Source: Micavibrio aeruginosavorus ARL-13
Lineage (GTDB): Bacteria > Pseudomonadota > Alphaproteobacteria > Micavibrionales > Micavibrionaceae
DNA length: 64,000 nt
Reading direction: 5' to 3'
NCBI RefSeq assembly: GCF_000226315.1
Contig: NC_016026.1
Coordinates: forward strand, 124,001-188,000
Under the pieces are notes generated by a model, which saw only the letters and a list, made by a program, of their open reading frames with translations, searched no databases and was not told where the DNA came from. Below are positions 1 to 64,000 of this stretch, one piece after another. Positions within the stretch are counted from its first letter, which is position 1; the number at the start of each line of letters is the position of its first letter. Both the position numbers and the translations under genes were made by a program.

Positions 1-492
1 CGACAGCCCCGCTTCCAACGGAAACCGCCCCAGAATGCTTTTGCAAAACGCGTGAATGGTCGTGATGTTTAATCCACCGGGGGCGTCGACCACGCGGGCG
101 AATAATTGCCGGGCGGCGACCATTTGGTCGGCATCCGGGTCCTGGCCAATCAAATCGCGCAATGTGGCGTGTAACTTCTCATCGTCCATTACCGCCCATT
201 CGCCCAAGCGTTTGGACAGGCGCAGGCGCATTTCACTTGCCGCTGCTTTGGTGAAAGTCAGGCACAAAATGCGGTGCGGGGCGCACGCGCTGGCGGTGCC
301 CTGGCCCGGGCGCGGCAACAAAATGCGCAAGACGCGATCGGTCAGAACCTTGGTCTTTCCCGATCCGGCGGATGCGCCCACCCATACGTGGGCGGCAGGG
401 TCGGATGCTTGCGCCTGCAACGATGCGGCGTGGGCGCTGGCGGCCTGTGGTGATTGATCGGGCTTCTCTGCTGCGGACGATTTCGGGTTCAT
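1..492 (-). CDS. addA: AddA helicase-nuclease, N-terminal part (cut by window edge)
   Basis: Double-strand break repair helicase/nuclease subunit that works with AddB to resect DNA ends for RecA loading. Only the first 164 residues lie in the window. The translated minus strand shows a UvrD-type Walker A, GASAGSGKTKVL, at about residues 39-50. Next come the motif Ia-like LTFTKAAASEMR and then TTIHAFCKSIL, both typical of AddA. The ATG at 492 overlaps the addB stop as ATGA, so the two genes are translationally coupled. The remaining helicase and nuclease domains lie beyond position 1. Confidence 0.93.
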   Translation of the reverse strand, partial: MNPKSSAAEKPDQSPQAASAHAASLQAQASDPAAHVWVGASAGSGKTKVLTDRVLRILLPRPGQGTASACAPHRILCLTFTKAAASEMRLRLSKRLGEWAVMDDEKLHATLRDLIGQDPDADQMVAARQLFARVVDAPGGLNITTIHAFCKSILGRFPLEAGLS

Positions 493-3400
493 GCCGCATC
501 CTCCGCTTCATCATCCGCATCGCTCAACACCACCCATTCCTGCACACGGGCCAGTTGATCGTAATCACGATATTTGGGTGCGTTCGCCGGGTTGGGCAGG
601 CTGTAATACGGCGTTGCCGGGTTTTTGAATGCGGTGACCAGATCGCGCAATCCGTTATGGGCATAGGTGGCCAGATGCACGGCATCGCCTTCTTCTATGT
701 TCAGAATGGTGGGGTTCTTCCGGCCCGATCCATCCCATGCGGTAAAAGCGCGCAGTCCATCGACGCTGGGTTTCGGCCCGCTATCGTTAAACCCGCCATG
801 CAGAATCATCGCCCCTTCCAATGGCAATTGCGGGGCCAATCCGGCCTCGATCGCTTTTTTGCTGGGCAATGTTCCGGTTTTGTAATCAATCACGGTGGCG
901 CGGCCATCGATCGTGCTGCGGTCAATGCGGTCGGCCTTGGCGGTCAGGGTAAAAACGCTGCCATCATCCAAGGAAATCGGTAATGTTCCTGTGGCCTCCA
1001 GCGCCCATGGTTTGGAATGGATGCGCTGCGCGGTTTCTAGCGTAACGAAATGGTCAATCGCCGCTTCCATGCGCGGCCACCAGAACCCCCACAAACGTGG
1101 ATCATCCATGTGGGCTTTCATCTGGTCATGGGCCAGCGTGATTAAACGGCTTTGTGCATCATCCGGCCATTCGTGCATATGATCCGATACGAAATGTTCG
1201 AACACTTCATGGATCAACGTGCCGCGGCTAGCCGCATCTTCGGGCTTGTCCAGCATGTCCAGTTTGCGCAGGCGTAAAATCCGTTTGGCATACAGGGCAT
1301 AGGGATCGCGCATCCATGTTTCAATGTCGGTGACCGGCAATGTCATTGGGCGGCGATCGGCTGGTGGTGTCGGCGCGGGGCGCGTGGCGGCGGCAATGCG
1401 TGCACCATCATCGCTGAACATCCGCGCACGGTGCAGGGCGGGGTGGTCGTGCAAATGTTCGGGCGGGATATCGAGCGCCTGTAACACCGTATCCAGCCGT
1501 TGCAACCAGCGGGACGGAACGGTCGGCGTGCCATCCACCCGCTTGCTGCGGCTTAAATACACAGTGGGCGCGCAGAAACCGCAGGCAAAATCATGCGCGG
1601 CAAATCCGACCATTTGTTCCGTGGGCGGCAGGCCGAATTGCTTGCGCATCGGGCGCGACATCCACGGGTCATGGCCGGGATCGGGGGGCCATGTGCCATC
1701 GTTGAGTCCGGCCAGAATAACGCAATCGGCTTGGGTCATCCGTGCTTCGATCTGGCCCAGAATGGACAGGCGCGGGTGGGTGCCATAAGCGGGGCGGATG
1801 TTGACGCCCTCCATCATGCCGCTGATGATGGATAGATAATCATCCAGACTCATCGGCGGCATGGCGTTCATATCACCGGAAAAGGCCTGTGCCAGTTCGC
1901 CGTGCAATTCGGCCAGAACGGTGGCTGCCGCCTCGCCATCTTCGCCGGTCCAGATCGTATCGGCACGGCTTAAGTGCTCGGCTACCTTGATATGCGCGGT
2001 CAGCCAGGAGGGCAAAGGGCGCAGCGTATCCGCATCACCCTGCAATAAATCATCAAACGGTGCGAAACAGGTACGCAGATGATCGATCAAGGGCGCAACA
2101 TCCGGCGGCGCATCATGGCCGCGTGCAATTTGCGCTTCGCGTTTGGCGTTGATATGGGCGATTAATCCATCCCATCCATGGGCCGGGGCGGGGCCGCGCA
2201 GATAATGGCGATCCAGCGCCCGGACCATGCCGCGCCCGCCATCCGCATCATTGTCATCCCACCGCATCAATGAATGTTTCACGGCGGCCAGCAACGCGGC
2301 GGGGGCGTACTGCTCAATCGCCGCCCGTGCAATCAGGCGCAGGAAAATACCAACCCGTGTGGTGCTGAGCGGTTGGCCGCCGGAATCATCCATAATGATG
2401 CCCCAGCGATTCATGATCAAACTGACCCGGCGGGCCAGCATCCGGTCCGGTGTGATCAGTGATGCCGTGCGTCCCGGTGTTTCCAATGTTTCGCGTAAGA
2501 GAAGGGCAATGGCCTCGGCCTCTTCCTGCGGGTTTTCGGCATCCATGCGGCGCACGCGGCCCAACGTGTCGCGCACATGGGTACGGGTGTCTGTATCCGG
2601 GTCCAATGTCGTCCACGCATCGGCGGTGGCGGCGGGGCGCATCATTTCACGCGCCAGCCATTGGCGGGCGTTTAATTGCTTCTGGGCCACGCCCGGATTG
2701 ATGTCGGTGCGTGCGGGTGGTGTATGTGGCCAGAGAACAACGTCATGGCGATGCAAATTTTCATCCATCCCATGCAGTAATTTTTTCAATGCATGTTGCG
2801 GGTGGGAATCATCCAATGCCGCCCAACTGCCATCATCCATATCACGATCCAGCGCGGGCAGGATCACCGACCCATTGGGTAATCCCGCAATCACGCGCAA
2901 TAAACGGGCCGTGGCGGGAATGGACCCGGTTGAACCGGCGGCGATAATGCGTTGGGTCGGGCGCGTGGCATCCCAATGATCGGCCAGCGCGTGGGTCAAT
3001 CGGCCACCGCGGTCCGCCGCATCAATCATGCCGTGCGCGTCCAGCAAGGCGGGCCACAATTTCATGATGATCGACAGGAAATCCAGCGTCACGCGCCAAT
3101 GATCGGCAAATTCATCCGGTACCAACGCGGGCAGGGCGTCCAGCGTGACCCCCTCCATATAGCATTGGTCGATCAGGCGCCCCAGTGTTCCGGCCAGGGC
3201 AAAGGCCTGATCGGGGCTGTGCACCCGGGTCTTCCATTCCATGATCATGCGCGCCAATAAAATCTGACGGCGAATTTTCGGCATGGCGGGAGGCAGGTTC
3301 AGGGCGACAGCATTCCCGGATGAAGCAATCGATTCAAGGCTCAATGAATCTTCATCCACCTCGCCCAAGGCGCTCAGGCGCGGCAGCAAAATCGGCGCGC

Positions 3401-3596
3401 CCTTGGACAGACGCAAAAACGCATTCTGCATCGTCCGTGTCGCGCGGCGTGTGGGCAACAACAGATGAATAGAAGACAGACCCTGCGGATCGCCCCTCGT
3501 TTCATCCAGCAACCCATGCGCCAGCGCATCGGCAAAGGCCACCCCCGCCGGAATGGTGAACAGGGTCAGCTTGTGATCCGCTGCCCCCATATTCAT
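489..3596 (-). CDS. addB: AddB, double-strand break repair subunit
   Basis: Partner of AddA, about 1035 residues. The N-terminal half is the inactivated helicase-like region and has no canonical Walker A. The C-terminus carries the RecB-type PD-(D/E)XK nuclease signature (VIDYKTG, followed by a Q-containing LAPQLPLEG). I chose the ATG at 3596, which overlaps the upstream stop (TGATG). A longer in-frame reading to 3713 would run deep into the upstream gene and only adds a low-quality Arg/Gly/Pro-rich stretch. Order and spacing fit a single addB-addA transcript with the two genes upstream. Length and domains match the alphaproteobacterial AddB family. Confidence 0.93.
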   Translation of the reverse strand: MNMGAADHKLTLFTIPAGVAFADALAHGLLDETRGDPQGLSSIHLLLPTRRATRTMQNAFLRLSKGAPILLPRLSALGEVDEDSLSLESIASSGNAVALNLPPAMPKIRRQILLARMIMEWKTRVHSPDQAFALAGTLGRLIDQCYMEGVTLDALPALVPDEFADHWRVTLDFLSIIMKLWPALLDAHGMIDAADRGGRLTHALADHWDATRPTQRIIAAGSTGSIPATARLLRVIAGLPNGSVILPALDRDMDDGSWAALDDSHPQHALKKLLHGMDENLHRHDVVLWPHTPPARTDINPGVAQKQLNARQWLAREMMRPAATADAWTTLDPDTDTRTHVRDTLGRVRRMDAENPQEEAEAIALLLRETLETPGRTASLITPDRMLARRVSLIMNRWGIIMDDSGGQPLSTTRVGIFLRLIARAAIEQYAPAALLAAVKHSLMRWDDNDADGGRGMVRALDRHYLRGPAPAHGWDGLIAHINAKREAQIARGHDAPPDVAPLIDHLRTCFAPFDDLLQGDADTLRPLPSWLTAHIKVAEHLSRADTIWTGEDGEAAATVLAELHGELAQAFSGDMNAMPPMSLDDYLSIISGMMEGVNIRPAYGTHPRLSILGQIEARMTQADCVILAGLNDGTWPPDPGHDPWMSRPMRKQFGLPPTEQMVGFAAHDFACGFCAPTVYLSRSKRVDGTPTVPSRWLQRLDTVLQALDIPPEHLHDHPALHRARMFSDDGARIAAATRPAPTPPADRRPMTLPVTDIETWMRDPYALYAKRILRLRKLDMLDKPEDAASRGTLIHEVFEHFVSDHMHEWPDDAQSRLITLAHDQMKAHMDDPRLWGFWWPRMEAAIDHFVTLETAQRIHSKPWALEATGTLPISLDDGSVFTLTAKADRIDRSTIDGRATVIDYKTGTLPSKKAIEAGLAPQLPLEGAMILHGGFNDSGPKPSVDGLRAFTAWDGSGRKNPTILNIEEGDAVHLATYAHNGLRDLVTAFKNPATPYYSLPNPANAPKYRDYDQLARVQEWVVLSDADDEAEDAA

Positions 3597-4366
3597 CACG
3601 CGGTGGGTTTGGCGGGCGGGTAAACCGGATTGGACGGGGAGATTGAGCCGCCCGTGGCGGCCAGATGGGCCTCCACGCTGGCCAGATCGGCCGGCGTGCT
3701 GATGTGGTGCCATGCGCCGTCATGTTCCAGTCCGAACAAACGGCCATTGGCCTGCGCCTTGTCCATCAGTTGCAGGAAGGAGAACGGACCGTTCGGCGCA
3801 TTTTCAAACAAACGCGGATGCACGATGCGCACACTGGTCCACATATGGGTGCCGGTTTGCGTTGTGCTGCGGATAATCTGGCCATTCGGCAGAATGTCGT
3901 AATCGCCAACGCCGCCGGTCAAGGTCATGGCGCTGACGGGTTGCAGCAACAGCAACAAATCCATCTTGGAATCATCCCACATGCTGGCCATACGGGTCAG
4001 GGCATCGCCGCTGACGCCATCCTCCCACAGCGTGTCGCCGGAAAACGCGAAGAACGGCTGGTTGCCCATGGTGTACAGGGCCTTGTTCATGCCGCCACCC
4101 GTGTCCAGCAATGTTTGTTCGAATGAAAACGTTAAACGCGGCGCATGGCGTTGGCCCAGATGCTGTTCCAATTGCGTGGCGCGATAATGCAGATTGACGG
4201 TCACATCATGCACGCCATACGCGACCAGACGGTCCAGCGTGTGGTCGATCATTGCTTTACCGGCCACGGGCACCATCGGTTTTGGCATCGTGTCGGTGTG
4301 CGGGCGCAGGCGTTTTCCCATTCCGGCGGCCAGAATAAAGGCACGGTCAATATGCGGCGTACTCAT
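3596..4366 (-). CDS. MurU-like sugar-phosphate nucleotidyltransferase
   Basis: 256 residues with the N-terminal nucleotidyltransferase signature LAAGMGKRLRP, followed by PKPMVPVAGKAMIDH. This is the pattern of N-acetylmuramate-1-phosphate uridylyltransferase (MurU), which makes UDP-MurNAc in peptidoglycan recycling, and of related mannose-1-phosphate guanylyltransferases. The metal-binding SGDTLWED stretch is present near residue 110. The gene sits 2 bp after tsaE and overlaps addB by one base. In many alphaproteobacteria a MurNAc/GlcNAc kinase (AmgK) is fused to TsaE or lies between TsaE and MurU. No kinase is found here, so the exact substrate is an inference. Confidence 0.82.
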   Translation of the reverse strand: MSTPHIDRAFILAAGMGKRLRPHTDTMPKPMVPVAGKAMIDHTLDRLVAYGVHDVTVNLHYRATQLEQHLGQRHAPRLTFSFEQTLLDTGGGMNKALYTMGNQPFFAFSGDTLWEDGVSGDALTRMASMWDDSKMDLLLLLQPVSAMTLTGGVGDYDILPNGQIIRSTTQTGTHMWTSVRIVHPRLFENAPNGPFSFLQLMDKAQANGRLFGLEHDGAWHHISTPADLASVEAHLAATGGSISPSNPVYPPAKPTA

Positions 4367-4368
4367 GA

Positions 4369-4857
4369 TTATGCGTTTCCTTCGTTAAGGGGAATATCGG
4401 GAATGGTGATGATGCGAATATCGGGGCGATGCGGGTCGGCGGCGAAATGCAACGTCCACCCTTGCGGCGGCACCATGGTTTCCAGGATCGGGCCAAGGTT
4501 ACCGGGCCATTCAACGATGGTGATGGCACCGCTCAACGCTTCTTCCCAGCCCAGCTCCCACACCTCGTCCGGTGTTTTGATGCGATATAAATCGAAATGC
4601 CATACGGGCCCGCGCGGCGTGTCGTATGTCTGAACCAATGTGAAGGTCGGGCTGGGCACTTCCAGTTTTTCATCTCCGGCCAGGGCGCGGATCAACGCGC
4701 GGGCGAAGGTGGTTTTTCCGGCCCCCAAATCCCCTTCCAGCAACAACACCTGACCCACGCACAGGCGTCCGGCGATGGATTGTGCCAACGCCGCGGTGGC
4801 GTCTTCGCCCCGCAATTCGTGGGTGGTCGTCGGGATGTGAAAATCATGGTCTGTCAT
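4369..4857 (-). CDS. tsaE: TsaE, tRNA threonylcarbamoyladenosine biosynthesis ATPase
   Basis: 162-residue P-loop protein of the TsaB-TsaD-TsaE complex, which makes the universal t6A37 tRNA modification. The Walker A GDLGAGKTTFARALI is near residues 42-56. The family motifs VPSPTFTLVQTY, HFDLYRI and the glutamate-containing ITIVEWPGNLG follow. The C-terminus ends about 40 residues later, so the phosphotransferase domain fused to TsaE in many alphaproteobacteria is missing. First gene of the tsaE-murU-addB-addA operon, divergent from the flavoprotein at 4975. Confidence 0.93.
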   Translation of the reverse strand: MTDHDFHIPTTTHELRGEDATAALAQSIAGRLCVGQVLLLEGDLGAGKTTFARALIRALAGDEKLEVPSPTFTLVQTYDTPRGPVWHFDLYRIKTPDEVWELGWEEALSGAITIVEWPGNLGPILETMVPPQGWTLHFAADPHRPDIRIITIPDIPLNEGNA

Positions 4858-4974
4858 GGCTTGCTATTTGTGCAGGAAATGGCGCAAAAACCAAGCCCCG
4901 TGCGGTGAAAAAGGGATTGTTTTCCATGATCGTTCCGGGCACGCTCGTTCCTGTTTGAAAGAGGTCGTTAAACG

Positions 4975-6009
4975 ATGAACGCATCCATTCCAGCCCCGAT
5001 TGTTGAAACAGACGTTGCCGTGATTGGTGCGGGGCCTGTTGGCTTATTTACCGTATTCCAGTGCGGCATGCTGGGTCTGTCCTGCACGGTCATTGATGCG
5101 CTGCCCGATATTGGCGGGCAATGCACGGCGGTGTACCCGGAAAAACCCATCTATGACATTCCGGGTTTCCCGCGTGTTGAGGCGGCATCACTGATCGCCG
5201 CGCTGGAACAACAGGCCGCGCCGTTCGCGCCGCTGTACCTGCTGGGGCAACAGGTGGTGCGCGTGTCCGGTACGGTGCATACGGGGTTCGATCTGGAAAC
5301 GGAAAAGGGTAATAAAATCAAGGCAAAGGCCATCATCATCGCCGCCGGGGCCGGGGCGTTCGGCCCCAACCGCCCACCGCTGGAGGGCATTGAATCGTAC
5401 GAAGGCACGTCCGTGTTCTACATGGTGCGCCGCCGTGATGACTTCGCCGGGAAACGCATCGTCATCGCCGGTGGTGGTGACAGTGCGGTGGACTGGGCGT
5501 TGTCGCTGGCCCCGATTGCCGCGCGTGTGATGGTGGTGCATCGCCGCGACAATTTCCGCGCCGCCCCCGAATCCGTCATGCGGATGCAGGCGATGGCCGA
5601 TGCGGGTGAAATTGATCTGGTCGTGCCCTATCAGCTAAAGGCGCTGGACGGTGTTGGCGCGCATCTGCGCCACGTGACCGTGGCGACGATGGATGGCACG
5701 GAAAAAGTGCTGGAGGCTGATGTGCTGCTGCCGTTCTTCGGTCTGGCGGCGTCGCTGGGGCCGATTGCGGATTGGGGGCTGGCGGTTGACCGGCACCATA
5801 TTCCGGTGGAACCATCAACGGCGGCCACATCGGTGCCGGGTATTTATGCCGTGGGCGATGTTGCAACCTATCCGCAGAAATTAAAGCTCATCCTGACCGG
5901 TTTTGCCGAGGTGGCGCAGGCCGCGCACGCCATCTACCGCCAAACCCATCCGGGGCAGGATCTGCACATGGAATATTCAACGACGAAAGGTGTTCCGGGT
6001 TTGGCCTAG
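4975..6009 (+). CDS. Ferredoxin-NADP+ reductase, thioredoxin-reductase-like (YumC type)
   Basis: Flavoprotein of 344 residues expected to move electrons between NADPH and ferredoxin or flavodoxin. The FAD site GAGPVG is at residues 18-23. The NADPH-binding GGGDSAVDWA is near residue 166. The C-terminal FAD contact is GIYAVGDVATYP near residue 285. There is no redox-active CxxC between the two Rossmann folds, which separates it from true thioredoxin reductase and supports the TrxR-like FNR family. An AGAGG Shine-Dalgarno precedes the ATG. The stop overlaps that of the convergent GNAT gene by 3 bp. Confidence 0.88.
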   Translation: MNASIPAPIVETDVAVIGAGPVGLFTVFQCGMLGLSCTVIDALPDIGGQCTAVYPEKPIYDIPGFPRVEAASLIAALEQQAAPFAPLYLLGQQVVRVSGTVHTGFDLETEKGNKIKAKAIIIAAGAGAFGPNRPPLEGIESYEGTSVFYMVRRRDDFAGKRIVIAGGGDSAVDWALSLAPIAARVMVVHRRDNFRAAPESVMRMQAMADAGEIDLVVPYQLKALDGVGAHLRHVTVATMDGTEKVLEADVLLPFFGLAASLGPIADWGLAVDRHHIPVEPSTAATSVPGIYAVGDVATYPQKLKLILTGFAEVAQAAHAIYRQTHPGQDLHMEYSTTKGVPGLA

Positions 6010-6293
6010 GCCAGCACGTCATGCTGATCCGGATGACGGTTCATCCACGACACGGCGTAGGAACAGATGGGATAAATTTTCTGGCCGTGGTCGCGGGCCA
6101 TGGTGGTGATGCCCTCCATCAAGCGCCCGGCGGCGCCGGTGCCGCGCAAAGGCGGCGGGGCTTCCACATAATCGATGAATAAAGTGGTGCCTTCGACCCG
6201 ATACGCCGCAAAGGCGGTGTGCCCGTCAATATGCAGCTCGAACCGTTCTTTCTCTTTGTTATCAATAACTTGAATTGATTCTGTGGCGCTCAT
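6006..6293 (-). CDS. Small GNAT-like N-acetyltransferase (YjdJ/Gcn5-related family)
   Basis: 95 residues if started at the ATG at 6293, chosen because the N-terminal extension to 6350 looks non-conserved. It has the compact GNAT core: a beta-strand pattern FELHIDGHTAFAAYR, then TLFIDYVEAPPPLRGTGAAG, whose RGTGAAG matches the acetyl-CoA pyrophosphate loop, then IYPICSYAV near the C-terminus. This layout is typical of the roughly 95-residue 'GNAT-like' family with unknown substrate. The gene is convergent with the ferredoxin reductase; whether they are functionally related is unknown. Confidence 0.8.
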   Translation of the reverse strand: MSATESIQVIDNKEKERFELHIDGHTAFAAYRVEGTTLFIDYVEAPPPLRGTGAAGRLMEGITTMARDHGQKIYPICSYAVSWMNRHPDQHDVLA

Positions 6294-6362
6294 CTCCGCA
6301 CTCGCTTTCCTGTACTGACATAGGGTGCGCATAAATCTGCACAAGTCCATGGCGCATTTTAT

Positions 6363-6370
6363 GCTATACT
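6363..6370 (+). promoter_or_regulatory. Extended -10 promoter, possibly giving a leaderless mRNA
   Basis: The sequence TGCTATACT has an extended -10 TG and a near-consensus TATACT hexamer ending at 6370. The ATG of the next gene starts at 6378, so transcription would be predicted to begin at or next to the start codon. No Shine-Dalgarno sequence lies in between. The -35 region is weak. Confidence 0.5.
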
Positions 6371-6377
6371 CAGACCT

Positions 6378-6806
6378 ATGAGGACGTTGATCGGATTACT
6401 CTTTTTGCTGTTTTGCAGCATGGTGACGATCCCGGTTGCCAGCGCACAGGATGCGCCGGTGATTGTGCCGATGGCCGATCCGGTCACACCGCCCGCGCGG
6501 CCTGATGGGGCGCGCTGCTTCATCATCAAAAATGCTGCGCCCTATACAATCATGGGCTCGTTCCGCACCAATTTTTTTGAAGCTGCCGATGGAACACAGG
6601 CGCGGTCCCAAACCAATTTCCGCATGGCTCCCGGTGTGTCCGAAGAATATTGCACCTATGGCCCGTTTTACAGCGGTGGGCGGCTTGAGGTGATACTGCG
6701 CACAATCGTGCCCATCTTCTCCTGCTTCACTGTGGCGGAGGGGGAAATCACGATCCGTGGCAAGGTGGAAAAAACAGGATCAAAAACCTGGATCGAATGC
6801 CGCTAG
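6378..6806 (+). CDS. Secreted protein of unknown function
   Basis: 142 residues with a clear Sec signal peptide (LIGLLFLLFCSMVTIPVASA, cleavage near residue 23). The mature part has four cysteines, spaced as two pairs that could form disulfides: CFIIKNAAPYTIMGSF, EEYCTYGPF, FSCFTVAEG and a terminal IECR. I recognise no family. The protein is probably periplasmic or secreted. It is a single gene divergent from the GNAT-like gene, and its promoter abuts the start codon. Confidence 0.75.
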   Translation: MRTLIGLLFLLFCSMVTIPVASAQDAPVIVPMADPVTPPARPDGARCFIIKNAAPYTIMGSFRTNFFEAADGTQARSQTNFRMAPGVSEEYCTYGPFYSGGRLEVILRTIVPIFSCFTVAEGEITIRGKVEKTGSKTWIECR

Positions 6807-6879
6807 GCGCGCCATGTCTTCCAGAAATTGCGGCCCCTTTTTATGAGGGTTCGAACTTTGTTCGAGCGGGCGCGCGAAT

Positions 6880-9219
6880 TTAAACGGGCAGGGAAATCGT
6901 AACAATCGTGCCGTGATTATGCGGGCTGTCCAGTGTGATGGTGCCGCCATGCAATTGCACAATATTCCGCACAAGGGTCAGTCCCAACCCCGCACCCTGT
7001 CGCGCGGCCATGGCACCCTTTACATTGCCGCGTTCAAACGGCTCCAGCACACGGGCGCGATCTTCGCTGGCGATACCGGGTCCGGTGTCGGTGACGTGCA
7101 GGGCGATATGACCATCGCTGGTGCGCGTTGCGCCCACGGTGATGGTGCCGCCCTCCGGTGTGAAATTGATCGCGTTGCGGATCAGGTTCAGCAACACCTG
7201 CTTCATGCGCTGTTCATCGGCATTGATGCTGCCGATATCATCCGGGCAATCCAGCCGGACGTTGATTTTTTCCTTCCGAGCCCATTCGGTGGTCAGATCA
7301 ACCAGCCCGGCCAGCATGCGGTGAACATCAACGGTGGATGTTTGCAATTGCATATACCCGGCTTCAATCGTTGACAGGTCCAGAATGTCGTCAACCAGAC
7401 TGACCAAGCGTTTGCCCGCATCCTGCAAACCGGTTGTATATTCTTTTTGTCGTTCATTCAGTGGTCCGAAATATTCATGGCCCAAAATTTCGGCAAACCC
7501 GGTAATGGCGTTCAGCGGTGTACGCAGCTGGTACGACACGTTGGCCAGGAAGTCGAGCTTCAGCCGCTCCGCCGCTTCCAAGGCTTCGTTACGATCGCGC
7601 AAGGCGGCTTCGACGCGGGCGCTGTCGGTCACGTCGATATGCGCGACCAAAACGCCACCATCGGGCAGCGGCACGGTCGAAAAATCAACCAGTGTCTGGT
7701 TCAGCAATTGCAGGCGGCCTTCGCGCTGTGTGCGGTCCAGCCCTTGTGCAATCAGTTCTTCGCGCTGCTGGGGCCACACGGTTTCATGGAATAGTGGTTT
7801 GAGGCGTTCAACGATCCGGCTGATATGCGGCTCGCCGTCCAGATCTTCGGGGTTCAGGTGCCACAGCCGGGCCCAGGCCGGGTTCCACAATTTCAATCGT
7901 CCGTCGCCGCCAAACACGGCCACGCCTTCGGACAAATTGTCGAGCGTTTCCTTTTGCACAGCGACCAGCGTGTTATAATTGGATTCCAGTTCCAATCGTC
8001 CGGTCACGTCTTCGAAAATCATCATCAATCCGCCCATCGGGTGCGGGATGACCAATTGGCGCAGGGCCCGCCCATCGGGCAGGTACAGCATATCTTCGTG
8101 CCCACCGATCAGGCCGGTAAACATGTTCAGCCAGCTTTGCTTGAACTTGCGAAAATCGGCCTGTTCCGGCAGGCGCCGTGTTTCGCGCAATTTTTCCATG
8201 ATATCGCCCAGCTTTGGCTGGGTGTTTAACCAGCTGTCGTCCAGTTGCCACAACTGCGCAAAGGCCGAATTGAAAAACTCAATCTTCTGGTCGGCGGCGA
8301 AAATGGCGATGGATGATCCCAGTTGTTCCAGCAATTCTTTGTTGGCGGCGGTGTTGCGACGCTGGTGTGTTTCCAGCTCTTCTTCCCGGGTGCGGTCATG
8401 CGCGCTGCCCAGTGTTAACCCCAATCCCGGCAGAGGGGTTTCCGTGACGTCCCACAACAACCGTGTGCCCGCATGGATAATATGGGCCTGTGTCGTTTTG
8501 GGCTGTGCCGCATCCAATGCGGCCTGTGCCAATGGGCGGCCCGGCTGTAATGCGGTTGCGGGCCCCTTTTTGCGGGCTGTTTGCGGCAATTCGCGCTGTT
8601 CTGCGATGACGGTCGCGGGCGAGGTGTCCAGCACGTTGGCATAGGCCCGGTTGCACCAGATCAAATCGGTCTGCGTATTGCGCATCCACAACGGAACAGG
8701 GGCGTGATCCAGCGCGGCCTGCAGGCGCAATTGCTCCGATTCGGCAAATTGCTGGGCTTCGCTAATGCGGCGCTGTTCCTGGGCCTGGACGGTTGTATCC
8801 TGAAGCCACAGGATGTTGAAACGCATGCTGCCATCGCTATCGACGCCTCTGGACCCGGACAGGGTCATGGTTCGGGTGCGGTCCGCTGTGCGGACGGTGA
8901 TGGAAAAGGGTTCCCCCTGTTCCTGCAACCGGAAAAACATACCCTCCAAAGCGGCGGCGTCACTGGCCGACAGGCGGTTTTGAATGTCGTGAATGTTGCG
9001 GATCGAATCCAGTGCCAACAGGCGACAAAACCCCTCGGAATAGGCGATGGCCCCATCCGGGCCCCAGCCGCAATAATCCATCGGCACCGCTGACAGAAAA
9101 GCCTCCATCCGGGCCTTTTCCGTGCGGAGCTCGCCCCCGCCCATCAGCGCCGTGATAAAACGGGGGCCTTTGGCGGTTTTTTGCGGGTTTTTCTTATTGG
9201 AATCTGCGGTTTGGTTCAT
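6880..9219 (-). CDS. divL: DivL-type PAS sensor kinase with Tyr in place of the H-box His
   Basis: 779 residues. Several PAS-like domains fill residues about 40-540, one containing the typical ILWLQDTTVQAQ end, followed by a dimerisation domain and a HATPase domain. The H-box reads ANVSYQLRTPL: the expected phospho-histidine is Tyr563 (codon 7531-7533). That is the hallmark of Caulobacter DivL, a non-canonical kinase that controls CckA and cell-cycle polarity through DivK binding. The ATPase boxes are intact: NLIRNAINFTPEGG (N), VTDTGPGIA (G1) and GAGLGLTLVRNIVQLHGG (G2). Length is close to DivL, and the gene lies in the tsaE...ahcY neighbourhood as in other alphaproteobacteria. Confidence 0.88.
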   Translation of the reverse strand: MNQTADSNKKNPQKTAKGPRFITALMGGGELRTEKARMEAFLSAVPMDYCGWGPDGAIAYSEGFCRLLALDSIRNIHDIQNRLSASDAAALEGMFFRLQEQGEPFSITVRTADRTRTMTLSGSRGVDSDGSMRFNILWLQDTTVQAQEQRRISEAQQFAESEQLRLQAALDHAPVPLWMRNTQTDLIWCNRAYANVLDTSPATVIAEQRELPQTARKKGPATALQPGRPLAQAALDAAQPKTTQAHIIHAGTRLLWDVTETPLPGLGLTLGSAHDRTREEELETHQRRNTAANKELLEQLGSSIAIFAADQKIEFFNSAFAQLWQLDDSWLNTQPKLGDIMEKLRETRRLPEQADFRKFKQSWLNMFTGLIGGHEDMLYLPDGRALRQLVIPHPMGGLMMIFEDVTGRLELESNYNTLVAVQKETLDNLSEGVAVFGGDGRLKLWNPAWARLWHLNPEDLDGEPHISRIVERLKPLFHETVWPQQREELIAQGLDRTQREGRLQLLNQTLVDFSTVPLPDGGVLVAHIDVTDSARVEAALRDRNEALEAAERLKLDFLANVSYQLRTPLNAITGFAEILGHEYFGPLNERQKEYTTGLQDAGKRLVSLVDDILDLSTIEAGYMQLQTSTVDVHRMLAGLVDLTTEWARKEKINVRLDCPDDIGSINADEQRMKQVLLNLIRNAINFTPEGGTITVGATRTSDGHIALHVTDTGPGIASEDRARVLEPFERGNVKGAMAARQGAGLGLTLVRNIVQLHGGTITLDSPHNHGTIVTISLPV

Positions 9220-9283
9220 GCGCGCAGTTTATCCGGTCGGGGGGGTATCATCAAGGGTGGCAGCAGAGGCGGGAAGTCAGCCC

Positions 9284-9318
9284 GGTTTTATAGATTTATC
9301 AATATTTTCTGGTACAAT
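9284..9318 (+). promoter_or_regulatory. Promoter element shared with the 28306 FG-GAP locus
   Basis: GGTTTTATAGATTTATCAAT at 9284-9303, followed by an extended -10 TGGTACAAT at 9310-9318. The same 20-mer occurs at 28237-28256 with TGGTACACT at exactly the same 26-bp offset. It lies 30-64 bp upstream of the ATG at 9348. The 20-mer covers the -35 position and could also be an operator. Confidence 0.6.
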
Positions 9319-9347
9319 TTCTATCAATGATAACGGGGGCATACATC

Positions 9348-12032
9348 ATGGGGGATTCTCTTTTGCGCAAGGCTGGGCGCGCGGCTCTGCTCGTCGGGGT
9401 GGTGACGCTTGGCTTGGGGGCATGGGGGCATTCAAACCCGGCTTTTGCCGCATGCTCCAACCCCGCCGGAAATGCGGGGGATGTCATCTGGAATACAGCG
9501 TCCAACACCCCGACCTATTGCAACGATACCAACTGGGTTTCTTTTGCCAAGGGCGGCAACGCGATCAGCTGGTTTTCCGCGGCGACTTTGCCGTCGCTTG
9601 TTAATCCGTCCCCGTCGACCAACGATTATATGGGGCGCGGGGGCGTATCCATTTCCGGCAATTTGGCGGCCGTTGGCGTGCCGGATAACGCCGTCACTTT
9701 TGCGGCGGAGGGGTCTGTCTATGTCTATGCGCTGGATACCGGTGCGTTGGTTTCAACCCTGGTGAATCCCAACCCAACCGCCAGTGACTATTTCGGATAT
9801 GACACGGAAATCGATGGCAATCTGGTCGTCGTGGGTGCGCCCGATGATGATGCGGGCGGCAGCGGCGCGGGTCAGGCCTATGTGTTCAACGCTACGACCG
9901 GGGCGCTGGTGTCAACGTTGGCCAATCCCAATCCAACGGCCAATGATTCCTTTGGTGGTGATGTTGATATATCGGGCAACCTGGCCATTGTTGGTGCACG
10001 TTTTGATGATCCGGGCGGGGTCAGTGCGGCGGGTCAGGCCTATGTGTTCAACGCTACGACCGGGGCGCTGGTGTCGACGTTGGTTAACCCCAGCCCGACA
10101 ACAAATGATTATTTTGGTGTGGATGTTACGATCTCTGGCAACTGGGCCATTGTGGCTGCCCCTGATGATGACCCGGGCGGCCTTGATAATGCCGGATCGG
10201 TTTATGTTTTTGATGCCACAACTGGCGCATTGCTTCACACCCTGACCGCGCCTGTTCCGGCCGCCTATAAAGATTTTGGGTCGTCAATTGCGGCGGACGG
10301 TGATCGGCTGATCGTCGGAATGAACAACGCCGATGTGGGCCCGGGGCCGGCTTATTCCGCCGGGGCGGCGTATGTATATAATTTAAACACCGGGGCCTTG
10401 GTGACCACCATCGAAAACCCCGAACCGGAAGACAGCGATAATTTCGGCTATACAAATTCGGTTGCGATTTATAATGGCATGGTGGCCGTAGGGGCCTATA
10501 GCGCTGATCCAGATGGAGTCGATGGCGCGGGCAAGATTCACCTGTTCAATGCGGACAGTGGAACATGGCTGGGTCGCGTCACCCGCCCGAATAAACAAAC
10601 CATGGATTTTTTTGGTCAGGGAATTGCGCTGGGTGATAACGTTCTGGCCGTGCCGTTTCAAAAGGAAATGGTGTCGGGTCTTAGCAATGCCGGAACGGTT
10701 TATGTCTTTGAACCCAGCCTTCCGAAAGGGGCGGAGCCGTGGGCTACCGTTGGGATGGGGTACTACACGGGCTGTGGTACGCGGAATGGTGAACTGTACT
10801 GCTGGGGTCAAAATTCTTATTACGCGACGGGTCTTGGTACATCGACTGGGGAGCAGACAACGCCGGCGCGTGTGGGAACGGATACGACGTGGGATATGGC
10901 CAAGGGTTCGGCTTTCCACAGCTGTGGTATCAATAACGGGGCGTTATATTGCTGGGGCGGAAACGCTTCCGGCCGTACCGGGATGGGGACAACATCCGGT
11001 GATACCACGACACCAACCCAGGTTGGGGCATTTACGGATTGGACCTATGTTGATGCGGAATACAGCCATTCTTGCGGGTTGCGTGGAACGGGATTGCTGT
11101 ATTGCTGGGGGTCGAATAGCTCGGGTCGTACAGGTCTTGGAACGACATCAGGGACGACGACAACACCAACGCAGGTTGGTGCGGCCACAGATTGGACGTG
11201 GGTCGCCGGCGGGAACACGACCACATGCGGCATTCGTGGTGGGGCTTTGTATTGCTGGGGGTCGCAATTCTACGGCAAGCTGGGCAATGGTTTGACCAGT
11301 GGCAGTGCATCCAGCCCGGTTCAAATCGGATCGGACACGGATTGGACGGATGTCAGCGCGTCTTGGGCGCACACATGCGGCATTCGCGGTGGGGCGTTGT
11401 ATTGCTGGGGCTTCAACGGTGATGGCAGAACCGGGCTAGGAATCAGTGCCGGGAACCAAACCACACTGGCTCAGGTCGGATCGGATACGGACTGGACTCG
11501 CATTTCCGTTGGCGAAAGTTTCAGCTGTGGCTTGCGTGCTGGTGGTCAGCTGTATTGTTGGGGGGCGAACTTCAGGGGAAAAACTGGTTTGGGGACTGAT
11601 TCCGGAAGTCAGCTGGTTCCGGCTCAGGTGGGGGCCTACACCGATTGGATTGAACTCAGCGTCGAAGAAGGGGCCAGTTGCGCCTTGCGCAACGGTGGGA
11701 CGATGTATTGCTGGGGTGGCAATGGCAACGGTGTTACGGGATTGGGTCTTGATGGCAGCACAACCGGTGTCGAGGGCACATGGGTGCCGACTCTCGTCGG
11801 GGATGCTTGTGCGGGGCCAGCGGGAAGCAATGGTGATATAACCTACAATCCGACATCCCATGTCCTGCAATATTGTTCTGGTGGGCTGTGGCTGGCCGCG
11901 GGCCCGCCGGGGAACGGCGGGGCGGGATGTTCGAACCCATCCGGATCGGCGGGGCATCTTGTCTACAATTCCACACACAATGTCCTGCAATACTGCGAAG
12001 GTGATGCGTGGGTTGCGCTGGGGCGTCCGTAA
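9348..12032 (+). CDS. Secreted FG-GAP beta-propeller protein with seven RCC1-like repeats
   Basis: About 894 residues with a Sec signal peptide ending NPAFAA. Next comes a Cys-bracketed module (C-S-N-P-A-G, then YC-N-D-T-N-W). Seven FG-GAP-like repeats follow (pattern NPxPTxxDxFG, xISGN, VGAxxDDxGG, AYVFNATTGALV), compatible with one seven-bladed propeller. Residues about 470-820 hold seven RCC1-type repeats, each with CG(L/I)R and LYCWG, spaced about 49 residues. Two more Cys modules (HVLQYC and NVLQYC) end the protein. The ATG at 9348 was preferred over an in-frame one at 9327 because it follows ACGGGGG and gives a better signal peptide. Probably surface-exposed; ligand unknown. Confidence 0.85.
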   Translation: MGDSLLRKAGRAALLVGVVTLGLGAWGHSNPAFAACSNPAGNAGDVIWNTASNTPTYCNDTNWVSFAKGGNAISWFSAATLPSLVNPSPSTNDYMGRGGVSISGNLAAVGVPDNAVTFAAEGSVYVYALDTGALVSTLVNPNPTASDYFGYDTEIDGNLVVVGAPDDDAGGSGAGQAYVFNATTGALVSTLANPNPTANDSFGGDVDISGNLAIVGARFDDPGGVSAAGQAYVFNATTGALVSTLVNPSPTTNDYFGVDVTISGNWAIVAAPDDDPGGLDNAGSVYVFDATTGALLHTLTAPVPAAYKDFGSSIAADGDRLIVGMNNADVGPGPAYSAGAAYVYNLNTGALVTTIENPEPEDSDNFGYTNSVAIYNGMVAVGAYSADPDGVDGAGKIHLFNADSGTWLGRVTRPNKQTMDFFGQGIALGDNVLAVPFQKEMVSGLSNAGTVYVFEPSLPKGAEPWATVGMGYYTGCGTRNGELYCWGQNSYYATGLGTSTGEQTTPARVGTDTTWDMAKGSAFHSCGINNGALYCWGGNASGRTGMGTTSGDTTTPTQVGAFTDWTYVDAEYSHSCGLRGTGLLYCWGSNSSGRTGLGTTSGTTTTPTQVGAATDWTWVAGGNTTTCGIRGGALYCWGSQFYGKLGNGLTSGSASSPVQIGSDTDWTDVSASWAHTCGIRGGALYCWGFNGDGRTGLGISAGNQTTLAQVGSDTDWTRISVGESFSCGLRAGGQLYCWGANFRGKTGLGTDSGSQLVPAQVGAYTDWIELSVEEGASCALRNGGTMYCWGGNGNGVTGLGLDGSTTGVEGTWVPTLVGDACAGPAGSNGDITYNPTSHVLQYCSGGLWLAAGPPGNGGAGCSNPSGSAGHLVYNSTHNVLQYCEGDAWVALGRP

Positions 12033-12089
12033 ACGTTGCGGTTTATTGTTGTTGCGCTCTTTTGAATTTATGATTGTATATATTTAGGA

Positions 12090-12230
12090 CGACATCTGTC
12101 GCCCCGGGTCTCGAAAAGCCCGTATGAATCAAAACGTGGAACGGCTCTGCACTATATTCGTGCAGAGTCTGCCTGCTGTCACATTCATATGGTCTGGCCC
12201 CGGCGGATGCCCGTCCCGGGGCTTTTTTAT
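12090..12230 (+). ncRNA. Candidate structured RNA (rod-like), downstream of the RCC1/FG-GAP gene
   Basis: Three nested pairings can be drawn. GCCCCGGG (12101-12108) pairs with CCCGGGGC (12215-12222), all 8 bp. CCGTATGAAT (12120-12129) pairs with ATTCATATGG (12183-12192), 10 bp with one G-U. CTCTGCAC (12145-12152) pairs with GTGCAGAG (12160-12167), a perfect 8-bp hairpin. The structure ends in a T-run and follows a TATATT box at 12079-12084. The closing-stem, internal-bubble and terminal-hairpin plan resembles 6S-like RNAs, but I see no diagnostic sequence. It could instead be a structured 3' UTR of the upstream gene. Confidence 0.4.
12197..12230 (+). terminator. Rho-independent terminator
   Basis: GCCCCGG (12197-12203) and CCGGGGC (12216-12222) form a strong hairpin followed by TTTTTTATTTTTT. 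It ends transcription of the upstream FG-GAP/RCC1 gene or of the candidate RNA. Its 3' arm can also pair with 12101-12108. Confidence 0.75.
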
Positions 12231-12248
12231 TTTTTGGATTTTGACCAT

Positions 12249-13042
12249 ATGATCCGTTTTATACGCCGTTTGTCTGCCTCCATAATTTTTATCGTCATGA
12301 TCGCTCCGGCGACGCCAGCATGGGCGGATTGCGCCAACCCGGTCGGTGTCGTGGGGGATGTGATATGGAGTGCTGTGAGCGAGAGCCCGGCTTATTGCGA
12401 TGGCACAACATGGCACGCCTTTCCCAAGGGAAAAGAAGTGGAATCGTGGGCGGCTCCGTCACAATTCCCGGTCCTGAACAACCCAACGCCGCATTCAACC
12501 GATTATTTTGGCTATGCGGTGGCCATTTCGGGCAGCCTGGCTGTTGTGGGTGTGTATCAGGATGAATCGGATGGTACGACCGGAATTTCGAATGCGGGCC
12601 GTGCCTATGTCTTTAATGCTGACACGGGGGTTTTGGTTGCGACCTTGAACAACCCAACCCCTCATATCAGCGATTTTTTTGGCTATAGCCTTGCGATTGA
12701 CGGCAACACGGTTGTTGTTGGCGCATATCAGGATGAATCAGACGGCGAAGCGGGCGTGTCTGCCGCAGGGCGTGCGTATGTGTTTAATGCGACAACTGGG
12801 GCGCTTGTTTCGACTTTGAATAACTCCAGCCCGCATGCAACGGACAATTTCGGTTATTCTGTCGCGATCGATGGAAACGTCGCTGTTGTCGGGGCGCATA
12901 TGGATGAATCCGATGGGGGTGCCGGTGTATCGGCGGCGGCTGCTCTGCGCCATCGGGTGCGGCGTGCGATCTCGTGTTCAATACAACGCACGGTGTCTTG
13001 CAATATTGCGAAGGCGATGCGTGGATGGAAATCGGGAAATAG
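12249..13042 (+). pseudogene. Frameshifted, shortened FG-GAP family member
   Basis: Starts with the ATG at 12249 and a signal peptide ending TPAWA, then the family Cys module (C-A-N-P-V-G to YC-D-G-T-T-W) and three FG-GAP-like repeats. Frame is lost at about 12930-12941, in a GGC-repeat stretch. In the other frame, from 12941, the family C-terminal module resumes (CSAPSGAACDLVFNTTHGVL, then QYCEGDAW) and stops properly at 13040-13042. The original frame instead runs on through the terminator to 13103 with an unrelated Arg-rich tail. Other members have 7 or 14 repeats, so this copy probably lost four or more by a deletion that also shifted the frame. Confidence 0.75.
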
Positions 13043-13052
13043 AATGAAGATT

Positions 13053-13083
13053 AAAAAAGGCGGGGTGTGTGTCCCGCCTTTTT
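13053..13083. terminator. Bidirectional terminator
   Basis: AAAAAAGGCGGG, loop GTGTGTGT, then CCCGCCTTTTT. The hairpin has A and T runs on both sides and lies between the convergent FG-GAP remnant and ahcY, so it can serve both. Confidence 0.85.
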
Positions 13084-13103
13084 GTTCTGGCTTTTTGTTT
13101 TGA

Positions 13104-14420
13104 TTAGTAACGGTAATGATCCGGTTTGTACGGGCCTGATTCTGCAACGCCGATATAATCGGCCTGTTTCTTCGTCAGCTTGGTCAGCTTCACGCCCAGT
13201 TTTTCCAGGTGCAGGGCGGCGACTTTTTCGTCCAGGTGTTTCGGCAGAACGTAAACCTTGCCCGCCTCATAAGCGGACGTGTTGGTCCACAATTCGATCT
13301 GGGCCAGCACCTGGTTGGTGAACGATGCGGACATCACGAAGCTCGGGTGGCCGGTGGCGCAACCCAGATTGACCAAACGGCCTTCGGCCAGAACGATCAG
13401 GCGTTTGCCGTCCGGGAATTCCACTTCGTCCACTTGCGGTTTCACATTGTGCCATTTGTAATTCCGCAGCGCTTCGATCTGAATTTCGGAATCGAAGTGA
13501 CCAATGTTGCAAACAATCGCGCGGTCTTTCATCTGGCGCATATGGTCCAGCGTGATGATGTCAACGTTACCGGTTGTGGTGACGAAGATGTCGGCGGTGG
13601 ATACCGCGTCTTCCATCGTCACAACCTGATACCCTTCCATCGCGGCCTGCAGTGCGCAGATCGGGTCGATTTCGGTGACCAGAACGCGTGCGCCTTGGGA
13701 ACGCAAGCTTTCAGCAGAGCCCTTGCCCACGTCGCCAAACCCGGCCACCACGGCAATTTTACCGGCCAGCATCACGTCGGTGGCGCGCTTAATGCCATCG
13801 ACCAGCGATTCACGGCAGCCATAGAGGTTGTCGAATTTCGATTTGGTCACGGAATCGTTCACGTTAATGGCGGGCACTTTCAATGTGCCTTTTTTTGCCA
13901 TTTCGTACAGGCGGTGCACACCCGTCGTGGTTTCTTCGGACAGGCCCTTGATGTCTTTCATCATGTCCGGGAATTTTTCGTGCATGCGAATGGTCAAATC
14001 GCCGCCATCGTCCAGAATCATGTTCGGGGTCCAGCCATTCGGGCCGGTGATGGTGCGGTCGATGCAATCCCAGAATTCTTCTTCGCTCAAGCCTTTCCAT
14101 GCGAACACCGGAATGCCGGCGGCGGCAATCGCTGCGGCGGCTTGGTCTTGCGTGGAGAAGATGTTGCAGGATGACCAGCGCACTTCCGCACCCAGTGCCA
14201 CCAGCGTTTCAATCAGCACGGCAGTCTGAATCGTCATGTGCAGGCAGCCAACAATCCGGGCGCCTTTCAGGATCTGCTTCGGGCCATATTCGGCGCGCAA
14301 AGCCATCAGGCCCGGCATTTCCGTTTCGGCAATCGCAATTTCCTTGCGACCCCAATCGGCCAGTGTGATGTCTTTCACGGCGTAATCGTGGGTTTGGGCT
14401 TTTGCGGCAACAGCGCTCAT
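13104..14420 (-). CDS. ahcY: S-adenosylhomocysteine hydrolase
   Basis: 438 residues. It cleaves S-adenosylhomocysteine to adenosine and homocysteine with bound NAD, which keeps methylation reactions going. Substrate-side motifs [14 protein letters not shown] and [16 protein letters not shown], and the NAD-binding [17 protein letters not shown], are all present. So is the C-terminal KPDHYRY signature, which contacts NAD of the neighbouring subunit. A strong AAGGAG lies upstream of the ATG. Placement near divL and the chvG-chvI block is common in alphaproteobacteria. I saw no SAH or SAM riboswitch in the roughly 150-bp leader. Confidence 0.97.
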
Positions 14421-14579
14421 CTTTCGGGCTCCTTAAAAAGCGGGCGGAATTTAGGAAAATGTTATATCTTTGCGTGTATTGATAAGGGGTCGGCCCGCCA
14501 AAAGCAAGGGCAAAAGCCACGAAAAGATGGTTTAAAATATAACAATATCAATCGGTTAGGTTAAAATAGGGGTTTGATC

Positions 14580-15020
14580 ATGACGGTGTACCGTGTTCCT
14601 GCAGCCAATCCATTGAAATCACAAGCGCCCGTGATCGAGGCGCTGGATGGCGGCCAGACCATCCCGGCCATCAGTTTTTCCGGCGGTTGGAATGGTTTCC
14701 CGGTCGATGCGCGGAAATTGGCCGACAACATGGCCTCTCTGCTCAACGGCAACCCGGCGCCCCATGCGCTGGCTTCACAAAATTCCGATATTCATTATCA
14801 CCGTATTCCGGCGGGTATCGTCCTGCGCCATCGCGACCCGTCATCGGGTGGGGTTAGTCGCGAAGGCTTGACCATGATCGTCAACCATGCGGCGGGTGAT
14901 GTGGGTGAAAAATTATTGGCCCGCATGACGCCGGATTTTATGCGCTCACTGTGTGCCACGATGGATCATCGTGTCTCCGCTGGCGGTCCGTCCGGTCGTG
15001 CGCCGAAGCCTACGCTCTAA
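14580..15020 (+). CDS. Uncharacterised 146-residue protein
   Basis: A soluble protein with no signal peptide or membrane segment. The start is the ATG at 14580, preceded by AGGGG at a suitable distance; an in-frame TTG lies two codons upstream. Its central part, GWNGFPVDARKLADNMASLL, suggests an alpha/beta fold, but I recognise no family. It is convergent with rapZ, which ends 5 bp downstream on the other strand. It is an isolated gene with no obvious functional partner. Confidence 0.6.
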   Translation: MTVYRVPAANPLKSQAPVIEALDGGQTIPAISFSGGWNGFPVDARKLADNMASLLNGNPAPHALASQNSDIHYHRIPAGIVLRHRDPSSGGVSREGLTMIVNHAAGDVGEKLLARMTPDFMRSLCATMDHRVSAGGPSGRAPKPTL

Positions 15021-15025
15021 ATATT

Positions 15026-15892
15026 TTACCGTCCAATATCACGGTGCAATGTTGTGCTGGAATAACCTTGTTGTTCCAGCCAATCATGCATTTGTTCGGT
15101 GGTGAACACCGACCGGTGCCGTCCGCCCGTGCATCCAATCGCAATGGTTAGATAGCTTTTCCCCTCCTGCTGATACCGCGGCAGGAGCGGAGCGAGGAGG
15201 GTCTGGAAATTCTGCATAAACGGGGCCCAGGCCGGATCGTTGCGCACGTAATCGCCGACATCCTTGTCCAATCCCGTTTGCGGGCGCAGTTCCTTGATCC
15301 AATGCGGGTTGGCCAGGAAGCGTATATCCATGACGATGTCCGCCTCACGCGGTACGCCGTATTTGAATCCGAATGACATGATCGTCACCGTCATGCGCTC
15401 CCCACGGGCCAGTCCGAACAGGGATGTTAATTGGCGGCGCAAATCCTGCGCCGACATGTCGGATGTATCAATCACATGACTGGCTGTGGCGCGTAAGGGG
15501 TGCAGCCATTCCTGCTCCCGTTTGATCCCGGCGCTGACGGGGCGGTCCTTGGCCATCGGGTGGCGGCGGCGTGTTTCGGTGAAGCGTTTTTGTAATGTCG
15601 ATTCATCCGACCACAAAAACACCAGTTCCGCGTTGTGGCGCTTGGCGGCGGCCAGAATGGCGTCCGGGTCAAACCCGCGGGATCGCGCATCAATACCAAT
15701 CGCGACCGGGGCGGCATCGTGTGCGGTTTCCTTGATCAGTGAATCGATCAGCGACAGCGGAAAATTGTCAAAAACCTCATACCCCAGATCCTCCAGCGCC
15801 TTCAGCGCAGAAGTCATGCCCGCACCGGACAATCCGGTCAGGATCAGGGTCGGGCGGTGGGATGATGGCGGGGTCGCGGATGAATCATTCAT
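15026..15892 (-). CDS. rapZ: RapZ-family nucleotide-binding protein with altered Walker A
   Basis: 288 residues matching RapZ/YvcJ, an adaptor that in enterobacteria targets GlmZ RNA to RNase E and in other bacteria links cell-wall sugar and PTS signals. The N-terminal P-loop reads GLSGAGMTSALKALEDLGYE: Met26 (codon 15815-15817) stands where Walker A Lys is usual. The C-terminal domain keeps FGFKYGVP, DIRFLANPHW and the signature IGCTGGRHRSV. In many alphaproteobacteria rapZ sits between hprK and PTS genes. Neither is next to it here, although chvG-chvI still follows in the usual direction. Confidence 0.9.
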   Translation of the reverse strand: MNDSSATPPSSHRPTLILTGLSGAGMTSALKALEDLGYEVFDNFPLSLIDSLIKETAHDAAPVAIGIDARSRGFDPDAILAAAKRHNAELVFLWSDESTLQKRFTETRRRHPMAKDRPVSAGIKREQEWLHPLRATASHVIDTSDMSAQDLRRQLTSLFGLARGERMTVTIMSFGFKYGVPREADIVMDIRFLANPHWIKELRPQTGLDKDVGDYVRNDPAWAPFMQNFQTLLAPLLPRYQQEGKSYLTIAIGCTGGRHRSVFTTEQMHDWLEQQGYSSTTLHRDIGR

Positions 15893-15923
15893 CCCTCTAA
15901 AATACCCCCGCGCGCATCAAACG

Positions 15924-16634
15924 TCACGGGACAAGTTTCATTATTTTAATCAGGGCCTGGCCCAGCGGGCTTTGGGACAGGTCGTTCTGTCGTTCCGCCG
16001 CGCGTCCGATATGGTCCTCAATCCGCGTCAGGCGCGGGTCCGGTCGCCAGGCCTGCACCGCGTCCTGCAAAGGCGGGTAATCGCGGAACGTATCGGGGAA
16101 GGGCACGCTGACATACACGGCGTCATGGCGGACGCAAACGCGAATCTGCGAATTGGCGCGCTTGGCAAAATCCACATAACCGGGCAAATGCCGCGCCTGC
16201 GCCATGGTGGACACATCGGCGGTTGGCCAGTTGAGGGCATCATGCACCGGCCCAAATCCCGGCAGGCGTGGCAGGGCGTCAATATCGCGCTTTACATCAT
16301 CTGTTTCCGGAACCAGCCAATTGGTGCCGGGAATTCCGATCCATCCTTCGTGGGTCAGCCCGATGCCATAGCGGAAGCTGATGCTTTCCACGCGGCCATC
16401 GTCATCCACTTTGTAATGTGGTGTTTCCGCACCCAGCAGGGGTGTGGCCTTGCGCAGATAGGCGCTGATAATCTGCGCGGCATCATTGCGGCACGTGGCC
16501 CAATCGCCCAGGGTGCGGGCCAGTGCGGGATCGTTCACCTGAAAATAGGCGCGTCGCCCGGGATGCAGGCGCAACGGACCCTGTGGTGGTTTTTCTCCCG
16601 TGGCGCGGGCCCAGAAATTGGATAAACGTCCCAT
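15924..16634 (-). CDS. Uncharacterised protein upstream of rapZ
   Basis: 236 residues from the ATG at 16634 (MGRLSNFWAR); a longer in-frame start at 16703 adds a weak extension. No P-loop, signal peptide or transmembrane segment is seen, so it is not a displaced HPr kinase even though it occupies the position that hprK holds in related genomes. It contains several WIGIPGTNWLVPE-like aromatic turns and a Cys-containing ATCRNDAAQII region. It runs in the same direction as rapZ with a 31-bp gap and is probably co-transcribed. Function unknown. Confidence 0.6.
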   Translation of the reverse strand: MGRLSNFWARATGEKPPQGPLRLHPGRRAYFQVNDPALARTLGDWATCRNDAAQIISAYLRKATPLLGAETPHYKVDDDGRVESISFRYGIGLTHEGWIGIPGTNWLVPETDDVKRDIDALPRLPGFGPVHDALNWPTADVSTMAQARHLPGYVDFAKRANSQIRVCVRHDAVYVSVPFPDTFRDYPPLQDAVQAWRPDPRLTRIEDHIGRAAERQNDLSQSPLGQALIKIMKLVP

Positions 16635-16763
16635 GAAATACCCTGTTTTCTTATTCGTTTTTATAATGGGCAGGACTTTAGGGTGGGTGTTTGTCCCTGT
16701 CAAATTTGACGCTGGACCCTCTTCTGGGCTATGCCCTGTGGGCCATAAAAACAGGGGTTGATT

Positions 16764-17366
16764 GTGCAGGACAACATCAAAAAAGGCATTTTGACATGGG
16801 GCAGTTACGTGGCCGCGATACCTGTGGGGCCGGGGGCTGGGCTGGCGGGGTATAGCGCTGGCGTTGCCGCGGGTGGTCTGTTTCCGCTTGGCCTTGTGGT
16901 GGGTGTTGGTGTGGCTGTGGCCTTGTCGGCGGTGTGTGTGCCCCTGGCGCTGGCCATGCGCGACAAGGGGGAGGATTTATCCGTTTCAATCCCCAAGGCC
17001 GCAATGGGCTATGCCCGTGCGATTGAGAATATCATCCCGGCTGTTTTGATCGGTGTGATTACCGGGGCCATGCTGAACCTGCAGATGGGCAGCCTGTTTG
17101 ACCGGAAAAAACCGGATCAATCTGTTGATACGGGCATGGTCATGTTGCCGCACCCACCTTTTCACACGGTGCCGACACGCCCCGTTATTGCCGTGCCGCA
17201 ATCTTCTGTTCTGGCTGTGCGGTTTAATGCCCCGGCGCAAAACATCATCCCGTTGACGCGTGAAGCCTATTATTGTGCGGGACGTGCAGCGGGCGACATC
17301 GTGCGTGTGCATGTGCCCGACGTGCAATATCCGGGCGGAAAAATCTTCGTGGCTGAATGTAAATAA
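16764..17366 (+). CDS. Gly-rich membrane protein of unknown function
   Basis: About 200 residues with hydrophobic segments near residues 15-65 (GLAGYSAGVAAGGLFPLGLV, then VGVAVALSAVCVPLALAM) and again near 95-115 (IIPAVLIGVITGAMLNL). The remaining 90 residues are polar and probably extracytoplasmic, with two cysteines. I prefer the GTG at 16764, seven bases after AGGGG, over the TTG at 16758. No family recognised. It converges with chvG, whose stop is 6 bp away. Confidence 0.55.
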   Translation: MQDNIKKGILTWGSYVAAIPVGPGAGLAGYSAGVAAGGLFPLGLVVGVGVAVALSAVCVPLALAMRDKGEDLSVSIPKAAMGYARAIENIIPAVLIGVITGAMLNLQMGSLFDRKKPDQSVDTGMVMLPHPPFHTVPTRPVIAVPQSSVLAVRFNAPAQNIIPLTREAYYCAGRAAGDIVRVHVPDVQYPGGKIFVAECK

Positions 17367-17372
17367 TTTCGC

Positions 17373-19151
17373 CTATGCGCGGTTAAAGACGACGGTAAAG
17401 CGCGCGCCGCGAATTTGATTGTCGCGGTCACGAATATTCTCCGCAAAAATCACGCCGCCATGCGCTTTCACGATCTGCCGCGCAATGGACAGGCCCAATC
17501 CCGAATGGCTGCCGTAATCTTCGTGCGCGGGGCGCTCGCTATAGAAGCGTTCAAAGATGGTGTCCAGCTTATTTTCCGGGATACCGGGGCCTTCGTCTTC
17601 GACCTGAATCAAAACCTGTTCCCGGTTTTGTGACAGATTGATGGTCACCGATTTATTGACGGGCGTGAAGGACAGGGCATTGGACAGCAGGTTTTCAAAC
17701 ACCTGCGCCAGTCGCCCTTCCGATCCCCGGACAATCACGGCTTCGGCGCTGTCGATATTGATGCGCAGGCGTTGTTCCGGTGGCAATGTTTCCACGCCAC
17801 TTTCGGCATGACGACGGTTTTGCTGGGCCAGTGCGACACGACGGCCATCAATAATCTGGGTCAGCATCCGGCCCATATTCACATTGCCCATTTCTTCGCG
17901 CGATAATTCGGCGTCCAGGCGGGATGCGTTGGAAATATCGCTGATCAAACGGTTCAGGCGGTTCACATCATGCTGCATAATGCCGAACAGGCGGTCCAGA
18001 TCGGCCTTGCTCTTCACAATCGGTGCGGTTTCCACCGCACTGCGCAGCGATGTCAGCGGGTTTTTAATCTCGTGCGATACATCGGCGGCGAAGCGTTCAA
18101 TTGTATCCATCCGATCGCGCAACGCCGTGGTCATGGCGTTCAATGCGGCGGAGAGTTCGCCAATTTCATCCTTGCGGTGGGTCAAATCTGGAATGTCGAT
18201 CTGGCGGCCCTTGCCCAAGCGCACGGCTTCGGCGGCGCGGGCCAGTTTTTTCAACGGGCGGCCAATCGATCCGGCCAGATACATCGACAGGAAAATTGTG
18301 ATGGACAACGCGCCCAGGAAGACGGTCAGCACATCGTACCGCATCTGGGTAATCGCGGATTCAATTTCACGCCCATCGCGTGATAGCATGACGACGCCAA
18401 TCACATTTTCAACCTTGCGGATCGGGGCGGCGGCGGTCAGGCGAATTTTTCCCTGCCGGTCTTCCCATGCGGTGGCGCTGATCCGTCCGGTCAGGGCGAC
18501 GGCGGCATCCGGGTATGCGGTGATGCTTTGTGCGCCCGTGTCCGGATAATCGGGCAGGTCGCTTTGCATTGGGATCCATTCAATAATCGCCTGGCCCCAG
18601 CGGTTCATCTGTTCGGACAGGCTGGGCTGGGCCGCTTCGCTTTCGGCGGCAACGGCACTACGTGCGGCGGCCACGCGGGCCTCGCCTGATCGTTCGCCAC
18701 CCAGCTCCAGCGAATCGCCGATCAATGTGCCATCCGCGCTGAACAATCGTGTACGGTTTTCGGTGGTCTGGCCCAGGCGTCGCACCATGCGGCGGGACAG
18801 TTCGGGCACCAGCATTTCAATCTCTTCGGGTTTGGCGAAGAAGAACGGTTTCCCCTTTTCCACCGGACGCACGGCGGCTTCGGCAATGGCGCCGGCGAAC
18901 AATTGCGATTGAATTTGCATGGTTTCCAGTTCGGCGCGGATCAAACTGTCGCGGTACTGGCCGAGATAGAGAAGACCAACAACCAGAACCAGCGGTGCAA
19001 TCACGTTTACCGCCAGAATACGGACCGTCAGTCCGCCCAGAATACGGGGGCGCGGCATGGGCGGCAAAATAGCCCATACATCATAACCGATATCGGAACT
19101 GGCTTTACTTCGCCGGTCCTTAATCTTCTTTATAACGGTACCCAACGCCAT
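17373..19151 (-). CDS. chvG: ChvG-type membrane sensor histidine kinase
   Basis: About 592 residues: N-terminal transmembrane helix ([20 protein letters not shown]), a periplasmic sensor region, a second helix near [18 protein letters not shown], a HAMP domain, the H-box [17 protein letters not shown] with an intact His, and a HATPase domain ([28 protein letters not shown]). ChvG/ExoS kinases respond to acid and envelope stress and control the ChvI regulator. The exact start is unsure. The ATG at 19151 overlaps the chvI stop by about 30 bp, and an ATG at 19058 would avoid overlap. The chvI-chvG order is as expected. Confidence 0.9.
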
Positions 19152-19839
19152 AGAGTGTTTCAATCTGTGAGAATTCGGGGTCAACGACACGGAACTTTTT
19201 CCGGATGCGTTTAATGTGCGAGTCGATGGTGCGGTCATCGACATAGATATTTTCGCCATAGGCCATGTCGATCAATTGATCGCGGTTCTTCACGTGGCCC
19301 GGGCGTTGTGCCAGTGCCTTGACCAACAAATATTCCGTCACGGTTAAATCAACCGCGCCACCCTTCCACATGCACAAATGACGGGCATCGTCCAAAACCA
19401 GATTGCCCCGCTCAATCATGTTTTTGGCCGCCTCGTCCTGCGACGGGGCGGGCTGTTTGCGCACGTCATTACGGCGCAGGATGGATCGAATCCGTTCGAT
19501 CAGCAGGCGCTGTGAAAACGGCTTGGTGATGTAATCATCCGCCCCCATGCGCAGGCCCAGAACTTCGTCAATCTCGTCATCCTTGGAGGTCAGGAAAATG
19601 ACCGGAATGGCCGATTGTTCGCGCAATTTGCCCAATACTTCCATGCCATCCATCCGCGGCATCTTGATATCCAGCACGACCAGATCAGGTAGATTGGCGG
19701 TGATCCCGGCCAAGCCTTCCTCACCATCGGTGTAGGTCTTCACCGTATAGCCCTCAGCCTCCAGCGCCATCGAAACCGATGTCAGGATGTTGCGATCGTC
19801 GTCAACCAGGGCGATGGTTTGGGTGGCGGTCTGGGTCAT
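19120..19839 (-). CDS. chvI: ChvI-type OmpR-family response regulator
   Basis: 239 residues: a receiver domain with acidic pocket LVDDD, phosphoacceptor in [13 protein letters not shown], and Lys in DDYITKPFS, followed by a winged-helix DNA-binding domain ending [14 protein letters not shown]. ChvI is phosphorylated by ChvG and controls envelope and exopolysaccharide genes. The ATG at 19839 gives a standard-length protein; the in-frame extension to 19923 has no family character. It is the first gene of the chvI-chvG operon. Confidence 0.93.
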
Positions 19840-19956
19840 GGGTGTGGCGGTCCTTTGAGAATCAGCAAAAATATCGAAATGATTATAATGATTTGCCATG
19901 CAAATGGGGATTGAAAAGGGCACGTTTGTGAAAAAATCGTGGTCTTTTGCCCTTTT

Positions 19957-21267
19957 TTACGAAAATGCGGCCTGCGCCAGTGTGTGACCCGCCAGATAAA
20001 GCGATCCGGCCACGATGATGCGGCCCGGTGCGTGTGTGGCGGCCAGTGTTGCGATGGCGTGGTCCAGATCCGGGGCGCATGACACATTGCGCGCACCATG
20101 TGTCCGCCACAGCGGGACCAGTGTTGCGGGGTCGTGGCTTTTCCCGCCCTCGCTGCCCGGCACGGGGATCAGTGTCACGCTGGTCGCACATTGGGCCAGC
20201 GGGGCGATAAACCGGGCCGCATCCTTGTGTCCCATCATGCCAATGATCAAATGCGTGGGGTGGCCATCGCTTGCGTACAGGGCGGCGATATGCCGGGCCA
20301 GCACAATGGCGCCGCTGTCATTATGGGCGCCATCCACCCATACGTCCCACGATGCGGGGGCGGCGGGATGTGAAATACGATGCAACCGCCCCGGCCAGTG
20401 CGCGGTGCGCAGGCCGTGATGTATGGCGTCGATGGGAACAGGGCATTGCGATTGCGCGCGCAAGGTGGCGATGGCCAGCGCGGCATTGTCAATTTGATGC
20501 GCGCCCGCCATGGCCGGGCGGGGCAGGGCGGACAGGGTTTCCCCTGCCACCGTCAAGGACCAGGATGAATCGGTGACATCATGCACATGCCAGTCGCGTC
20601 CCATGATCGTCAGTGCGGCCTGCATCGCGGCGGCGCGCGTTTCAATCACGCGAATGGCGGCCGGGGCCTCATCCATCATCTGTGCGCCCACGACACAAGG
20701 CACGCCGGGCTTGATAATGCCGGCCTTCTCGGCCGCAATGTTTTCCAATCTTTCGCCCAGCCACGCCGTGTGGTCAAAGGACAGGGTGGTGATTGCGGTG
20801 GCAATTGGGTGTTCGACCACGTTGGTGGCGTCCAACCGCCCGCCAACGCCGGTTTCCAGCAGGACAATATCGGCGCGCGTCCGGGCAAAGGCGGTAAAGG
20901 CCGCCGCCGTAGCGATTTCAAAGAAGCTCTGATCCGGGTCGTCGTGGGCGGCGGCCAACACTTCATCCAACAACGGTTTTAGCCGGGCATCATCAATCAC
21001 CTGACCGTTCAGGACGATGCGTTCATTGAACCGGATCAAATGCGGGGAGGTGTAGGCGTGAACGCTGTGTCCCGCCGCCTCCAGCATCGCGCGCATAAAG
21101 GCGATTGTTGAGCCCTTGCCATTCGTTCCCGCGACATGAATAACCGGCGGCAGGTGCGTATGCGGATTGCCCAGCCGATCCAGCAGTGTAAAAAATTCAG
21201 GCCGGATGGAATGATCCATCCGGCCATTTTTACGAAGGCTGAAAATATGGTTCAGCGTGTCCTGCAA
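19957..21267 (-). CDS. folC: Folylpolyglutamate synthase / dihydrofolate synthase
   Basis: 436 residues. It adds glutamate to dihydropteroate and folates. The P-loop HVAGTNGKGSTIAFMRAML is near residue 45, followed by YTSPHLIRFNERI and ETGVGGRLDATN; all are FolC signatures. I place the start at a TTG (21265-21267), 5 bp after AGAAGG. This keeps the short helix before RLGNPHTHLPP that the family has, whereas the first ATG (21219) would cut it off. Reading further upstream runs into accD. It follows accD by 20 bp, the common accD-folC operon. Confidence 0.92.
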   Translation of the reverse strand: MQDTLNHIFSLRKNGRMDHSIRPEFFTLLDRLGNPHTHLPPVIHVAGTNGKGSTIAFMRAMLEAAGHSVHAYTSPHLIRFNERIVLNGQVIDDARLKPLLDEVLAAAHDDPDQSFFEIATAAAFTAFARTRADIVLLETGVGGRLDATNVVEHPIATAITTLSFDHTAWLGERLENIAAEKAGIIKPGVPCVVGAQMMDEAPAAIRVIETRAAAMQAALTIMGRDWHVHDVTDSSWSLTVAGETLSALPRPAMAGAHQIDNAALAIATLRAQSQCPVPIDAIHHGLRTAHWPGRLHRISHPAAPASWDVWVDGAHNDSGAIVLARHIAALYASDGHPTHLIIGMMGHKDAARFIAPLAQCATSVTLIPVPGSEGGKSHDPATLVPLWRTHGARNVSCAPDLDHAIATLAATHAPGRIIVAGSLYLAGHTLAQAAFS

Positions 21268-21287
21268 ACCAACCTTCTGCTGTTTCG

Positions 21288-22349
21288 TTAATCCGCGATC
21301 TTGCGGATGGTTTTGCTGGTCATCGCGGCGCGCTTCTTGGTTATTTTTGCGGCCACTTTCTTTTTCACAGACGGCAGTTTTGCGACATTGCGCGCGGCTT
21401 TCGCGGCGCTGGAAATATCGCCCTTGCCGGATTTGCCCGATCCGTTGACGGATTTGCTGCCCTTGCCGCGGCTGCCGCCACGGGCTTCTTCGCGGCCCGT
21501 GCGGTTCATCAGCAGGTTCAGAACGCGGGACAGGGTGGAATGCAAATCCTTGCGCGCCACAACCATGTCGATCATGCCGTGATCCAGCAGATATTCGGCG
21601 GTCTGGAATCCCGGCGGCAATTCTTCGCGGATGGTTTCCTGGATTACACGCTTTCCGGCGAAGCCGATCATGCAACCCGGTTCGGCGATTTGAATGTCGC
21701 CCACCATGGCAAAGGATGCGCTGACCCCGCCCGTCGTCGGGTCGGCCAGCAAAACGATGTAGGGCAGTTTGGCGTCCTTCACCATCTCCACGGCGATGAT
21801 CGTGCGCGGCATCTGCATCAACGACAACGCGCCTTCCTGCATACGGGCGCCGCCCGATGACGGAATAACCATGAAGGCGGAATGGGTGCGCACGGCTTCT
21901 TCGGCGGCACGCACAATCCCTTCACCAACGCCCGCGCCCATGGACCCACCCATGAAGGAGAAATCGAACGCCGCGCACACAACCGGCTGGCCGCCGATGG
22001 TGCCGGTGGCAATCACAATCGCATCTTCGCGTTTGGATTTGCTTTGGGCTTCTTTCAACCGTGCGGAATATGCTTTGCGGTCCTTGAATTTCAACGGATC
22101 AACCGGAACATGCGGGGCGCGGATTTCGTTCCACTCGCCGTCGTCGAACAGGATGTTCAGGCGCTGGTCCACGTCGATTTTCAAATGATGTCCGCAATGG
22201 GTGCAGACATTCATGTTTTCATCCAGATCGCGATGGAACAACATGCCATCGCACGCCGGGCATTTTTGCCACAGATTATCGGGCACGTCCTTTTGCTGTG
22301 AAACAAAGGACCGGATCTTCGGACGAATGAAATTGCTCAGCCAGTTCAT
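21288..22349 (-). CDS. accD: Acetyl-CoA carboxylase carboxyltransferase beta subunit, with basic C-terminal tail
   Basis: 353 residues from the ATG at 22349 (MNWLSNFIRPKIRS). It transfers carboxyl from biotin to acetyl-CoA, the first step of fatty-acid synthesis, with AccA. A four-Cys zinc ribbon, CPACDGMLF ... VCTHCG, is near residues 30-55, and the crotonase-like core with GGARMQEG and PTTGGVSASFAMVGD follows. The core ends around residue 281. Then comes a 72-residue Lys/Arg/Ser/Gly-rich tail (21291-21506), which most AccD proteins lack or have much shorter. Followed by folC in the same operon. Confidence 0.95.
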   Translation of the reverse strand: MNWLSNFIRPKIRSFVSQQKDVPDNLWQKCPACDGMLFHRDLDENMNVCTHCGHHLKIDVDQRLNILFDDGEWNEIRAPHVPVDPLKFKDRKAYSARLKEAQSKSKREDAIVIATGTIGGQPVVCAAFDFSFMGGSMGAGVGEGIVRAAEEAVRTHSAFMVIPSSGGARMQEGALSLMQMPRTIIAVEMVKDAKLPYIVLLADPTTGGVSASFAMVGDIQIAEPGCMIGFAGKRVIQETIREELPPGFQTAEYLLDHGMIDMVVARKDLHSTLSRVLNLLMNRTGREEARGGSRGKGSKSVNGSGKSGKGDISSAAKAARNVAKLPSVKKKVAAKITKKRAAMTSKTIRKIAD

Positions 22350-22493
22350 GCCTGCAACACTGCCTTCTTTAAAGTGGGCCAGATGATCATGTCTGATCAT
22401 TACGCTCCCGCTGGTCGAAACGGGACCAGTCGGGGCGTCTTTATCCCCCAAGCCGGGGGGGATTGTCAAGGAAAGCGCGGTTATGACAATTGG

Positions 22494-22517
22494 AAAACCG
22501 CCCAGAATGGCGGTTTT
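22494..22517 (-). terminator. Terminator downstream of the 22539 gene
   Basis: AAAACCGCC, loop CAGAAT, GGCGGTTTT: a 9-bp perfect hairpin with T-runs in both directions. It separates the upstream minus-strand gene from accD. Confidence 0.75.
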
Positions 22518-22538
22518 CTTACGTTTTAAAACAAAAGG

Positions 22539-23174
22539 TTAGGATGTGGCCGTCGCGGGCACCAGCCCGCGCAGGGGCGGGAAATGAAGCTGCGGATTCT
22601 TCCGCAGGGTGCGCTGCATCTGATCCGATGTCATCCATCGGAAGACCTGTGCACACGACCGCTGGTTCTCGGCGGTACCAATCAGCATGGGGTGCGTCGG
22701 CGCCCCGTATTTCAACGCATCGAATAAATGTTCGAACGCATCATACAAATTCAGATCATGGCCAATATTAAAATCCAGGAACCCGCGCTGCGATGGCATC
22801 TTGCCATTGTCATGCAGGGCCAGGACGCGATGATCGTGATAATAAATGGCAAAGACCAGCGGCCCGATTGTGCCATCGCTTTTATAGCATAAACGCTGGT
22901 CCAGGCAGGGCGTGATGTCACGTTCGACCAGCATGTGCAACGTGTCGGTGCGCAATTCGCCCAGCAGGTTGCGCAGCCGCGTCGCATAGGCGGATGTGCC
23001 GCTGGCCACCATGGATGGGGCCAGACCCTGATGCGTGTCCGCCCGCAACAATGACCGGCGGACCAGAACGGCGATCAGATCTTTCTGTGTCACCGGTATA
23101 GTGTCGTCGTCTGTGTGATTCTTTGTGAAGAGCACATCAAAGAAGCGCCGTATGGTGGCCGATACATTCAACAT
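22539..23174 (-). CDS. Uncharacterised 211-residue protein
   Basis: Soluble, with no signal peptide. The middle part, FAIYYHDHRVLALHDNGKMP, then FNIGHDLNLYDAFEHLFDAL and TENQRSCAQVFRWMTSDQM, has a mixed alpha/beta look that could be PAS-like, but I cannot assign a family. It has its own terminator and lies between accD and the YdcF-type gene on the same strand. Function unknown. Confidence 0.65.
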   Translation of the reverse strand: MLNVSATIRRFFDVLFTKNHTDDDTIPVTQKDLIAVLVRRSLLRADTHQGLAPSMVASGTSAYATRLRNLLGELRTDTLHMLVERDITPCLDQRLCYKSDGTIGPLVFAIYYHDHRVLALHDNGKMPSQRGFLDFNIGHDLNLYDAFEHLFDALKYGAPTHPMLIGTAENQRSCAQVFRWMTSDQMQRTLRKNPQLHFPPLRGLVPATATS

Positions 23175-23261
23175 GGTCTGCAGTCCCCGTTTTTGAACTC
23201 TGAAGAGTATCCTAATAAGCGGGGCTTACAGGAAGCTTTCATGGGATTTTGCGATTGAAAA

Positions 23262-23948
23262 TCAGGGGGTTGGCGTATGTTGGCTGGGTTGTGGCAAGGC
23301 CCGGGCCATGGTGTTGATGGCCTCAATATCCACTTCTTTCAACCATCCGTTCGCTTGATAGGGCGCAATCTTGGCCCATTCGCGCAAGACGGTGCGGCGA
23401 AATTCGGCATGGGTGTGAAAATCCTGTGCGGCCACCGGGAATTTGTTTCCGGTGGCGTGCATCGCGAAAACTTCCGGCCAGCGGCGGGCGGTCGTCATCA
23501 TGGTGCGGCGTCCGGCGGTGACGTTGCCAACGGTGATGATGGTGCGGATCTGATCCAGTTCACCCCGTTGCATGATCATCCGGCGGGCATAGACAATATT
23601 TTCCTGCGTGTTCGTCGCGCGGTTTTCCAGCAGGATGGAATGATCCGGCACGCCATGTTCAATCAGGATCCGGCGCATCATTTCCGCTTCGGTTTCCTGT
23701 GCCGTGGCCTTGACGCGGCCCGACACGATGAAACGGTTTGTGTACCCGTCATGGAACAATTGCGCGCCGCATTGGGCAATCGCGGGGGTGGTTTTAACGC
23801 TGCCGCACAACACGGCCAGATCGGCACAGGCCAGTTCGGTCTGTTCAATCAGCAGATAGGCATGAACGGCCCGATAAAACGCATGGCGCAACCCCCCGCG
23901 CGCGGCGGGGCAAGACGGTGGAAAATCGGGTGACGCATTACGATCCAT
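23262..23948 (-). CDS. YdcF-type DUF218 protein
   Basis: 228 residues from the ATG at 23948. It shows the DUF218/YdcF pattern: a Rossmann-like strand ADLAVLCGSV, a conserved FIVSGRVKATAQETEAEMM, ILLENRATNTQENIVYARR and a later IRTIITVGNVTAGRRTMMT. Family members are small globular proteins, some membrane-anchored, implicated in envelope or S-adenosylmethionine-related binding; their reaction is not established. No transmembrane helix is seen here, so this copy is probably cytoplasmic. Confidence 0.8.
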   Translation of the reverse strand: MDRNASPDFPPSCPAARGGLRHAFYRAVHAYLLIEQTELACADLAVLCGSVKTTPAIAQCGAQLFHDGYTNRFIVSGRVKATAQETEAEMMRRILIEHGVPDHSILLENRATNTQENIVYARRMIMQRGELDQIRTIITVGNVTAGRRTMMTTARRWPEVFAMHATGNKFPVAAQDFHTHAEFRRTVLREWAKIAPYQANGWLKEVDIEAINTMARALPQPSQHTPTP

Positions 23949-24010
23949 AAGACCGTGATTAGGTGAGGGGGGCGGCAATGTCCAGAAAAAATACCCCTAT
24001 GCCGCCTTTT

Positions 24011-24733
24011 TTAGGCTGGCTTTTTCAAGGTGGCCAGAATGGTGCGGGCGGCGGCGGCCGGATCGGCGGCTCCCGTGATTGGGCGGCCAATGACCAGATG
24101 GCTGGCCCCGGCATGCAGGGCTTCGTCCGGGGCCATCGTGCGCTTCTGGTCTCCGGCGTCTGATCCGGCGGGGCGAATGCCCGGTACCATCAACGTGAAA
24201 TCGGGGCCAAGGGCGGCACGAAGCGGGGCAATTTCGTGGGCCGAACACACCACGCCGTCCAGTCCGGATTCTTTCGTGAGTGTAGCCAAGCGAATGACCT
24301 GTGCGGCCACATCATCCCCTTGCCCCACGGCGGACAGGGATGGGGCATCTAGGCTGGTCAAAATGGTAACGGCCAACAGACGCGGAGGTGTGATGGCGCA
24401 TTTGGCGGCTTCATCCATCAACGCATCGTGCCCCGCCCGCATCATGTCGGCCCCGCCGGATGCGTGGACGTTGACGAAGGCGGGCCGCGTGCGTGTGGCC
24501 GTGCGCAATGCGGCGGCCACGGTGTTGGGAATGTCGTGGAATTTCAAATCCAGAAACAGGGCCGCGTTTGGCGCTTCATCCATCACGCGGCGAATGCCAT
24601 CGGGACCATGGGTGCAGAAAAACTCCAACCCTAATTTGATCCCGCCCGTTACCGGGCCAATGGCGGCAACCAAGTGTTTGGCATGGTCCAGATCGGGTGT
24701 GTCGATGGCGCAGAAGATGATGGGCTGGGTCAT
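24011..24733 (-). CDS. pyrF: Orotidine-5'-phosphate decarboxylase
   Basis: 240 residues. Last step of UMP synthesis. The active-site motif LFLDLKFHDIPNTV near residues 60-73 (D-x-K-x-x-D) is intact, and the phosphate-binding MVPGIRPAGSDAGDQKR near residue 185 and HLVIGRPIT near 215 match the short bacterial PyrF class. The C-terminus ends soon after, as expected. A terminator separates it from ihfB upstream. The dihydroorotase of the same pathway is at 39264. Confidence 0.96.
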   Translation of the reverse strand: MTQPIIFCAIDTPDLDHAKHLVAAIGPVTGGIKLGLEFFCTHGPDGIRRVMDEAPNAALFLDLKFHDIPNTVAAALRTATRTRPAFVNVHASGGADMMRAGHDALMDEAAKCAITPPRLLAVTILTSLDAPSLSAVGQGDDVAAQVIRLATLTKESGLDGVVCSAHEIAPLRAALGPDFTLMVPGIRPAGSDAGDQKRTMAPDEALHAGASHLVIGRPITGAADPAAAARTILATLKKPA

Positions 24734-24768
24734 GGTGGGGTGGTCCGGTCTTGTGTTTTGCGCTCAAG

Positions 24769-24797
24769 AAAAAGGGCGCTGGTGATGCGCCCTTTTT
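24769..24797. terminator. Bidirectional-looking terminator between ihfB and pyrF
   Basis: AAAAAGGGCGC, loop TGGTGAT, GCGCCCTTTTT. It lies just after the ihfB stop on the minus strand and ends the rpsA-ihfB transcription unit. Confidence 0.85.
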
Positions 24798-24815
24798 AAA
24801 TTCTGTTTGTGCGGA

Positions 24816-25124
24816 TTAAAATTCGTTGTCGTCCCCGTCGGACACGCCGCCATTCAGGCGCTCGCGCAGGGCTTTGCCGGTTTTAAAGAACGGCAGGCGT
24901 TTGGCGTCCACCTCGACGCTTTCGCCGGTGCGGGGGTTGCGGCCCGTGCGGGCTTCGCGTTCTTTCACGGAAAATGCGCCAAAACCACGCAATTCCACGC
25001 GATCGCCTACGACCAAGGCCTTGGTGATTTCTTCGAAGATGGTATCGACGATTTTCTCAACGTCCCGCATATAAAGGTGCGGGTTGCGTTCTGCGAGCTT
25101 CTGGATCAGTTCCGATTTGGTCAT
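24816..25124 (-). CDS. ihfB: Integration host factor beta subunit
   Basis: 102 residues of the HU/IHF family, which bends DNA at specific sites for recombination and transcription. It starts [19 protein letters not shown], has the DNA-binding arm [20 protein letters not shown], including the intercalating Pro region, and ends with an acidic tail. The ATG at 25124 was chosen over a TTG three codons upstream. Location directly downstream of rpsA is the conserved arrangement for ihfB (himD). Confidence 0.95.
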
Positions 25125-25341
25125 CGCCTTCAAATCCCTTGTGTTTTTGTGCGCCTTGGGCGCTGAGATCTTTGTCTGGGGTATTCCTTAAGGATGCCCC
25201 ATTTCCCCCGGCCTCGTCAAGTGAAACCCATTGATTGAAAAGGATTTTTTAAGGAATTGGGGGTGTTTTGCACCCCCTGATCCCCCTGAATCCGTGGTTT
25301 TGTGCGGGATTCAGGTGAATCAATGTGTTAACGCCGCTATG

Positions 25342-25376
25342 AAAAAACCCCGCTGGTTTTCACCAACGGGGTTTTT
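25342..25376 (-). terminator. Terminator after rpsA
   Basis: AAAAAACCCCG, C, TGGT, TTTC, ACCA, A, CGGGGTTTTT: a two-part stem with flanking A and T runs, just past the rpsA stop. ihfB, some 220 bp further, may depend on read-through or on its own promoter. Confidence 0.8.
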
Positions 25377-25396
25377 CCTGTGTTCAGGCGAAGGGA

Positions 25397-27112
25397 TTAG
25401 GCTTCGTCTTTTTTCGATTTCAGGGCTGCGCCCAGAATGTCGCCCAAGGACGCACCCGAATCGGACGAACCAAAGGCAGCCATGGCTTCTTTGTCTTCGT
25501 CGATTTCGCGTTGCTTGATCGACAGGCTCAGCTTGCGGGACTTCTTGTCGGCGCTCAGAACTTTCGCATCGACTTTTTCGCCAACGGCGAAACGGTCGGG
25601 GCGTTGTTCAGAACGTTCACGGGACAGATCGGCCTTCTTGATGAAGCCGGTCACGTTGTCGCTGACGTTTACTTCCAGACCGTTTGCGGTCACTTCGGTA
25701 ATCGTGCAGGTCACAACGGCGCCCTTGTTGAAGCCGTCCAATGCACCAGCGTTCGGATCTTCACCCGACAATTGCTTGATGCCCAGAGCAACGCGTTCTT
25801 TGTCAGCCTCGACTTCGAGGATCTTGACCTTCACGGTGTCGCCCTTGTTGTACTGCTTCAGCGCGTCTTCGCCCGTTACATCCCAAGCGATATCGGACAT
25901 GTGAACCATGCCGTCGATGTCGCCCGGCAGACCGACAAACAGACCGAACTCGGTGATGTTGCGGACTTCGCCGTCCAGAACATCGCCAGCCTTGTTTTTC
26001 GCTGCGAAGTCTTTCCACGGGTTTTCCGTGGTTTGTTTCAGGCCCAGGCTGATCCGGCGTTTTTCCTGATCAACATCCAGAACCATAACTTCAACTTCTT
26101 GGGATGTGGACACGATCTTACCCGGATGAACGTTCTTCTTCGTCCAGGACATTTCAGATACGTGAACCAGACCTTCGATCCCGGATTCCAGTTCAACAAA
26201 TGCACCGTAATCGGTGATGTTGTTGACGCGGCCCGTGACTTTCTGGCCAACCGGGTATTTCGCTGCAATGCCATCCCACGGATCGCTTTCCAGCTGTTTC
26301 ATACCCAGGCTGATGCGCTGGTTTTCTTCGTTGTAACGGATCACCTGAACCTGGATGTTCTGACCGATGGTCAGCATCTCGGACGGGTGGTTGACGCGTT
26401 TCCACGAAATGTCGGTGACGTGCAGCAAGCCGTCGACACCGCCCAGATCAACGAACGCACCGTAATCGGTGATGTTCTTGACGATACCGGTCAGAACCTG
26501 GCCTTCGCGCAGGTTGCCCAACAGATCCGAACGTGCGGATTCGCGGGACTCTTCCAGAACGGCACGGCGGGACACAACGATGTTGCCACGCTGACGATCC
26601 ATTTTCAGGATGTGGAACGGCTGCGGTGTACCCATCAGCGGACCAACGTCGCGGACCGGACGGATGTCCACTTGGGACCCCGGCAAGAATGCAACGGCGC
26701 CGCCCAGGTCGACCGTGAAGCCGCCTTTGACGCGACCGAAAATAACGCCCGTAACACGTTCGTTTTTCTCGGTTGATTTTTCCAGTTCGGCCCAGACTTC
26801 TTCGCGACGGGCTTTTTCACGCGACAGGGCGGTTTCCCCATCACGGTTTTCCATGCGCTCGACGAATACCTCAACGATATCGCCAGCTTTCACTTCCGGA
26901 TCTTCACCCGGGCGTGAGAATTCGCGCAAGGCCACGCGGCCTTCGGACTTCAGGCCGACATCGATCATTACGAATTCGCTGTCGACACCAATGACGCGGC
27001 CCTTAACAACGGACCCATCAAAGGATTTTTGTGGTCCCAAAACTTCGTTCAGAAGTTTCGAGAAGTCTGAGTTTGTGCTCAGGTCTTTCAGATTTGCGGC
27101 TGGTTTTGCCAT
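25397..27112 (-). CDS. rpsA: 30S ribosomal protein S1
   Basis: 571 residues with six S1 (OB-fold) domains. Repeated signatures of the type [23 protein letters not shown], each shorter in the protein, appear near residues 205, 290 and 380, and a diverged sixth one ([13 protein letters not shown]) near 470. S1 brings mRNAs with weak Shine-Dalgarno sequences to the ribosome, relevant here because several genes in the window lack one. AAGGAAA precedes the ATG. The usual order aroA-cmk-rpsA-ihfB is kept apart from the insertion between aroA and cmk. Confidence 0.98.
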   Translation of the reverse strand: [571 protein letters not shown]

Positions 27113-27157
27113 GGTTTAGTTTCCTTTTCGGTAGTCATGATCGCAAGAGGATTCCCC

Positions 27158-27205
27158 CGTCCGGCTGACCCCCAAACCCGTGAAGGTGAGGGGGAGTGAC
27201 GGACG
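27158..27205 (-). promoter_or_regulatory. Stem-loop in the rpsA leader
   Basis: CGTCCG (27158-27163) pairs with CGGACG (27200-27205) and CCCCC (27169-27173) with GGGGG (27190-27194), with a symmetrical 5/5 internal loop between. It lies 46-93 nt upstream of the rpsA start. S1 autoregulates through its leader in many bacteria, so a translational operator is possible; a dispersed GC-rich repeat is the alternative. Confidence 0.4.
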
Positions 27206-27495
27206 CTTGTCGCTGCCAGAGATTCATTGCGTCGTGCCTGATGTGGATAAATCCATATCAGACGCGCTGGTTGTATCGGGCAAAGCCGCAGAAATCAACC
27301 ATTTTCACCGAAATTTGTGATTCTTTTTCAAGGATTTGGGGCGCAGCAGCCCGCGCTTTATTCCCCCTCCCTGAGGGATGGGGCTAGGGGGAGGGGTTAT
27401 CATGCCGGTTGTATGGTGCGCCACCGTGCCTCCTCACAACCATTTTACCCCCTCACCCCAACCCTCTCCCCATGGGAGAGGGGGGTGAAGAAAGC
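27206..27495. repeat. Non-coding cmk-rpsA spacer with two G/C-run palindromes
   Basis: No gene is supported here. Two imperfect palindromes of C-runs and G-runs are visible, at about 27363-27396 (CCCCCTCCC ... GGGGGAGGGG) and about 27449-27487 (CCCTCTCCC-CAT-GGGAGAGGG core). They resemble the larger copy at 62244-62338 and probably belong to one dispersed repeat family. The rpsA promoter should lie in this spacer but is not clear. Confidence 0.5.
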
Positions 27496-28185
27496 TTATT
27501 TCTGGCCCAAAACCGTCCGCACATGCGCCATCGCCAACGCCACAACCGCCTCGACCCCCATGGCGGTGGTGTCGATCACGATGGCGTCCGGGGCGATGGT
27601 CATGGGGGCGTCCTTGCGGCCCATATCGCGGGCATCGCGGATCTTCATATCCTCTAAAACCTGTTCAAATTCAATGGCTTCTCCGTTGCCAAGCAGCTCC
27701 TTGTGGCGGCGCTGGGCGCGTGTTTCGACCGCCGCATCGACATAGAATTTCACCGGGGCGTCGGGGCAGATAAAGGTCGTAATGTCCCGCCCGTCCAAAA
27801 TGGCCCCCTTGGCCGGGGTCCCGTCCGCCAAGGCGGGCGGGTGGATGGCAAATCCGCGCTGTAAATCGGTCAGCGCGCTGCGCACCCCCGGTACGGCGGC
27901 CACAACAGAGGCGTATTTTCCGGCCTCCGCTGTGCGGATGGCGGGATCTTTAAGGGATTGAAGATCAAGGTTTTTTTGCAGATTTTGTGCGGCTTCTATG
28001 GCTGCCCCCGCATCCGCAGGGTCGCCCCCGGCGCGCAGCACATCCACCGCCACCTTGCGGTACAGCGTGCCTGTATCCAGATAGGCAAACCCCAACGCAT
28101 CGGCCAACCGCCGGGCCAATGTGCCCTTGCCGCTGGCTGCGGTGCCGTCAATGGCGATGATCGGTGTCGGGGCTCGTGTTGTCAT
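27496..28185 (-). CDS. cmk: Cytidylate kinase
   Basis: 229 residues. Phosphorylates CMP and dCMP. P-loop AIDGTAASGKGTLARRLA at residues about 11-28, followed by YLDTGTLYR, and the NMP-binding and LID regions with DGRDITTFICPDAPVKFYVDA and RAQRRHKELLGNG. The family normally reads GRDIGT; here it is GRDITT. It sits upstream of rpsA in the usual order, but aroA, its usual upstream neighbour, is 7 kb away beyond the FG-GAP block. Confidence 0.95.
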   Translation of the reverse strand: MTTRAPTPIIAIDGTAASGKGTLARRLADALGFAYLDTGTLYRKVAVDVLRAGGDPADAGAAIEAAQNLQKNLDLQSLKDPAIRTAEAGKYASVVAAVPGVRSALTDLQRGFAIHPPALADGTPAKGAILDGRDITTFICPDAPVKFYVDAAVETRAQRRHKELLGNGEAIEFEQVLEDMKIRDARDMGRKDAPMTIAPDAIVIDTTAMGVEAVVALAMAHVRTVLGQK

Positions 28186-28236
28186 AGTCGGCAGGATTGA
28201 GGGATTTAGGGGATTTTGTAAAGCCTAAAAACGGCA

Positions 28237-28271
28237 GGTTTTATAGATTTATCAATCTATTCTGGTACACT
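28237..28271 (+). promoter_or_regulatory. Promoter element shared with the 9348 FG-GAP locus
   Basis: GGTTTTATAGATTTATCAAT at 28237-28256 and extended -10 TGGTACACT at 28263-28271, spaced exactly as at 9284/9310. It lies just upstream of the first gene of the three-gene FG-GAP block and is the only such element there, so it may drive the whole block. Confidence 0.6.
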
Positions 28272-28305
28272 GAATGGATGTTTTTAGGTGGTGGGGGCCA
28301 TCCAT

Positions 28306-30300
28306 ATGCATTTTTGCAGTTTTGCTCCAAAGCGTCGATTGAATTGCGCGCGCTCATGGTCTTGGGCGTGTGGCCTGGCCTTTATTTTGTTGTTTGGTGT
28401 TGTGCTGGTGCCGGGCTCTGCGCTGGCGGCCTGCGCGAGCCCGACCGGTGTGGCGGGCGATATGATCTGGAGCAGTGCGGGCCGCGCTCCGGCCTATTGT
28501 GATGGTGCGAATTGGCGGGGCTTTCCCAAAGGGGGGTATTCCTGGTCATCGCCGATTACTGGCGCGATCATGAATAACCCCAGTCCGACCAGCAATGACC
28601 AATTCGGTAGCTCGATTTCTCTTTCCGGCAATTTGATTTTGGTGGGTGCCGTACTGGATGAATCCAACGGTACGAATGGCACTGCTGATGCGGGGCGGGC
28701 GTATGTTTTCGACATCGATACGGGCGCGTTGGTATCGACATTGAATAATCCCAGTCCGAACGCGAACGATTATTTTGGTGGTTTTGTGGGGCTGTCGGGA
28801 ACTCTCGCGCTTGTTGGGGCTGAAAACGACGAATCCAACGGCACGAACGGCACCACAGATGCGGGCCGGGCTTATGTCTTCAATGCGCTGACGGGCGCGC
28901 TGGTGTCAACGCTCAACAACCCCAGTGCCACGTCAACGGATAATTTTGGCTGGACGGCTGGTCTGTCGGGTAATCTGGCGGCCATTGGTGCGCCGAATGA
29001 TGAATCGGATGGTGGCGCTGGCGTTGCCAATGCAGGGCGAGCATATGTTTTTAATGCGACCACGGGTGCGCTGGTGTCGACGCTCAACAACCCGGCACCG
29101 CACACCAATGACCAGTTTGGATACTCGATTGCGATCGATGGAAATCTGGTGGCCGTTGGTACGCCGAATGATGCCGCTGATGGGACCAGTGGTGTCCTGT
29201 CGGGCCGTGCATACGTGTTCAATGCGACCACGGGTGCGTTGGTATCGTCGTTAAATAATCCGTATCCGAATGCGACAGATTATTTTTCAAATGCGATCGC
29301 GATCTCGGGGAACCGTGTTGTCGTGGGTGCCCCATGGGATGAATCGGACGGCACCACGGGAACCAGCTCCGCGGGGCGGGCGTATGTCTTTAATGCGACG
29401 ACGGGGGCTCTGATATCAACTATCAATAACCCTACGCCCCATGCCAATGATTATTTTGGGGTCTCGGTTTCAATCTCTGGCAATATTGTCGCGGTTGGTG
29501 CTCCGTATGATGAATCGAATGGGACGACGGGTACGGCGGATGCGGGGCGTGTCTATCTTTTTAGCGCGGATACTGGCGCGCTAATTACCGCGATCAGCAA
29601 CCCAACGCCGAACAATACAGACTGGTTTGGGAATGCTGTTTCTGTGAATGGGCAGCGTTTGGGGGTAGCGGCTCCGTTGGATGAATCAAACGGAACAAAC
29701 GGCACGGCGGATGCGGGGCGTGTTTACGCTTTTAGTGTCAGTTCCGGCACGACATCGTGTGCAAACCCTGCGGGAAATGTTGGTGATGTATCATACAACA
29801 CGACAAGCCACGTCCTGCAATATTGTGATGGTCACGCTTGGTATGCGGCGGGTGCACCCGGCAATGGTGGTGCGGGTTGTACGAACCCGACGGGCGTGGA
29901 AGGGGCTGTGACCTATAACAATACGCACAAGGTTCTTCAGTATTGCGAAGGTGATGTCTGGATGGCGGTCGGCGATCTGGTGCCACCGACATGCGGCGGT
30001 GTCGTTGTCGGGACCTATTGCTGGTATTACGGTGGCGATGGTCAAAGCTGTAACACCGTGTGCGCGTCGCGTGGCGGATGTAACGCCACGGGTCTGTCCT
30101 ATGCGGCGGGATCGACGGCCAATTGCACGGCGGTTCTCGATGCGATTGGCGCGCCGGGGGCCGGATATTATTTCCAGGGTTATGCGGCCCTGAATGTTGG
30201 GTGCAGCTACGCCATGGGCAATGGCCGTGTCCGGGATACCAGCAACACATGCGGCGGTTCGGTGGCGGCGACATTGCGTGCCTGTGCCTGTAACAATTGA
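28306..30300 (+). CDS. Secreted seven-repeat FG-GAP protein with Cys-rich C-terminal tail
   Basis: About 664 residues. The signal peptide (LAFILLFGVVLVPGSALAA) is followed by the family Cys module, seven FG-GAP-like repeats (NNPxPxxxDxFG, ISGN, VGAPxDESNGT, DAGRAYVFNATTGALV) and two C-terminal Cys modules (HVLQYC, KVLQYC). A further roughly 95 residues are rich in Cys (TYCWYYGGDGQSCNTVC ... RACACNN) and unique within the family here. Seven repeats fit one integrin-like beta-propeller. The ATG at 28306 follows a GGTGGGGG stretch; GTG codons at 28288 and 28291 are alternatives. First gene of the block, 33 bp before the next. Confidence 0.82.
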   Translation: MHFCSFAPKRRLNCARSWSWACGLAFILLFGVVLVPGSALAACASPTGVAGDMIWSSAGRAPAYCDGANWRGFPKGGYSWSSPITGAIMNNPSPTSNDQFGSSISLSGNLILVGAVLDESNGTNGTADAGRAYVFDIDTGALVSTLNNPSPNANDYFGGFVGLSGTLALVGAENDESNGTNGTTDAGRAYVFNALTGALVSTLNNPSATSTDNFGWTAGLSGNLAAIGAPNDESDGGAGVANAGRAYVFNATTGALVSTLNNPAPHTNDQFGYSIAIDGNLVAVGTPNDAADGTSGVLSGRAYVFNATTGALVSSLNNPYPNATDYFSNAIAISGNRVVVGAPWDESDGTTGTSSAGRAYVFNATTGALISTINNPTPHANDYFGVSVSISGNIVAVGAPYDESNGTTGTADAGRVYLFSADTGALITAISNPTPNNTDWFGNAVSVNGQRLGVAAPLDESNGTNGTADAGRVYAFSVSSGTTSCANPAGNVGDVSYNTTSHVLQYCDGHAWYAAGAPGNGGAGCTNPTGVEGAVTYNNTHKVLQYCEGDVWMAVGDLVPPTCGGVVVGTYCWYYGGDGQSCNTVCASRGGCNATGLSYAAGSTANCTAVLDAIGAPGAGYYFQGYAALNVGCSYAMGNGRVRDTSNTCGGSVAATLRACACNN

Positions 30301-30333
30301 TATGACGATTTTTTAAACGGGATGTTGTGTAAA

Positions 30334-32415
30334 ATGTGGCGGGCGAAGACGAACATATTATTTCTGGGTCTGGTGCTGGGCACCCTTTTGGGGGCGGGCC
30401 CCGCGCACGCGGCGTGCGTGTCTCCGGCAGGTGATGCGGGGGATTTGATCTGGTCTTCGGCTTCGAATGCGCCCGCTTATTGCAATGATACGGATTGGGT
30501 GGGGTTTCCGTCGGGCACATTTGGGGCGTTTCCCGGGGCCTTGTCGCAAACAATCAATAACCCACCCGCGCATTCCAGTAACTCCGACTTCTTTGGTGCG
30601 CGTGCGGCAATTGACGGCAACCTGATTGTCGTTGGTGCGCATTTGGAGGACCCCTCCGCGATCGTTGATGCGGGGCAGGCGTACGTATTCGATGCGACGA
30701 CGGGCGCATTGGTTTCCACCTTGCTCAACCCCAACCCAACGTCACAGGATTATTTTGGTATTTCTGTCGCGATCAGCGGGAACCTGGCAATTGTTGGTGC
30801 GTATCAGGATGATCCGGGTGGTGTCACCAGTGCCGGAACGGCCTATGTGTTTAATGCGACAACCGGGGCCTTGGTGGCGACGTTGAATAAAACAGTCCCG
30901 GCGTCCTATGATCTGTTCGGGATTAGCGTTGGGATCAGTGGCAATCTGGCGGTTGTCGGCGCTTATCATGATGACCCGAGTGGTGTGAGTTTTGCGGGCG
31001 CGGCGTATGTGTTCAATGCAACCACCGGGGGGCTGATCACAACGCTGACCAATCCCGCGATGACGGCGTCCGCGTTCTTTGGCAACTCCGTTGCGATCAG
31101 CGGCAACCTGGTTGCGGTTGGCGCGTATCAGGATGACCCGGGCGGCGTGGCCAATGCGGGAACGGCCCATGTGTTTAACGCGACGACCGGTGCCTTGGTC
31201 ACAACGCTGGTTCAACCGGGCGCGGAGGCAGATGATTCCTTTGGTTCCAGTGTTGCCATATCCGGTAATACGGTTGTCGTCGCCGCGAACAAGGACCATG
31301 TGAGTGGTGTGGACGATGTCGGCACGGTGTATACGTTTAATGCAACAACGGGTGCATTGATGGCGACGCTGAATAATCCAACACCGACGGCGAATGAAAG
31401 TTTTCCGACCGCTGTGGCGATTGATGGAAACACGGTCATCGCGGGCAGTAACCTGGAAAACATCAGCGGAAATTCCAACGCGGGTGCTGCCTATGTTTTT
31501 GATGCAACGACCGGGGATTTGTTAAAGTCGATAGACAACCCGACGCCTGCGGTTAATGCCTATTTCGGCAGCGCTGTCGGGGTTTCGGATTCGATTGCCG
31601 TTGTATCGGGTTATGGCTTCTCAAGCGGTGCGGGTCGTGCGTTCACGTTTGTGCCGGATGTGTCTGGTGCGGGCTGTGTTGCTCCCGCCGGTGCGGTTGG
31701 TGATATTTTCTACAATATGATCCACCATGTCCTGCAATATTGCGATGGGTCCGCTTGGCGTGCGGCTGGGCCGACGGGCAATGGCGGTGCCGGGTGTGTG
31801 AATCCGGCCGGTGATGCGGGTGATGTTGTGTATAATTCCACCCACAATTACCTGCAATATTGCGAAGGGGATGATTGGATTGGGATTGGGCGCAAGGATG
31901 TTTCTGAAATCCCGCCAACCGGGTGCCCGGTCATTGGCAATACGTGTAATGATGGGTCGATTTATGCAGGCTTGACGCCGGATGGAAATGTGCCGATGTA
32001 TGCGGCCGCGTCGAATGCGCCAACGCAGATGAATTGGAACAATGGAACATCCAACAATATCGATACGGCGATTGTTAACTGCACCAGCGGGGCGCAATCA
32101 GGCTGTGATACAGGTGAGGCCAATACAATATTGCTGGCGGGTCTTGTGAATGCGGCCTCACCCTATGAGGCGGCCACATACTGCAGCAACCTGGTCGCCC
32201 ATGGCCGCAGCGACTGGTACCTGCCGGCTTTGAATGAATTGCAACTGCTCTACACCAACCTGTATCTGGGGGGATTTGGCGGACTGACCAACCATGATTA
32301 CTGGTCGTCTTCGGAGCAGAGTGACGATAGTGGCAAGAACATCTATTTTGGCGACGGGAACACCTATAACGGTGGCAAGTCCAATGATTTCCGCGTGCGT
32401 TGCGTGCGGAAATAA
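30334..32415 (+). CDS. Secreted seven-repeat FG-GAP protein with DUF1566-like C-terminal domain
   Basis: About 693 residues: signal peptide (ILFLGLVLGTLLGAGPAHA), Cys module (C-V-S-P-A-G to YC-N-D-T-D-W), seven FG-GAP-like repeats with AYQDDPGGV-type loops, and two C-terminal Cys modules. About 150 final residues match the Lcl/DUF1566 pattern: EAATYCSNLVAHGRSDWYLP, then ALNELQLLYTN, YWSSSEQ and a terminal FRVRCVRK. DUF1566 domains occur in secreted and lipoprotein fimbrial or adhesive proteins. The start is the ATG at 30334 or, four codons earlier, 30322. Probably in one operon with the flanking family members. Confidence 0.83.
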   Translation: MWRAKTNILFLGLVLGTLLGAGPAHAACVSPAGDAGDLIWSSASNAPAYCNDTDWVGFPSGTFGAFPGALSQTINNPPAHSSNSDFFGARAAIDGNLIVVGAHLEDPSAIVDAGQAYVFDATTGALVSTLLNPNPTSQDYFGISVAISGNLAIVGAYQDDPGGVTSAGTAYVFNATTGALVATLNKTVPASYDLFGISVGISGNLAVVGAYHDDPSGVSFAGAAYVFNATTGGLITTLTNPAMTASAFFGNSVAISGNLVAVGAYQDDPGGVANAGTAHVFNATTGALVTTLVQPGAEADDSFGSSVAISGNTVVVAANKDHVSGVDDVGTVYTFNATTGALMATLNNPTPTANESFPTAVAIDGNTVIAGSNLENISGNSNAGAAYVFDATTGDLLKSIDNPTPAVNAYFGSAVGVSDSIAVVSGYGFSSGAGRAFTFVPDVSGAGCVAPAGAVGDIFYNMIHHVLQYCDGSAWRAAGPTGNGGAGCVNPAGDAGDVVYNSTHNYLQYCEGDDWIGIGRKDVSEIPPTGCPVIGNTCNDGSIYAGLTPDGNVPMYAAASNAPTQMNWNNGTSNNIDTAIVNCTSGAQSGCDTGEANTILLAGLVNAASPYEAATYCSNLVAHGRSDWYLPALNELQLLYTNLYLGGFGGLTNHDYWSSSEQSDDSGKNIYFGDGNTYNGGKSNDFRVRCVRK

Positions 32416-32604
32416 TCAGATTTTGTTGTTCTGAATCAAGCTATTATGCTCGCCACCCTGTTTACAGGCCTGCGCCTTATCCAAAGGTGTAGGATGACTG
32501 GCGCGCGCCATAAATCAAATTAGTTCAGTTGAATAGTTTAAAAAGGTCCGGCCTGTGGCGGGTACGGGTCCCATTCGGGTTTATAGCGTAGGCGTATCTT
32601 GGGT

Positions 32605-35346
32605 ATGGTCGCATATTATGCGGGCGCGATATGGCGCGGGGCTGTGTTTCGGTCCAGGGTCTGTGGTGCTGTTTTATGTCTGACGGGTTTTCTCTTCCTC
32701 TTTTCCGGGGGTTTTTCCACGAGCGCGTTTGCGGCCTGCTCTTCCCCGTCCGGTGTGGCGGGTGATTTGATCTGGGACAACACCGCCAATGCGCCGGCGT
32801 ATTGCAACGATACGGCCTGGGTGCATTTTCCGACGGGAATGGCGGGGGATGCCTATACGGCGACGGCATTTCTTTCGAACCCAAGCGCAGTGGCTGACGA
32901 TGATTTCGGATCAGCAATCGGGATTTCCAATGGAAAAATTGTGGTGGGCACGCGCATGCGCGATGTATCCGGCGTGAGCAATTCGGGTCGGGCGCATATT
33001 TTTGATGCCGAAAGCGGCCGCCCTCTGGTGACGTTGGTGAACCCTGATAATACAGCCGGGGACCAGTTTGGTCACGGGGCAGATATTGACGGCAACCTGG
33101 CTGTTGTTGGTGCGCCGGTAAATACGGTGGGTGGCGTGGCCCAGGCGGGATCGGCCTATGTCTATAACGCGACGACGGGCGCACTGGTGGCGACGCTGGA
33201 TAACCCGGCACCGGGTAACATGGATTGGACCGGGTATGACGTTGCGATCTCCGGCACCATTGCTGTTGCGGGGACGCCGCGTAACGGGGCGGGCGATCAT
33301 GGGTCTGTGCATATTTACAACGCCTCGACCGGTGCTTTCTTGCGCGGCTGGAATGCACCGGATCAGGCGGATGGCGATTGGTTTGGTGTTGCTGTCGATA
33401 TTGATGGCGACCTCATTGTCGTGGGGGCGCACCAGAAAGAATCCGGGGCGATCACGGACGCGGGCAGGGCCTATGTGTTCAGTGCGGCGGATGGGTCGCT
33501 GGTCGCCACGCTGAATAATCCCGCCCCCGGTGCGAATGATAATTTTGGCCGCGCGGTTGCAATTCATGGCACGGTGGCGATTGTGGGGGCACCGAATGAT
33601 ACGTCCGGCGGTGTGGCTACTGCCGGGGCGGCCTATGTGTTCAACGCGCAAACAGGCGCTTTGCTGACCACTCTTGAAAACCCCGACCCCGAGGCGAGTG
33701 ACAATTTTGGCATGGCGGTTGCGATCCATGGCGGAAAGGTTGTTGTGGGTGCGCGCTGGGCCAATGTTGACGGGCTGGACAATGTGGGTGTGACCTATGT
33801 GTTCAGCACATCAACAGGGGATTTGATTGATACGATTCATAATCCCGCACCGGCGGCCAGCGACACATTCGGGTCGCAGGTTGCGATTGAGGGCGAGTAT
33901 GTCGTGGTCTCCGCCCGCAATGATGCCTCGGGTGGTGTTTTGACATCCGGTGCGGCGCATGTGTTCAAGCAGCAGCGCCCAGCCCTGAAAAACGCGCAGT
34001 TGATCGGAACGCTGGATAACCCCGATCCTGGGGTTGATGATCGGTTTGGCAACGTCATGGAAATTTCCGGCGATTATGTCGCGGTTGGGGCGTGGACCAA
34101 CGATGTGGCGGGTTTTGATGATGCCGGCAGTGTGTATGTATTTGATTTGCGTACAGGGGCGCTGGTCTCTTCTATCGATAATCCCGAGCCTGCTGTGGGC
34201 GATGCGTTTGGTTTTAATATTGATCTTGATGGGGCGACGTTGGCCGTTGGTTCGCACCTGGATGACCCTGGTGGTGTTGTGGATGCGGGCAGTGTTTATA
34301 TCTTTGATGCGCTCAGTGGAGCGCTGTTGCGGCGTTTGAATGACACGACGCCAGAACCGAATGAGCGATTTGGTTTTGATGTGGGTTTATCGGGCAATCT
34401 GGCGGTGGTTGGTGCCAACTTGGCCGATCCCGGCGGGGTTACCAATGCGGGCGCGGCGTATGTTATCAATATTGATACTGGAACAGTTGTAAGTACGCTG
34501 AATAATCCGGCTCCCGGGTCTGGGGATGAGTTTGGCGTTCGTGTTGTGATTGCCGGGGACAAGGTCGCTGTCGGGGCCTATAAAGATGATCCTGGTGGGG
34601 TTGTGGATGCGGGGTCGGCCTATGTTTTCAATGCGACGACAGGGGCGCTGATCGCAACACTGAACCATCCGTCACCGACGACGGATGCGCAATTCGGACT
34701 GGGTATTTCCCTGTCGGGTGATCTGGTTGCCGTCGGGGCGTTTCTCAGTGACTTGAACGGCGTGACGGATGTAGGGGCCGCCTATATTTTTGACGCCAAT
34801 ACGGGGGCCAATTTAAAAACCCTGACCAGCCCCTATCCCAACACGAATGATCGTTTCGGCAATGGTATTGAATTGGTTGGTGATCTGGTGATTATCGGGT
34901 CGCGTTTTGATGATTCCAGCGGCACGACCGATGCGGGCGCGGCCTATGTCTTCAATGCCCGAACGGGGGCGCTGGTGCGAAAATTTTATGCGCCGACACC
35001 AACGACTGGTGATGAATATGGTGCGCGCCCATCCATGTCCACCCGCTATGTTGTGATTGGCTCGCGCTGGCGCGATGTGGGTGGTGTTGCTGACACGGGG
35101 CAGGTCTATGCCTATGCTTCACTCTGCACGAACCCGAATGGGGCTGTGGGGGATATCACCTACAATACAACGTCCCATGTTTTGCAATATTGCGCGGGTG
35201 GGGACTGGATTGGTGCCGGCCCGGCGGGTGATGGTGGTGCGGGTTGCACCGGCCCTGCGGGGATTGAGGGTGACCTGATGTATAATTCCACCCACAATTA
35301 CCTGCAATATTGCGAAGGCGATACATGGCGCGGTATTGGGTTTTAG
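32605..35346 (+). CDS. Secreted FG-GAP protein with fourteen repeats (two predicted propellers)
   Basis: About 913 residues. The signal peptide (LCLTGFLFLFSGGFSTSAFA) is followed by the N-terminal Cys module, then fourteen FG-GAP-like repeats. Between repeats seven and eight the usual short FNATTGALV link is replaced by FKQQRPALKNAQLIG, marking a likely border between two seven-bladed propellers. Two C-terminal Cys modules end the protein with no extra domain. An in-frame TTG lies at 32599; the ATG at 32605 was preferred. It is convergent with aroA, only 7 bp away and with no visible terminator. Confidence 0.84.
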   Translation: MVAYYAGAIWRGAVFRSRVCGAVLCLTGFLFLFSGGFSTSAFAACSSPSGVAGDLIWDNTANAPAYCNDTAWVHFPTGMAGDAYTATAFLSNPSAVADDDFGSAIGISNGKIVVGTRMRDVSGVSNSGRAHIFDAESGRPLVTLVNPDNTAGDQFGHGADIDGNLAVVGAPVNTVGGVAQAGSAYVYNATTGALVATLDNPAPGNMDWTGYDVAISGTIAVAGTPRNGAGDHGSVHIYNASTGAFLRGWNAPDQADGDWFGVAVDIDGDLIVVGAHQKESGAITDAGRAYVFSAADGSLVATLNNPAPGANDNFGRAVAIHGTVAIVGAPNDTSGGVATAGAAYVFNAQTGALLTTLENPDPEASDNFGMAVAIHGGKVVVGARWANVDGLDNVGVTYVFSTSTGDLIDTIHNPAPAASDTFGSQVAIEGEYVVVSARNDASGGVLTSGAAHVFKQQRPALKNAQLIGTLDNPDPGVDDRFGNVMEISGDYVAVGAWTNDVAGFDDAGSVYVFDLRTGALVSSIDNPEPAVGDAFGFNIDLDGATLAVGSHLDDPGGVVDAGSVYIFDALSGALLRRLNDTTPEPNERFGFDVGLSGNLAVVGANLADPGGVTNAGAAYVINIDTGTVVSTLNNPAPGSGDEFGVRVVIAGDKVAVGAYKDDPGGVVDAGSAYVFNATTGALIATLNHPSPTTDAQFGLGISLSGDLVAVGAFLSDLNGVTDVGAAYIFDANTGANLKTLTSPYPNTNDRFGNGIELVGDLVIIGSRFDDSSGTTDAGAAYVFNARTGALVRKFYAPTPTTGDEYGARPSMSTRYVVIGSRWRDVGGVADTGQVYAYASLCTNPNGAVGDITYNTTSHVLQYCAGGDWIGAGPAGDGGAGCTGPAGIEGDLMYNSTHNYLQYCEGDTWRGIGF

Positions 35347-35353
35347 GGTGTAA

Positions 35354-36709
35354 CTAACACGCGTCCAGATCCGCGCCCAGATCGCGCAACAATTTCACGA
35401 ATGTCGGAAAACTTGTGGTGATCGGGGACGCGTCATCGACGCTCACCGGATCTGTGCTGGCCAGCCCCATGATCAGGAAGCTCATGGCGATGCGGTGATC
35501 CAAGGCGGTTTCAACATCCGCGCCGCCTTGTGGGGCGTGCCCGTTGCCATGGATGGTCAGGCTATCCTCGCCCGCTTCAACACGCACGCCGCATGCGTCC
35601 AATCCCGTGGCCATCATCGCCAAGCGATCGCTTTCCTTCACCCGCAATTCGGCCAGATTGGTCATGCGGGTGGTCCCGTCGGCAAAGGCGGCGGCAATCG
35701 ACAGGATGGGGATTTCATCGATCATGCTGGGAACGCGTTCGGGCGGGACCGTGATGCCTTGCAGGGTTCCGGTGTAGCGCACGGCAATGTCGGCGATGGG
35801 TTCTCCTGCTTCGGTGCGGATGTTTTTGAATTCAATGTCCGCACCCATCTCCTTCAGCGTGTCGTACAGCCCGATGCGGCGGGGGTTGATGCCGATGCGG
35901 GGCAGGGTGATGTCCGACCCCGGCACGATCAATGCGGCTACGGCTAAAAACGCGGCGGATGATGGGTCGCCGGGGACGTCGATCGCGCATCCCTGCAACA
36001 CGTGCCCGCCATCGACATGAATGGCATCGACCAGACCGCTGATTTTCTCAATCCGGACCGGTACGCCAAAATGGCGCAGCATATTTTCGGTGTGGTCGCG
36101 GGTGGGGTGTTCTTCAATCACCGTTGTGGTGCCGTTGGCGCGTAAACCAGCCAGCAGGACGGCGGATTTTACCTGCGCCGATGCGACCGGCAGGGTGTAT
36201 TTGATGGGTTTGAGCGCGTCGCTGCCACGCATGGTCAAGGGCAGTTTTCCGCCATCGCGGGCCAGGAACACCGCGCCCATTTGTTCCAGTGGGGTAATAA
36301 CACGGCCCATCGGGCGCTTGGTTAATGATGCATCGCCTGTCATTGTTGCGGTGATGGCGTGCCCGGCCATAATCCCGGCCAACAGGCGTGTCGATGTGCC
36401 GGAATTGCCCATATCCAGAACGTGGTCCGGGCTGTGCAAACCTTTGGTGCCGACGCCATGCACGCGCCACAGCCCATCATCGCCCGACGATATGTGCGCC
36501 CCCATCGCGGATAACGCGGCGGCGGTGGCCAGAACGTCACCCCCTTCGAGTAAGCCCGAGATGATTGTTTCCCCATGCGCCAGCGCCCCCAGCATGAGGG
36601 CGCGGTGCGAAATGGATTTGTCGCCGGGAATGCGGACACGGCCCATCAGGGGTGGGCATTGGCGGGATGTCATTGGTTTGTGTTGGGGCTGGTGCATGGG
36701 GACGCGCAT
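35354..36709 (-). CDS. aroA: 3-phosphoshikimate 1-carboxyvinyltransferase (EPSP synthase)
   Basis: 451 residues. Sixth step of the shikimate pathway. The phosphate-binding signature RIPGDKSISHRALMLGALA near residue 26, LDMGNSGTSTRLLAGIMA near 100 and the C-terminal LRVKESDRLAMMATGL are all present. The Gly-Asn-Ser-Gly-Thr stretch (no Ala at the position of class II enzymes' LGNAGTA) fits the bacterial group common in alphaproteobacteria. The start is uncertain: 36709, 36697 or 36673, none with a clear Shine-Dalgarno. It normally precedes cmk. Confidence 0.95.
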   Translation of the reverse strand: MRVPMHQPQHKPMTSRQCPPLMGRVRIPGDKSISHRALMLGALAHGETIISGLLEGGDVLATAAALSAMGAHISSGDDGLWRVHGVGTKGLHSPDHVLDMGNSGTSTRLLAGIMAGHAITATMTGDASLTKRPMGRVITPLEQMGAVFLARDGGKLPLTMRGSDALKPIKYTLPVASAQVKSAVLLAGLRANGTTTVIEEHPTRDHTENMLRHFGVPVRIEKISGLVDAIHVDGGHVLQGCAIDVPGDPSSAAFLAVAALIVPGSDITLPRIGINPRRIGLYDTLKEMGADIEFKNIRTEAGEPIADIAVRYTGTLQGITVPPERVPSMIDEIPILSIAAAFADGTTRMTNLAELRVKESDRLAMMATGLDACGVRVEAGEDSLTIHGNGHAPQGGADVETALDHRIAMSFLIMGLASTDPVSVDDASPITTSFPTFVKLLRDLGADLDAC

Positions 36710-36730
36710 TATTGTTCAAAAATCCATCAT

Positions 36731-36760
36731 AAAAGAGGGAGTCGCATGGCTCCCTCTTTT
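36731..36760. terminator. Bidirectional terminator
   Basis: AAAAGAGGGAG, loop TCGCATGG, CTCCCTCTTTT: an 11-bp perfect stem. It follows the GGDEF/EAL gene and precedes aroA on the minus strand. Confidence 0.88.
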
Positions 36761-36793
36761 GTAACGCTTCTGGTCCTGAAAGCCAAGATCGGT

Positions 36794-38974
36794 TCAGCCA
36801 TCAAACTGGGACAAATTGCCGTCATAGCTGGTGATAAAGCTTTTGAATTTCACCAGCGGGATCGGGCGGGAGTAGCGGAAGCCTTGCACCTCGTCGCAAT
36901 CCTCGGCGATCAGGAAGGCTTCGTGTTCGCGGGTTTCCACACCCTCGGCGATGACCTTCAGGTTCAGGGAATGGCCCAGACGGACAATTGTCTTGGCAAT
37001 CGCCGCATCATCCGGATTGTTCAGGGCATTGCGGATAAAGGACTGGTCGATCTTCAGGCGGTCAATCGGGAATTGGCGCAGATACGACAGAGATGAATAG
37101 CCCGTGCCGAAATCATCAATCGCCAGCTCTACGCCCAACCCGTGCAGTTCCTGCAGCGTGTGGATCGTGTGCTGAATATCGTCCATAAAGACGCTTTCCG
37201 TGACTTCCAGTTCCAGCATTTTCGGGTTCAGCCCGGTTTTATTCAGCACATCGCGGACGTAGGACACGATGTCGCTTTGATAAAACTGCGCGCCTGATAC
37301 GTTGATGGCGATGCGAATATCGTGGCCGTTGCGGTTCCATTCCGCGGCGGCTTCGCACGCCTGGGCCAGAACCCATTCGCCAATCGGCACGATCAGGCCA
37401 GATTGTTCCGCGACCGGAATAAAGTCGGCGGGCGATATGTATGATCCGCCTTCTTTGCTGTTGTCCGGCTTGAACCAGCGCAACAGGGCCTCGGCTCCAA
37501 TCACCTTGCCGGTTTTTAAATCCAGCTGCGGCTGGTAATGCAGGTCCAGTTGGTTTTTGTCCAAGGCTTCGCGCAGGTCGCGCAACATTTGGAATCGTTG
37601 CTGAACGGCACGGTCGAAATCTTCGGAATATTCCTTGACCTGATCGCGCCCTTCTTCTTTTGCGCGGTTCAGGGCGATATCGGCGTTTTTCAACACCTGA
37701 TCCGGGTCGATACCATCATCCGGGAATGTAGCCACGCCGATGGATGCGCGGATCTGGAATTGTTCGTTAAACACGCGGAATGGTTCGGAGCGGATCACGC
37801 CCATCACGCGGTCGGCGATATCGCGCGCGACCAGTCCGCCCGACAGGGCGACGGTAATGGCAAATTCATCCTCGCCCGACCGGGCCACGGTGGCGGATTC
37901 GGGCAGGGAAGAACGCAAACGTTTGCCCACGGCGCGCAAAATGGCGTCACCAATATTGTGGCCCATCGTGTCGTTCACGTCTTTGAAATGGTCCAGATCA
38001 AGCGCGACGACGGCAAAGCGCGTCATGTTGTCGGCGGCGTCGCGGCTGCGGGCATGTTCGTTCAAATTCATCACGAACTGCGTCCGGTTTGGCAGCCCGG
38101 TCAATGTGTCGTAATAGGCCAGCTTGTGAATCTGGTCTTCGGCCGCGGCGCGGATGCGGCGAATGTTATCGGCATTTTGTTCAATCAAATTATGCGACAG
38201 CGCGATGGCTCCGCCAATTTCGTCCGCCGGGTCATACGGAGAATCCGGCAATTGCGGGTTTTCCGGGTGTTCCGCGGCCATGCGCAGATTGTTACGCATG
38301 AACATGACGGGTTCCAGAAGCCAGCGGCCCAACGCCACCATCAATACGGTCGTCACAAAAGCAGACATCAGCATCATGATGGTCAATGTCTGCTTTACGT
38401 ACGCAATCACCTGCGGCTGAACCGCGGAGGCATCGATGCGCACGACAATATTATAGGGCCGCCCCAAAGCAGACGGGCGGAATACCGTTTCATAAATATC
38501 CCCATTATTCGTGCGTAACGTCCGCGTCACGCTGTTGGGGTCGTTTAATGTGATCGTTGTCGCCTCACCATAACTGCGCAGGAAGTTTAAATCGGCCGCA
38601 TAAATGGCCAGACCGCGCACCTTGGTGGTGGACAGAAGCCGGCGAATGCCCGTGTCGTTCAATGGTGATGTGTAATAATCCGGAACATCTTCGATCATCA
38701 GCGGAACAATCGCCGTGCGTGCCGTGTCCGACAATTCCGCCAGCCGGTCATTGGCATAGCTGTTTACCGTGATCCACAGCGTAAAGACCTGCACGATCAG
38801 GATGGTCAAAAACACAACCATGGCGATGCGCCAGCTCAACCGGCTGCGCCAGATTTGCGCCGGGGAATACAGAAGCTGGTCGGTCAGGCTGCGCTTTTTA
38901 ACCTGTGTTCTGTTTCGCTTCGCCTTGGCCACCGTTGAAAATCCGCTCGAATGAATCCGGGATTGAAGATGCAT
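36794..38974 (-). CDS. Membrane GGDEF-EAL protein (c-di-GMP phosphodiesterase, degenerate cyclase)
   Basis: 726 residues from the ATG at 38974. Two transmembrane helices (IAMVVFLTILIVQVFTLWI and LTIMMLMSAFVTTVLMVALG) enclose a periplasmic sensor domain; a HAMP-like linker follows. The GGDEF domain has SGEDEF in place of GGDEF and probably does not make c-di-GMP, though it may bind GTP. The EAL domain is intact: GAEALLRW, an INVSGAQF region, LELEVTES, AIDDFGTGYSSLSYLR and KVIAEGVET. This predicts c-di-GMP hydrolysis controlled by an envelope signal. Single gene with its own terminator. Confidence 0.92.
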   Translation of the reverse strand: MHLQSRIHSSGFSTVAKAKRNRTQVKKRSLTDQLLYSPAQIWRSRLSWRIAMVVFLTILIVQVFTLWITVNSYANDRLAELSDTARTAIVPLMIEDVPDYYTSPLNDTGIRRLLSTTKVRGLAIYAADLNFLRSYGEATTITLNDPNSVTRTLRTNNGDIYETVFRPSALGRPYNIVVRIDASAVQPQVIAYVKQTLTIMMLMSAFVTTVLMVALGRWLLEPVMFMRNNLRMAAEHPENPQLPDSPYDPADEIGGAIALSHNLIEQNADNIRRIRAAAEDQIHKLAYYDTLTGLPNRTQFVMNLNEHARSRDAADNMTRFAVVALDLDHFKDVNDTMGHNIGDAILRAVGKRLRSSLPESATVARSGEDEFAITVALSGGLVARDIADRVMGVIRSEPFRVFNEQFQIRASIGVATFPDDGIDPDQVLKNADIALNRAKEEGRDQVKEYSEDFDRAVQQRFQMLRDLREALDKNQLDLHYQPQLDLKTGKVIGAEALLRWFKPDNSKEGGSYISPADFIPVAEQSGLIVPIGEWVLAQACEAAAEWNRNGHDIRIAINVSGAQFYQSDIVSYVRDVLNKTGLNPKMLELEVTESVFMDDIQHTIHTLQELHGLGVELAIDDFGTGYSSLSYLRQFPIDRLKIDQSFIRNALNNPDDAAIAKTIVRLGHSLNLKVIAEGVETREHEAFLIAEDCDEVQGFRYSRPIPLVKFKSFITSYDGNLSQFDG

Positions 38975-39263
38975 TTTAGACCGTAATCCCACACATAAAA
39001 CTATCGTTACATCGCCGTTGATTGTGTGCGCAGAATGCCCCCATCCGCCCGGAACAGGCGGGCAATGAAACCCCACACACGAATCCGATTATGGCCGGGA
39101 AGTGTTAAAAACCACTTTAAAAACGGCGAAGAAAAGGTAAAAAGACGCCCTGTAACGCCCTGATTTTCAATATTTATCAGGCTTTGCTAAAAAATTTTAC
39201 GTTTTTGATTAAAATTTTTCGCAATTTGCATCCATTCATGCAAACCGGCGGTATCCGGGCGGG

Positions 39264-40619
39264 TTACAGGGTCTCCCGGAACCGTACGGGGGTCCCGACG
39301 GGGCTGCCGACCAATTCATCGTCACGCATGACAATATGGCCGCGCACCACGGTCATGACCGGCCACCCGGTGACCCGCATACCGTCATACGGGGTCCACC
39401 CGCATTTCGATTTTTGCTGGGCGTTGGTGATGGTGTGCGTGGCATTCAAATCAACAATGGTGAAGTCGGCGTCGTATCCAAGTGCAATCCGCCCTTTGTT
39501 CGCGATTTGATGGATACGCTGCGGGCCATAACTGACCAGTTCGACAAACCGTTCCAGACTCAATCGGCCTTCGTGAATGTGATTCAACATGACGGGCACC
39601 AATGTCTGCACGCCCGGCGTACCGCTGGGGCTGGCGGGATAGGTTTGATCTTTTTCGTCTATGGTATGGGCCGCGTGGTCGGACCCCAGAATGTCAATCA
39701 ACCCGTTATTGACGGCAGCCCACAGCGCATCCTGATGCCGTTGTTCGCGAATGGGTGGATTTTGCTGGGCCCGCGTGCCCAGCCGTTCATAACAGTCCGG
39801 CGCGGAAAAGGTCAGATGGTTGGGCAAAACTTCGCAACTGACGATGTCTTTATGATCTTTGATAATGTCCAGCTCTTCCGCCGTGCTGATATGCAGGATA
39901 TGCACCCGCCGCCCGGTCTTGCGGGCCAATCGGATCAGGCGTGTCGTGGCCGATACGCACGATTCAACCGACCGCCAGACAGGGTGGAGCCGCACATCAT
40001 GACTGTCGCCCAGTAACGTGGCCTTGTTGGCGTTCATCATGGCTTCGTCTTCGGCATGGGCGGCAACGATGCGTTTTCCATGGCGCAGGATGTTTTCAAT
40101 ATGTTCATCCTCCGCGCACAATAAATCGCCCGTGGATGACCCCATGAAAATTTTAATGCCGCAGACACCGGGCAAATTTTCCCATTCGGCAAGGTGTGCC
40201 GCATTGTTCGCCGTGCCCCCGAAATAAAAGGCGTAATCGACCCACGGTGCGCGTGCGGCCAATTGCATTTTATCGGCCAATGTTTCCGGTGTGATGGTTA
40301 ATGGCTTAACGTTGGGCATTTCGAAAATGGCGGTGACGCCACCGCACGCCGCGGCCATGGTGCCATGTTCAATATCTTCCTTGTGCGTTAATCCGGGTTC
40401 GCGGAAATGCACCTGCGTATCAATCACGCCGGGCAGGATGTGCAGACCCGCGCAATCCACCCGATTCGCGGTCTTTGCGGTGCCGAGGTCGCCAATGGCG
40501 ACAATGCGCCCACCGCGCACCCCCACATCGGTGTTGGCCCGCCCGCCGGGCGTCACCACTGTGCCGTGGCTCAGAATCAGGTCAAATCCGGCACTTTCAG
40601 GGGCGGGGGCTTGGGTCAT
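39264..40619 (-). CDS. pyrC: Dihydroorotase
   Basis: 451-residue amidohydrolase that closes N-carbamoyl-aspartate to dihydroorotate in pyrimidine synthesis. Metal-site landmarks: GVIDTQVHFREPG, where Gln replaces the first His of the usual HxH; the Lys in CGIKIFMGSSTGDLL, expected to be carboxylated; the His residues in IVAAHAEDE and HILHIS; and the Asp in DILGSDHAAHT. This is the long class related to allantoinase. It is divergent from the response regulator at 40721. It uses the same pathway as pyrF at 24011 but is not linked to it. Confidence 0.9.
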   Translation of the reverse strand: MTQAPAPESAGFDLILSHGTVVTPGGRANTDVGVRGGRIVAIGDLGTAKTANRVDCAGLHILPGVIDTQVHFREPGLTHKEDIEHGTMAAACGGVTAIFEMPNVKPLTITPETLADKMQLAARAPWVDYAFYFGGTANNAAHLAEWENLPGVCGIKIFMGSSTGDLLCAEDEHIENILRHGKRIVAAHAEDEAMMNANKATLLGDSHDVRLHPVWRSVESCVSATTRLIRLARKTGRRVHILHISTAEELDIIKDHKDIVSCEVLPNHLTFSAPDCYERLGTRAQQNPPIREQRHQDALWAAVNNGLIDILGSDHAAHTIDEKDQTYPASPSGTPGVQTLVPVMLNHIHEGRLSLERFVELVSYGPQRIHQIANKGRIALGYDADFTIVDLNATHTITNAQQKSKCGWTPYDGMRVTGWPVMTVVRGHIVMRDDELVGSPVGTPVRFRETL

Positions 40620-40720
40620 GATGGGGGCCTGTGATATGATTAAGGTCAGGTTTTTACACGGAAATTTAAGGTCCGTCAGGGGATAATAGGCGGCAGGGGT
40701 TCAAAGGAAAAGCACCTTTC

Positions 40721-41605
40721 ATGGAAATTATTCGCGAAAGCGCCGAACATCATTTTCTCACCTTCGTCGAGGTGATGCGCACCGATCCGAAAGGGTGGGT
40801 GGGGATGATTCTGGGTCTGTCGCGCAAATATAACCATGACGCGATGATCAGCGATTTGATGACCATTCCGGCGAAACAAGCTGCATTGGCCGCCGAGGGT
40901 GATCAGTGGGTTGATTATTTCGCCGAAAAAACCGGCATTCTAGACAAACCGACACTCTATCGCTTTGCTGATGGCGATGTGCTGCTGGTTACGCGCATCG
41001 TGACAGAACAGCAACAGGACCGCCTGTTCGACATGCACCGCGAAATCACGGATCAGCATAAAATCTCATCCTGTGACGTTTTGAATTTCGGGCGTGAAAT
41101 GATGGTCGCGCAAAAATTGGCCGATCGAAAAATGTTGACGCAACAGCGCAGCAAGGCCTATTTGGCCATGGCCGATCAAAACCGCGTATCGTCTATCGCC
41201 GTGCGCCGTGACCGGCGTGATGCGGCCCTGATTTTATTGGTCGAAGATGATCGCTTCACCGCCTCCTACACCACCGGAATTTTGCAGAAGGATTATGAAC
41301 TGGTCCATTCCAAGGTGGGCGAGGATGCTATTCTGGCCTATATCGAACACGCCCCGGATGTCGTGTTTCTGGATATCCATTTACCCGGCCTGAACGGCCA
41401 TGAAACGCTGGATGCCATCCGCAAGGTGGACCCGGCGGCCTATATCATCATGCTTTCGGTCGACACGGTGAAGGAAAATATTGTCAACGCGTCCAAGGGT
41501 GGCGCATCGGGGTTCCTGAAAAAACCCTTCTCCAAGGACCGGATGCTGGCCATCGTCCAAAAATCCCCCTTTATCAAAGGGGGAAAGGTGCCTTCCTTTA
41601 GTTAA
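40721..41605 (+). CDS. Response regulator with unusual N-terminal domain and C-terminal receiver
   Basis: 294 residues. Residues 1-165 form an uncharacterised helical, charge-rich domain. The last 125 are a receiver: ILLVEDDRF, phosphoacceptor Asp in VVFLDIHLPGLNG, Ser in IIMLSVD and Lys in GFLKKPFSK. There is no output domain after the receiver, so the N-terminal domain must be the partner or effector. The final codons (KSPFIKGGK) coincide with a CCCCCTTT-ATC-AAAGGGGG palindrome at 41565-41583, as if the end of the gene absorbed a repeat. AAAGGAAA precedes the ATG. Confidence 0.82.
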   Translation: MEIIRESAEHHFLTFVEVMRTDPKGWVGMILGLSRKYNHDAMISDLMTIPAKQAALAAEGDQWVDYFAEKTGILDKPTLYRFADGDVLLVTRIVTEQQQDRLFDMHREITDQHKISSCDVLNFGREMMVAQKLADRKMLTQQRSKAYLAMADQNRVSSIAVRRDRRDAALILLVEDDRFTASYTTGILQKDYELVHSKVGEDAILAYIEHAPDVVFLDIHLPGLNGHETLDAIRKVDPAAYIIMLSVDTVKENIVNASKGGASGFLKKPFSKDRMLAIVQKSPFIKGGKVPSFS

Positions 41606-41661
41606 ATCATCCTGCTATAGATTTTCAACGGATTTTCAAACGTTTTTGACGGATCGTCGCC

Positions 41662-43065
41662 ATGACCGAAATGCCTGTTTTGCGGCTGCATAATTCTTTG
41701 TCGGGGGAGAAAGAAATTTTCACCCCCGCCGACCCAAACCATGTGCGCGTCTATGCCTGCGGCCCGACGGTGTACAGCTTCGCCCATATCGGGAATGCCC
41801 GTATGGCGGTGGCGTTTGATTTGCTGAATCGGGTTCTGCGCCATTTGTATCCGCGCGTGACCTATGTATCCAATATCACCGATGTGGATGATAAAATCAT
41901 CACCGCGTCCAAAGAAACGGGCGAGGCGATTGACGTGATCACCCGCCGTTACGAAAAAATCTATAACGACGATATGGCTGCGCTCGGCGTGCTGCAACCC
42001 GATGTGCAACCGCGCGCCACCGAACATATCCCCGAAATGATCACACAGATTGAACAAATCATTGAACGCGGTCACGGGTATGCTGCCGATGGTCATGCGT
42101 TGTTCAACGTGCCGTCTTACGATGCCTATGGCGCGCTGTCGGGGCGCAGCCGTGATGATCAAATCGCCGGTGCTCGTGTTGAAATCGCCCCGTATAAGAA
42201 GGACGCGGCGGATTTTGTGCTGTGGAAGCCGTCGACACCGGACCAGCCGGGCTGGGATTCCCCATGGGGCCGTGGCCGTCCGGGCTGGCACATTGAATGC
42301 TCGGCCATGGCGGAAAAACATCTGGGTCTGCCGTTTGACATTCATGGTGGCGGGGCCGATCTGAAATTCCCGCACCATGAAAATGAAATCGCACAAAGCT
42401 GCTGCGCCCATGGGCATGAAACCGATCCCCGCGCCTTTGCCCGTATGTGGGTGCATAACGGGTTTGTGACGGTGGCCGGTGAAAAAATGTCCAAATCATT
42501 GGGCAATTTTCTGGTTGCTCATGAATTGTTGCAAGATCACCCGGGCGAAGTGTTGCGCCTGGCCCTGCTGGCCGCGCATTATCGTCAACCGCTCGATTGG
42601 ACCGAAAACGGCCTGCATCAGGCGCGCAAGAATCTGGATACGCTCTATCGTGCGCTCGATAATTTGTCCGGCGTGCCGGATGGCGATGCTGTCGTTCATC
42701 ATGGGGTGATGGCGGCGTTGTGCGATGATTTGAACATGCCGCTGGCGCTCGCCGCCTTGTTGGCTTTGGCCAAGGATGCCAACCGCACCGATCTGAATGA
42801 ATCTGAGAAGATCGAAATCAAGGCGGCGCTGAAGGGCACCGGGGCCTTGCTGGGCTTGTTGCAGCAAGACCCGCAAACATGGTTCCAGGGTGGTGCGGCC
42901 AATGATGACGATGCCGAAATTGATGCCTTGCTGAAGGAGCGCACCGAGGCCCGTAAAAACAAGGACTTCAAACGCGCCGATGAAATCCGCGACCTTTTTG
43001 CGGCCAAGGGGATCGAGATCGAAGACACCCCAACCGGGCCAAAATGGCGCCGGGCTGTGAAGTAA
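41662..43065 (+). CDS. cysS: Cysteinyl-tRNA synthetase
   Basis: 467 residues. Class I synthetase: the HIGH-type motif is [10 protein letters not shown] near residue 38, the KMSKS motif is [10 protein letters not shown] near residue 273, and zinc ligands are seen in [15 protein letters not shown] and FPHHENE. The helical C-terminus [18 protein letters not shown] is typical of CysS. Length is standard. It has the same orientation as lptB, 43 bp downstream. Confidence 0.97.
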
Positions 43066-43108
43066 AGCAGGCTGGCAATCAGGCGGTGTTTGGGCTAAAA
43101 CGGATTTT

Positions 43109-43858
43109 ATGATGACCCCAGTTTCCAATATGCCGGCGCGCGGTCTGGTTGCGCACCATTTATCCAAGACCTACAAAAAACGTCCCGTTCTGCGCGATGT
43201 CAGTGTGCATGTCCAGCGGGGCGAGGCCGTGGCCCTGCTCGGCCCCAACGGTGCCGGTAAAACCACCAGCTTCTATATCATCACCGGCCTGATCGGCGCG
43301 GATTCCGGCATGATCATGCTGGATGGGCAAGACATTACCAACCTGCCCATGTATCGCCGCGCCCGTCTGGGTATTGGGTATTTGCCACAGGAATCATCTA
43401 TCTTCCGTGGCTTGTCGGTCGAGGATAATATCCGTGCCGTGTTGCAGGCCCAGAATTTGAACCGCGAAGATCAGGAAGCCCTGCTGGATGAATTGCTGGC
43501 GGAATTTTCCGTTGATCATTTGCGCCGTGCGCCCGCCATTGCCCTGTCGGGTGGTGAACGCCGCCGTGTCGAAATTGCCCGCGCACTGGCCAGCCGCCCG
43601 TCCTTCATTCTGCTCGATGAGCCGCTGGCCGGGATTGACCCGATTGCGATTGGCGAAATTCGTACGCTCATTTCACATTTGAAAGATAAAGGTATCGGCG
43701 TCCTGATCACCGATCACAACGTGCGTGATACGCTCGACCTGGTGGACCGGGCCTATATCCTGCACGATGGTCATGTGTTGATGGAGGGTACACCCGCCGA
43801 AATCATCGCGCACGACGATGTGCGCCGTGTTTATCTGGGCGAAACTTTCGCGATGTGA
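43109..43858 (+). CDS. lptB: LPS export ABC transporter ATPase
   Basis: 249 residues. ATPase of the LptB2FGC complex that extracts lipopolysaccharide from the inner membrane. Walker A GPNGAGKTTSFYII near residue 46, the Q-loop in GYLPQESSIFRGL, signature LSGGERRRVEIARAL, Walker B FILLDEPLAGIDP and the switch His in LITDHNVRDTL are all intact. In many proteobacteria lptB directly follows lptA and precedes rpoN. Here lptA is 8.4 kb away and an unrelated gene separates lptB from rpoN. Confidence 0.95.
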   Translation: MMTPVSNMPARGLVAHHLSKTYKKRPVLRDVSVHVQRGEAVALLGPNGAGKTTSFYIITGLIGADSGMIMLDGQDITNLPMYRRARLGIGYLPQESSIFRGLSVEDNIRAVLQAQNLNREDQEALLDELLAEFSVDHLRRAPAIALSGGERRRVEIARALASRPSFILLDEPLAGIDPIAIGEIRTLISHLKDKGIGVLITDHNVRDTLDLVDRAYILHDGHVLMEGTPAEIIAHDDVRRVYLGETFAM

Positions 43859-43859
43859 T

Positions 43860-44807
43860 TTAGCTCAAGATTTTTTTCAAGCTTTGTGAACACTGCGCCA
43901 GTTTTTGACGCGGTGTTTTTTTATATAATGCCGCGATAAAGCTGTTGTAATTCATCTTGTCCATATACGGGTGGGGTGTGAAATATTGCACCATGTGCGC
44001 ACACTCCGCCGCGGTCAGGGTGTACAGGCTCAGGCCCACATGCTGTAACGCGGTTTCCAATTCCTGCATATAATCGTCGATATGATCGTTGATATATTGC
44101 TGGCGTGTTCCCGCAGGTGCACCCACCCATGCAAATCCGGCCAAGGCCTTGGCGATGGCGGGTATGGCGTTTTTATCCGCACGCAATTGAAAGGATTTTT
44201 GTTGTTGCGGCGGGTATGCGGATGCTGCGGCCAATACATGCCCGCCATTATGATGCAGAAAACTGATCATATTCGCCGCCGTTGTTCCTTGCTCATAAGC
44301 ATCATCAAACACAATGAAATATGACGGCGCATTGTTATTGCGGTCCATAAAGGGCAGGGGATCAATCTGATCCGCGGCCACAAACCCGAAATGATGTTTG
44401 GCGCGCAATGTCGGCACCAACCCTTGCGCTTTGGAACTGGACCGATTCAAATGCCGCAATTCACACAATCCCGTGGCCAATCGCCAATCCACCTGCGGTA
44501 TGTCGTGGCGCAAGGCGGCCTGAAACCGTCTGGCCAGCAATGTCAAAGGGTGCGGTGCCGGAAAAATGCGCGATGGGCTTTTGTGCGGATAGGCGATGGT
44601 GACAATATGATCCGGCCCATCCGTACCACGGATTTTATCCAACTGCGCCAGAACAACATCCTTAAAAACCGACAGGTCCACGGGCTGTGTGTATCCCTTC
44701 ACCCGCACCACATCCGGGAAATCATCCCGCAGGGGCAGGCGCATATCCACATTCACCAACGGGCGTGGTGCGGCGTGTGTTTGGAAAAGCTGAGCCAGAA
44801 GCCCCAT
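43860..44807 (-). CDS. Uncharacterised protein with phosphoribosyltransferase-like motif
   Basis: 315 residues with no signal peptide. The stretch SYFIVFDDAYEQGTTAANMI near residue 163 matches the PRPP-binding motif of type I phosphoribosyltransferases: hydrophobic strand, two acidic residues, then a G-T-T loop. The flanking HVLAAASAYPP strand fits too. The rest is not recognisable: an N-terminal 90 residues and a C-terminal helical half with ALYKKTPRQKLAQC. The cut between lptB and rpoN on the opposite strand suggests insertion. The reaction cannot be inferred. Confidence 0.65.
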   Translation of the reverse strand: MGLLAQLFQTHAAPRPLVNVDMRLPLRDDFPDVVRVKGYTQPVDLSVFKDVVLAQLDKIRGTDGPDHIVTIAYPHKSPSRIFPAPHPLTLLARRFQAALRHDIPQVDWRLATGLCELRHLNRSSSKAQGLVPTLRAKHHFGFVAADQIDPLPFMDRNNNAPSYFIVFDDAYEQGTTAANMISFLHHNGGHVLAAASAYPPQQQKSFQLRADKNAIPAIAKALAGFAWVGAPAGTRQQYINDHIDDYMQELETALQHVGLSLYTLTAAECAHMVQYFTPHPYMDKMNYNSFIAALYKKTPRQKLAQCSQSLKKILS

Positions 44808-44930
44808 GGCTATGTCTCTCGTCTGCTGTGTGGATTGCGGGGACCCTAAAGGGTCATGTAAATTATGTTAAACATTCCAGGGGCATACCCATATAACCCT
44901 CTGAAAGCCCCATGATTTCCGCCAATTTTG

Positions 44931-44939
44931 TGGTACACT
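44931..44939 (+). promoter_or_regulatory. Extended -10 promoter directly before rpoN
   Basis: TGGTACACT with the ATG of rpoN only 6 bp after it. Transcription would start at about the A of the ATG, giving a leaderless message; no Shine-Dalgarno is present. The same TGGTACA core occurs at the two FG-GAP promoters. Confidence 0.45.
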
Positions 44940-44945
44940 TATTGC

Positions 44946-46451
44946 ATGTCCAATGTGTCCCAACGGCTGGATCTTCGCCAGTCTCAAAACCTCGTCATGA
45001 CCCCCCAGCTGCAACAGGCCATCAAGCTGTTGCAGATGAACAATATCGAACTGGCGGAATATATTGAGGAGGAGCTGGAAAAAAACCCGCTGCTGGAAAA
45101 GGGCGAACCCGAAACCCAAACCAGCGTTGAGGGTGAGGGCGATACAACGGCCGCCGAATCATCCGCACCGGAACGGGACGCGATGGAAAGCGGCTTTGAT
45201 GAAAACTGGACCGGGAACGAAGCCGACACCCCGTCATCCACGGCGGCCAGCGCCGGTGATTACACCGGGGCCGATGTCTATAGCGGCACGGGTGCGGGCG
45301 GGCGCAGCAATTTTGAAAATGATGAAAACTCCCTTGAAAACACCCTGACGCGCGACAAGACCCTGCGCGAACATTTGCTGGAACAGGTGGCGGTCGATAC
45401 ATCCGACGCGCGTGATCGCATGCTTGCGGCCCTGTTGATCGACCAGCTGGATGAAACCGGATATTTGCGCGAAGGTGCGGAAACATTGGCCGAACGGCTA
45501 GGCTGTCCGTTGGATCGGATGCAGGCTTTGCTGGCGCGTCTGAAAAAATTTGATCCGCCGGGTATTTTTGCCCGCGACCTGTCCGAATGTCTGGCCCTGC
45601 AACTGGATGATCTGGGGCAACTGGACCAGCCGATGCGGATTTTGCTGCAGAATCTCGATAAGCTGGCCAGCCATGATTACGACGCGCTGGCGCGCGCCTG
45701 CGGCGTCAATGAAACATATCTGCGCGATATGATTGATGATATCCGCGCACTCAACCCGCGTCCGGCGTCCTCGTTTGATCATTTTGTGGTGCAAACGGTG
45801 ATCCCCGATGTGGCCATGCGCCCAATCCCGAAATCCGAAGGGGGCGGCTGGCGCGTTGAATTGAACAATGACGCCCTGCCGCGCGTTCTGGTCAATCAAT
45901 CCTATTACACCACCGTGGCCGGCCAGGCGAAAAGCCGTCAGGACAAGGATTACTTAAGCGCGCAGATGAACGCGGCCAGCTGGCTGGTCAAGGCGCTGGA
46001 CCAGCGCGCGAAGACCATTTTAAAGGTCGCGGCAGAAATCGTTGAACAACAAAACGCGTTCTTCCTGTTCGGGATTGAATTTCTGCAGCCGCTGACGTTG
46101 AAGGACATTGCGGAAAAAATCGAAATGCACGAAAGCACGGTCAGCCGTGTGACCACGAATAAATACATCGCCACACCGCGCGGTATTTTTGAAATGAAAT
46201 ATTTCTTCTCCACCGCTTTGGTCGCGGCGGATGGAACCAGCCATTCGGCAGAGGCGGTGAAGGCCAAAATCAAAACCATGATTGATGCGGAAAAATCCGA
46301 CGCCGTGCTGTCCGACGATGCCATCGTTGATGCGCTGAAGGCCGAGGGGATCGACCTGGCCCGCCGTACCGTTGCCAAATACCGCGAGGGCATGAACATC
46401 CCCTCCTCGGTCCAGCGCCGGAAGCAGAAGAAAAATTCAGGGCCCGCCTGA
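44946..46451 (+). CDS. rpoN: RNA polymerase sigma-54 factor
   Basis: 501 residues. The N-terminal activator-interaction region is RQSQNLVMTPQLQQAIKLLQ at about 10-30, then an acidic, low-complexity linker (residues 55-130). The core-binding domain and the DNA-binding end follow, with the helix-turn-helix VAAEIVEQQ ... HESTVSRVTTNKY and the RpoN box ARRTVAKYREGMNIPSS. All regions are intact. It directs nitrogen, envelope or motility genes together with AAA+ activators. It is followed by hpf after a 320-bp spacer; ptsN, usually next, lies at 56454. Confidence 0.97.
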   Translation: MSNVSQRLDLRQSQNLVMTPQLQQAIKLLQMNNIELAEYIEEELEKNPLLEKGEPETQTSVEGEGDTTAAESSAPERDAMESGFDENWTGNEADTPSSTAASAGDYTGADVYSGTGAGGRSNFENDENSLENTLTRDKTLREHLLEQVAVDTSDARDRMLAALLIDQLDETGYLREGAETLAERLGCPLDRMQALLARLKKFDPPGIFARDLSECLALQLDDLGQLDQPMRILLQNLDKLASHDYDALARACGVNETYLRDMIDDIRALNPRPASSFDHFVVQTVIPDVAMRPIPKSEGGGWRVELNNDALPRVLVNQSYYTTVAGQAKSRQDKDYLSAQMNAASWLVKALDQRAKTILKVAAEIVEQQNAFFLFGIEFLQPLTLKDIAEKIEMHESTVSRVTTNKYIATPRGIFEMKYFFSTALVAADGTSHSAEAVKAKIKTMIDAEKSDAVLSDDAIVDALKAEGIDLARRTVAKYREGMNIPSSVQRRKQKKNSGPA

Positions 46452-46773
46452 CCGACTCTTTATCTTGGTTTCATTCCTTTTTGCTGTCATTCCCGCTTTC
46501 GCGGGAATGACAAAGGAGGGGGGATTGCAAAGTTTCTTCTTGCCATAATTTTTATATAATTGATTTTATTATACATTTCACCTTTCGATACGATGGGTAA
46601 GTTAAGTTGATGTCAATGATTTGCGGACTAGACTCAATAATACGGGGGTACGAAGGCGCGCGACGCGCTTTTCGGGGTCCCCGAACCGTGGAGGATTTTC
46701 GCTAAATAAGCACGTCACAATCATCCCGCCTAAATCGCAAGATTTTTCTAAACCAAATGTAAGGACGAAAACC
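46452..46773 (+). repeat. rpoN-hpf spacer: REP-like palindrome, AT-rich region and small palindrome
   Basis: No gene is seen. TGTCATTCCCGC (46485-46496), TTTC, GCGGGAATGACA (46501-46512) is a perfect 12-bp stem of the REP-like type. The following AT-rich stretch (TTTATATAATTG) and TAGACT/TAATAC boxes around 46628-46645 are possible promoter parts for hpf. TTCGGGGTCCCCGAA (46671-46685) is a second palindrome. hpf has a good AAGGA at 46761. Confidence 0.6.
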
Positions 46774-47391
46774 ATGGAACTATCCGTTCAAGGCAAACAG
46801 ATCAATGTCGGCGACGCACTGCGCGCCCATGTCCAGGAAAAGCTGGAGGATCTGAACGCCAAATTCTTTAATCGCGCGATTGATGCAACGGTCATCTTCT
46901 CGCGCGAGGGCCATGCGTTTTTCAATGCGCATGTGTCCATTCGCATCGGTAAAAACATCAACGTCGTGGCCGAGGCCGAAGACACCGATATTTATGCGGC
47001 CTTTGACCAGGCGGCGGTGAAGCTGGCCAAGCAATTGCGCCGTTATAAAAACCGCCTGCGCGACCACCACCGCCGTGCCGAAGACATGCCGGACGATACA
47101 ATCCTGCAAGCCCGCAGCTATACCATCGCCCCGGAACAGGATGATGAAGATGCAAAAGAATCATCCGGTGAACAGGCCCCGATCATCGTCGCGGAAATGA
47201 CCACCGACATCCTGACGCTCAGTGTGTCCACGGCCGTGATGCACATGGATCTGATGCACCAGAATGCGCTGCTGTTCCGCAACGAAAGCCACGGCGGCCT
47301 GAACATGGTCTATCGCCGCCCGGACGGGCATGTGGGCTGGGTCGACCCGGTCGGCAACGGCCTCTCCGCGCACAAGGAAGCGGCGGAATAA
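46774..47391 (+). CDS. hpf: Ribosome hibernation promoting factor, long form
   Basis: 205 residues. Binds the 30S subunit in slow growth and pairs ribosomes into 100S dimers. N-terminal HPF/YfiA fold: MELSVQGKQINVGDALRAHV, later IYAAFDQAAVKLAKQLRRYK. After an acidic linker comes the long-form dimerisation domain (MHQNALLFRNESHGGLN, then MVYRRPDGHVGWVDP). The ATG at 46774 follows AAGGA; the reading upstream to 46621 is not protein-like. rpoN-hpf adjacency is conserved. Confidence 0.95.
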   Translation: MELSVQGKQINVGDALRAHVQEKLEDLNAKFFNRAIDATVIFSREGHAFFNAHVSIRIGKNINVVAEAEDTDIYAAFDQAAVKLAKQLRRYKNRLRDHHRRAEDMPDDTILQARSYTIAPEQDDEDAKESSGEQAPIIVAEMTTDILTLSVSTAVMHMDLMHQNALLFRNESHGGLNMVYRRPDGHVGWVDPVGNGLSAHKEAAE

Positions 47392-47418
47392 ATAAACATT
47401 TTCTCTTGAAACGCATGA

Positions 47419-47451
47419 ACAAGGCGGCCTTGGTGGCCGCCTTGTTTTTTT
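47419..47451 (+). terminator. Terminator after hpf
   Basis: AACAAGGCGGCC, TTGGT, GGCCGCCTTGTT followed by TTTTT: a 12-bp stem just past the hpf stop. Confidence 0.9.
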
Positions 47452-47489
47452 ACGCGCCCGCTTGCGTTCATGCGGGGCCACAACATCAC

Positions 47490-47828
47490 TTATTCTTTTT
47501 CCGATACATACACGGCGCAATCCTCCGACCCGACGCGCAAAACGGCCATGTGCGTGTAATGCGCCACGCGGTCCCCGCCGATGCAAAAATCGTAATACAG
47601 ATTGGCCGGGAAATAATGGTCCGCCGTGGTCGCCACCACGCTCGCATCACCAAACGCAATATAAACCGGGGCGGTGGCACAGACGCTGACAATCCGCGTA
47701 TCATCATCAAACGCGGTCGCGTTACGGCTGGATGTGGCCCCGGCGGTCAACGCATGCGCCCCACCAGATTTCAAGCGCACGGCGGGAATCGGGGTGTTAT
47801 CACTGTCACGCGGCAGTAAAGTGGCCAT
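47490..47828 (-). CDS. Small uncharacterised protein, all-beta, possibly phage-derived
   Basis: 112 residues behind a strong Shine-Dalgarno (GAAGGAGAG, 5 bp before the ATG). Mostly short beta strands: RIVSVCATAPVYIAFGD, DHYFPANLYYDFCI, VLRVGSEDCAVYVSE. Its opening MATLLPRDSDNTPIPAVRL is like small structural proteins found with phage tail or head genes, but no phage gene is nearby, so that is only a guess. It is convergent with hpf. Confidence 0.65.
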   Translation of the reverse strand: MATLLPRDSDNTPIPAVRLKSGGAHALTAGATSSRNATAFDDDTRIVSVCATAPVYIAFGDASVVATTADHYFPANLYYDFCIGGDRVAHYTHMAVLRVGSEDCAVYVSEKE

Positions 47829-47852
47829 TCTTTCTCTCCTTCAAATCACAAT

Positions 47853-47891
47853 AAAAAACGCGCCGAACCCAAGGGGCCAGCGCGCAAAAAA
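47853..47891 (-). terminator. Terminator after the 47973 regulator
   Basis: On the minus strand CGCGCTG and CGGCGCG form the outer stem and CCC/GGG the inner stem, followed by TTTTTT. It lies directly downstream of the regulator stop. Confidence 0.7.
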
Positions 47892-47972
47892 GCCGGGCAA
47901 AAATGGATACAGTGATCCCGGCGACAGAGGGCAGTATCACCGGGCTTTAGCGGATTGTCAAGGAAATTATTC

Positions 47973-48821
47973 CTACGCCATCGACCCGATCGCAAATTCC
48001 GTCGCGTGCCCCGGATGGACCGTGTGGTCGGCATGCAATGCGCCGACGGGGAGGTCGACGAGGGTGACGTAGAGCTGGACGCCCATCTGGCCGCTGGAGG
48101 ACAGGTCGGCATTTTTCGACAGGGCCTCGGCAAAGCGGGTGGCGGCTTCCATCGGTTCGGTTTCGTATTGGGGCCGTTGCAGCATCAGGCAATATTCGTT
48201 TTTACCCGTTTGCGCGATGATGTCGCTTTGACGGCGCAGGCGGACCAAGCTTTGTGACAGGCGCGCGGACAGGGCGGCGGCGGCGTAGGACCCGTCCACC
48301 TCCAGCACATCCTTGTGATTTTTAATCCCGATAAAAACGAGGAAGGAACGTTCGCCATAGCGGTCGGCGCGGTCCAGACAGGACAGGAACAATTGGTTAA
48401 AGGCCGATTTGGCGATGACGCCCCCGGCGGAGGGGAAATCCTCGCTATCATCGCCAATGCGAGCGATCAGGCTGGTCAGCCGCTCGGCGTTTTGGGCCAT
48501 TTTTTCCAGGCCCGCCCCGTCGATGGGTTTCAGCATCACGTCATTGGCCCCGGATTTCAACGCCTCGACCCGGTCCATGGACCCGGACATCAGGACGATA
48601 TAGGGGTAATTCCGCACCGAACGGCGAATGCCCAGAATGATCGGGCGCGCGTTGTTCAGCGGGGCGGGATCAATAAACACCGCATCAAAGGGTTCCACCC
48701 CCAGCCGTTCAATCGCGTTATTTTTCACCGCTTCTTCCACCACGCTATGGCCGGCGGATTGCAGGCGGGAAGATACGAGCTGGGTCGTCAGGCTGTCGCG
48801 GTCGATCACGAGGATTTTCAT
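47973..48821 (-). CDS. Response regulator with degenerate GGDEF-like domain
   Basis: 282 residues. The receiver domain at 1-125 has phosphoacceptor Asp in AVFIDPAPLNNA, YIVLMSGSMD and the Lys of DVMLKPID. The N-terminal acidic pocket is reduced to VIDRDS. The C-terminal half aligns by layout with a diguanylate cyclase domain (FLSCLDRADRYGERSFLVFI) but has TGKNEY where GGDEF should be, so it should not make c-di-GMP. It resembles PleD-type regulators that lost catalysis and may be an adaptor. Single gene with its own terminator. Confidence 0.78.
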   Translation of the reverse strand: MKILVIDRDSLTTQLVSSRLQSAGHSVVEEAVKNNAIERLGVEPFDAVFIDPAPLNNARPIILGIRRSVRNYPYIVLMSGSMDRVEALKSGANDVMLKPIDGAGLEKMAQNAERLTSLIARIGDDSEDFPSAGGVIAKSAFNQLFLSCLDRADRYGERSFLVFIGIKNHKDVLEVDGSYAAAALSARLSQSLVRLRRQSDIIAQTGKNEYCLMLQRPQYETEPMEAATRFAEALSKNADLSSSGQMGVQLYVTLVDLPVGALHADHTVHPGHATEFAIGSMA

Positions 48822-48984
48822 GCTGGGTGGGTCCCTTGAAACCCCCGGATTTCCGGGGGGATATGTCTTAAATAAAGGCCTGATTATTCTATCCTATTTT
48901 CCCATTGTGCCAAGGCTGGTCTTAAAAAATGGGTAAGAGGGCGCAAAATCCGCAAAAACCGGGAATTCCGCCCCAAAATAGTGC

Positions 48985-49013
48985 TTTACAAGGGCATGAG
49001 GCTTCGCTAATTA
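48985..49013 (+). promoter_or_regulatory. Promoter for tRNA-Leu
   Basis: -35 TTTACA (48985-48990), 17-bp spacer, -10 TAATTA (49008-49013), about 40 bp upstream of the tRNA. A short hairpin (CCTTCGCC, GCGA, GGCGGAGG) lies in the leader. Confidence 0.6.
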
Positions 49014-49054
49014 AAGGGCCTTCGCCGCGAGGCGGAGGAAAATCCAAATGCCGT

Positions 49055-49141
49055 GCCCAGGTGGCGGAATTGGTAGACGCGCACGGTTCAGGTCCGTGTG
49101 GCCGAAAGGTCGTGGAAGTTCGAGTCTTCTTCTGGGCACCA
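49055..49141 (+). tRNA. tRNA-Leu (anticodon CAG)
   Basis: Acceptor stem GCCCAGG pairs with TCTGGGC (one G-U). The anticodon stem CACGG/CCGTG encloses the loop TTCAGGT, so the anticodon is CAG (49089-49091), reading CUG. A long variable arm (GGCCGAAAGGTC) and GTTCGAGTC T-loop support a type II leucine tRNA. CCA is encoded (49139-49141). Confidence 0.95.
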
Positions 49142-49242
49142 TTTATTTAGAGTATGAGAGGCTTTCGCCTTGAATGACGATCACCCGCCCGCGATAATGT
49201 GGCGGGTTTTTGTTTTTTAACCATAAGGGATCGAGACCACCC

Positions 49243-49857
49243 ATGACCGTGACGTTGCATAAGGGCGATCTGCCCGCGGGATTGAATTTCGGCAAAATCA
49301 TTGCCGTTGATACCGAGGCCATGGGTCTGAACAATCACCGTGACCGTTTGTGCGTTGTGCAACTCTCCGCCGGGGATGGCGCCGCCCATCTGGTGCAATT
49401 TGCACGCGGCGAATATGACGCGCCGAATTTGAAAAAATTGCTGGGCGATCCGAATGTTTTGAAACTGTTCCATTTCGCCCGTTTTGACGTGGCGATTATC
49501 AAACATTATCTGGGCGTTGATTGTAACCCGCTGTGGTGCACGCGTCTGGCGTCCATGCTGTGCCGGACCTATACCGACAAACATGGCTTGCGTGAATTGT
49601 GCCGCGAATTGCTGGGCATTGAACTGAACAAGCAGCAACAATCATCCGACTGGGGCTATGACACGCTCAGCCCGGAACAGATGAATTACGCCGCCAACGA
49701 CGTGTTGCATCTGCATGCGTTGAAAGAGCGTCTGGAAATGATGCTGGAACGCGAAAACCGTTTGGAGCTGGCGCAGAAATTGTTCGATTTCGTGCCGACC
49801 CGCGCGCAGCTGGATTTGATGGGCTGGCCGGAAACCGACATTTTCGCGCACAATTAA
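49243..49857 (+). CDS. RNase D-like 3'-5' exonuclease
   Basis: 204 residues of the DEDDy exonuclease family without the C-terminal HRDC domain of true RNase D. Exo I: IAVDTEAMGL (Asp, Glu). Exo II: LKLFHFARFDVAI. Exo III: MNYAANDVLHLH (Tyr-x3-Asp). The short single-domain form directly upstream of kdsD is common in alphaproteobacteria. The start is the ATG at 49243, after AAGGGAT. It probably trims structured RNA 3' ends. First gene of the kdsD-dedA-lptC-lptA run. Confidence 0.9.
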   Translation: MTVTLHKGDLPAGLNFGKIIAVDTEAMGLNNHRDRLCVVQLSAGDGAAHLVQFARGEYDAPNLKKLLGDPNVLKLFHFARFDVAIIKHYLGVDCNPLWCTRLASMLCRTYTDKHGLRELCRELLGIELNKQQQSSDWGYDTLSPEQMNYAANDVLHLHALKERLEMMLERENRLELAQKLFDFVPTRAQLDLMGWPETDIFAHN

Positions 49858-49874
49858 AGATAAGAAAGATCGCC

Positions 49875-50906
49875 ATGATGACTGCACCGCGCTTTGACGC
49901 CGACACCACGCCGATGGATACCGACAAGGCCGCACGCGACATCGCCACGGGCCGCCGCACGATTGAAACGGAAGTGGCGGGGCTGAACGCGTTGGCCGCA
50001 TCCATGGATGAAAATTTCGCCCGCGCCGTCGCCACCATTCAGGCGATGAAGGATTCTGGACGCGGTCGTTTGATCGTGGCAGGCATTGGCAAAAGCGGCC
50101 ATATCGCCAAGAAGCTGGCCGCGACCTTCGCCTCCACCGGCACGCCGGCGTTCTTCGTTCACCCGGGCGAAGCCAGCCATGGTGACCTGGGCATGGTGAC
50201 GGAGGATGATATTGTCCTGCTGCTGTCCAATTCCGGCGGCAGTGCGGAACTCTCCGACTTGATCCATTATACGCGCCGTTTTGGCATTACCCTGATCGCC
50301 GTGACCAGCAAAGCAGACAGCGCGCTGGCCAAACATGCGGATCAGGTGTTGCTGTTGCCGCAAATGCCCGAAGCCTGCCCCATCGGCATGGCCCCGACGA
50401 CATCCACCACCATGACGCTGGCTCTGGGCGATGCGATTGCGGTTGCGCTGCTGGAACGCATGGGGTTGAGCAAGGATGATTTTAAAGTCTGGCACCCGGG
50501 CGGCAAACTGGGCCAGCGTTTGCAAAAAGTTTCGGCCTTGATGCATGCCTATGACGCCCTGCCTTTGATCGACCAATCGGCCACGATGGATCAGGCGATT
50601 TTGATGCTGAGCGCGAAAAATCTGGGCGTTGTTCTGGCGCTGGATTCATCCAAAAAGCTGGCCGGGATTATCACCGACGGCGATTTGAAGCGCCATATGG
50701 GCCCGGATCTGCTGTCCCGCAAGGTGGCTGAGATTATGAGCAAGAACCCGCGCACCATCGCGCATGACGCGCTGGCGGTTGAGGCCGTGGACGTCATGAC
50801 CAAAACGCCGGGCCAGTATTTGACCAGCTTGATCGTCGTTGATGACAATGGCGATCTAACCGGACTGATCCGCTTGCAGGATTGCCTGCAGGCCGGAATC
50901 GTTTAA
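49875..50906 (+). CDS. kdsD: Arabinose-5-phosphate isomerase
   Basis: 343 residues. Converts ribulose-5-phosphate to arabinose-5-phosphate, the precursor of Kdo for lipopolysaccharide. SIS domain near residues 60-190 (VAGIGKSGHIAKKLAATFAS, then ASHGDLGMV and LLLSNSGGSAE), with the active-site His in the VWHPGGKLG region, followed by two CBS domains (residues about 215-340). Lies 17 bp after the RNase D-like gene and before lptC and lptA, so one LPS-assembly transcript is likely. Confidence 0.95.
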   Translation: MMTAPRFDADTTPMDTDKAARDIATGRRTIETEVAGLNALAASMDENFARAVATIQAMKDSGRGRLIVAGIGKSGHIAKKLAATFASTGTPAFFVHPGEASHGDLGMVTEDDIVLLLSNSGGSAELSDLIHYTRRFGITLIAVTSKADSALAKHADQVLLLPQMPEACPIGMAPTTSTTMTLALGDAIAVALLERMGLSKDDFKVWHPGGKLGQRLQKVSALMHAYDALPLIDQSATMDQAILMLSAKNLGVVLALDSSKKLAGIITDGDLKRHMGPDLLSRKVAEIMSKNPRTIAHDALAVEAVDVMTKTPGQYLTSLIVVDDNGDLTGLIRLQDCLQAGIV

Positions 50907-50936
50907 CCCCTTATCTTGATATAAAGGCGTACCACA

Positions 50937-51566
50937 ATGCATTTTGATATTCTGCACCTGATCGAAACACTGGGCATGTGGGGCGTCTGGGCTGTGGTGT
51001 TTGCCGAATCCGGCATTTTGTTCTGCTTCTTTATGCCGGGGGATTCCCTGTTGTTCGCGGCTGGCGTTCTGGCGGGACAGGATTTGATGCCGATTGGTCT
51101 GCTGGCGGGGGGGTGTTTCATTGCGGCGGTGACGGGCAATTTGCTGGGCTATGAAATTGGTCGCCGTGTCGGCATGAAAATCATCAACCCGCGCACGGAA
51201 AAATTCCTGAAGCCGGAATATCTGCAAATGACGTCCGACTTCTTTGAAAAGCACGGTAAAATGGCTGTTGTGCTGGCGCGTTTTATGCCGATCATTCGTA
51301 CATTCACCCCGTTTCTGGCCGGCATGGTCGGCATGTCGTACCGTGTGTTCTTCATCTACACCATCGTTGGTGCGGTGTTCTGGGCGATTGGCCTGACTAT
51401 GCTGGGCTTCTTCCTGGGCGACCTGATCCCGCAGGACAAGATCGACATGTATATCCTGCCGATCATTGTGTTGATTATCCTGATTTCGGTTTTGCCGTCG
51501 GTGTTCCATATCTGGAAAGAAATGCGCGCGCGGAAAGCCGTCGCGCCCGAGAATGATAAAGCATGA
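50937..51566 (+). CDS. DedA-family membrane protein
   Basis: 209 residues with several hydrophobic segments and the DedA signature: FFMPGDSLLFAAGVLAG, GNLLGYEIGRRVG, then VVLARFMPIIRTFTPFLAGM (with conserved Arg-Phe-x-Pro-x-x-Arg) and the C-terminal helix pair. DedA proteins are undecaprenyl-phosphate or phospholipid flippases that support envelope integrity. It lies between kdsD and lptC, and its stop overlaps the lptC start as ATGA, so it is firmly part of the LPS operon. Confidence 0.92.
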   Translation: MHFDILHLIETLGMWGVWAVVFAESGILFCFFMPGDSLLFAAGVLAGQDLMPIGLLAGGCFIAAVTGNLLGYEIGRRVGMKIINPRTEKFLKPEYLQMTSDFFEKHGKMAVVLARFMPIIRTFTPFLAGMVGMSYRVFFIYTIVGAVFWAIGLTMLGFFLGDLIPQDKIDMYILPIIVLIILISVLPSVFHIWKEMRARKAVAPENDKA

Positions 51567-52261
51567 CACCCGGCGCATTAGATTCCGACGATCACGATCT
51601 GGACCGGGCGCGCCTGTCCCAGCTCTTGCGCCCCGATACGCGGGAACGTGCGCGGCTGAAACTGACGGGGCAACGTCGGACTTTTATCATGCGGTGGGTG
51701 CGCCTGTTGCTGCCATTGGCGGCGCTGGCGATTGTGGCGGTGGTGATTGCCTGGCCAAAGATGGAAGACAACATGGCCCCGGTGCGCAAGGAAGAAATCC
51801 TGCCGCAGACGGTGGGTCGGAACGAACTGATCAATCCGCGTTTCGAAAGCGAAGACAGTGACGCCCAACCCTTCACCGTCACCGCCATATCCGCCACACA
51901 GGACAGCAACGATCAAACATTGATCCTGCTGAATAAACCGAAGGCGGACATCAAGCTGAATTCCGGGCACTGGATTGCGGGCGAAGCGGATCAGGGCGAA
52001 TACCGTCAGGAGCAAAAGAACCTGACCCTGACCGGGAATGTCCGCCTGACTCAGGATGAAGGGTATATGATGGAAACCGCCTCCCTGTTTGTTGATATGA
52101 ATACACGTACAGTCCGCACCAGCGACGCCGTGCGTGGCAGCGGCCCGGCGGGCACGTTACAGGCCACCGGCATGCAAGGTGATGGCGTCAGCGGCGTTCT
52201 GGTCTTTACAGGCCCCGCGACACTGGTTCTCAACCGCTCTGTGAAGGGCTTGTCACAATGA
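51563..52261 (+). CDS. lptC: LPS export protein LptC
   Basis: 232 residues. A single N-terminal transmembrane helix (LLLPLAALAIVAVVIAWP near residue 45) is followed by a periplasmic OstA/LptC jelly-roll domain (EGYMMETASLFVDMNTRTVR). LptC passes LPS from LptB2FG to LptA. It overlaps dedA upstream (ATGA) and lptA downstream (ATGA). Confidence 0.9.
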   Translation: MTPGALDSDDHDLDRARLSQLLRPDTRERARLKLTGQRRTFIMRWVRLLLPLAALAIVAVVIAWPKMEDNMAPVRKEEILPQTVGRNELINPRFESEDSDAQPFTVTAISATQDSNDQTLILLNKPKADIKLNSGHWIAGEADQGEYRQEQKNLTLTGNVRLTQDEGYMMETASLFVDMNTRTVRTSDAVRGSGPAGTLQATGMQGDGVSGVLVFTGPATLVLNRSVKGLSQ

Positions 52262-53151
52262 AAAAATTTCTCGCTCTGTTTCTGGTCTGTGCGCTGTACG
52301 CCCCGGCGGCCATGGCCCAAACCAGCAATTCATCCGAACCGCTGGAAATCAGCGCGGATAAAACGCTGGAATGGCATCGCAATGACAAACGCTATATTGC
52401 CAAGGGCAAGGCTGTGGCCCAGCAGGGCGATACCACCATCGCCGCCGAAACGCTCACGGCGGACTATCGCGAAGCGAACGGCAAAGACATGGATATTTAC
52501 CGCCTGACCGCGGAAACGGATGTGGCGATTACATCGGGCATTAACACCGCCTACGGCAATCATGCGGTTTATGATGTCGACAGCGGTATGGCCACATTGA
52601 CTGGCGGTGATTTGCGCATGACGTCACCCGAACAGACCGTCACCGCGACCGACAAATTTGAATATGACGTCAATGGCGGGCGGTTGTCGGCGATGGGCAA
52701 TGCCAAACTGGTGCGGGGCGAAGATATTCTGGAGGCCCCCAGCATGTCGGCCTTTTTCGCCGCGCAAAGTGCGGATGGCGAACAATCCCGCAAGCTGGAG
52801 CGGATGGAAGCCACGGGCGGAATCACAATCACCACCCCGACGGAAATTCTCACGGGTGATCGCGGGGACTATGATGCCGCCACCAACATCGCGACTGTGA
52901 CCGGTAACGTCAAAATCACCCGGGGCCAAAACATTCTGGAAGGCGAAAAAGCCACCGTCAACCTGACCACGAATGTCAGCACCCTGACCGGAAATACCGT
53001 GCAAAAGGGCAGTGATGGGCGCGTGCGCGGTGTATTTTATCCGGATGATCAGACGAATGAGAAAGCGGAAACAACGCCGGCAAAGACGGATCTGAAACCG
53101 ATCATTACCGTCATTCCCGCACCAACGGCGGGTGAACCGGTTACGCCTTAA
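52258..53151 (+). CDS. lptA: LPS transport periplasmic protein LptA, long form
   Basis: 297 residues with signal peptide (FLALFLVCALYAPAAMA). OstA-type repeats run from EPLEISADKTLEW through YIAKGKAVAQQGDTTIAAET to a second set ending ITRGQNILEGEKATVNL. This is longer than the usual 180-200 residues, with one or more extra strands and a Pro/Thr-rich tail. LptA forms the periplasmic bridge for LPS. It is the last gene of the run and is followed by REP-like repeats; lptB is not adjacent. Confidence 0.9.
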   Translation: MKKFLALFLVCALYAPAAMAQTSNSSEPLEISADKTLEWHRNDKRYIAKGKAVAQQGDTTIAAETLTADYREANGKDMDIYRLTAETDVAITSGINTAYGNHAVYDVDSGMATLTGGDLRMTSPEQTVTATDKFEYDVNGGRLSAMGNAKLVRGEDILEAPSMSAFFAAQSADGEQSRKLERMEATGGITITTPTEILTGDRGDYDAATNIATVTGNVKITRGQNILEGEKATVNLTTNVSTLTGNTVQKGSDGRVRGVFYPDDQTNEKAETTPAKTDLKPIITVIPAPTAGEPVTP

Positions 53152-53165
53152 AAAACCCAAGACGT

Positions 53166-53228
53166 CATCCCGGCGAAAGCCGGGATCTTCCAGACATAAT
53201 GGACGAAGACACCGGCTTTCGCCGGTGT
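53166..53228. repeat. REP-like palindrome pair
   Basis: ATCCCGGC-GAAA-GCCGGGAT (53166-53185) and ACACCGGC-TTTC-GCCGGTGT (53209-53228), in opposite loop orientation, 23 bp apart. The layout is the same as at 63886-63945. Confidence 0.85.
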
Positions 53229-53255
53229 GACGACTGATTTTTATGCAGAGTAATA

Positions 53256-53951
53256 TTACCGCGCGATCAAGACGCGGTAGAAAACATACTGGTTCGCCGC
53301 TGTATCGCGGAAACATCCAGAACTGTGGTTGCGCAGGCGGTCGCCGGCATCATCATCGCCCAGCGTTTGCGCCCCGGCATAGGTGCCATCAAACAAGGTG
53401 AAATCGGCTTGCGCGTCCACGGGAATGGCGTCGCCGTCATTCTGAATATCCACCAGTACATTGATCCATTTGCACACGTCGGCCCGCAAATCGCGCACCA
53501 GCATGATCAGATCCGCCGATGCGGCCGTCCCCGCCGTGGTGCCGGCCCCGATAAATTCATTGCTTCCGGTAAACAGCATGCTTGGGACGCCAACACCGGA
53601 TGAGGCATCAATGGTTTTTAAAACCACGCCGCCGCCGGTGGGGTCAAACACTTCGAAATCGGGGTTTGTCCCCGGCGTGCCATAGGTCACCGGCAGGTCG
53701 TCATGCGCGAAGCTGACCTGTGATGCCGTTGCCCCACGCAGCCGAATTTGCGCCACCGCCCGGGCCATGGTTTCACCATATTCAATGATGTCAGAGGCCA
53801 GCAATTTATCGCGGTCGCGCTCCAGCGTTTGCACCGATCCGCGATTGCCCTGTGAAATCGCAAAAGACAACGCGCCAAACAAGGCCACGCCGACAAAGAT
53901 ATAAAAGAAAACGTTGCCGCGTTCATTGCGGCGATCTTGAAAATGTTTCAT
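53256..53951 (-). CDS. Pilin-like membrane-anchored protein, function unknown
   Basis: 231 residues. A basic N-terminus (MKHFQDRRNERGNVF) precedes a single hydrophobic helix (FFYIFVGVALFGALSFAIS), the layout of class III/prepilin-like or TadE-like anchors. The remaining 195 residues are predicted extracytoplasmic, with two cysteines (VCKWINV, SGCFRDTA) and a Gly/Thr-rich middle. There is no clear prepilin peptidase site (G followed by F/M-T-L). It might be a minor pseudopilin, but no other pilus gene is near. Confidence 0.6.
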   Translation of the reverse strand: MKHFQDRRNERGNVFFYIFVGVALFGALSFAISQGNRGSVQTLERDRDKLLASDIIEYGETMARAVAQIRLRGATASQVSFAHDDLPVTYGTPGTNPDFEVFDPTGGGVVLKTIDASSGVGVPSMLFTGSNEFIGAGTTAGTAASADLIMLVRDLRADVCKWINVLVDIQNDGDAIPVDAQADFTLFDGTYAGAQTLGDDDAGDRLRNHSSGCFRDTAANQYVFYRVLIAR

Positions 53952-54009
53952 GTCTTTATGATGCCTGATCCCGGGCCATTTTGCCAGACACCGCCTCCTC
54001 TCCCCTTTG

Positions 54010-54033
54010 GCATTCCCGCTTTCACGGGAATGC
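54010..54033. repeat. REP-like palindrome
   Basis: GCATTCCCG, CTTTCA, CGGGAATGC: the same type as 46485-46512. Confidence 0.75.
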
Positions 54034-54056
54034 AGACTGAAAAAAGAGAACGCTTG

Positions 54057-54461
54057 CTAGACCTTCGCAATAAAGGCCTTGAATTCAGACTGGTTGGATT
54101 TGGGAATATGTACGGGCATGGTGCGTATGCCGTGCGCGGCCAGTGTCAGGAACGTAGCGCGTCCCGAACCGATTTCAATATTTTCCATGAGACCAATCCC
54201 AAGGATCGGCATTTCCAATGCTGCGCCGGAGGCAATCTTGCCTTCCACTTCGGCGCGCTTGGGCTGTTCCTTCTCCGGCAACTCTGCCGCATCTTTGATA
54301 CGCCCATCGGGCAACATCCATTCATAGGAGAAGAGCGAGGTCTGCCAGCTTTTCAAAACCTTGGGCACGTCGATCATGACCGTTTCATAACGGTCTTCGC
54401 GCCCCGCGGTCACGGGGTTGGCTATAAAGTCCGGAATTTTAACCGCGTCTTTTGTGGCCAT
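54057..54461 (-). CDS. Uncharacterised conserved-looking protein
   Basis: 134 residues from the ATG at 54461. Soluble, with no signal peptide: YETVMIDVPKVLKSWQTSLF, then MLPDGRIKDAAELPEKEQPK, then SGAALEMPILGIGLMENIEI and a closing SNQSEFKAFIAK. It looks compact and well ordered, but I cannot name a family. It is divergent from the small zinc-finger gene at 54572. Confidence 0.6.
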   Translation of the reverse strand: MATKDAVKIPDFIANPVTAGREDRYETVMIDVPKVLKSWQTSLFSYEWMLPDGRIKDAAELPEKEQPKRAEVEGKIASGAALEMPILGIGLMENIEIGSGRATFLTLAAHGIRTMPVHIPKSNQSEFKAFIAKV

Positions 54462-54571
54462 GCGTTGATTCACAATCGGGGCCCGATCCCCTCTGGACGG
54501 GCCTACCCCTTTTTTATAAAGTGTGCCGGTAACAAATTGGTAAACGCGCCCCGCGCCGCGTTAAAGGTTTT

Positions 54572-54763
54572 ATGATTATGACAATGCAAAACGCATCCAC
54601 CCAACCGCCTGAAATCATTGCCGTCGATGCCGATTGCGACGAAGTCTGCTGCGATGGCGGGGGCGGGGCCTTGGGGCATCCGATGGTCTGGTACACGTTT
54701 GATGGCCGCAAAACCGTGGAGTGCCTGTATTGCGACCGGCAGTTTGAACAGAAAACGGCTTAA
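54572..54763 (+). CDS. Zinc-finger CHCC protein (complex I 13-kDa-like)
   Basis: 63 residues. The C-D-G-G-G-G-A-L-G-H-P motif, then YTFD and VECLYCDRQF, give the Cys-His-Cys-Cys pattern of the zf-CHCC family, related to the mitochondrial complex I NDUFS6 subunit and common as a short alphaproteobacterial gene. Two extra Cys (DCDEVCC) precede the motif. Three in-frame ATGs are close together (54572, 54578, 54584); AAAGG fits the first two. Terminator at 54804. Confidence 0.82.
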   Translation: MIMTMQNASTQPPEIIAVDADCDEVCCDGGGGALGHPMVWYTFDGRKTVECLYCDRQFEQKTA

Positions 54764-54803
54764 AACCGCCAAAATCTGCCTCGAATGCTCTGTATGAAAT
54801 TCA

Positions 54804-54838
54804 AACCCCCGGCCTTGATGAAGGGCGGGGGTTTTCTA
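54804..54838 (+). terminator. Terminator after the zinc-finger gene
   Basis: ACCCCCGGCCTT, GATG, AAGGGCGGGGGT followed by TTTC: a 12-bp stem with one mismatch. It overlaps the predicted heat-shock promoter of hsp20. Confidence 0.65.
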
Positions 54839-54841
54839 TAT
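54814..54841 (+). promoter_or_regulatory. Predicted sigma-32 (RpoH) promoter of hsp20
   Basis: CTTG (54814-54817), 17-bp spacer, TCTATAT (54835-54841). It matches the alphaproteobacterial heat-shock pattern CTTG-N17/18-CYTATNT with one mismatch. It predicts a start about 125 nt before the hsp20 ATG, the length of leader seen with ROSE thermometers. Confidence 0.55.
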
Positions 54842-54943
54842 ATTTAAATGGATGGTGCCGGATGGCCGGGCCATCGATTGCACACCGCCAAGGGTGCCGG
54901 GGATCCGGGCCAGCTGGGGGTGGGTGATCTGAACAACATCAAA

Positions 54944-54965
54944 CCTCGCTTATCTTTGAAGGAGG
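54944..54965 (+). promoter_or_regulatory. ROSE-like RNA thermometer hairpin
   Basis: CCTCGCTT (54944-54951), loop ATCTTTG, AAGGAGG (54959-54965). TCGCT (54946-54950) matches the ROSE element UYGCU and faces AGGA of the Shine-Dalgarno, with one G (54948) bulged, as in ROSE hairpins. At low temperature it would hide the ribosome site 6 nt before the ATG. Further hairpins (for example GATGG-CCGGG-CCATC) lie upstream in the leader. Confidence 0.7.
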
Positions 54966-54971
54966 ATTATT

Positions 54972-55451
54972 ATGACATCACGCCTGACCGTGTTCGATTC
55001 CCCCCTGTTTCTGGGCTTCGAACAATTTGAACGCACACTGGACCGGATTAAAAAAACATCCGACGGTTATCCGCCTTACAATATCGAACAGATCGGGGAA
55101 ACGGGGCTGCGTATTACGCTGGCGGTTGCCGGGTTCACCATGAATGATCTGGATGTCGAAGTTGAAAACAATCAACTGACCATCCGCGGCCATCAGGCCG
55201 AAGACGACGATACGCGCCTGTACCTGCATCGCGGGATTGCGGCGCGGCAATTCCAACGCTCTTTCATCCTGGCCGACGGTATTGAGGTCGATGGCGCATC
55301 GTTGGATAACGGTTTGTTGCATATCGACATGAAACGGGTCGAACCCGAATCGGCGGCCCGCAAAATCGCCATCAAGGATCAAAACGTCCTTGGCCAGAAC
55401 GGCCATTCATCCCGCAAGGCGATCGACGTCGAAGGCCAGAATAACAAATAA
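54972..55451 (+). CDS. Small heat shock protein (Hsp20/IbpA type)
   Basis: 159 residues. ATP-independent holdase chaperone. The alpha-crystallin domain runs from YPPYNIEQIGETGLRITLAV (about residue 36) to LDNGLLHIDMKR. N- and C-terminal arms, including FDSPLFLGFEQFERTLDRI, are typical of the class A alphaproteobacterial proteins. It is preceded by GGAGG in a thermometer hairpin and a heat-shock promoter, and followed by a 12-bp stem and the DUF1150 gene that commonly accompanies it. Confidence 0.95.
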   Translation: MTSRLTVFDSPLFLGFEQFERTLDRIKKTSDGYPPYNIEQIGETGLRITLAVAGFTMNDLDVEVENNQLTIRGHQAEDDDTRLYLHRGIAARQFQRSFILADGIEVDGASLDNGLLHIDMKRVEPESAARKIAIKDQNVLGQNGHSSRKAIDVEGQNNK

Positions 55452-55473
55452 GGCCTGAAACCACCCACACACC

Positions 55474-55509
55474 CCTAAGCAACGCGTGTCTTCTTAAGCG
55501 TTGCTTAGG
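55474..55509 (+). repeat. Perfect 12-bp hairpin between hsp20 and the DUF1150 gene
   Basis: CCTAAGCAACGC (55474-55485), 12-nt loop, GCGTTGCTTAGG (55498-55509). There is no T-run, so it is not a classical terminator. It could stabilise or process the hsp20 message, or be a binding site. Confidence 0.7.
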
Positions 55510-55545
55510 ATCTTTCCTATACTTTCTACCGAAAGGGGAATAGCC

Positions 55546-55785
55546 ATGACGGACTGCAAAACAACGGACTGCAAATCGGCGTCCGCCCTTCGCGACATTT
55601 CTGCGCAGGATTTTCTCGGCTTTGGTGTGCAGCATGTTGCCTATGTACGCCCGGCCATTCTGAACGGCCAGAAGGTGTTTTCCATCCATGCTGCTGATGG
55701 GACGCCGCTGGGGTATCACGATAATTTCGATGCGGCCCTGGTCCTGACACGTCAGAACGATCTGGAACCTGTGCGCGTGCAGTGA
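55546..55785 (+). CDS. DUF1150 family protein
   Basis: 79 residues from the ATG at 55546 after AAAGGGG. It carries the family pattern DFLGFGVQHVAYVRPAIL and HAADGTPLGYHDNFDAAL. DUF1150 genes commonly follow hsp20 in alphaproteobacteria; their role is unknown but linked to the heat-shock operon by position. It ends at a strong shared terminator. Confidence 0.88.
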   Translation: MTDCKTTDCKSASALRDISAQDFLGFGVQHVAYVRPAILNGQKVFSIHAADGTPLGYHDNFDAALVLTRQNDLEPVRVQ

Positions 55786-55810
55786 TGCACCGTGCCCATC
55801 CATGAATAGC

Positions 55811-55839
55811 AAAAAGCCGGTCATTGAACCGGCTTTTTT
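55811..55839. terminator. Bidirectional terminator
   Basis: AAAAAGCCGGT, loop CATTGA, ACCGGCTTTTTT. It serves the convergent DUF1150 gene and the small minus-strand gene at 55867. Confidence 0.9.
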
Positions 55840-55866
55840 CATGTCTGTATCGTTGCAACGGATGGA

Positions 55867-56055
55867 TTATTGTTTGACGTCGTTGCTGGCCATCGCGCGC
55901 AGGTTCATGCGCAGATTTTGCCACTGCCGCGCCGTGGTGTGACGCTGGTTTTCGGTTTTGTCGCTGTTGCGGACGATCAGTCCACGGATAAATCCCTTAC
56001 GCGGTACGAAATGCTCGCGGCTATAGCTGCGGATAATCGACGGAATATTCAACAT
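55867..56055 (-). CDS. Short basic protein of unknown function
   Basis: 62 residues, rich in Arg and Asn (IIRSYSREHFVPRKGFIRGL). It has no known motif. Support comes from its converging on a bidirectional terminator, an AAAGGGAG about 12 bp before the ATG and a TTGACT -35-like box at 56192-56197 on the same strand. The small size keeps confidence low. Confidence 0.45.
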   Translation of the reverse strand: MLNIPSIIRSYSREHFVPRKGFIRGLIVRNSDKTENQRHTTARQWQNLRMNLRAMASNDVKQ

Positions 56056-56453
56056 GATGTTTCGGCTCCCTTTGCCCTTGCGGGCGTTTTTATCGCGCGC
56101 TGCTTCACAATCGGGGCGTCCCGAAAGGCCAGCGCCTTCAACACAATAATGCTACGGAGTATTTACATATCCATACACGATCACACGAAAAAGTCAAGAG
56201 ACAAGCGTACTTACACGCAATCGCGGGGGCGCTGATGGTGATGAAAACCAGATGGTGCCGTGTGAAATCACAGGAAATCCGTGCTTGGTCTTGATCAATA
56301 CCCTTTGTGTATTTCCATAACTATAATCTCACTATACAGGCTTTTTGTGATGCGATTATGGAGATTCGACGCGGATTGCGGCGAATCGCACCGAATCGGC
56401 GGTTCTTTGGGATAGGCGTGCCCGCGGGCGCTCAATTTAAAAATGAAACGCGG
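56056..56453. other. Gene-poor spacer before ptsN
   Basis: I see no convincing gene. A possible minus-strand promoter (TTGACT at 56197-56192, TATGGA at 56175-56170) would serve the small gene at 55867. On the plus strand a TATAAT box lies at about 56325 with no gene behind it, so a small RNA cannot be ruled out. GATTCGACGCGGATTGCGGC around 56363-56395 contains several GAATCG-type short repeats. Confidence 0.4.
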
Positions 56454-56933
56454 TTACGCCGCGAACATGCCGCCCGTACGCACCATCGGGGCGTTCAGGG
56501 CCATGCGGATATCGCTCTCGCTACGGGCGCGGCGCAAGGCGGCGCACGCTGCGTCATCACGCAACAGGCGCGACAGGCGGGCCAGACGGCGCAAATGCAA
56601 CGGGCCGTCAGATTCCGGTGATAACAGCATGGCGACAATATCCACCGGCTGGCGATCCACCGCGTCAAAATCAACCGGGCTGGCCAGCGTCATCATGACG
56701 AAGACCGGGCGGTCCAGCAGGCGCAGACGCAAATGCGGAATCGCTACACCGCCCCCAATACCGGACGTGGCCTGACGTTCACGCTGCAACAAACGTGCGG
56801 CGATGGCGGCGGGTTCCATAGAAGCGGGGGAGGCGGCCAGATCGGCCAGGCGGTCAATGATTTTTCGGCGGGTGGGCAATTTCGCCAGCGGCAAAACAAG
56901 GTCGGCGTCGATGTGAAATACCGAGTCGGACAT
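56454..56933 (-). CDS. ptsN: Nitrogen PTS EIIA component
   Basis: 159 residues. Terminal phospho-acceptor of the regulatory PTS(Ntr), which controls potassium, nitrogen and envelope functions. The active-site His is in SGIGGGVAIPHLRL (near residue 65), and VFVMMTLASPVDFDAVDRQP plus a DGPLHLRRLARLSRLL stretch match the PtsN/mannitol EIIA fold. In most proteobacteria it lies just after rpoN-hpf; here it is 9 kb away. No HPr or EI gene is in the window. Confidence 0.92.
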   Translation of the reverse strand: MSDSVFHIDADLVLPLAKLPTRRKIIDRLADLAASPASMEPAAIAARLLQRERQATSGIGGGVAIPHLRLRLLDRPVFVMMTLASPVDFDAVDRQPVDIVAMLLSPESDGPLHLRRLARLSRLLRDDAACAALRRARSESDIRMALNAPMVRTGGMFAA

Positions 56934-57123
56934 TCTGTCTTTTCCCGTTCCTTTAAAAACCAAGTGAACGATAAGGCAAAGAATCTACGCCGTTCTTTGT
57001 ACAGCGTGTGATTCGCTTCGCCAACGGTTTCTGAATCATGTGATTCATTTTAATCACAACTTTGAGATTGTCGTAAGATGGGCGCTTGTTACGGGAAACC
57101 GCGCATGAGCACAAAGATATTCC

Positions 57124-57153
57124 CCGTCATCCCGGCCTTCGCCGGGATGACGG
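57124..57153. repeat. REP-like palindrome
   Basis: CCGTCATCCCGGC-CTTC-GCCGGGATGACGG: a perfect 13-bp stem between ptsN and recR. Confidence 0.85.
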
Positions 57154-57167
57154 ATGAGGGCAGATCT

Positions 57168-57794
57168 TCACGCACGCGATTTCAACGCCGTGGCGATGGT
57201 GCCATCATCCAGATAATCCAGATCCCCGCCCACCGGAATGCCGTGGGCCAGCCGTGTGATTTTTACGGCCTGATTCCCGCTGTTATTGCCATGCAGACGA
57301 TCGGTGATGTAGTGGGCTGTGGCTTGCCCGTCCACTGTCGCGGCCAGCGCCAGAATGATTTCATCGAACCCGTCATGGCGCACACGCTCCAGCAGCGATG
57401 CAATGCGCAGATCCTGTGGCCCGATCCCGTCCAGTGCGGACAGCAATCCACCCAGAATGTGATAGCGCCCTTTATACGCACCCGTGCGTTCAATCGCCCA
57501 TAAATCCGACACGCCGGATACCACGCACAATGTGCGGGCATTGCGGCTGGTGTCCTGACACACGCGGCACGGATCGGCCATATCCAGATTGCCGCACGCG
57601 GAACAGGTGCGGATGGTTTCCGCCGCATGGTCCAGCGCGTGGGCCAGTGGTTTCATCGCGCTGTCCTTGCGCGACAGCAGATGCAACGCAATCCGCCGCG
57701 CCGAACGCGGCCCCAGTCCGGGTAAATTGGCAAAGGCGCGGATCAATTGATCCATCGGGCCATCGTCACGCCCATAATTGCTGGTTTGACTCAT
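57168..57794 (-). CDS. recR: Recombination mediator RecR
   Basis: 208 residues. With RecF and RecO loads RecA on SSB-coated gaps. Helix-hairpin-helix LPGLGPRSARRIALHLL near residue 25, C4 zinc finger CSACGNLDMADPCRVC near 58, and a Toprim domain (TLCVVSGVSDLWAIERTG, YHILGGLLSALDGIGP) are present. The usual upstream partners dnaX and ybaB are missing; instead it follows a flavin reductase gene with an ATGA overlap. Confidence 0.96.
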   Translation of the reverse strand: MSQTSNYGRDDGPMDQLIRAFANLPGLGPRSARRIALHLLSRKDSAMKPLAHALDHAAETIRTCSACGNLDMADPCRVCQDTSRNARTLCVVSGVSDLWAIERTGAYKGRYHILGGLLSALDGIGPQDLRIASLLERVRHDGFDEIILALAATVDGQATAHYITDRLHGNNSGNQAVKITRLAHGIPVGGDLDYLDDGTIATALKSRA

Positions 57795-58663
57795 GATGGC
57801 TGGGTCCCGCTGGATTGGGTTCCAGATGGCTGACGGCCCAGACCGCCCGCGCGGGCGGATGAATCATCGGTGTGAATATCGCCGCGATGGGCCTTATGCG
57901 CCAGCAATTGCGGGATGATGGCTGATACCATCGGCGGTGGCCCGGCGACGTAAAGCGACAGGCCGGATAAATCGGCATGATCACGAATCACGACATCCCC
58001 AACCATGCCGGCCTGTGCATCCGCCGGGCGGCTTTGGTCATCGCGCACAACCGGCACGAACCGGAACTGCGCATGGGTGACTTGCAGGGCGCGGAAATGG
58101 TCGGCCATATACAGGTCATCGCCATGATTGACGCCCCAATACAAAGTCACAGGCCCCGGGTGCCCGGTGTTCAGGGCGGATTCAACAATTGCCTTCATCG
58201 GTGACAATCCCATGCCCCCGGCAATCGCGATAATCGGTTTCACGCATCCCGGGGCCAATGTGGCATGGCCCATCGGTGCGGTGACGGTCACGGTATCGCC
58301 GATTTTCAATTGTGTGGCAACGTGCTGGCTGGCCACGCCGCCGGTGTTGCGAATGTGAAATTCCAGACGATCTGTCGTGCCGTTGGCATCGGGCGCATTG
58401 GCGATCGAGTAAGATCGGGCGGGCAATCCCGCCACGGCCAGATCGGCATAGTGCCCGGCACGATAGGACAAACGCATAGTGTTGTTCAGGCGCAGACGAA
58501 GAATACGAATATCGGCACTGGGCGCATCAATCCCCTCTACCACCGCGTCGAATGATGCGGGTGGCGGTGTGGGGGGCAGGGCGGTGCACATCCCTGTGCA
58601 TCCTGCCGGATCAGCGCTGGCTTTCAGCGTGTCGCTCAATCGCGGTCTCCGTTTGCTGGCCAT
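57791..58663 (-). CDS. Ferredoxin-reductase-like flavoprotein lacking its own [2Fe-2S] domain
   Basis: 290 residues of the FNR/oxygenase-reductase family. The FAD site RSYSIANAPD is near residue 83, the NAD(P) site IIAIAGGMGLSPMKAIVES near 145 and the C-terminal YVAGPPPMVSAI near 240. These match CDP-6-deoxy-glucoseen and phenol-hydroxylase reductases, but the N-terminal plant-type ferredoxin domain is absent; only a C-T-G-M-C pair remains at the N-terminus. It must use a separate iron-sulfur partner. The C-terminal 25 residues are a repetitive Gly/Ser/Gln/Pro tail. Overlaps recR. Confidence 0.82.
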   Translation of the reverse strand: MASKRRPRLSDTLKASADPAGCTGMCTALPPTPPPASFDAVVEGIDAPSADIRILRLRLNNTMRLSYRAGHYADLAVAGLPARSYSIANAPDANGTTDRLEFHIRNTGGVASQHVATQLKIGDTVTVTAPMGHATLAPGCVKPIIAIAGGMGLSPMKAIVESALNTGHPGPVTLYWGVNHGDDLYMADHFRALQVTHAQFRFVPVVRDDQSRPADAQAGMVGDVVIRDHADLSGLSLYVAGPPPMVSAIIPQLLAHKAHRGDIHTDDSSARAGGLGRQPSGTQSSGTQPS

Positions 58664-58683
58664 TCAAGATGCCTCGTTATACC

Positions 58684-59418
58684 CTATTGGTTCAGCGAAC
58701 CAGCCTTTTTTTGCGGATCGCGATAGACAAATAAATCACGTTCCAACGCAACACCGGTCTGCATCTGGAACAATTCCACTTCGCTCACCGATCCCTGCGG
58801 ATCGACGACACGCCATTTTTTCAACTGGAACGGCTCGCGCGTGAAGCCGAGGGTCAGGCTGCCCGCACCCGCATCGGCGGTCTGGCTCAGTTTGATCTGG
58901 ATCAACCCGCCGCTTTCCACGACGCTGTCGACCTTCACATCGCCAGACAGGCGAATATCACTGCGCAACAGGAAATCGGCCAAAGTCTGGCCAATCGGCG
59001 CGTTGGATTGTTCGCCCAGATTGGCGTCATAGAAATAAATGAACACGCCATCGGCGACGACAAAATCCTTCACCGGGTCATCATAATCAAACCGCAATTT
59101 GCCTGGGCGGTTCAGATAGAACGTCCCGATCAATTGCGTGCCGTTTCCGGCGGTGAGCAGGAAACGCGCCCGCGCTGTTTTTAATTGCTGTAACCATTGC
59201 TCGGCCTGCGTGGCTACGGCTGTGGCCTGTTCGGGGCTATAGGTTATGACGCCGGGGGCCAGGGCCGGAACGGCCTGCGGGGCTGCGATGGCGGTGGCGG
59301 GCATGGCGATCGGGCTGGCCGTCTGGTCAGCCGTTTGGGCGATGGCCCCTGTGCCAATGAATGCCACGGCCCCCAAAAGAGCCACCCCGGTCAAAGCTGT
59401 CAAAATACGTGTTTTCAT
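58684..59418 (-). CDS. lolA: Outer-membrane lipoprotein carrier LolA
   Basis: 244 residues. Signal peptide (ILTALTGVALLGAVAFIGTG), then an Ala/Pro-rich linker of about 40 residues and the LolA barrel with the family core GTFYLNRPGKLRFDYDDP. LolA receives lipoproteins from LolCDE and passes them to LolB across the periplasm. The ATG at 59418 was preferred over one six codons earlier. It directly follows ftsK, a conserved pairing. Confidence 0.93.
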   Translation of the reverse strand: MKTRILTALTGVALLGAVAFIGTGAIAQTADQTASPIAMPATAIAAPQAVPALAPGVITYSPEQATAVATQAEQWLQQLKTARARFLLTAGNGTQLIGTFYLNRPGKLRFDYDDPVKDFVVADGVFIYFYDANLGEQSNAPIGQTLADFLLRSDIRLSGDVKVDSVVESGGLIQIKLSQTADAGAGSLTLGFTREPFQLKKWRVVDPQGSVSEVELFQMQTGVALERDLFVYRDPQKKAGSLNQ

Positions 59419-59528
59419 GGGGTCATTTGTACCCAAACAACCCGGCGAAAGAAAGGCATGAAGAAGGCCGGATCAGGGTGTATCCCGAACCGGCCTTATT
59501 GCAAAATTATGGTAATATATACGAGAGG

Positions 59529-62078
59529 TCAGGCGTCGGAATAATCCCCGACCAGAACCTCGCGCTTGCCGGTGGCGCTGGCGCGGCTGACCACGCCTTG
59601 GCGTTCCATCTCCTCCATAATCCGCGCGGCGCGGTTATAGCCGATCTGGAAGTGGCGCTGGATAAAGCTGGTCGACGCCTTGCGCTCGCGCGCGACCAAC
59701 GCCACAGCCTTGTCATAGAATTCATCGCAATCATTGCCGCCGCCGCCTTCGCCGAACATGGCGGACATGATTTCGGAATCACCAAAATCGCCGCCCTCGG
59801 TCACATCGTCGATATACGACGGCTCGGCCTGGCTCTTGATGAAGGTGACAACGTTTTCAACGTCATCATCGGCGACGAACGGGCCGTGCACACGTGTGAT
59901 GCGGCCACCCGATGCCATGTACAACATGTCACCCATGCCCAGCAATTGTTCCGCCCCGCCTTCACCCAGAATGGTGCGGGAATCGATTTTCGATGTGACC
60001 TGGAACGAAATCCGGGTGGGGAAGTTGGCTTTAATAACGCCCGTAATAACGTCAACGGACGGGCGCTGGGTCGCCATGATCAAATGGATACCGGCGGCCC
60101 GGGCCATCTGGGCCAGGCGCTGGATCGCGTTTTCAACGTCCTTCCCGGCCACCAGCATCAGGTCGGCAAATTCATCGACCACGACAACGATATACGGAAT
60201 TTCGTTCATATCCATCGGCTGTTCTTCAAACACCGGTTTGCCCGTGTCACCGTCAAATCCGGTTTGAACGCGACGGGTCAGAACTTCGCCCTTCTTGCGC
60301 GCTTCGCGCAGGCGTTCGTTATACCCCTCGATGTTCCGCACGCCCAGTTTCGACATGGCGCGGTAGCGGTCTTCCATCTCCTTCACCGTCCATTTCAGGG
60401 CGACAACGGCCTTGCCCGGCTCGGTCACCACAGGGGACAGCAAGTGCGGAATATCGTCATAGACCGACAATTCCAGCATCTTCGGATCAATCATAATGAA
60501 GCGGCATTTTTCCGGTGGCAGACGATACAGCAACGACAAAATCATCGTGTTCACGGCCACGGATTTACCCGAACCGGTGGTCCCGGCGACCAGTAAGTGC
60601 GGCATACGCGCCAGATCGGCGATAATCGGCTGACCACCAATATCCTTGCCCAAAATCAACGGCAATGCGCCCTTGGCATCCTGTACATCCGATGTTTCCA
60701 GCATTTCGCGCATAAACACGGTCTGGCGTTTGCGGTTCGGCAATTCAATACCAATGACGTTGCGGCCCGGAATAACGGCACAACGCACCGATGTGGCCGA
60801 CATGCTGCGGGCAATATCGTCGGACAGGGAAATGACGCGCGATGATTTCACGCCCGGTGCGGGTTCCAGTTCGTACAGGGTCACAACCGGGCCGGGGTGA
60901 ATGGATACGATTTCGCCCTGAACGTTGAAATCCTGCAACACGGTTTGCAGCAATTCGGCATTCCGTTGCAACGTGGCTTCGTCCATTTGCCCATCGCCCA
61001 GATTGTCCGGCAATTCGCGCAGCAAATCAGTGGATGGCAATTCCCATTCGCCATCGGCGGTGGCCAGCGCCAATTGGCGTTGCTTGGTGGACGGTTTCGG
61101 GGCCTTTTTCTTGGCTTTTTCGGGTTTGACGACTTTGGCGGCCTTTACCGGCGCGCGCAGTTGTGGGGTGGAGTCTTCATCCTCCTCGTCCACTTCTTCT
61201 TCGTCATCCTCTTCGTATTCTTCGTCGTCCTCGTCTTCTTCCTCATACTCCGCATCAATGACGTCGTCGTCATCTGCGGTGATACGGGCGCGGCGGGACC
61301 GGGATTTCGGCGCTTCCAGTTGGGTCAGGCGTTCGCGTTGCGGGGCGACATATTCTGGGTCGCTGTAATGGCGGACCCAATCATAAAACGCATGGGCGGC
61401 GCCAACGATTTTCTCGGTCGTCCATGCGGCCATGTAACGCAGTGAATCCCAGACATAAATCACTTCATCCTTCGTCACGGCCATGGCCAACGGCAGGCAC
61501 GCCAGCGCGCCCACAGCGGCAATCATGGCGGCAATCGTGTGCGCGCCCAATCCCGTGGATGACCCCGGCAACCATCCGGCCAATGTGTTCAACAAAACAA
61601 CACCACCACTGCCGCCCAACCAGTCCTGTGTCATCCATCCACCAGAAGGCAGACGTGCCGCCGCCGTGGCCGTAAACAACGCGGCCAGAATGGTGAACAC
61701 AAACCGCAGCGTCAGCGGGCGGATCGGCGTGCGGCGAATAACCCGCGCACCAAGCGCGATCAGAACCAGCGCAAACACGCATGATCCAATGCCCAAGGTC
61801 TGCAAAAACAAATCCGACATAAACGCGCCGGGCGTGCCCAGCCAGTTCTGTGTGCCGCTCAGCATCTCATCGGCGGCGCTGGCCGTATTCATCGACGGAT
61901 CGGCGGGGTGATAGCTGATCAAAGCGGCAATCATGGCCAGACCGGCCAAGGCAATGGCTCCACCAAATCCATCGACCAGACGGTTGGCGGCAAAGGCCTG
62001 AATCCGCTCCGGCACAAAGGCGGGGCCCTTTTGACGGGACGAAGAGCGGGAGCGCGAAGAGCGACGGGAACGGGCCAT
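59529..62078 (-). CDS. ftsK: DNA translocase FtsK
   Basis: 849 residues from the ATG at 62078 ([16 protein letters not shown]). N-terminal domain with transmembrane helices (about residues 30-210), then a linker of about 60 residues that is almost entirely Asp/Glu/Tyr (60-140 residues before the motor), then the motor with Walker [17 protein letters not shown], Walker [15 protein letters not shown] and [17 protein letters not shown], and a gamma winged helix ([20 protein letters not shown]) that reads KOPS sites. Pumps chromosome ends at the septum and activates XerCD. Confidence 0.97.
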
Positions 62079-62490
62079 GGCGGTGTAAAGTCCAGAGGGT
62101 ATGATTATGAAAAGAATGACCCGGGAGGGCCGATGAGAAACGGTAAGGCAGAGCGCCTTGTCCACCATTTTATCCCCAGACTCCAGCCTATACAAGCGGG
62201 GATCAGTACGGAAAATGGGGTTTTATGGAGGTGCCTCGCGGCCTCCCCCCACCCAACCCTCCCCCCTCATGCGGGGGGAGGGCTATTTCTCGATCATCTC
62301 CTCCCCCTTGGAAAGGGGGGGAGGGTCAGGGTGGGGGGATGGAAAGAGTTGCCGGGGATAAAAAGGGTCCCGTTAACGCTTTATTAAAGTTTTTAGCCAA
62401 AATTCAGGGATGGAGAGTCCTGCGCTTTCTCCAAGCGCTGGGGTGTGTGTTTTTTGAAATTGATATTTGAGACGAAGGAAGGGGTTTTCA
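62079..62490. repeat. Spacer with large G/C-run repeat (62244-62338)
   Basis: No gene is supported. CCCCCCACCC-AA-CCCTCCCCCC pairs with GGGGGGGAGGG-TCA-GGGTGGGGGG across about 90 bp, enclosing two smaller hairpins (CCCTCCCCCC-TCATGC-GGGGGGAGGG and CTCCCCC-TTGGAAA-GGGGGGAG). It is a composite palindromic element related to those at 27363-27487. The ftsK promoter must lie at its left end. Confidence 0.7.
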
Positions 62491-62859
62491 ATGCCTTCAG
62501 CCGCCATGCGTGATTCTGCCAAGAAATCCGCACCACCGGGCGCAATTGAATACAGCGTCTACAGCTTTCAAAAATCCGGCGGTGCCTCTGGCGACCGTTG
62601 GAAAAAACACGACTCCTTTTCCGACATGACCAAAGCGGTGGAACAGGCGGAAACGCTGTTCGCGACCAACGAATATTGCCGCGTCGAAATCAAACAAAAA
62701 TACACCGATCCAAAAAATAACCGCTGCGTCGACATGACGCTGAAAACCTATGAACGCAAGGGCGTGCGTATCTCCGGCACGGTCATGGCGTTGGGCGGGG
62801 CTGTCGCGTGTGGCGTTATTGCCTTTATCGCGGCCTATATTGTTGGCACGAAAATGTAA
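62491..62859 (+). CDS. Small protein with C-terminal membrane anchor
   Basis: 122 residues from the ATG at 62491, which follows GGAAGGGG. The N-terminal soluble part (EYSVYSFQKSGG, DSFSDMTKAVEQAETLF, CRVEIKQKY) is followed by one hydrophobic helix (ALGGAVACGVIAFIAAYIVG) and a two-residue end, a tail-anchored layout. No family recognised. It precedes the SPFH gene by 57 bp in the same direction and may be its partner. Confidence 0.7.
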   Translation: MPSAAMRDSAKKSAPPGAIEYSVYSFQKSGGASGDRWKKHDSFSDMTKAVEQAETLFATNEYCRVEIKQKYTDPKNNRCVDMTLKTYERKGVRISGTVMALGGAVACGVIAFIAAYIVGTKM

Positions 62860-62916
62860 TCTGTTCGCTCTCGCCTTTTCACGCTTTGCGCTTCTCAACA
62901 CAAGGAATTTTTCTCC

Positions 62917-63870
62917 ATGGATGGCTTTATTTCCTTCGGTTTTATCGTGCTTATCATGTTCCTGTTCGTGGCGTTCAAGGGCGTCGTCACGGTGCCACAG
63001 GGCTATGAATACACACTGGAAATGTTCCGTCGTTATACCCGCACGCTGGGGCCGGGCCTGCATCTGATTATCCCGTTTATCGAAGGGATCGGCGCCCGCA
63101 TCAACATGATGGAACAGGTGCTGGACGTTCCGTCCCAGGAAGCCATTACCAAAGACAACGCCATGGTCAAAGTTGACGGTGTGGTGTTCTTTCAAGTGAT
63201 GAGCGCGGTCAAGGCCGCGTATCAGGTGTCTGAACTGAACCTCTCCATACTGAATCTGACCATGACCAATTTGCGGACCGTGATCGGGTCGATGGATCTG
63301 GATGAATTGCTGTCGCAACGGGAAAAGATCAATCATCAATTGCTGCGCGTGGTGGACGAAGCCACAGCCCCATGGGGCGTGAAGGTGACCCGGATCGAGG
63401 TGCGTGATATTTCACCGCCGCGCGATCTGGTCGATTCCATGGCGCGCCAGATGAAAGCCGAACGCGAACGCCGCGCCGTCATTCTGGAAGCCGAAGGCAT
63501 TCGCCAGAGCGAGATCTTACGCGCCGAAGGTGAAAAACAGGCCGCCATTCTTGAGGCCGAGGGTCGCAAGGAAGCCGCCTTCCGCGATGCCGAGGCCCGC
63601 GAACGTGAGGCCGAAGCCGAAGCGCGCGCAACGCAAATGCTGTCGGATTCGATTGCGAACGGGAATGTGAATGCCATTAATTATTTCGTGGCCCAGCAAT
63701 ATGTGGAAACGCTGAAGCAATTCGCGATTTCTCCGAACCAGAAACTGATCTTTATGCCGCTGGAGGCCTCGGGCGTTATTGGTGCGCTGGGTGGTATCAA
63801 CGACCTGATCCGCGATGCGGGCCTGGCGCGCGACACCGCCGCCGCAACCAAAAGCCCGTGGAAGGAATAA
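62917..63870 (+). CDS. SPFH/Band 7 domain protein (slipin/QmcA type)
   Basis: 317 residues. N-terminal transmembrane helix (SFGFIVLIMFLFVAFKG), then the SPFH domain with VPQGYEYTLEMFRRYTRTL, PFIEGIG, LDVPSQEAITKDNAMVKVDG and VTRIEVRDISPPRDL. A long Ala/Glu/Arg coiled coil (residues about 195-240) follows. It forms membrane-organising rings or cages, often with an NfeD-type partner encoded next to it. AAGGAA precedes the ATG. Confidence 0.93.
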   Translation: MDGFISFGFIVLIMFLFVAFKGVVTVPQGYEYTLEMFRRYTRTLGPGLHLIIPFIEGIGARINMMEQVLDVPSQEAITKDNAMVKVDGVVFFQVMSAVKAAYQVSELNLSILNLTMTNLRTVIGSMDLDELLSQREKINHQLLRVVDEATAPWGVKVTRIEVRDISPPRDLVDSMARQMKAERERRAVILEAEGIRQSEILRAEGEKQAAILEAEGRKEAAFRDAEAREREAEAEARATQMLSDSIANGNVNAINYFVAQQYVETLKQFAISPNQKLIFMPLEASGVIGALGGINDLIRDAGLARDTAAATKSPWKE

Positions 63871-63885
63871 GCAACCTCAACCGTC

Positions 63886-63945
63886 ATTCCGGCGCAGGCC
63901 GGAATCCATACGGTCTATCCAATGGATACCGGCCTTCGCCGGTAT
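63886..63945. repeat. REP-like palindrome pair
   Basis: ATTCCGGC-GCAG-GCCGGAAT (63886-63905) and ATACCGGC-CTTC-GCCGGTAT (63926-63945), 20 bp apart: the same paired layout as at 53166-53228. Confidence 0.85.
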
Positions 63946-63985
63946 GACGAAAGGACAAAATTGAAATGAAGCAGGATATTTGATC

Positions 63986-64000
63986 ATGGAATCACTGAAC
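63986..64000 (+). CDS. Start of a gene cut by the window edge (NfeD-like expected)
   Basis: ATG and four further codons (M-E-S-L-N). By position after an SPFH gene an NfeD-type membrane protein would be expected, but too little sequence is present to tell. Confidence 0.25.

Follow-up and report, generated by a model that had tools for sequence, protein, structure and literature searches.

A probable ROSE-type RNA thermometer in the hsp20 leader of Micavibrio aeruginosavorus, and leaders of similar design upstream of rpoH

Is the short leader of the hsp20 gene of Micavibrio aeruginosavorus ARL-13 an RNA thermometer of the ROSE type? An earlier note, made from the letters of a 64-kb stretch of the genome (the window, whose numbering is used throughout), had read it as a ROSE-like element with one bulged G over the Shine-Dalgarno (SD) sequence. 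That reading is supported by covariation, conservation and linkage to hsp20, and the sequence comparisons reported here indicate that the leader is very likely a ROSE-type RNA thermometer. The assignment rests on the structural hallmarks of the functional class. Such an element is ordinary in kind and apparently undescribed for this lineage; no paper on Micavibrio and RNA thermometers was found in the open-licence literature. Two findings were unexpected: bulged-G hairpins in tandem, and the rpoH leaders described below. The features of the locus are collected in Table 1.

Table 1. Features of the hsp20 locus (window positions) and of the related rpoH leaders.
Feature	Position	Strand	Remarks
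Promoter-like CTTGAT-N16-CTATAT	54814..54841	+	sigma-32-like string; similar strings upstream in orthologues
Upstream hairpin H1a, GAUGGU[G]CCGG-AUGG-CCGGGCCAUC	54851..54875	+	bulged G54857, Y[G]C/GG core
Longer predicted stem-loop containing H1b	54876..54929	+	minimum-energy fold
Upstream hairpin H1b, GGU[G]CCGG-GGAU-CCGGGCC	54893..54911	+	bulged G54896; upstream hairpin in the R2 match 54890-54965
Probable SD-sequestering ROSE hairpin CCUC[G]CUU-AUCUUUG-AAGGAGG	54944..54965	+	bulged G54948; SD GGAGG 54961-54965; covariation, model R2, folding
hsp20, IbpA-type small heat shock protein, 159 aa, presumed regulated gene	54972..55451	+	Pfam HSP20
Putative ROSE-type two-bulge rpoH (sigma-32) leaders	L236-L241, L125		two alphaproteobacterial orders

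The hairpin over the hsp20 Shine-Dalgarno sequence

The open reading frame at 54972-55451 matched Pfam HSP20 with an E-value of 8e-18. Upstream of it, TCGCT lies at 54946-54950, AGGA at 54960-54963 and the SD, GGAGG, at 54961-54965; the ATG begins at 54972 behind a 6-nt spacer (ATTATT), and the 3' end of the leader reads ACCUCGCUUAUCUUUGAAGGAGGAUUAUUAUG. In the ROSE register the hairpin has seven pairs, C-G, C-G, U-A and C-G followed, after the bulged G54948, by C-G, U-A and U-A, so that exactly one G is unpaired. The SD strand has no unpaired G in this register, and the hairpin ends at the SD. The proposed pairing of UCGCU with AGGA around a single bulged G was correct to the base (54944-54965), as was its distance of 6 nt from the ATG of a small heat shock gene. 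Features of the class are found here as UCGCU imperfectly paired with AGGA, which is the U(U/C)GCU of the 3'-proximal hairpin, as one unpaired G opposite the SD, and as the classical association with a small heat shock gene, in this case one of the HSP20 family.

The bare motif TYGCT-N3-16-AGGA-N3-12-ATG occurred at 52 sites in the genome, and the reversed pattern at 14. With 52 sites, the motif alone was rejected as evidence for a thermometer. The genome has a second HSP20 gene, whose GGAGG, by eye, is not preceded by TYGCT. Since the sequence of the motif or the hairpin would not by itself prove an element, the comparison with relatives described in the next section was made.

RNAfold favoured another loop register (CCUC..GAGG with UUA/UGA), which was lower by 0.2 kcal/mol at 25 °C and by 0.6 kcal/mol at 37 °C. 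The 37-nt hairpin stretch was modestly more stable than its shuffled versions (z -1.5; 18 of 200 shuffles folded as well), and the whole leader was not notably more stable than shuffles (z -0.7). The accessibility of the SD predicted by ViennaRNA rose from 0.11 at 25 °C to 0.15 at 42 °C with no melting step. In the same calculation the accessibility of the E. coli ibpA thermometer fell from 0.52 to 0.42, though this element is proven, and that of E. coli ibpB and of two Rfam-ROSE loci changed little. Folding across 20-50 °C says little either way, because the proven E. coli ibpA element shows no predicted melting. When G54948 was deleted in silico the hairpin locked (accessibility 0.002 at 42 °C). 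We infer that the leader of the window responds to temperature by melting in the cell.

The mechanism we propose is as follows. At low temperature the last hairpin would pair UCGCU with the AGGA of the SD, with one G bulged, and ribosomes could not bind. Warming would melt this weak hairpin, and translation of the small heat shock protein (sHsp) would start. Transcription would probably be raised as well, through a sigma-32-type promoter. The two upstream hairpins with a Y[G]C/GG core, of which most relatives have one, would lie close to the mRNA 5' end and would most likely aid the folding or stability of the element.

The promoter-like string listed in Table 1 resembles what we take to be the sigma-32-type consensus, and it ends 9 nt 5' of H1a. 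The pattern CTTG-N15-19-TATA[T/A], which was picked after inspection of the sequences and has a few copies at odd distances, was present upstream in 29 of the 73 orthologues (the copy of the window counted) versus 1.1 expected from first-order resamples. Transcription would start near 54847-54850, and a leader length of about 125 nt is plausible. Because the promoter-like string ends 9 nt before it, a bulged-G hairpin probably stands at the start of the hsp20 mRNA. By eye, a terminator-like hairpin (CCCCCGGCC..GGGCGGGGG followed by TTTT, 54804-54838) overlaps the proposed heat-shock promoter, and CTTGAT lies inside it.

Upstream hairpins and covariation in relatives

The earlier note had supposed that a 125-nt leader could hold the additional upstream hairpins of ROSE elements. 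This was right and understated, as two such hairpins were found and both share the bulged-G core of the SD hairpin. Known ROSE leaders contain two to four hairpins in about 60-120 nt; here two upstream hairpins and the SD hairpin lie in about 125 nt, counted from the presumed 5' end.

A protein search covered 95 genomes, the window's own included, and gave a match in 84. All 73 matches above 170 bits were taken as orthologues. The paralogues were the 15 that could be placed among 17 fetched from 56 weaker matches; L091 and L092, which had no tblastn match, were dropped before the 88 leaders were counted. In 79 of these 88 hsp20 leaders, a few of them with implausible spacing, the last 45 nt before the start contain TYGCT with AGG behind it. 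This motif was missing in nine (L015 and L017 with a TTGAT variant, L050, L055, L058, L063, L066, L074 and L084); in L050 TYGCT is present with no AGG behind it in range. In L012 and L016 the upstream bulged-G hairpin and UCGCU are kept and the SD is AGGGG instead of AGGAG.

The innermost pair of the SD hairpin was examined in 58 orthologue leaders, with loops of varying length and without an alignment, by comparing the base after TYGCT with the base before AGGAG. C-G was found in 33 leaders, U-A in 18, U-G in five, A-A in two and C-A in none. The position was thus paired in 56 leaders versus 44.6 in shuffles (Fisher 1.6e-10; 0 of 10000 shuffles as high), with kinship ignored, and both figures overstate the significance because related sequences are not independent. 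Among 13 paralogue leaders the innermost pair formed in nine versus 8.5 expected (the others being two C-A, one C-C and one U-U). As this is no better than shuffles, the paralogues give no support at the innermost position.

In an alignment of 47 leaders that was fitted to the structure, 96.1% of 720 cells were paired (0 of 500 shuffles as high) versus 47-57% in slid versions of the alignment, and 11 of the 16 pairs had changes on both sides. The structure is kept by compensatory changes in relatives, as in the ROSE class. The earlier note had named a lack of covariance in relatives, together with a lack of a temperature effect on translation, as evidence against its own reading; covariance was found both in the fitted alignment and, free of any alignment, at the innermost SD pair of the orthologues. 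The motif alone is weak; the comparison with relatives makes the hairpin real.

The upstream hairpin was recognised by its core, a pyrimidine-G pair, a bulged G and a C-G pair. In an alignment-free search (score at least 17) it was found in 61 of the 73 orthologue leaders versus 2.2 in dinucleotide shuffles. When the bulged base in the search was replaced by A, C or T, one, none and none of the orthologue leaders matched, respectively. The outer stem of this hairpin varied freely in the 47-leader alignment with its pairing kept. Two upstream bulged-G hairpins (score at least 15) were present in the window and in L004, L006 and L014 of its genus, and also in L030 and L060; a fifth genome of the genus, G003, was matched in part and left out of this comparison.

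Covariance-model searches and the leaders of rpoH and dnaK

The earlier note had proposed an Rfam covariance search, and this was negative. At gathering thresholds Rfam had no match in the 64-kb window, and at E-values up to 10 no ROSE family was among the 10 matches on 54780-55020. These 10 permissive matches were chance-like, nine of them falling on the terminator-like hairpin 5' of the promoter. The negative result reflects the model, because at gathering no ROSE was reported in 17 of 17 relatives either.

Two covariance models were built from the leaders themselves. The first, R1, was built from 12 leaders and in the window detected only hairpin H1b (E 0.99) of the element; a stretch at 34270-34321 scored higher (E 0.033). 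The second, R2, was built from 47 leaders with the window and its copies L003 and L004 excluded. In the window R2 had 54890-54965 as its sole match at E up to 10 (22.9 bits, E 6e-4), and since it did not report 34270-34321 in that range, the latter was taken as chance.

Class-wide, R2 at E up to 0.1 gave 56 matches in 53 of 385 alphaproteobacterial genomes. The window's own genome was absent from these matches, the filters being stricter in this search. All 56 were inspected, and the downstream gene was hsp20 in 44, rpoH in two, dnaK in one (NCBIfam for the latter two genes) and none of these in nine. The hsp20 cases comprised 28 of 30 fetched loci, one locus known beforehand and 15 of 25 weaker loci; in L180 hsp20 begins about 60 nt past the match. 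Four of the 56 lay in the window's order and were training-set members; outside that order hsp20 was downstream in 40 of 52. The nine matches with no hsp20 within 600 nt and no recognised rpoH or dnaK were taken as chance, some chance matches being expected in 385 genomes because the R2 E-values are rough and apply per genome. At E up to 0.001, 24 of 385 genomes had an R2 match; for Rfam's ROSE model the figure was 8 of 289, with one match exceeding the model's cut-off. Rfam at gathering reported no ROSE in 20 of 30 R2 loci tested. The public model thus misses a compact form of ROSE, and the leaders found here extend the ROSE type to a clade of little-known bacteria that includes predators. 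R2, trained on Micavibrionales leaders, also weakly matched the E. coli ibpB leader (L101 2406-2457, E 0.1).

Eight rpoH leaders were examined, and six had the two-bulge leader, all of them in two orders. All three rpoH genes found in the G188 order had it, as did all three in the order of G246. R2 matched in four of four genomes of the G188 order, three of the matches being rpoH leaders; behind the fourth (L173) there was no gene start, and rpoH was not found in that genome. At E up to 0.1, R2 detected four of the six rpoH leaders; the two it missed, in G343 and G115, were recognised by eye and with a stem script. The upstream stems differ, for example AUAACU[G]CUU..AAGGGUUAU and CCGAAU[G]CC..GGGUUCGG, and in L241 the stem is short (3+2 pairs). 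By eye, the element was absent from the Micavibrio rpoH leader (L243) and from the rpoH leader (L242) of the genome with the dnaK match. The dnaK leader, found in one genome (L124 1501-1559), contains UGUGGU[G]CU..GGCCACA and UUCGCUUAUUGAAAGGA directly 5' of dnaK. None of the six rpoH leaders and the dnaK leader matched Rfam's ROSE at gathering.

In a 2014 review ROSE elements were said to occur always with small heat shock genes (PMC4166951), and later papers have reported them for ABC transporter and rhlA leaders (PMC12857270, PMC13104619). Among the open-licence papers listed, most of them judged by title, there was no report of ROSE before rpoH. If rpoH leaders of this design act in the same way, the master regulator of the heat-shock response would itself be under a ROSE thermometer.

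Comparison with known elements and alternative explanations

The leader shares several features with RF00435, the rhizobial hspA type. In that consensus the first hairpin, cCgGcc-GCC..GGggCcGg, has one unpaired G, as in the window, and the last hairpin places UUGCUC over GGAGGA before hsp20, with which the window agrees. However, the last hairpin of RF00435 continues through an outer stem to the start codon, whereas that of the window has seven pairs without an outer stem, and the window element is not a member of RF00435 as modelled. In layout it comes close to the two-hairpin thermometers of Pseudomonas ibpA, which are compact and have a GC-rich upstream hairpin, a short SD hairpin with UYGCU, an unpaired start codon and an ibpA-type gene downstream (PMC3669281). 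The window differs from these in its two upstream bulged-G hairpins. In that report the P. aeruginosa element retained 1.4-fold heat induction when the G facing the SD was deleted; the same deletion alone left 6.8-fold induction in P. putida, where the element was locked, and silent at both temperatures, only once a U-G pair was also changed to C-G (PMC3669281). The C-G pair that P. putida needed for locking is already present in the window.

Among the E. coli leaders, those of ibpA and ibpB have UCGCU opposite AGGAG before an IbpA-type gene, like the window, and the ibpB leader reads TCGCTT-CTTAG-AAGGAG. By eye, the ibpA leader has a U[G]U/AA bulge and, unlike the window, no upstream hairpin of the Y[G]C/GG type. 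The ROSE-G elements of ABC transporter leaders need a bulged G on the anti-SD strand for thermosensing (PMC12857270), and the window has such a G. They have CUGCU, and their SD side bears a bulged G as well, whereas the window has UCGCU and an SD strand without a bulge.

That the hairpin is a mere chance complement of a strong SD, a pyrimidine-rich run upstream of GGAGG without regulatory function, is suggested by the 52 genomic sites of the bare motif and by a hairpin that is unexceptional when set alone against shuffles. Conservation, covariation and the upstream bulged-G hairpin across the order argue against this, as does the clustering of R2 matches before hsp20 genes in other orders, and we regard such a coincidence as extremely improbable. 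Stabilising hairpins are common near the 5' ends of mRNAs, and the upstream hairpin seems to lie near such an end; the hairpins might accordingly act in mRNA stability or as a DNA-level binding site for a regulator, and translation would not be controlled. Yet what is conserved is base pairing, maintained through compensatory changes, and not the letters themselves, and the SD lies within the last hairpin; a generic leader or DNA site is therefore very unlikely.

More weight belongs to the possibility that the leader serves chiefly to bind the sHsp or another protein, which would recognise the bulged-G hairpins and repress its own translation, with temperature acting through titration of the sHsp by aggregates and not through melting of the RNA. 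E. coli IbpA attaches to the 5' UTR of its own mRNA, which it represses; R93 is needed for this, possibly with Y34 (PMC10474464). At the positions aligned with R93 and Y34 the window protein, all 73 orthologues and all 15 paralogues have R and Y, and the bulged G is as strictly conserved in the hairpin away from the SD as over the SD, which fits a recognition motif. But R93 is not specific, because it is common across alpha- and gammaproteobacterial IbpAs (PMC10474464). K98 of the same basic patch of E. coli IbpA is S in the window protein, and in Pseudomonas the SD hairpin (hairpin II) alone sufficed for 8.7- to 9.8-fold thermoregulation (PMC3669281). We consider it unlikely that protein binding is the main function. 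Melting of the RNA and binding of the sHsp can coexist, however. Since the equivalents of R93 and Y34 are kept in the window protein, its orthologues and its paralogues, autogenous control of Micavibrio hsp20 is possible by analogy, and the conserved bulge in the hairpin off the SD is a candidate sHsp site.

The function of ROSE 5' hairpins was called not fully understood in the Pseudomonas report (PMC3669281). A bulged G that is strictly conserved in a hairpin away from the SD makes their role testable. We tentatively suggest, as a proposal that may well prove wrong, that the Y[G]C/GG bulge might be a tandem recognition or sensing module and not a passive folding aid, and that the two-bulge leader might be a general alphaproteobacterial heat-shock device taken up by rpoH (six of six in two orders and none of two elsewhere) and by dnaK (one genome).

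On the 3' side of hsp20, an inverted repeat seen by eye at 55474-55509 (CCTAAGCAACGC..GCGTTGCTTAGG) is probably the terminator of the gene. A DUF1150 gene of unknown function (55546-55785; Pfam E 3.6e-9) lies directly downstream of hsp20.
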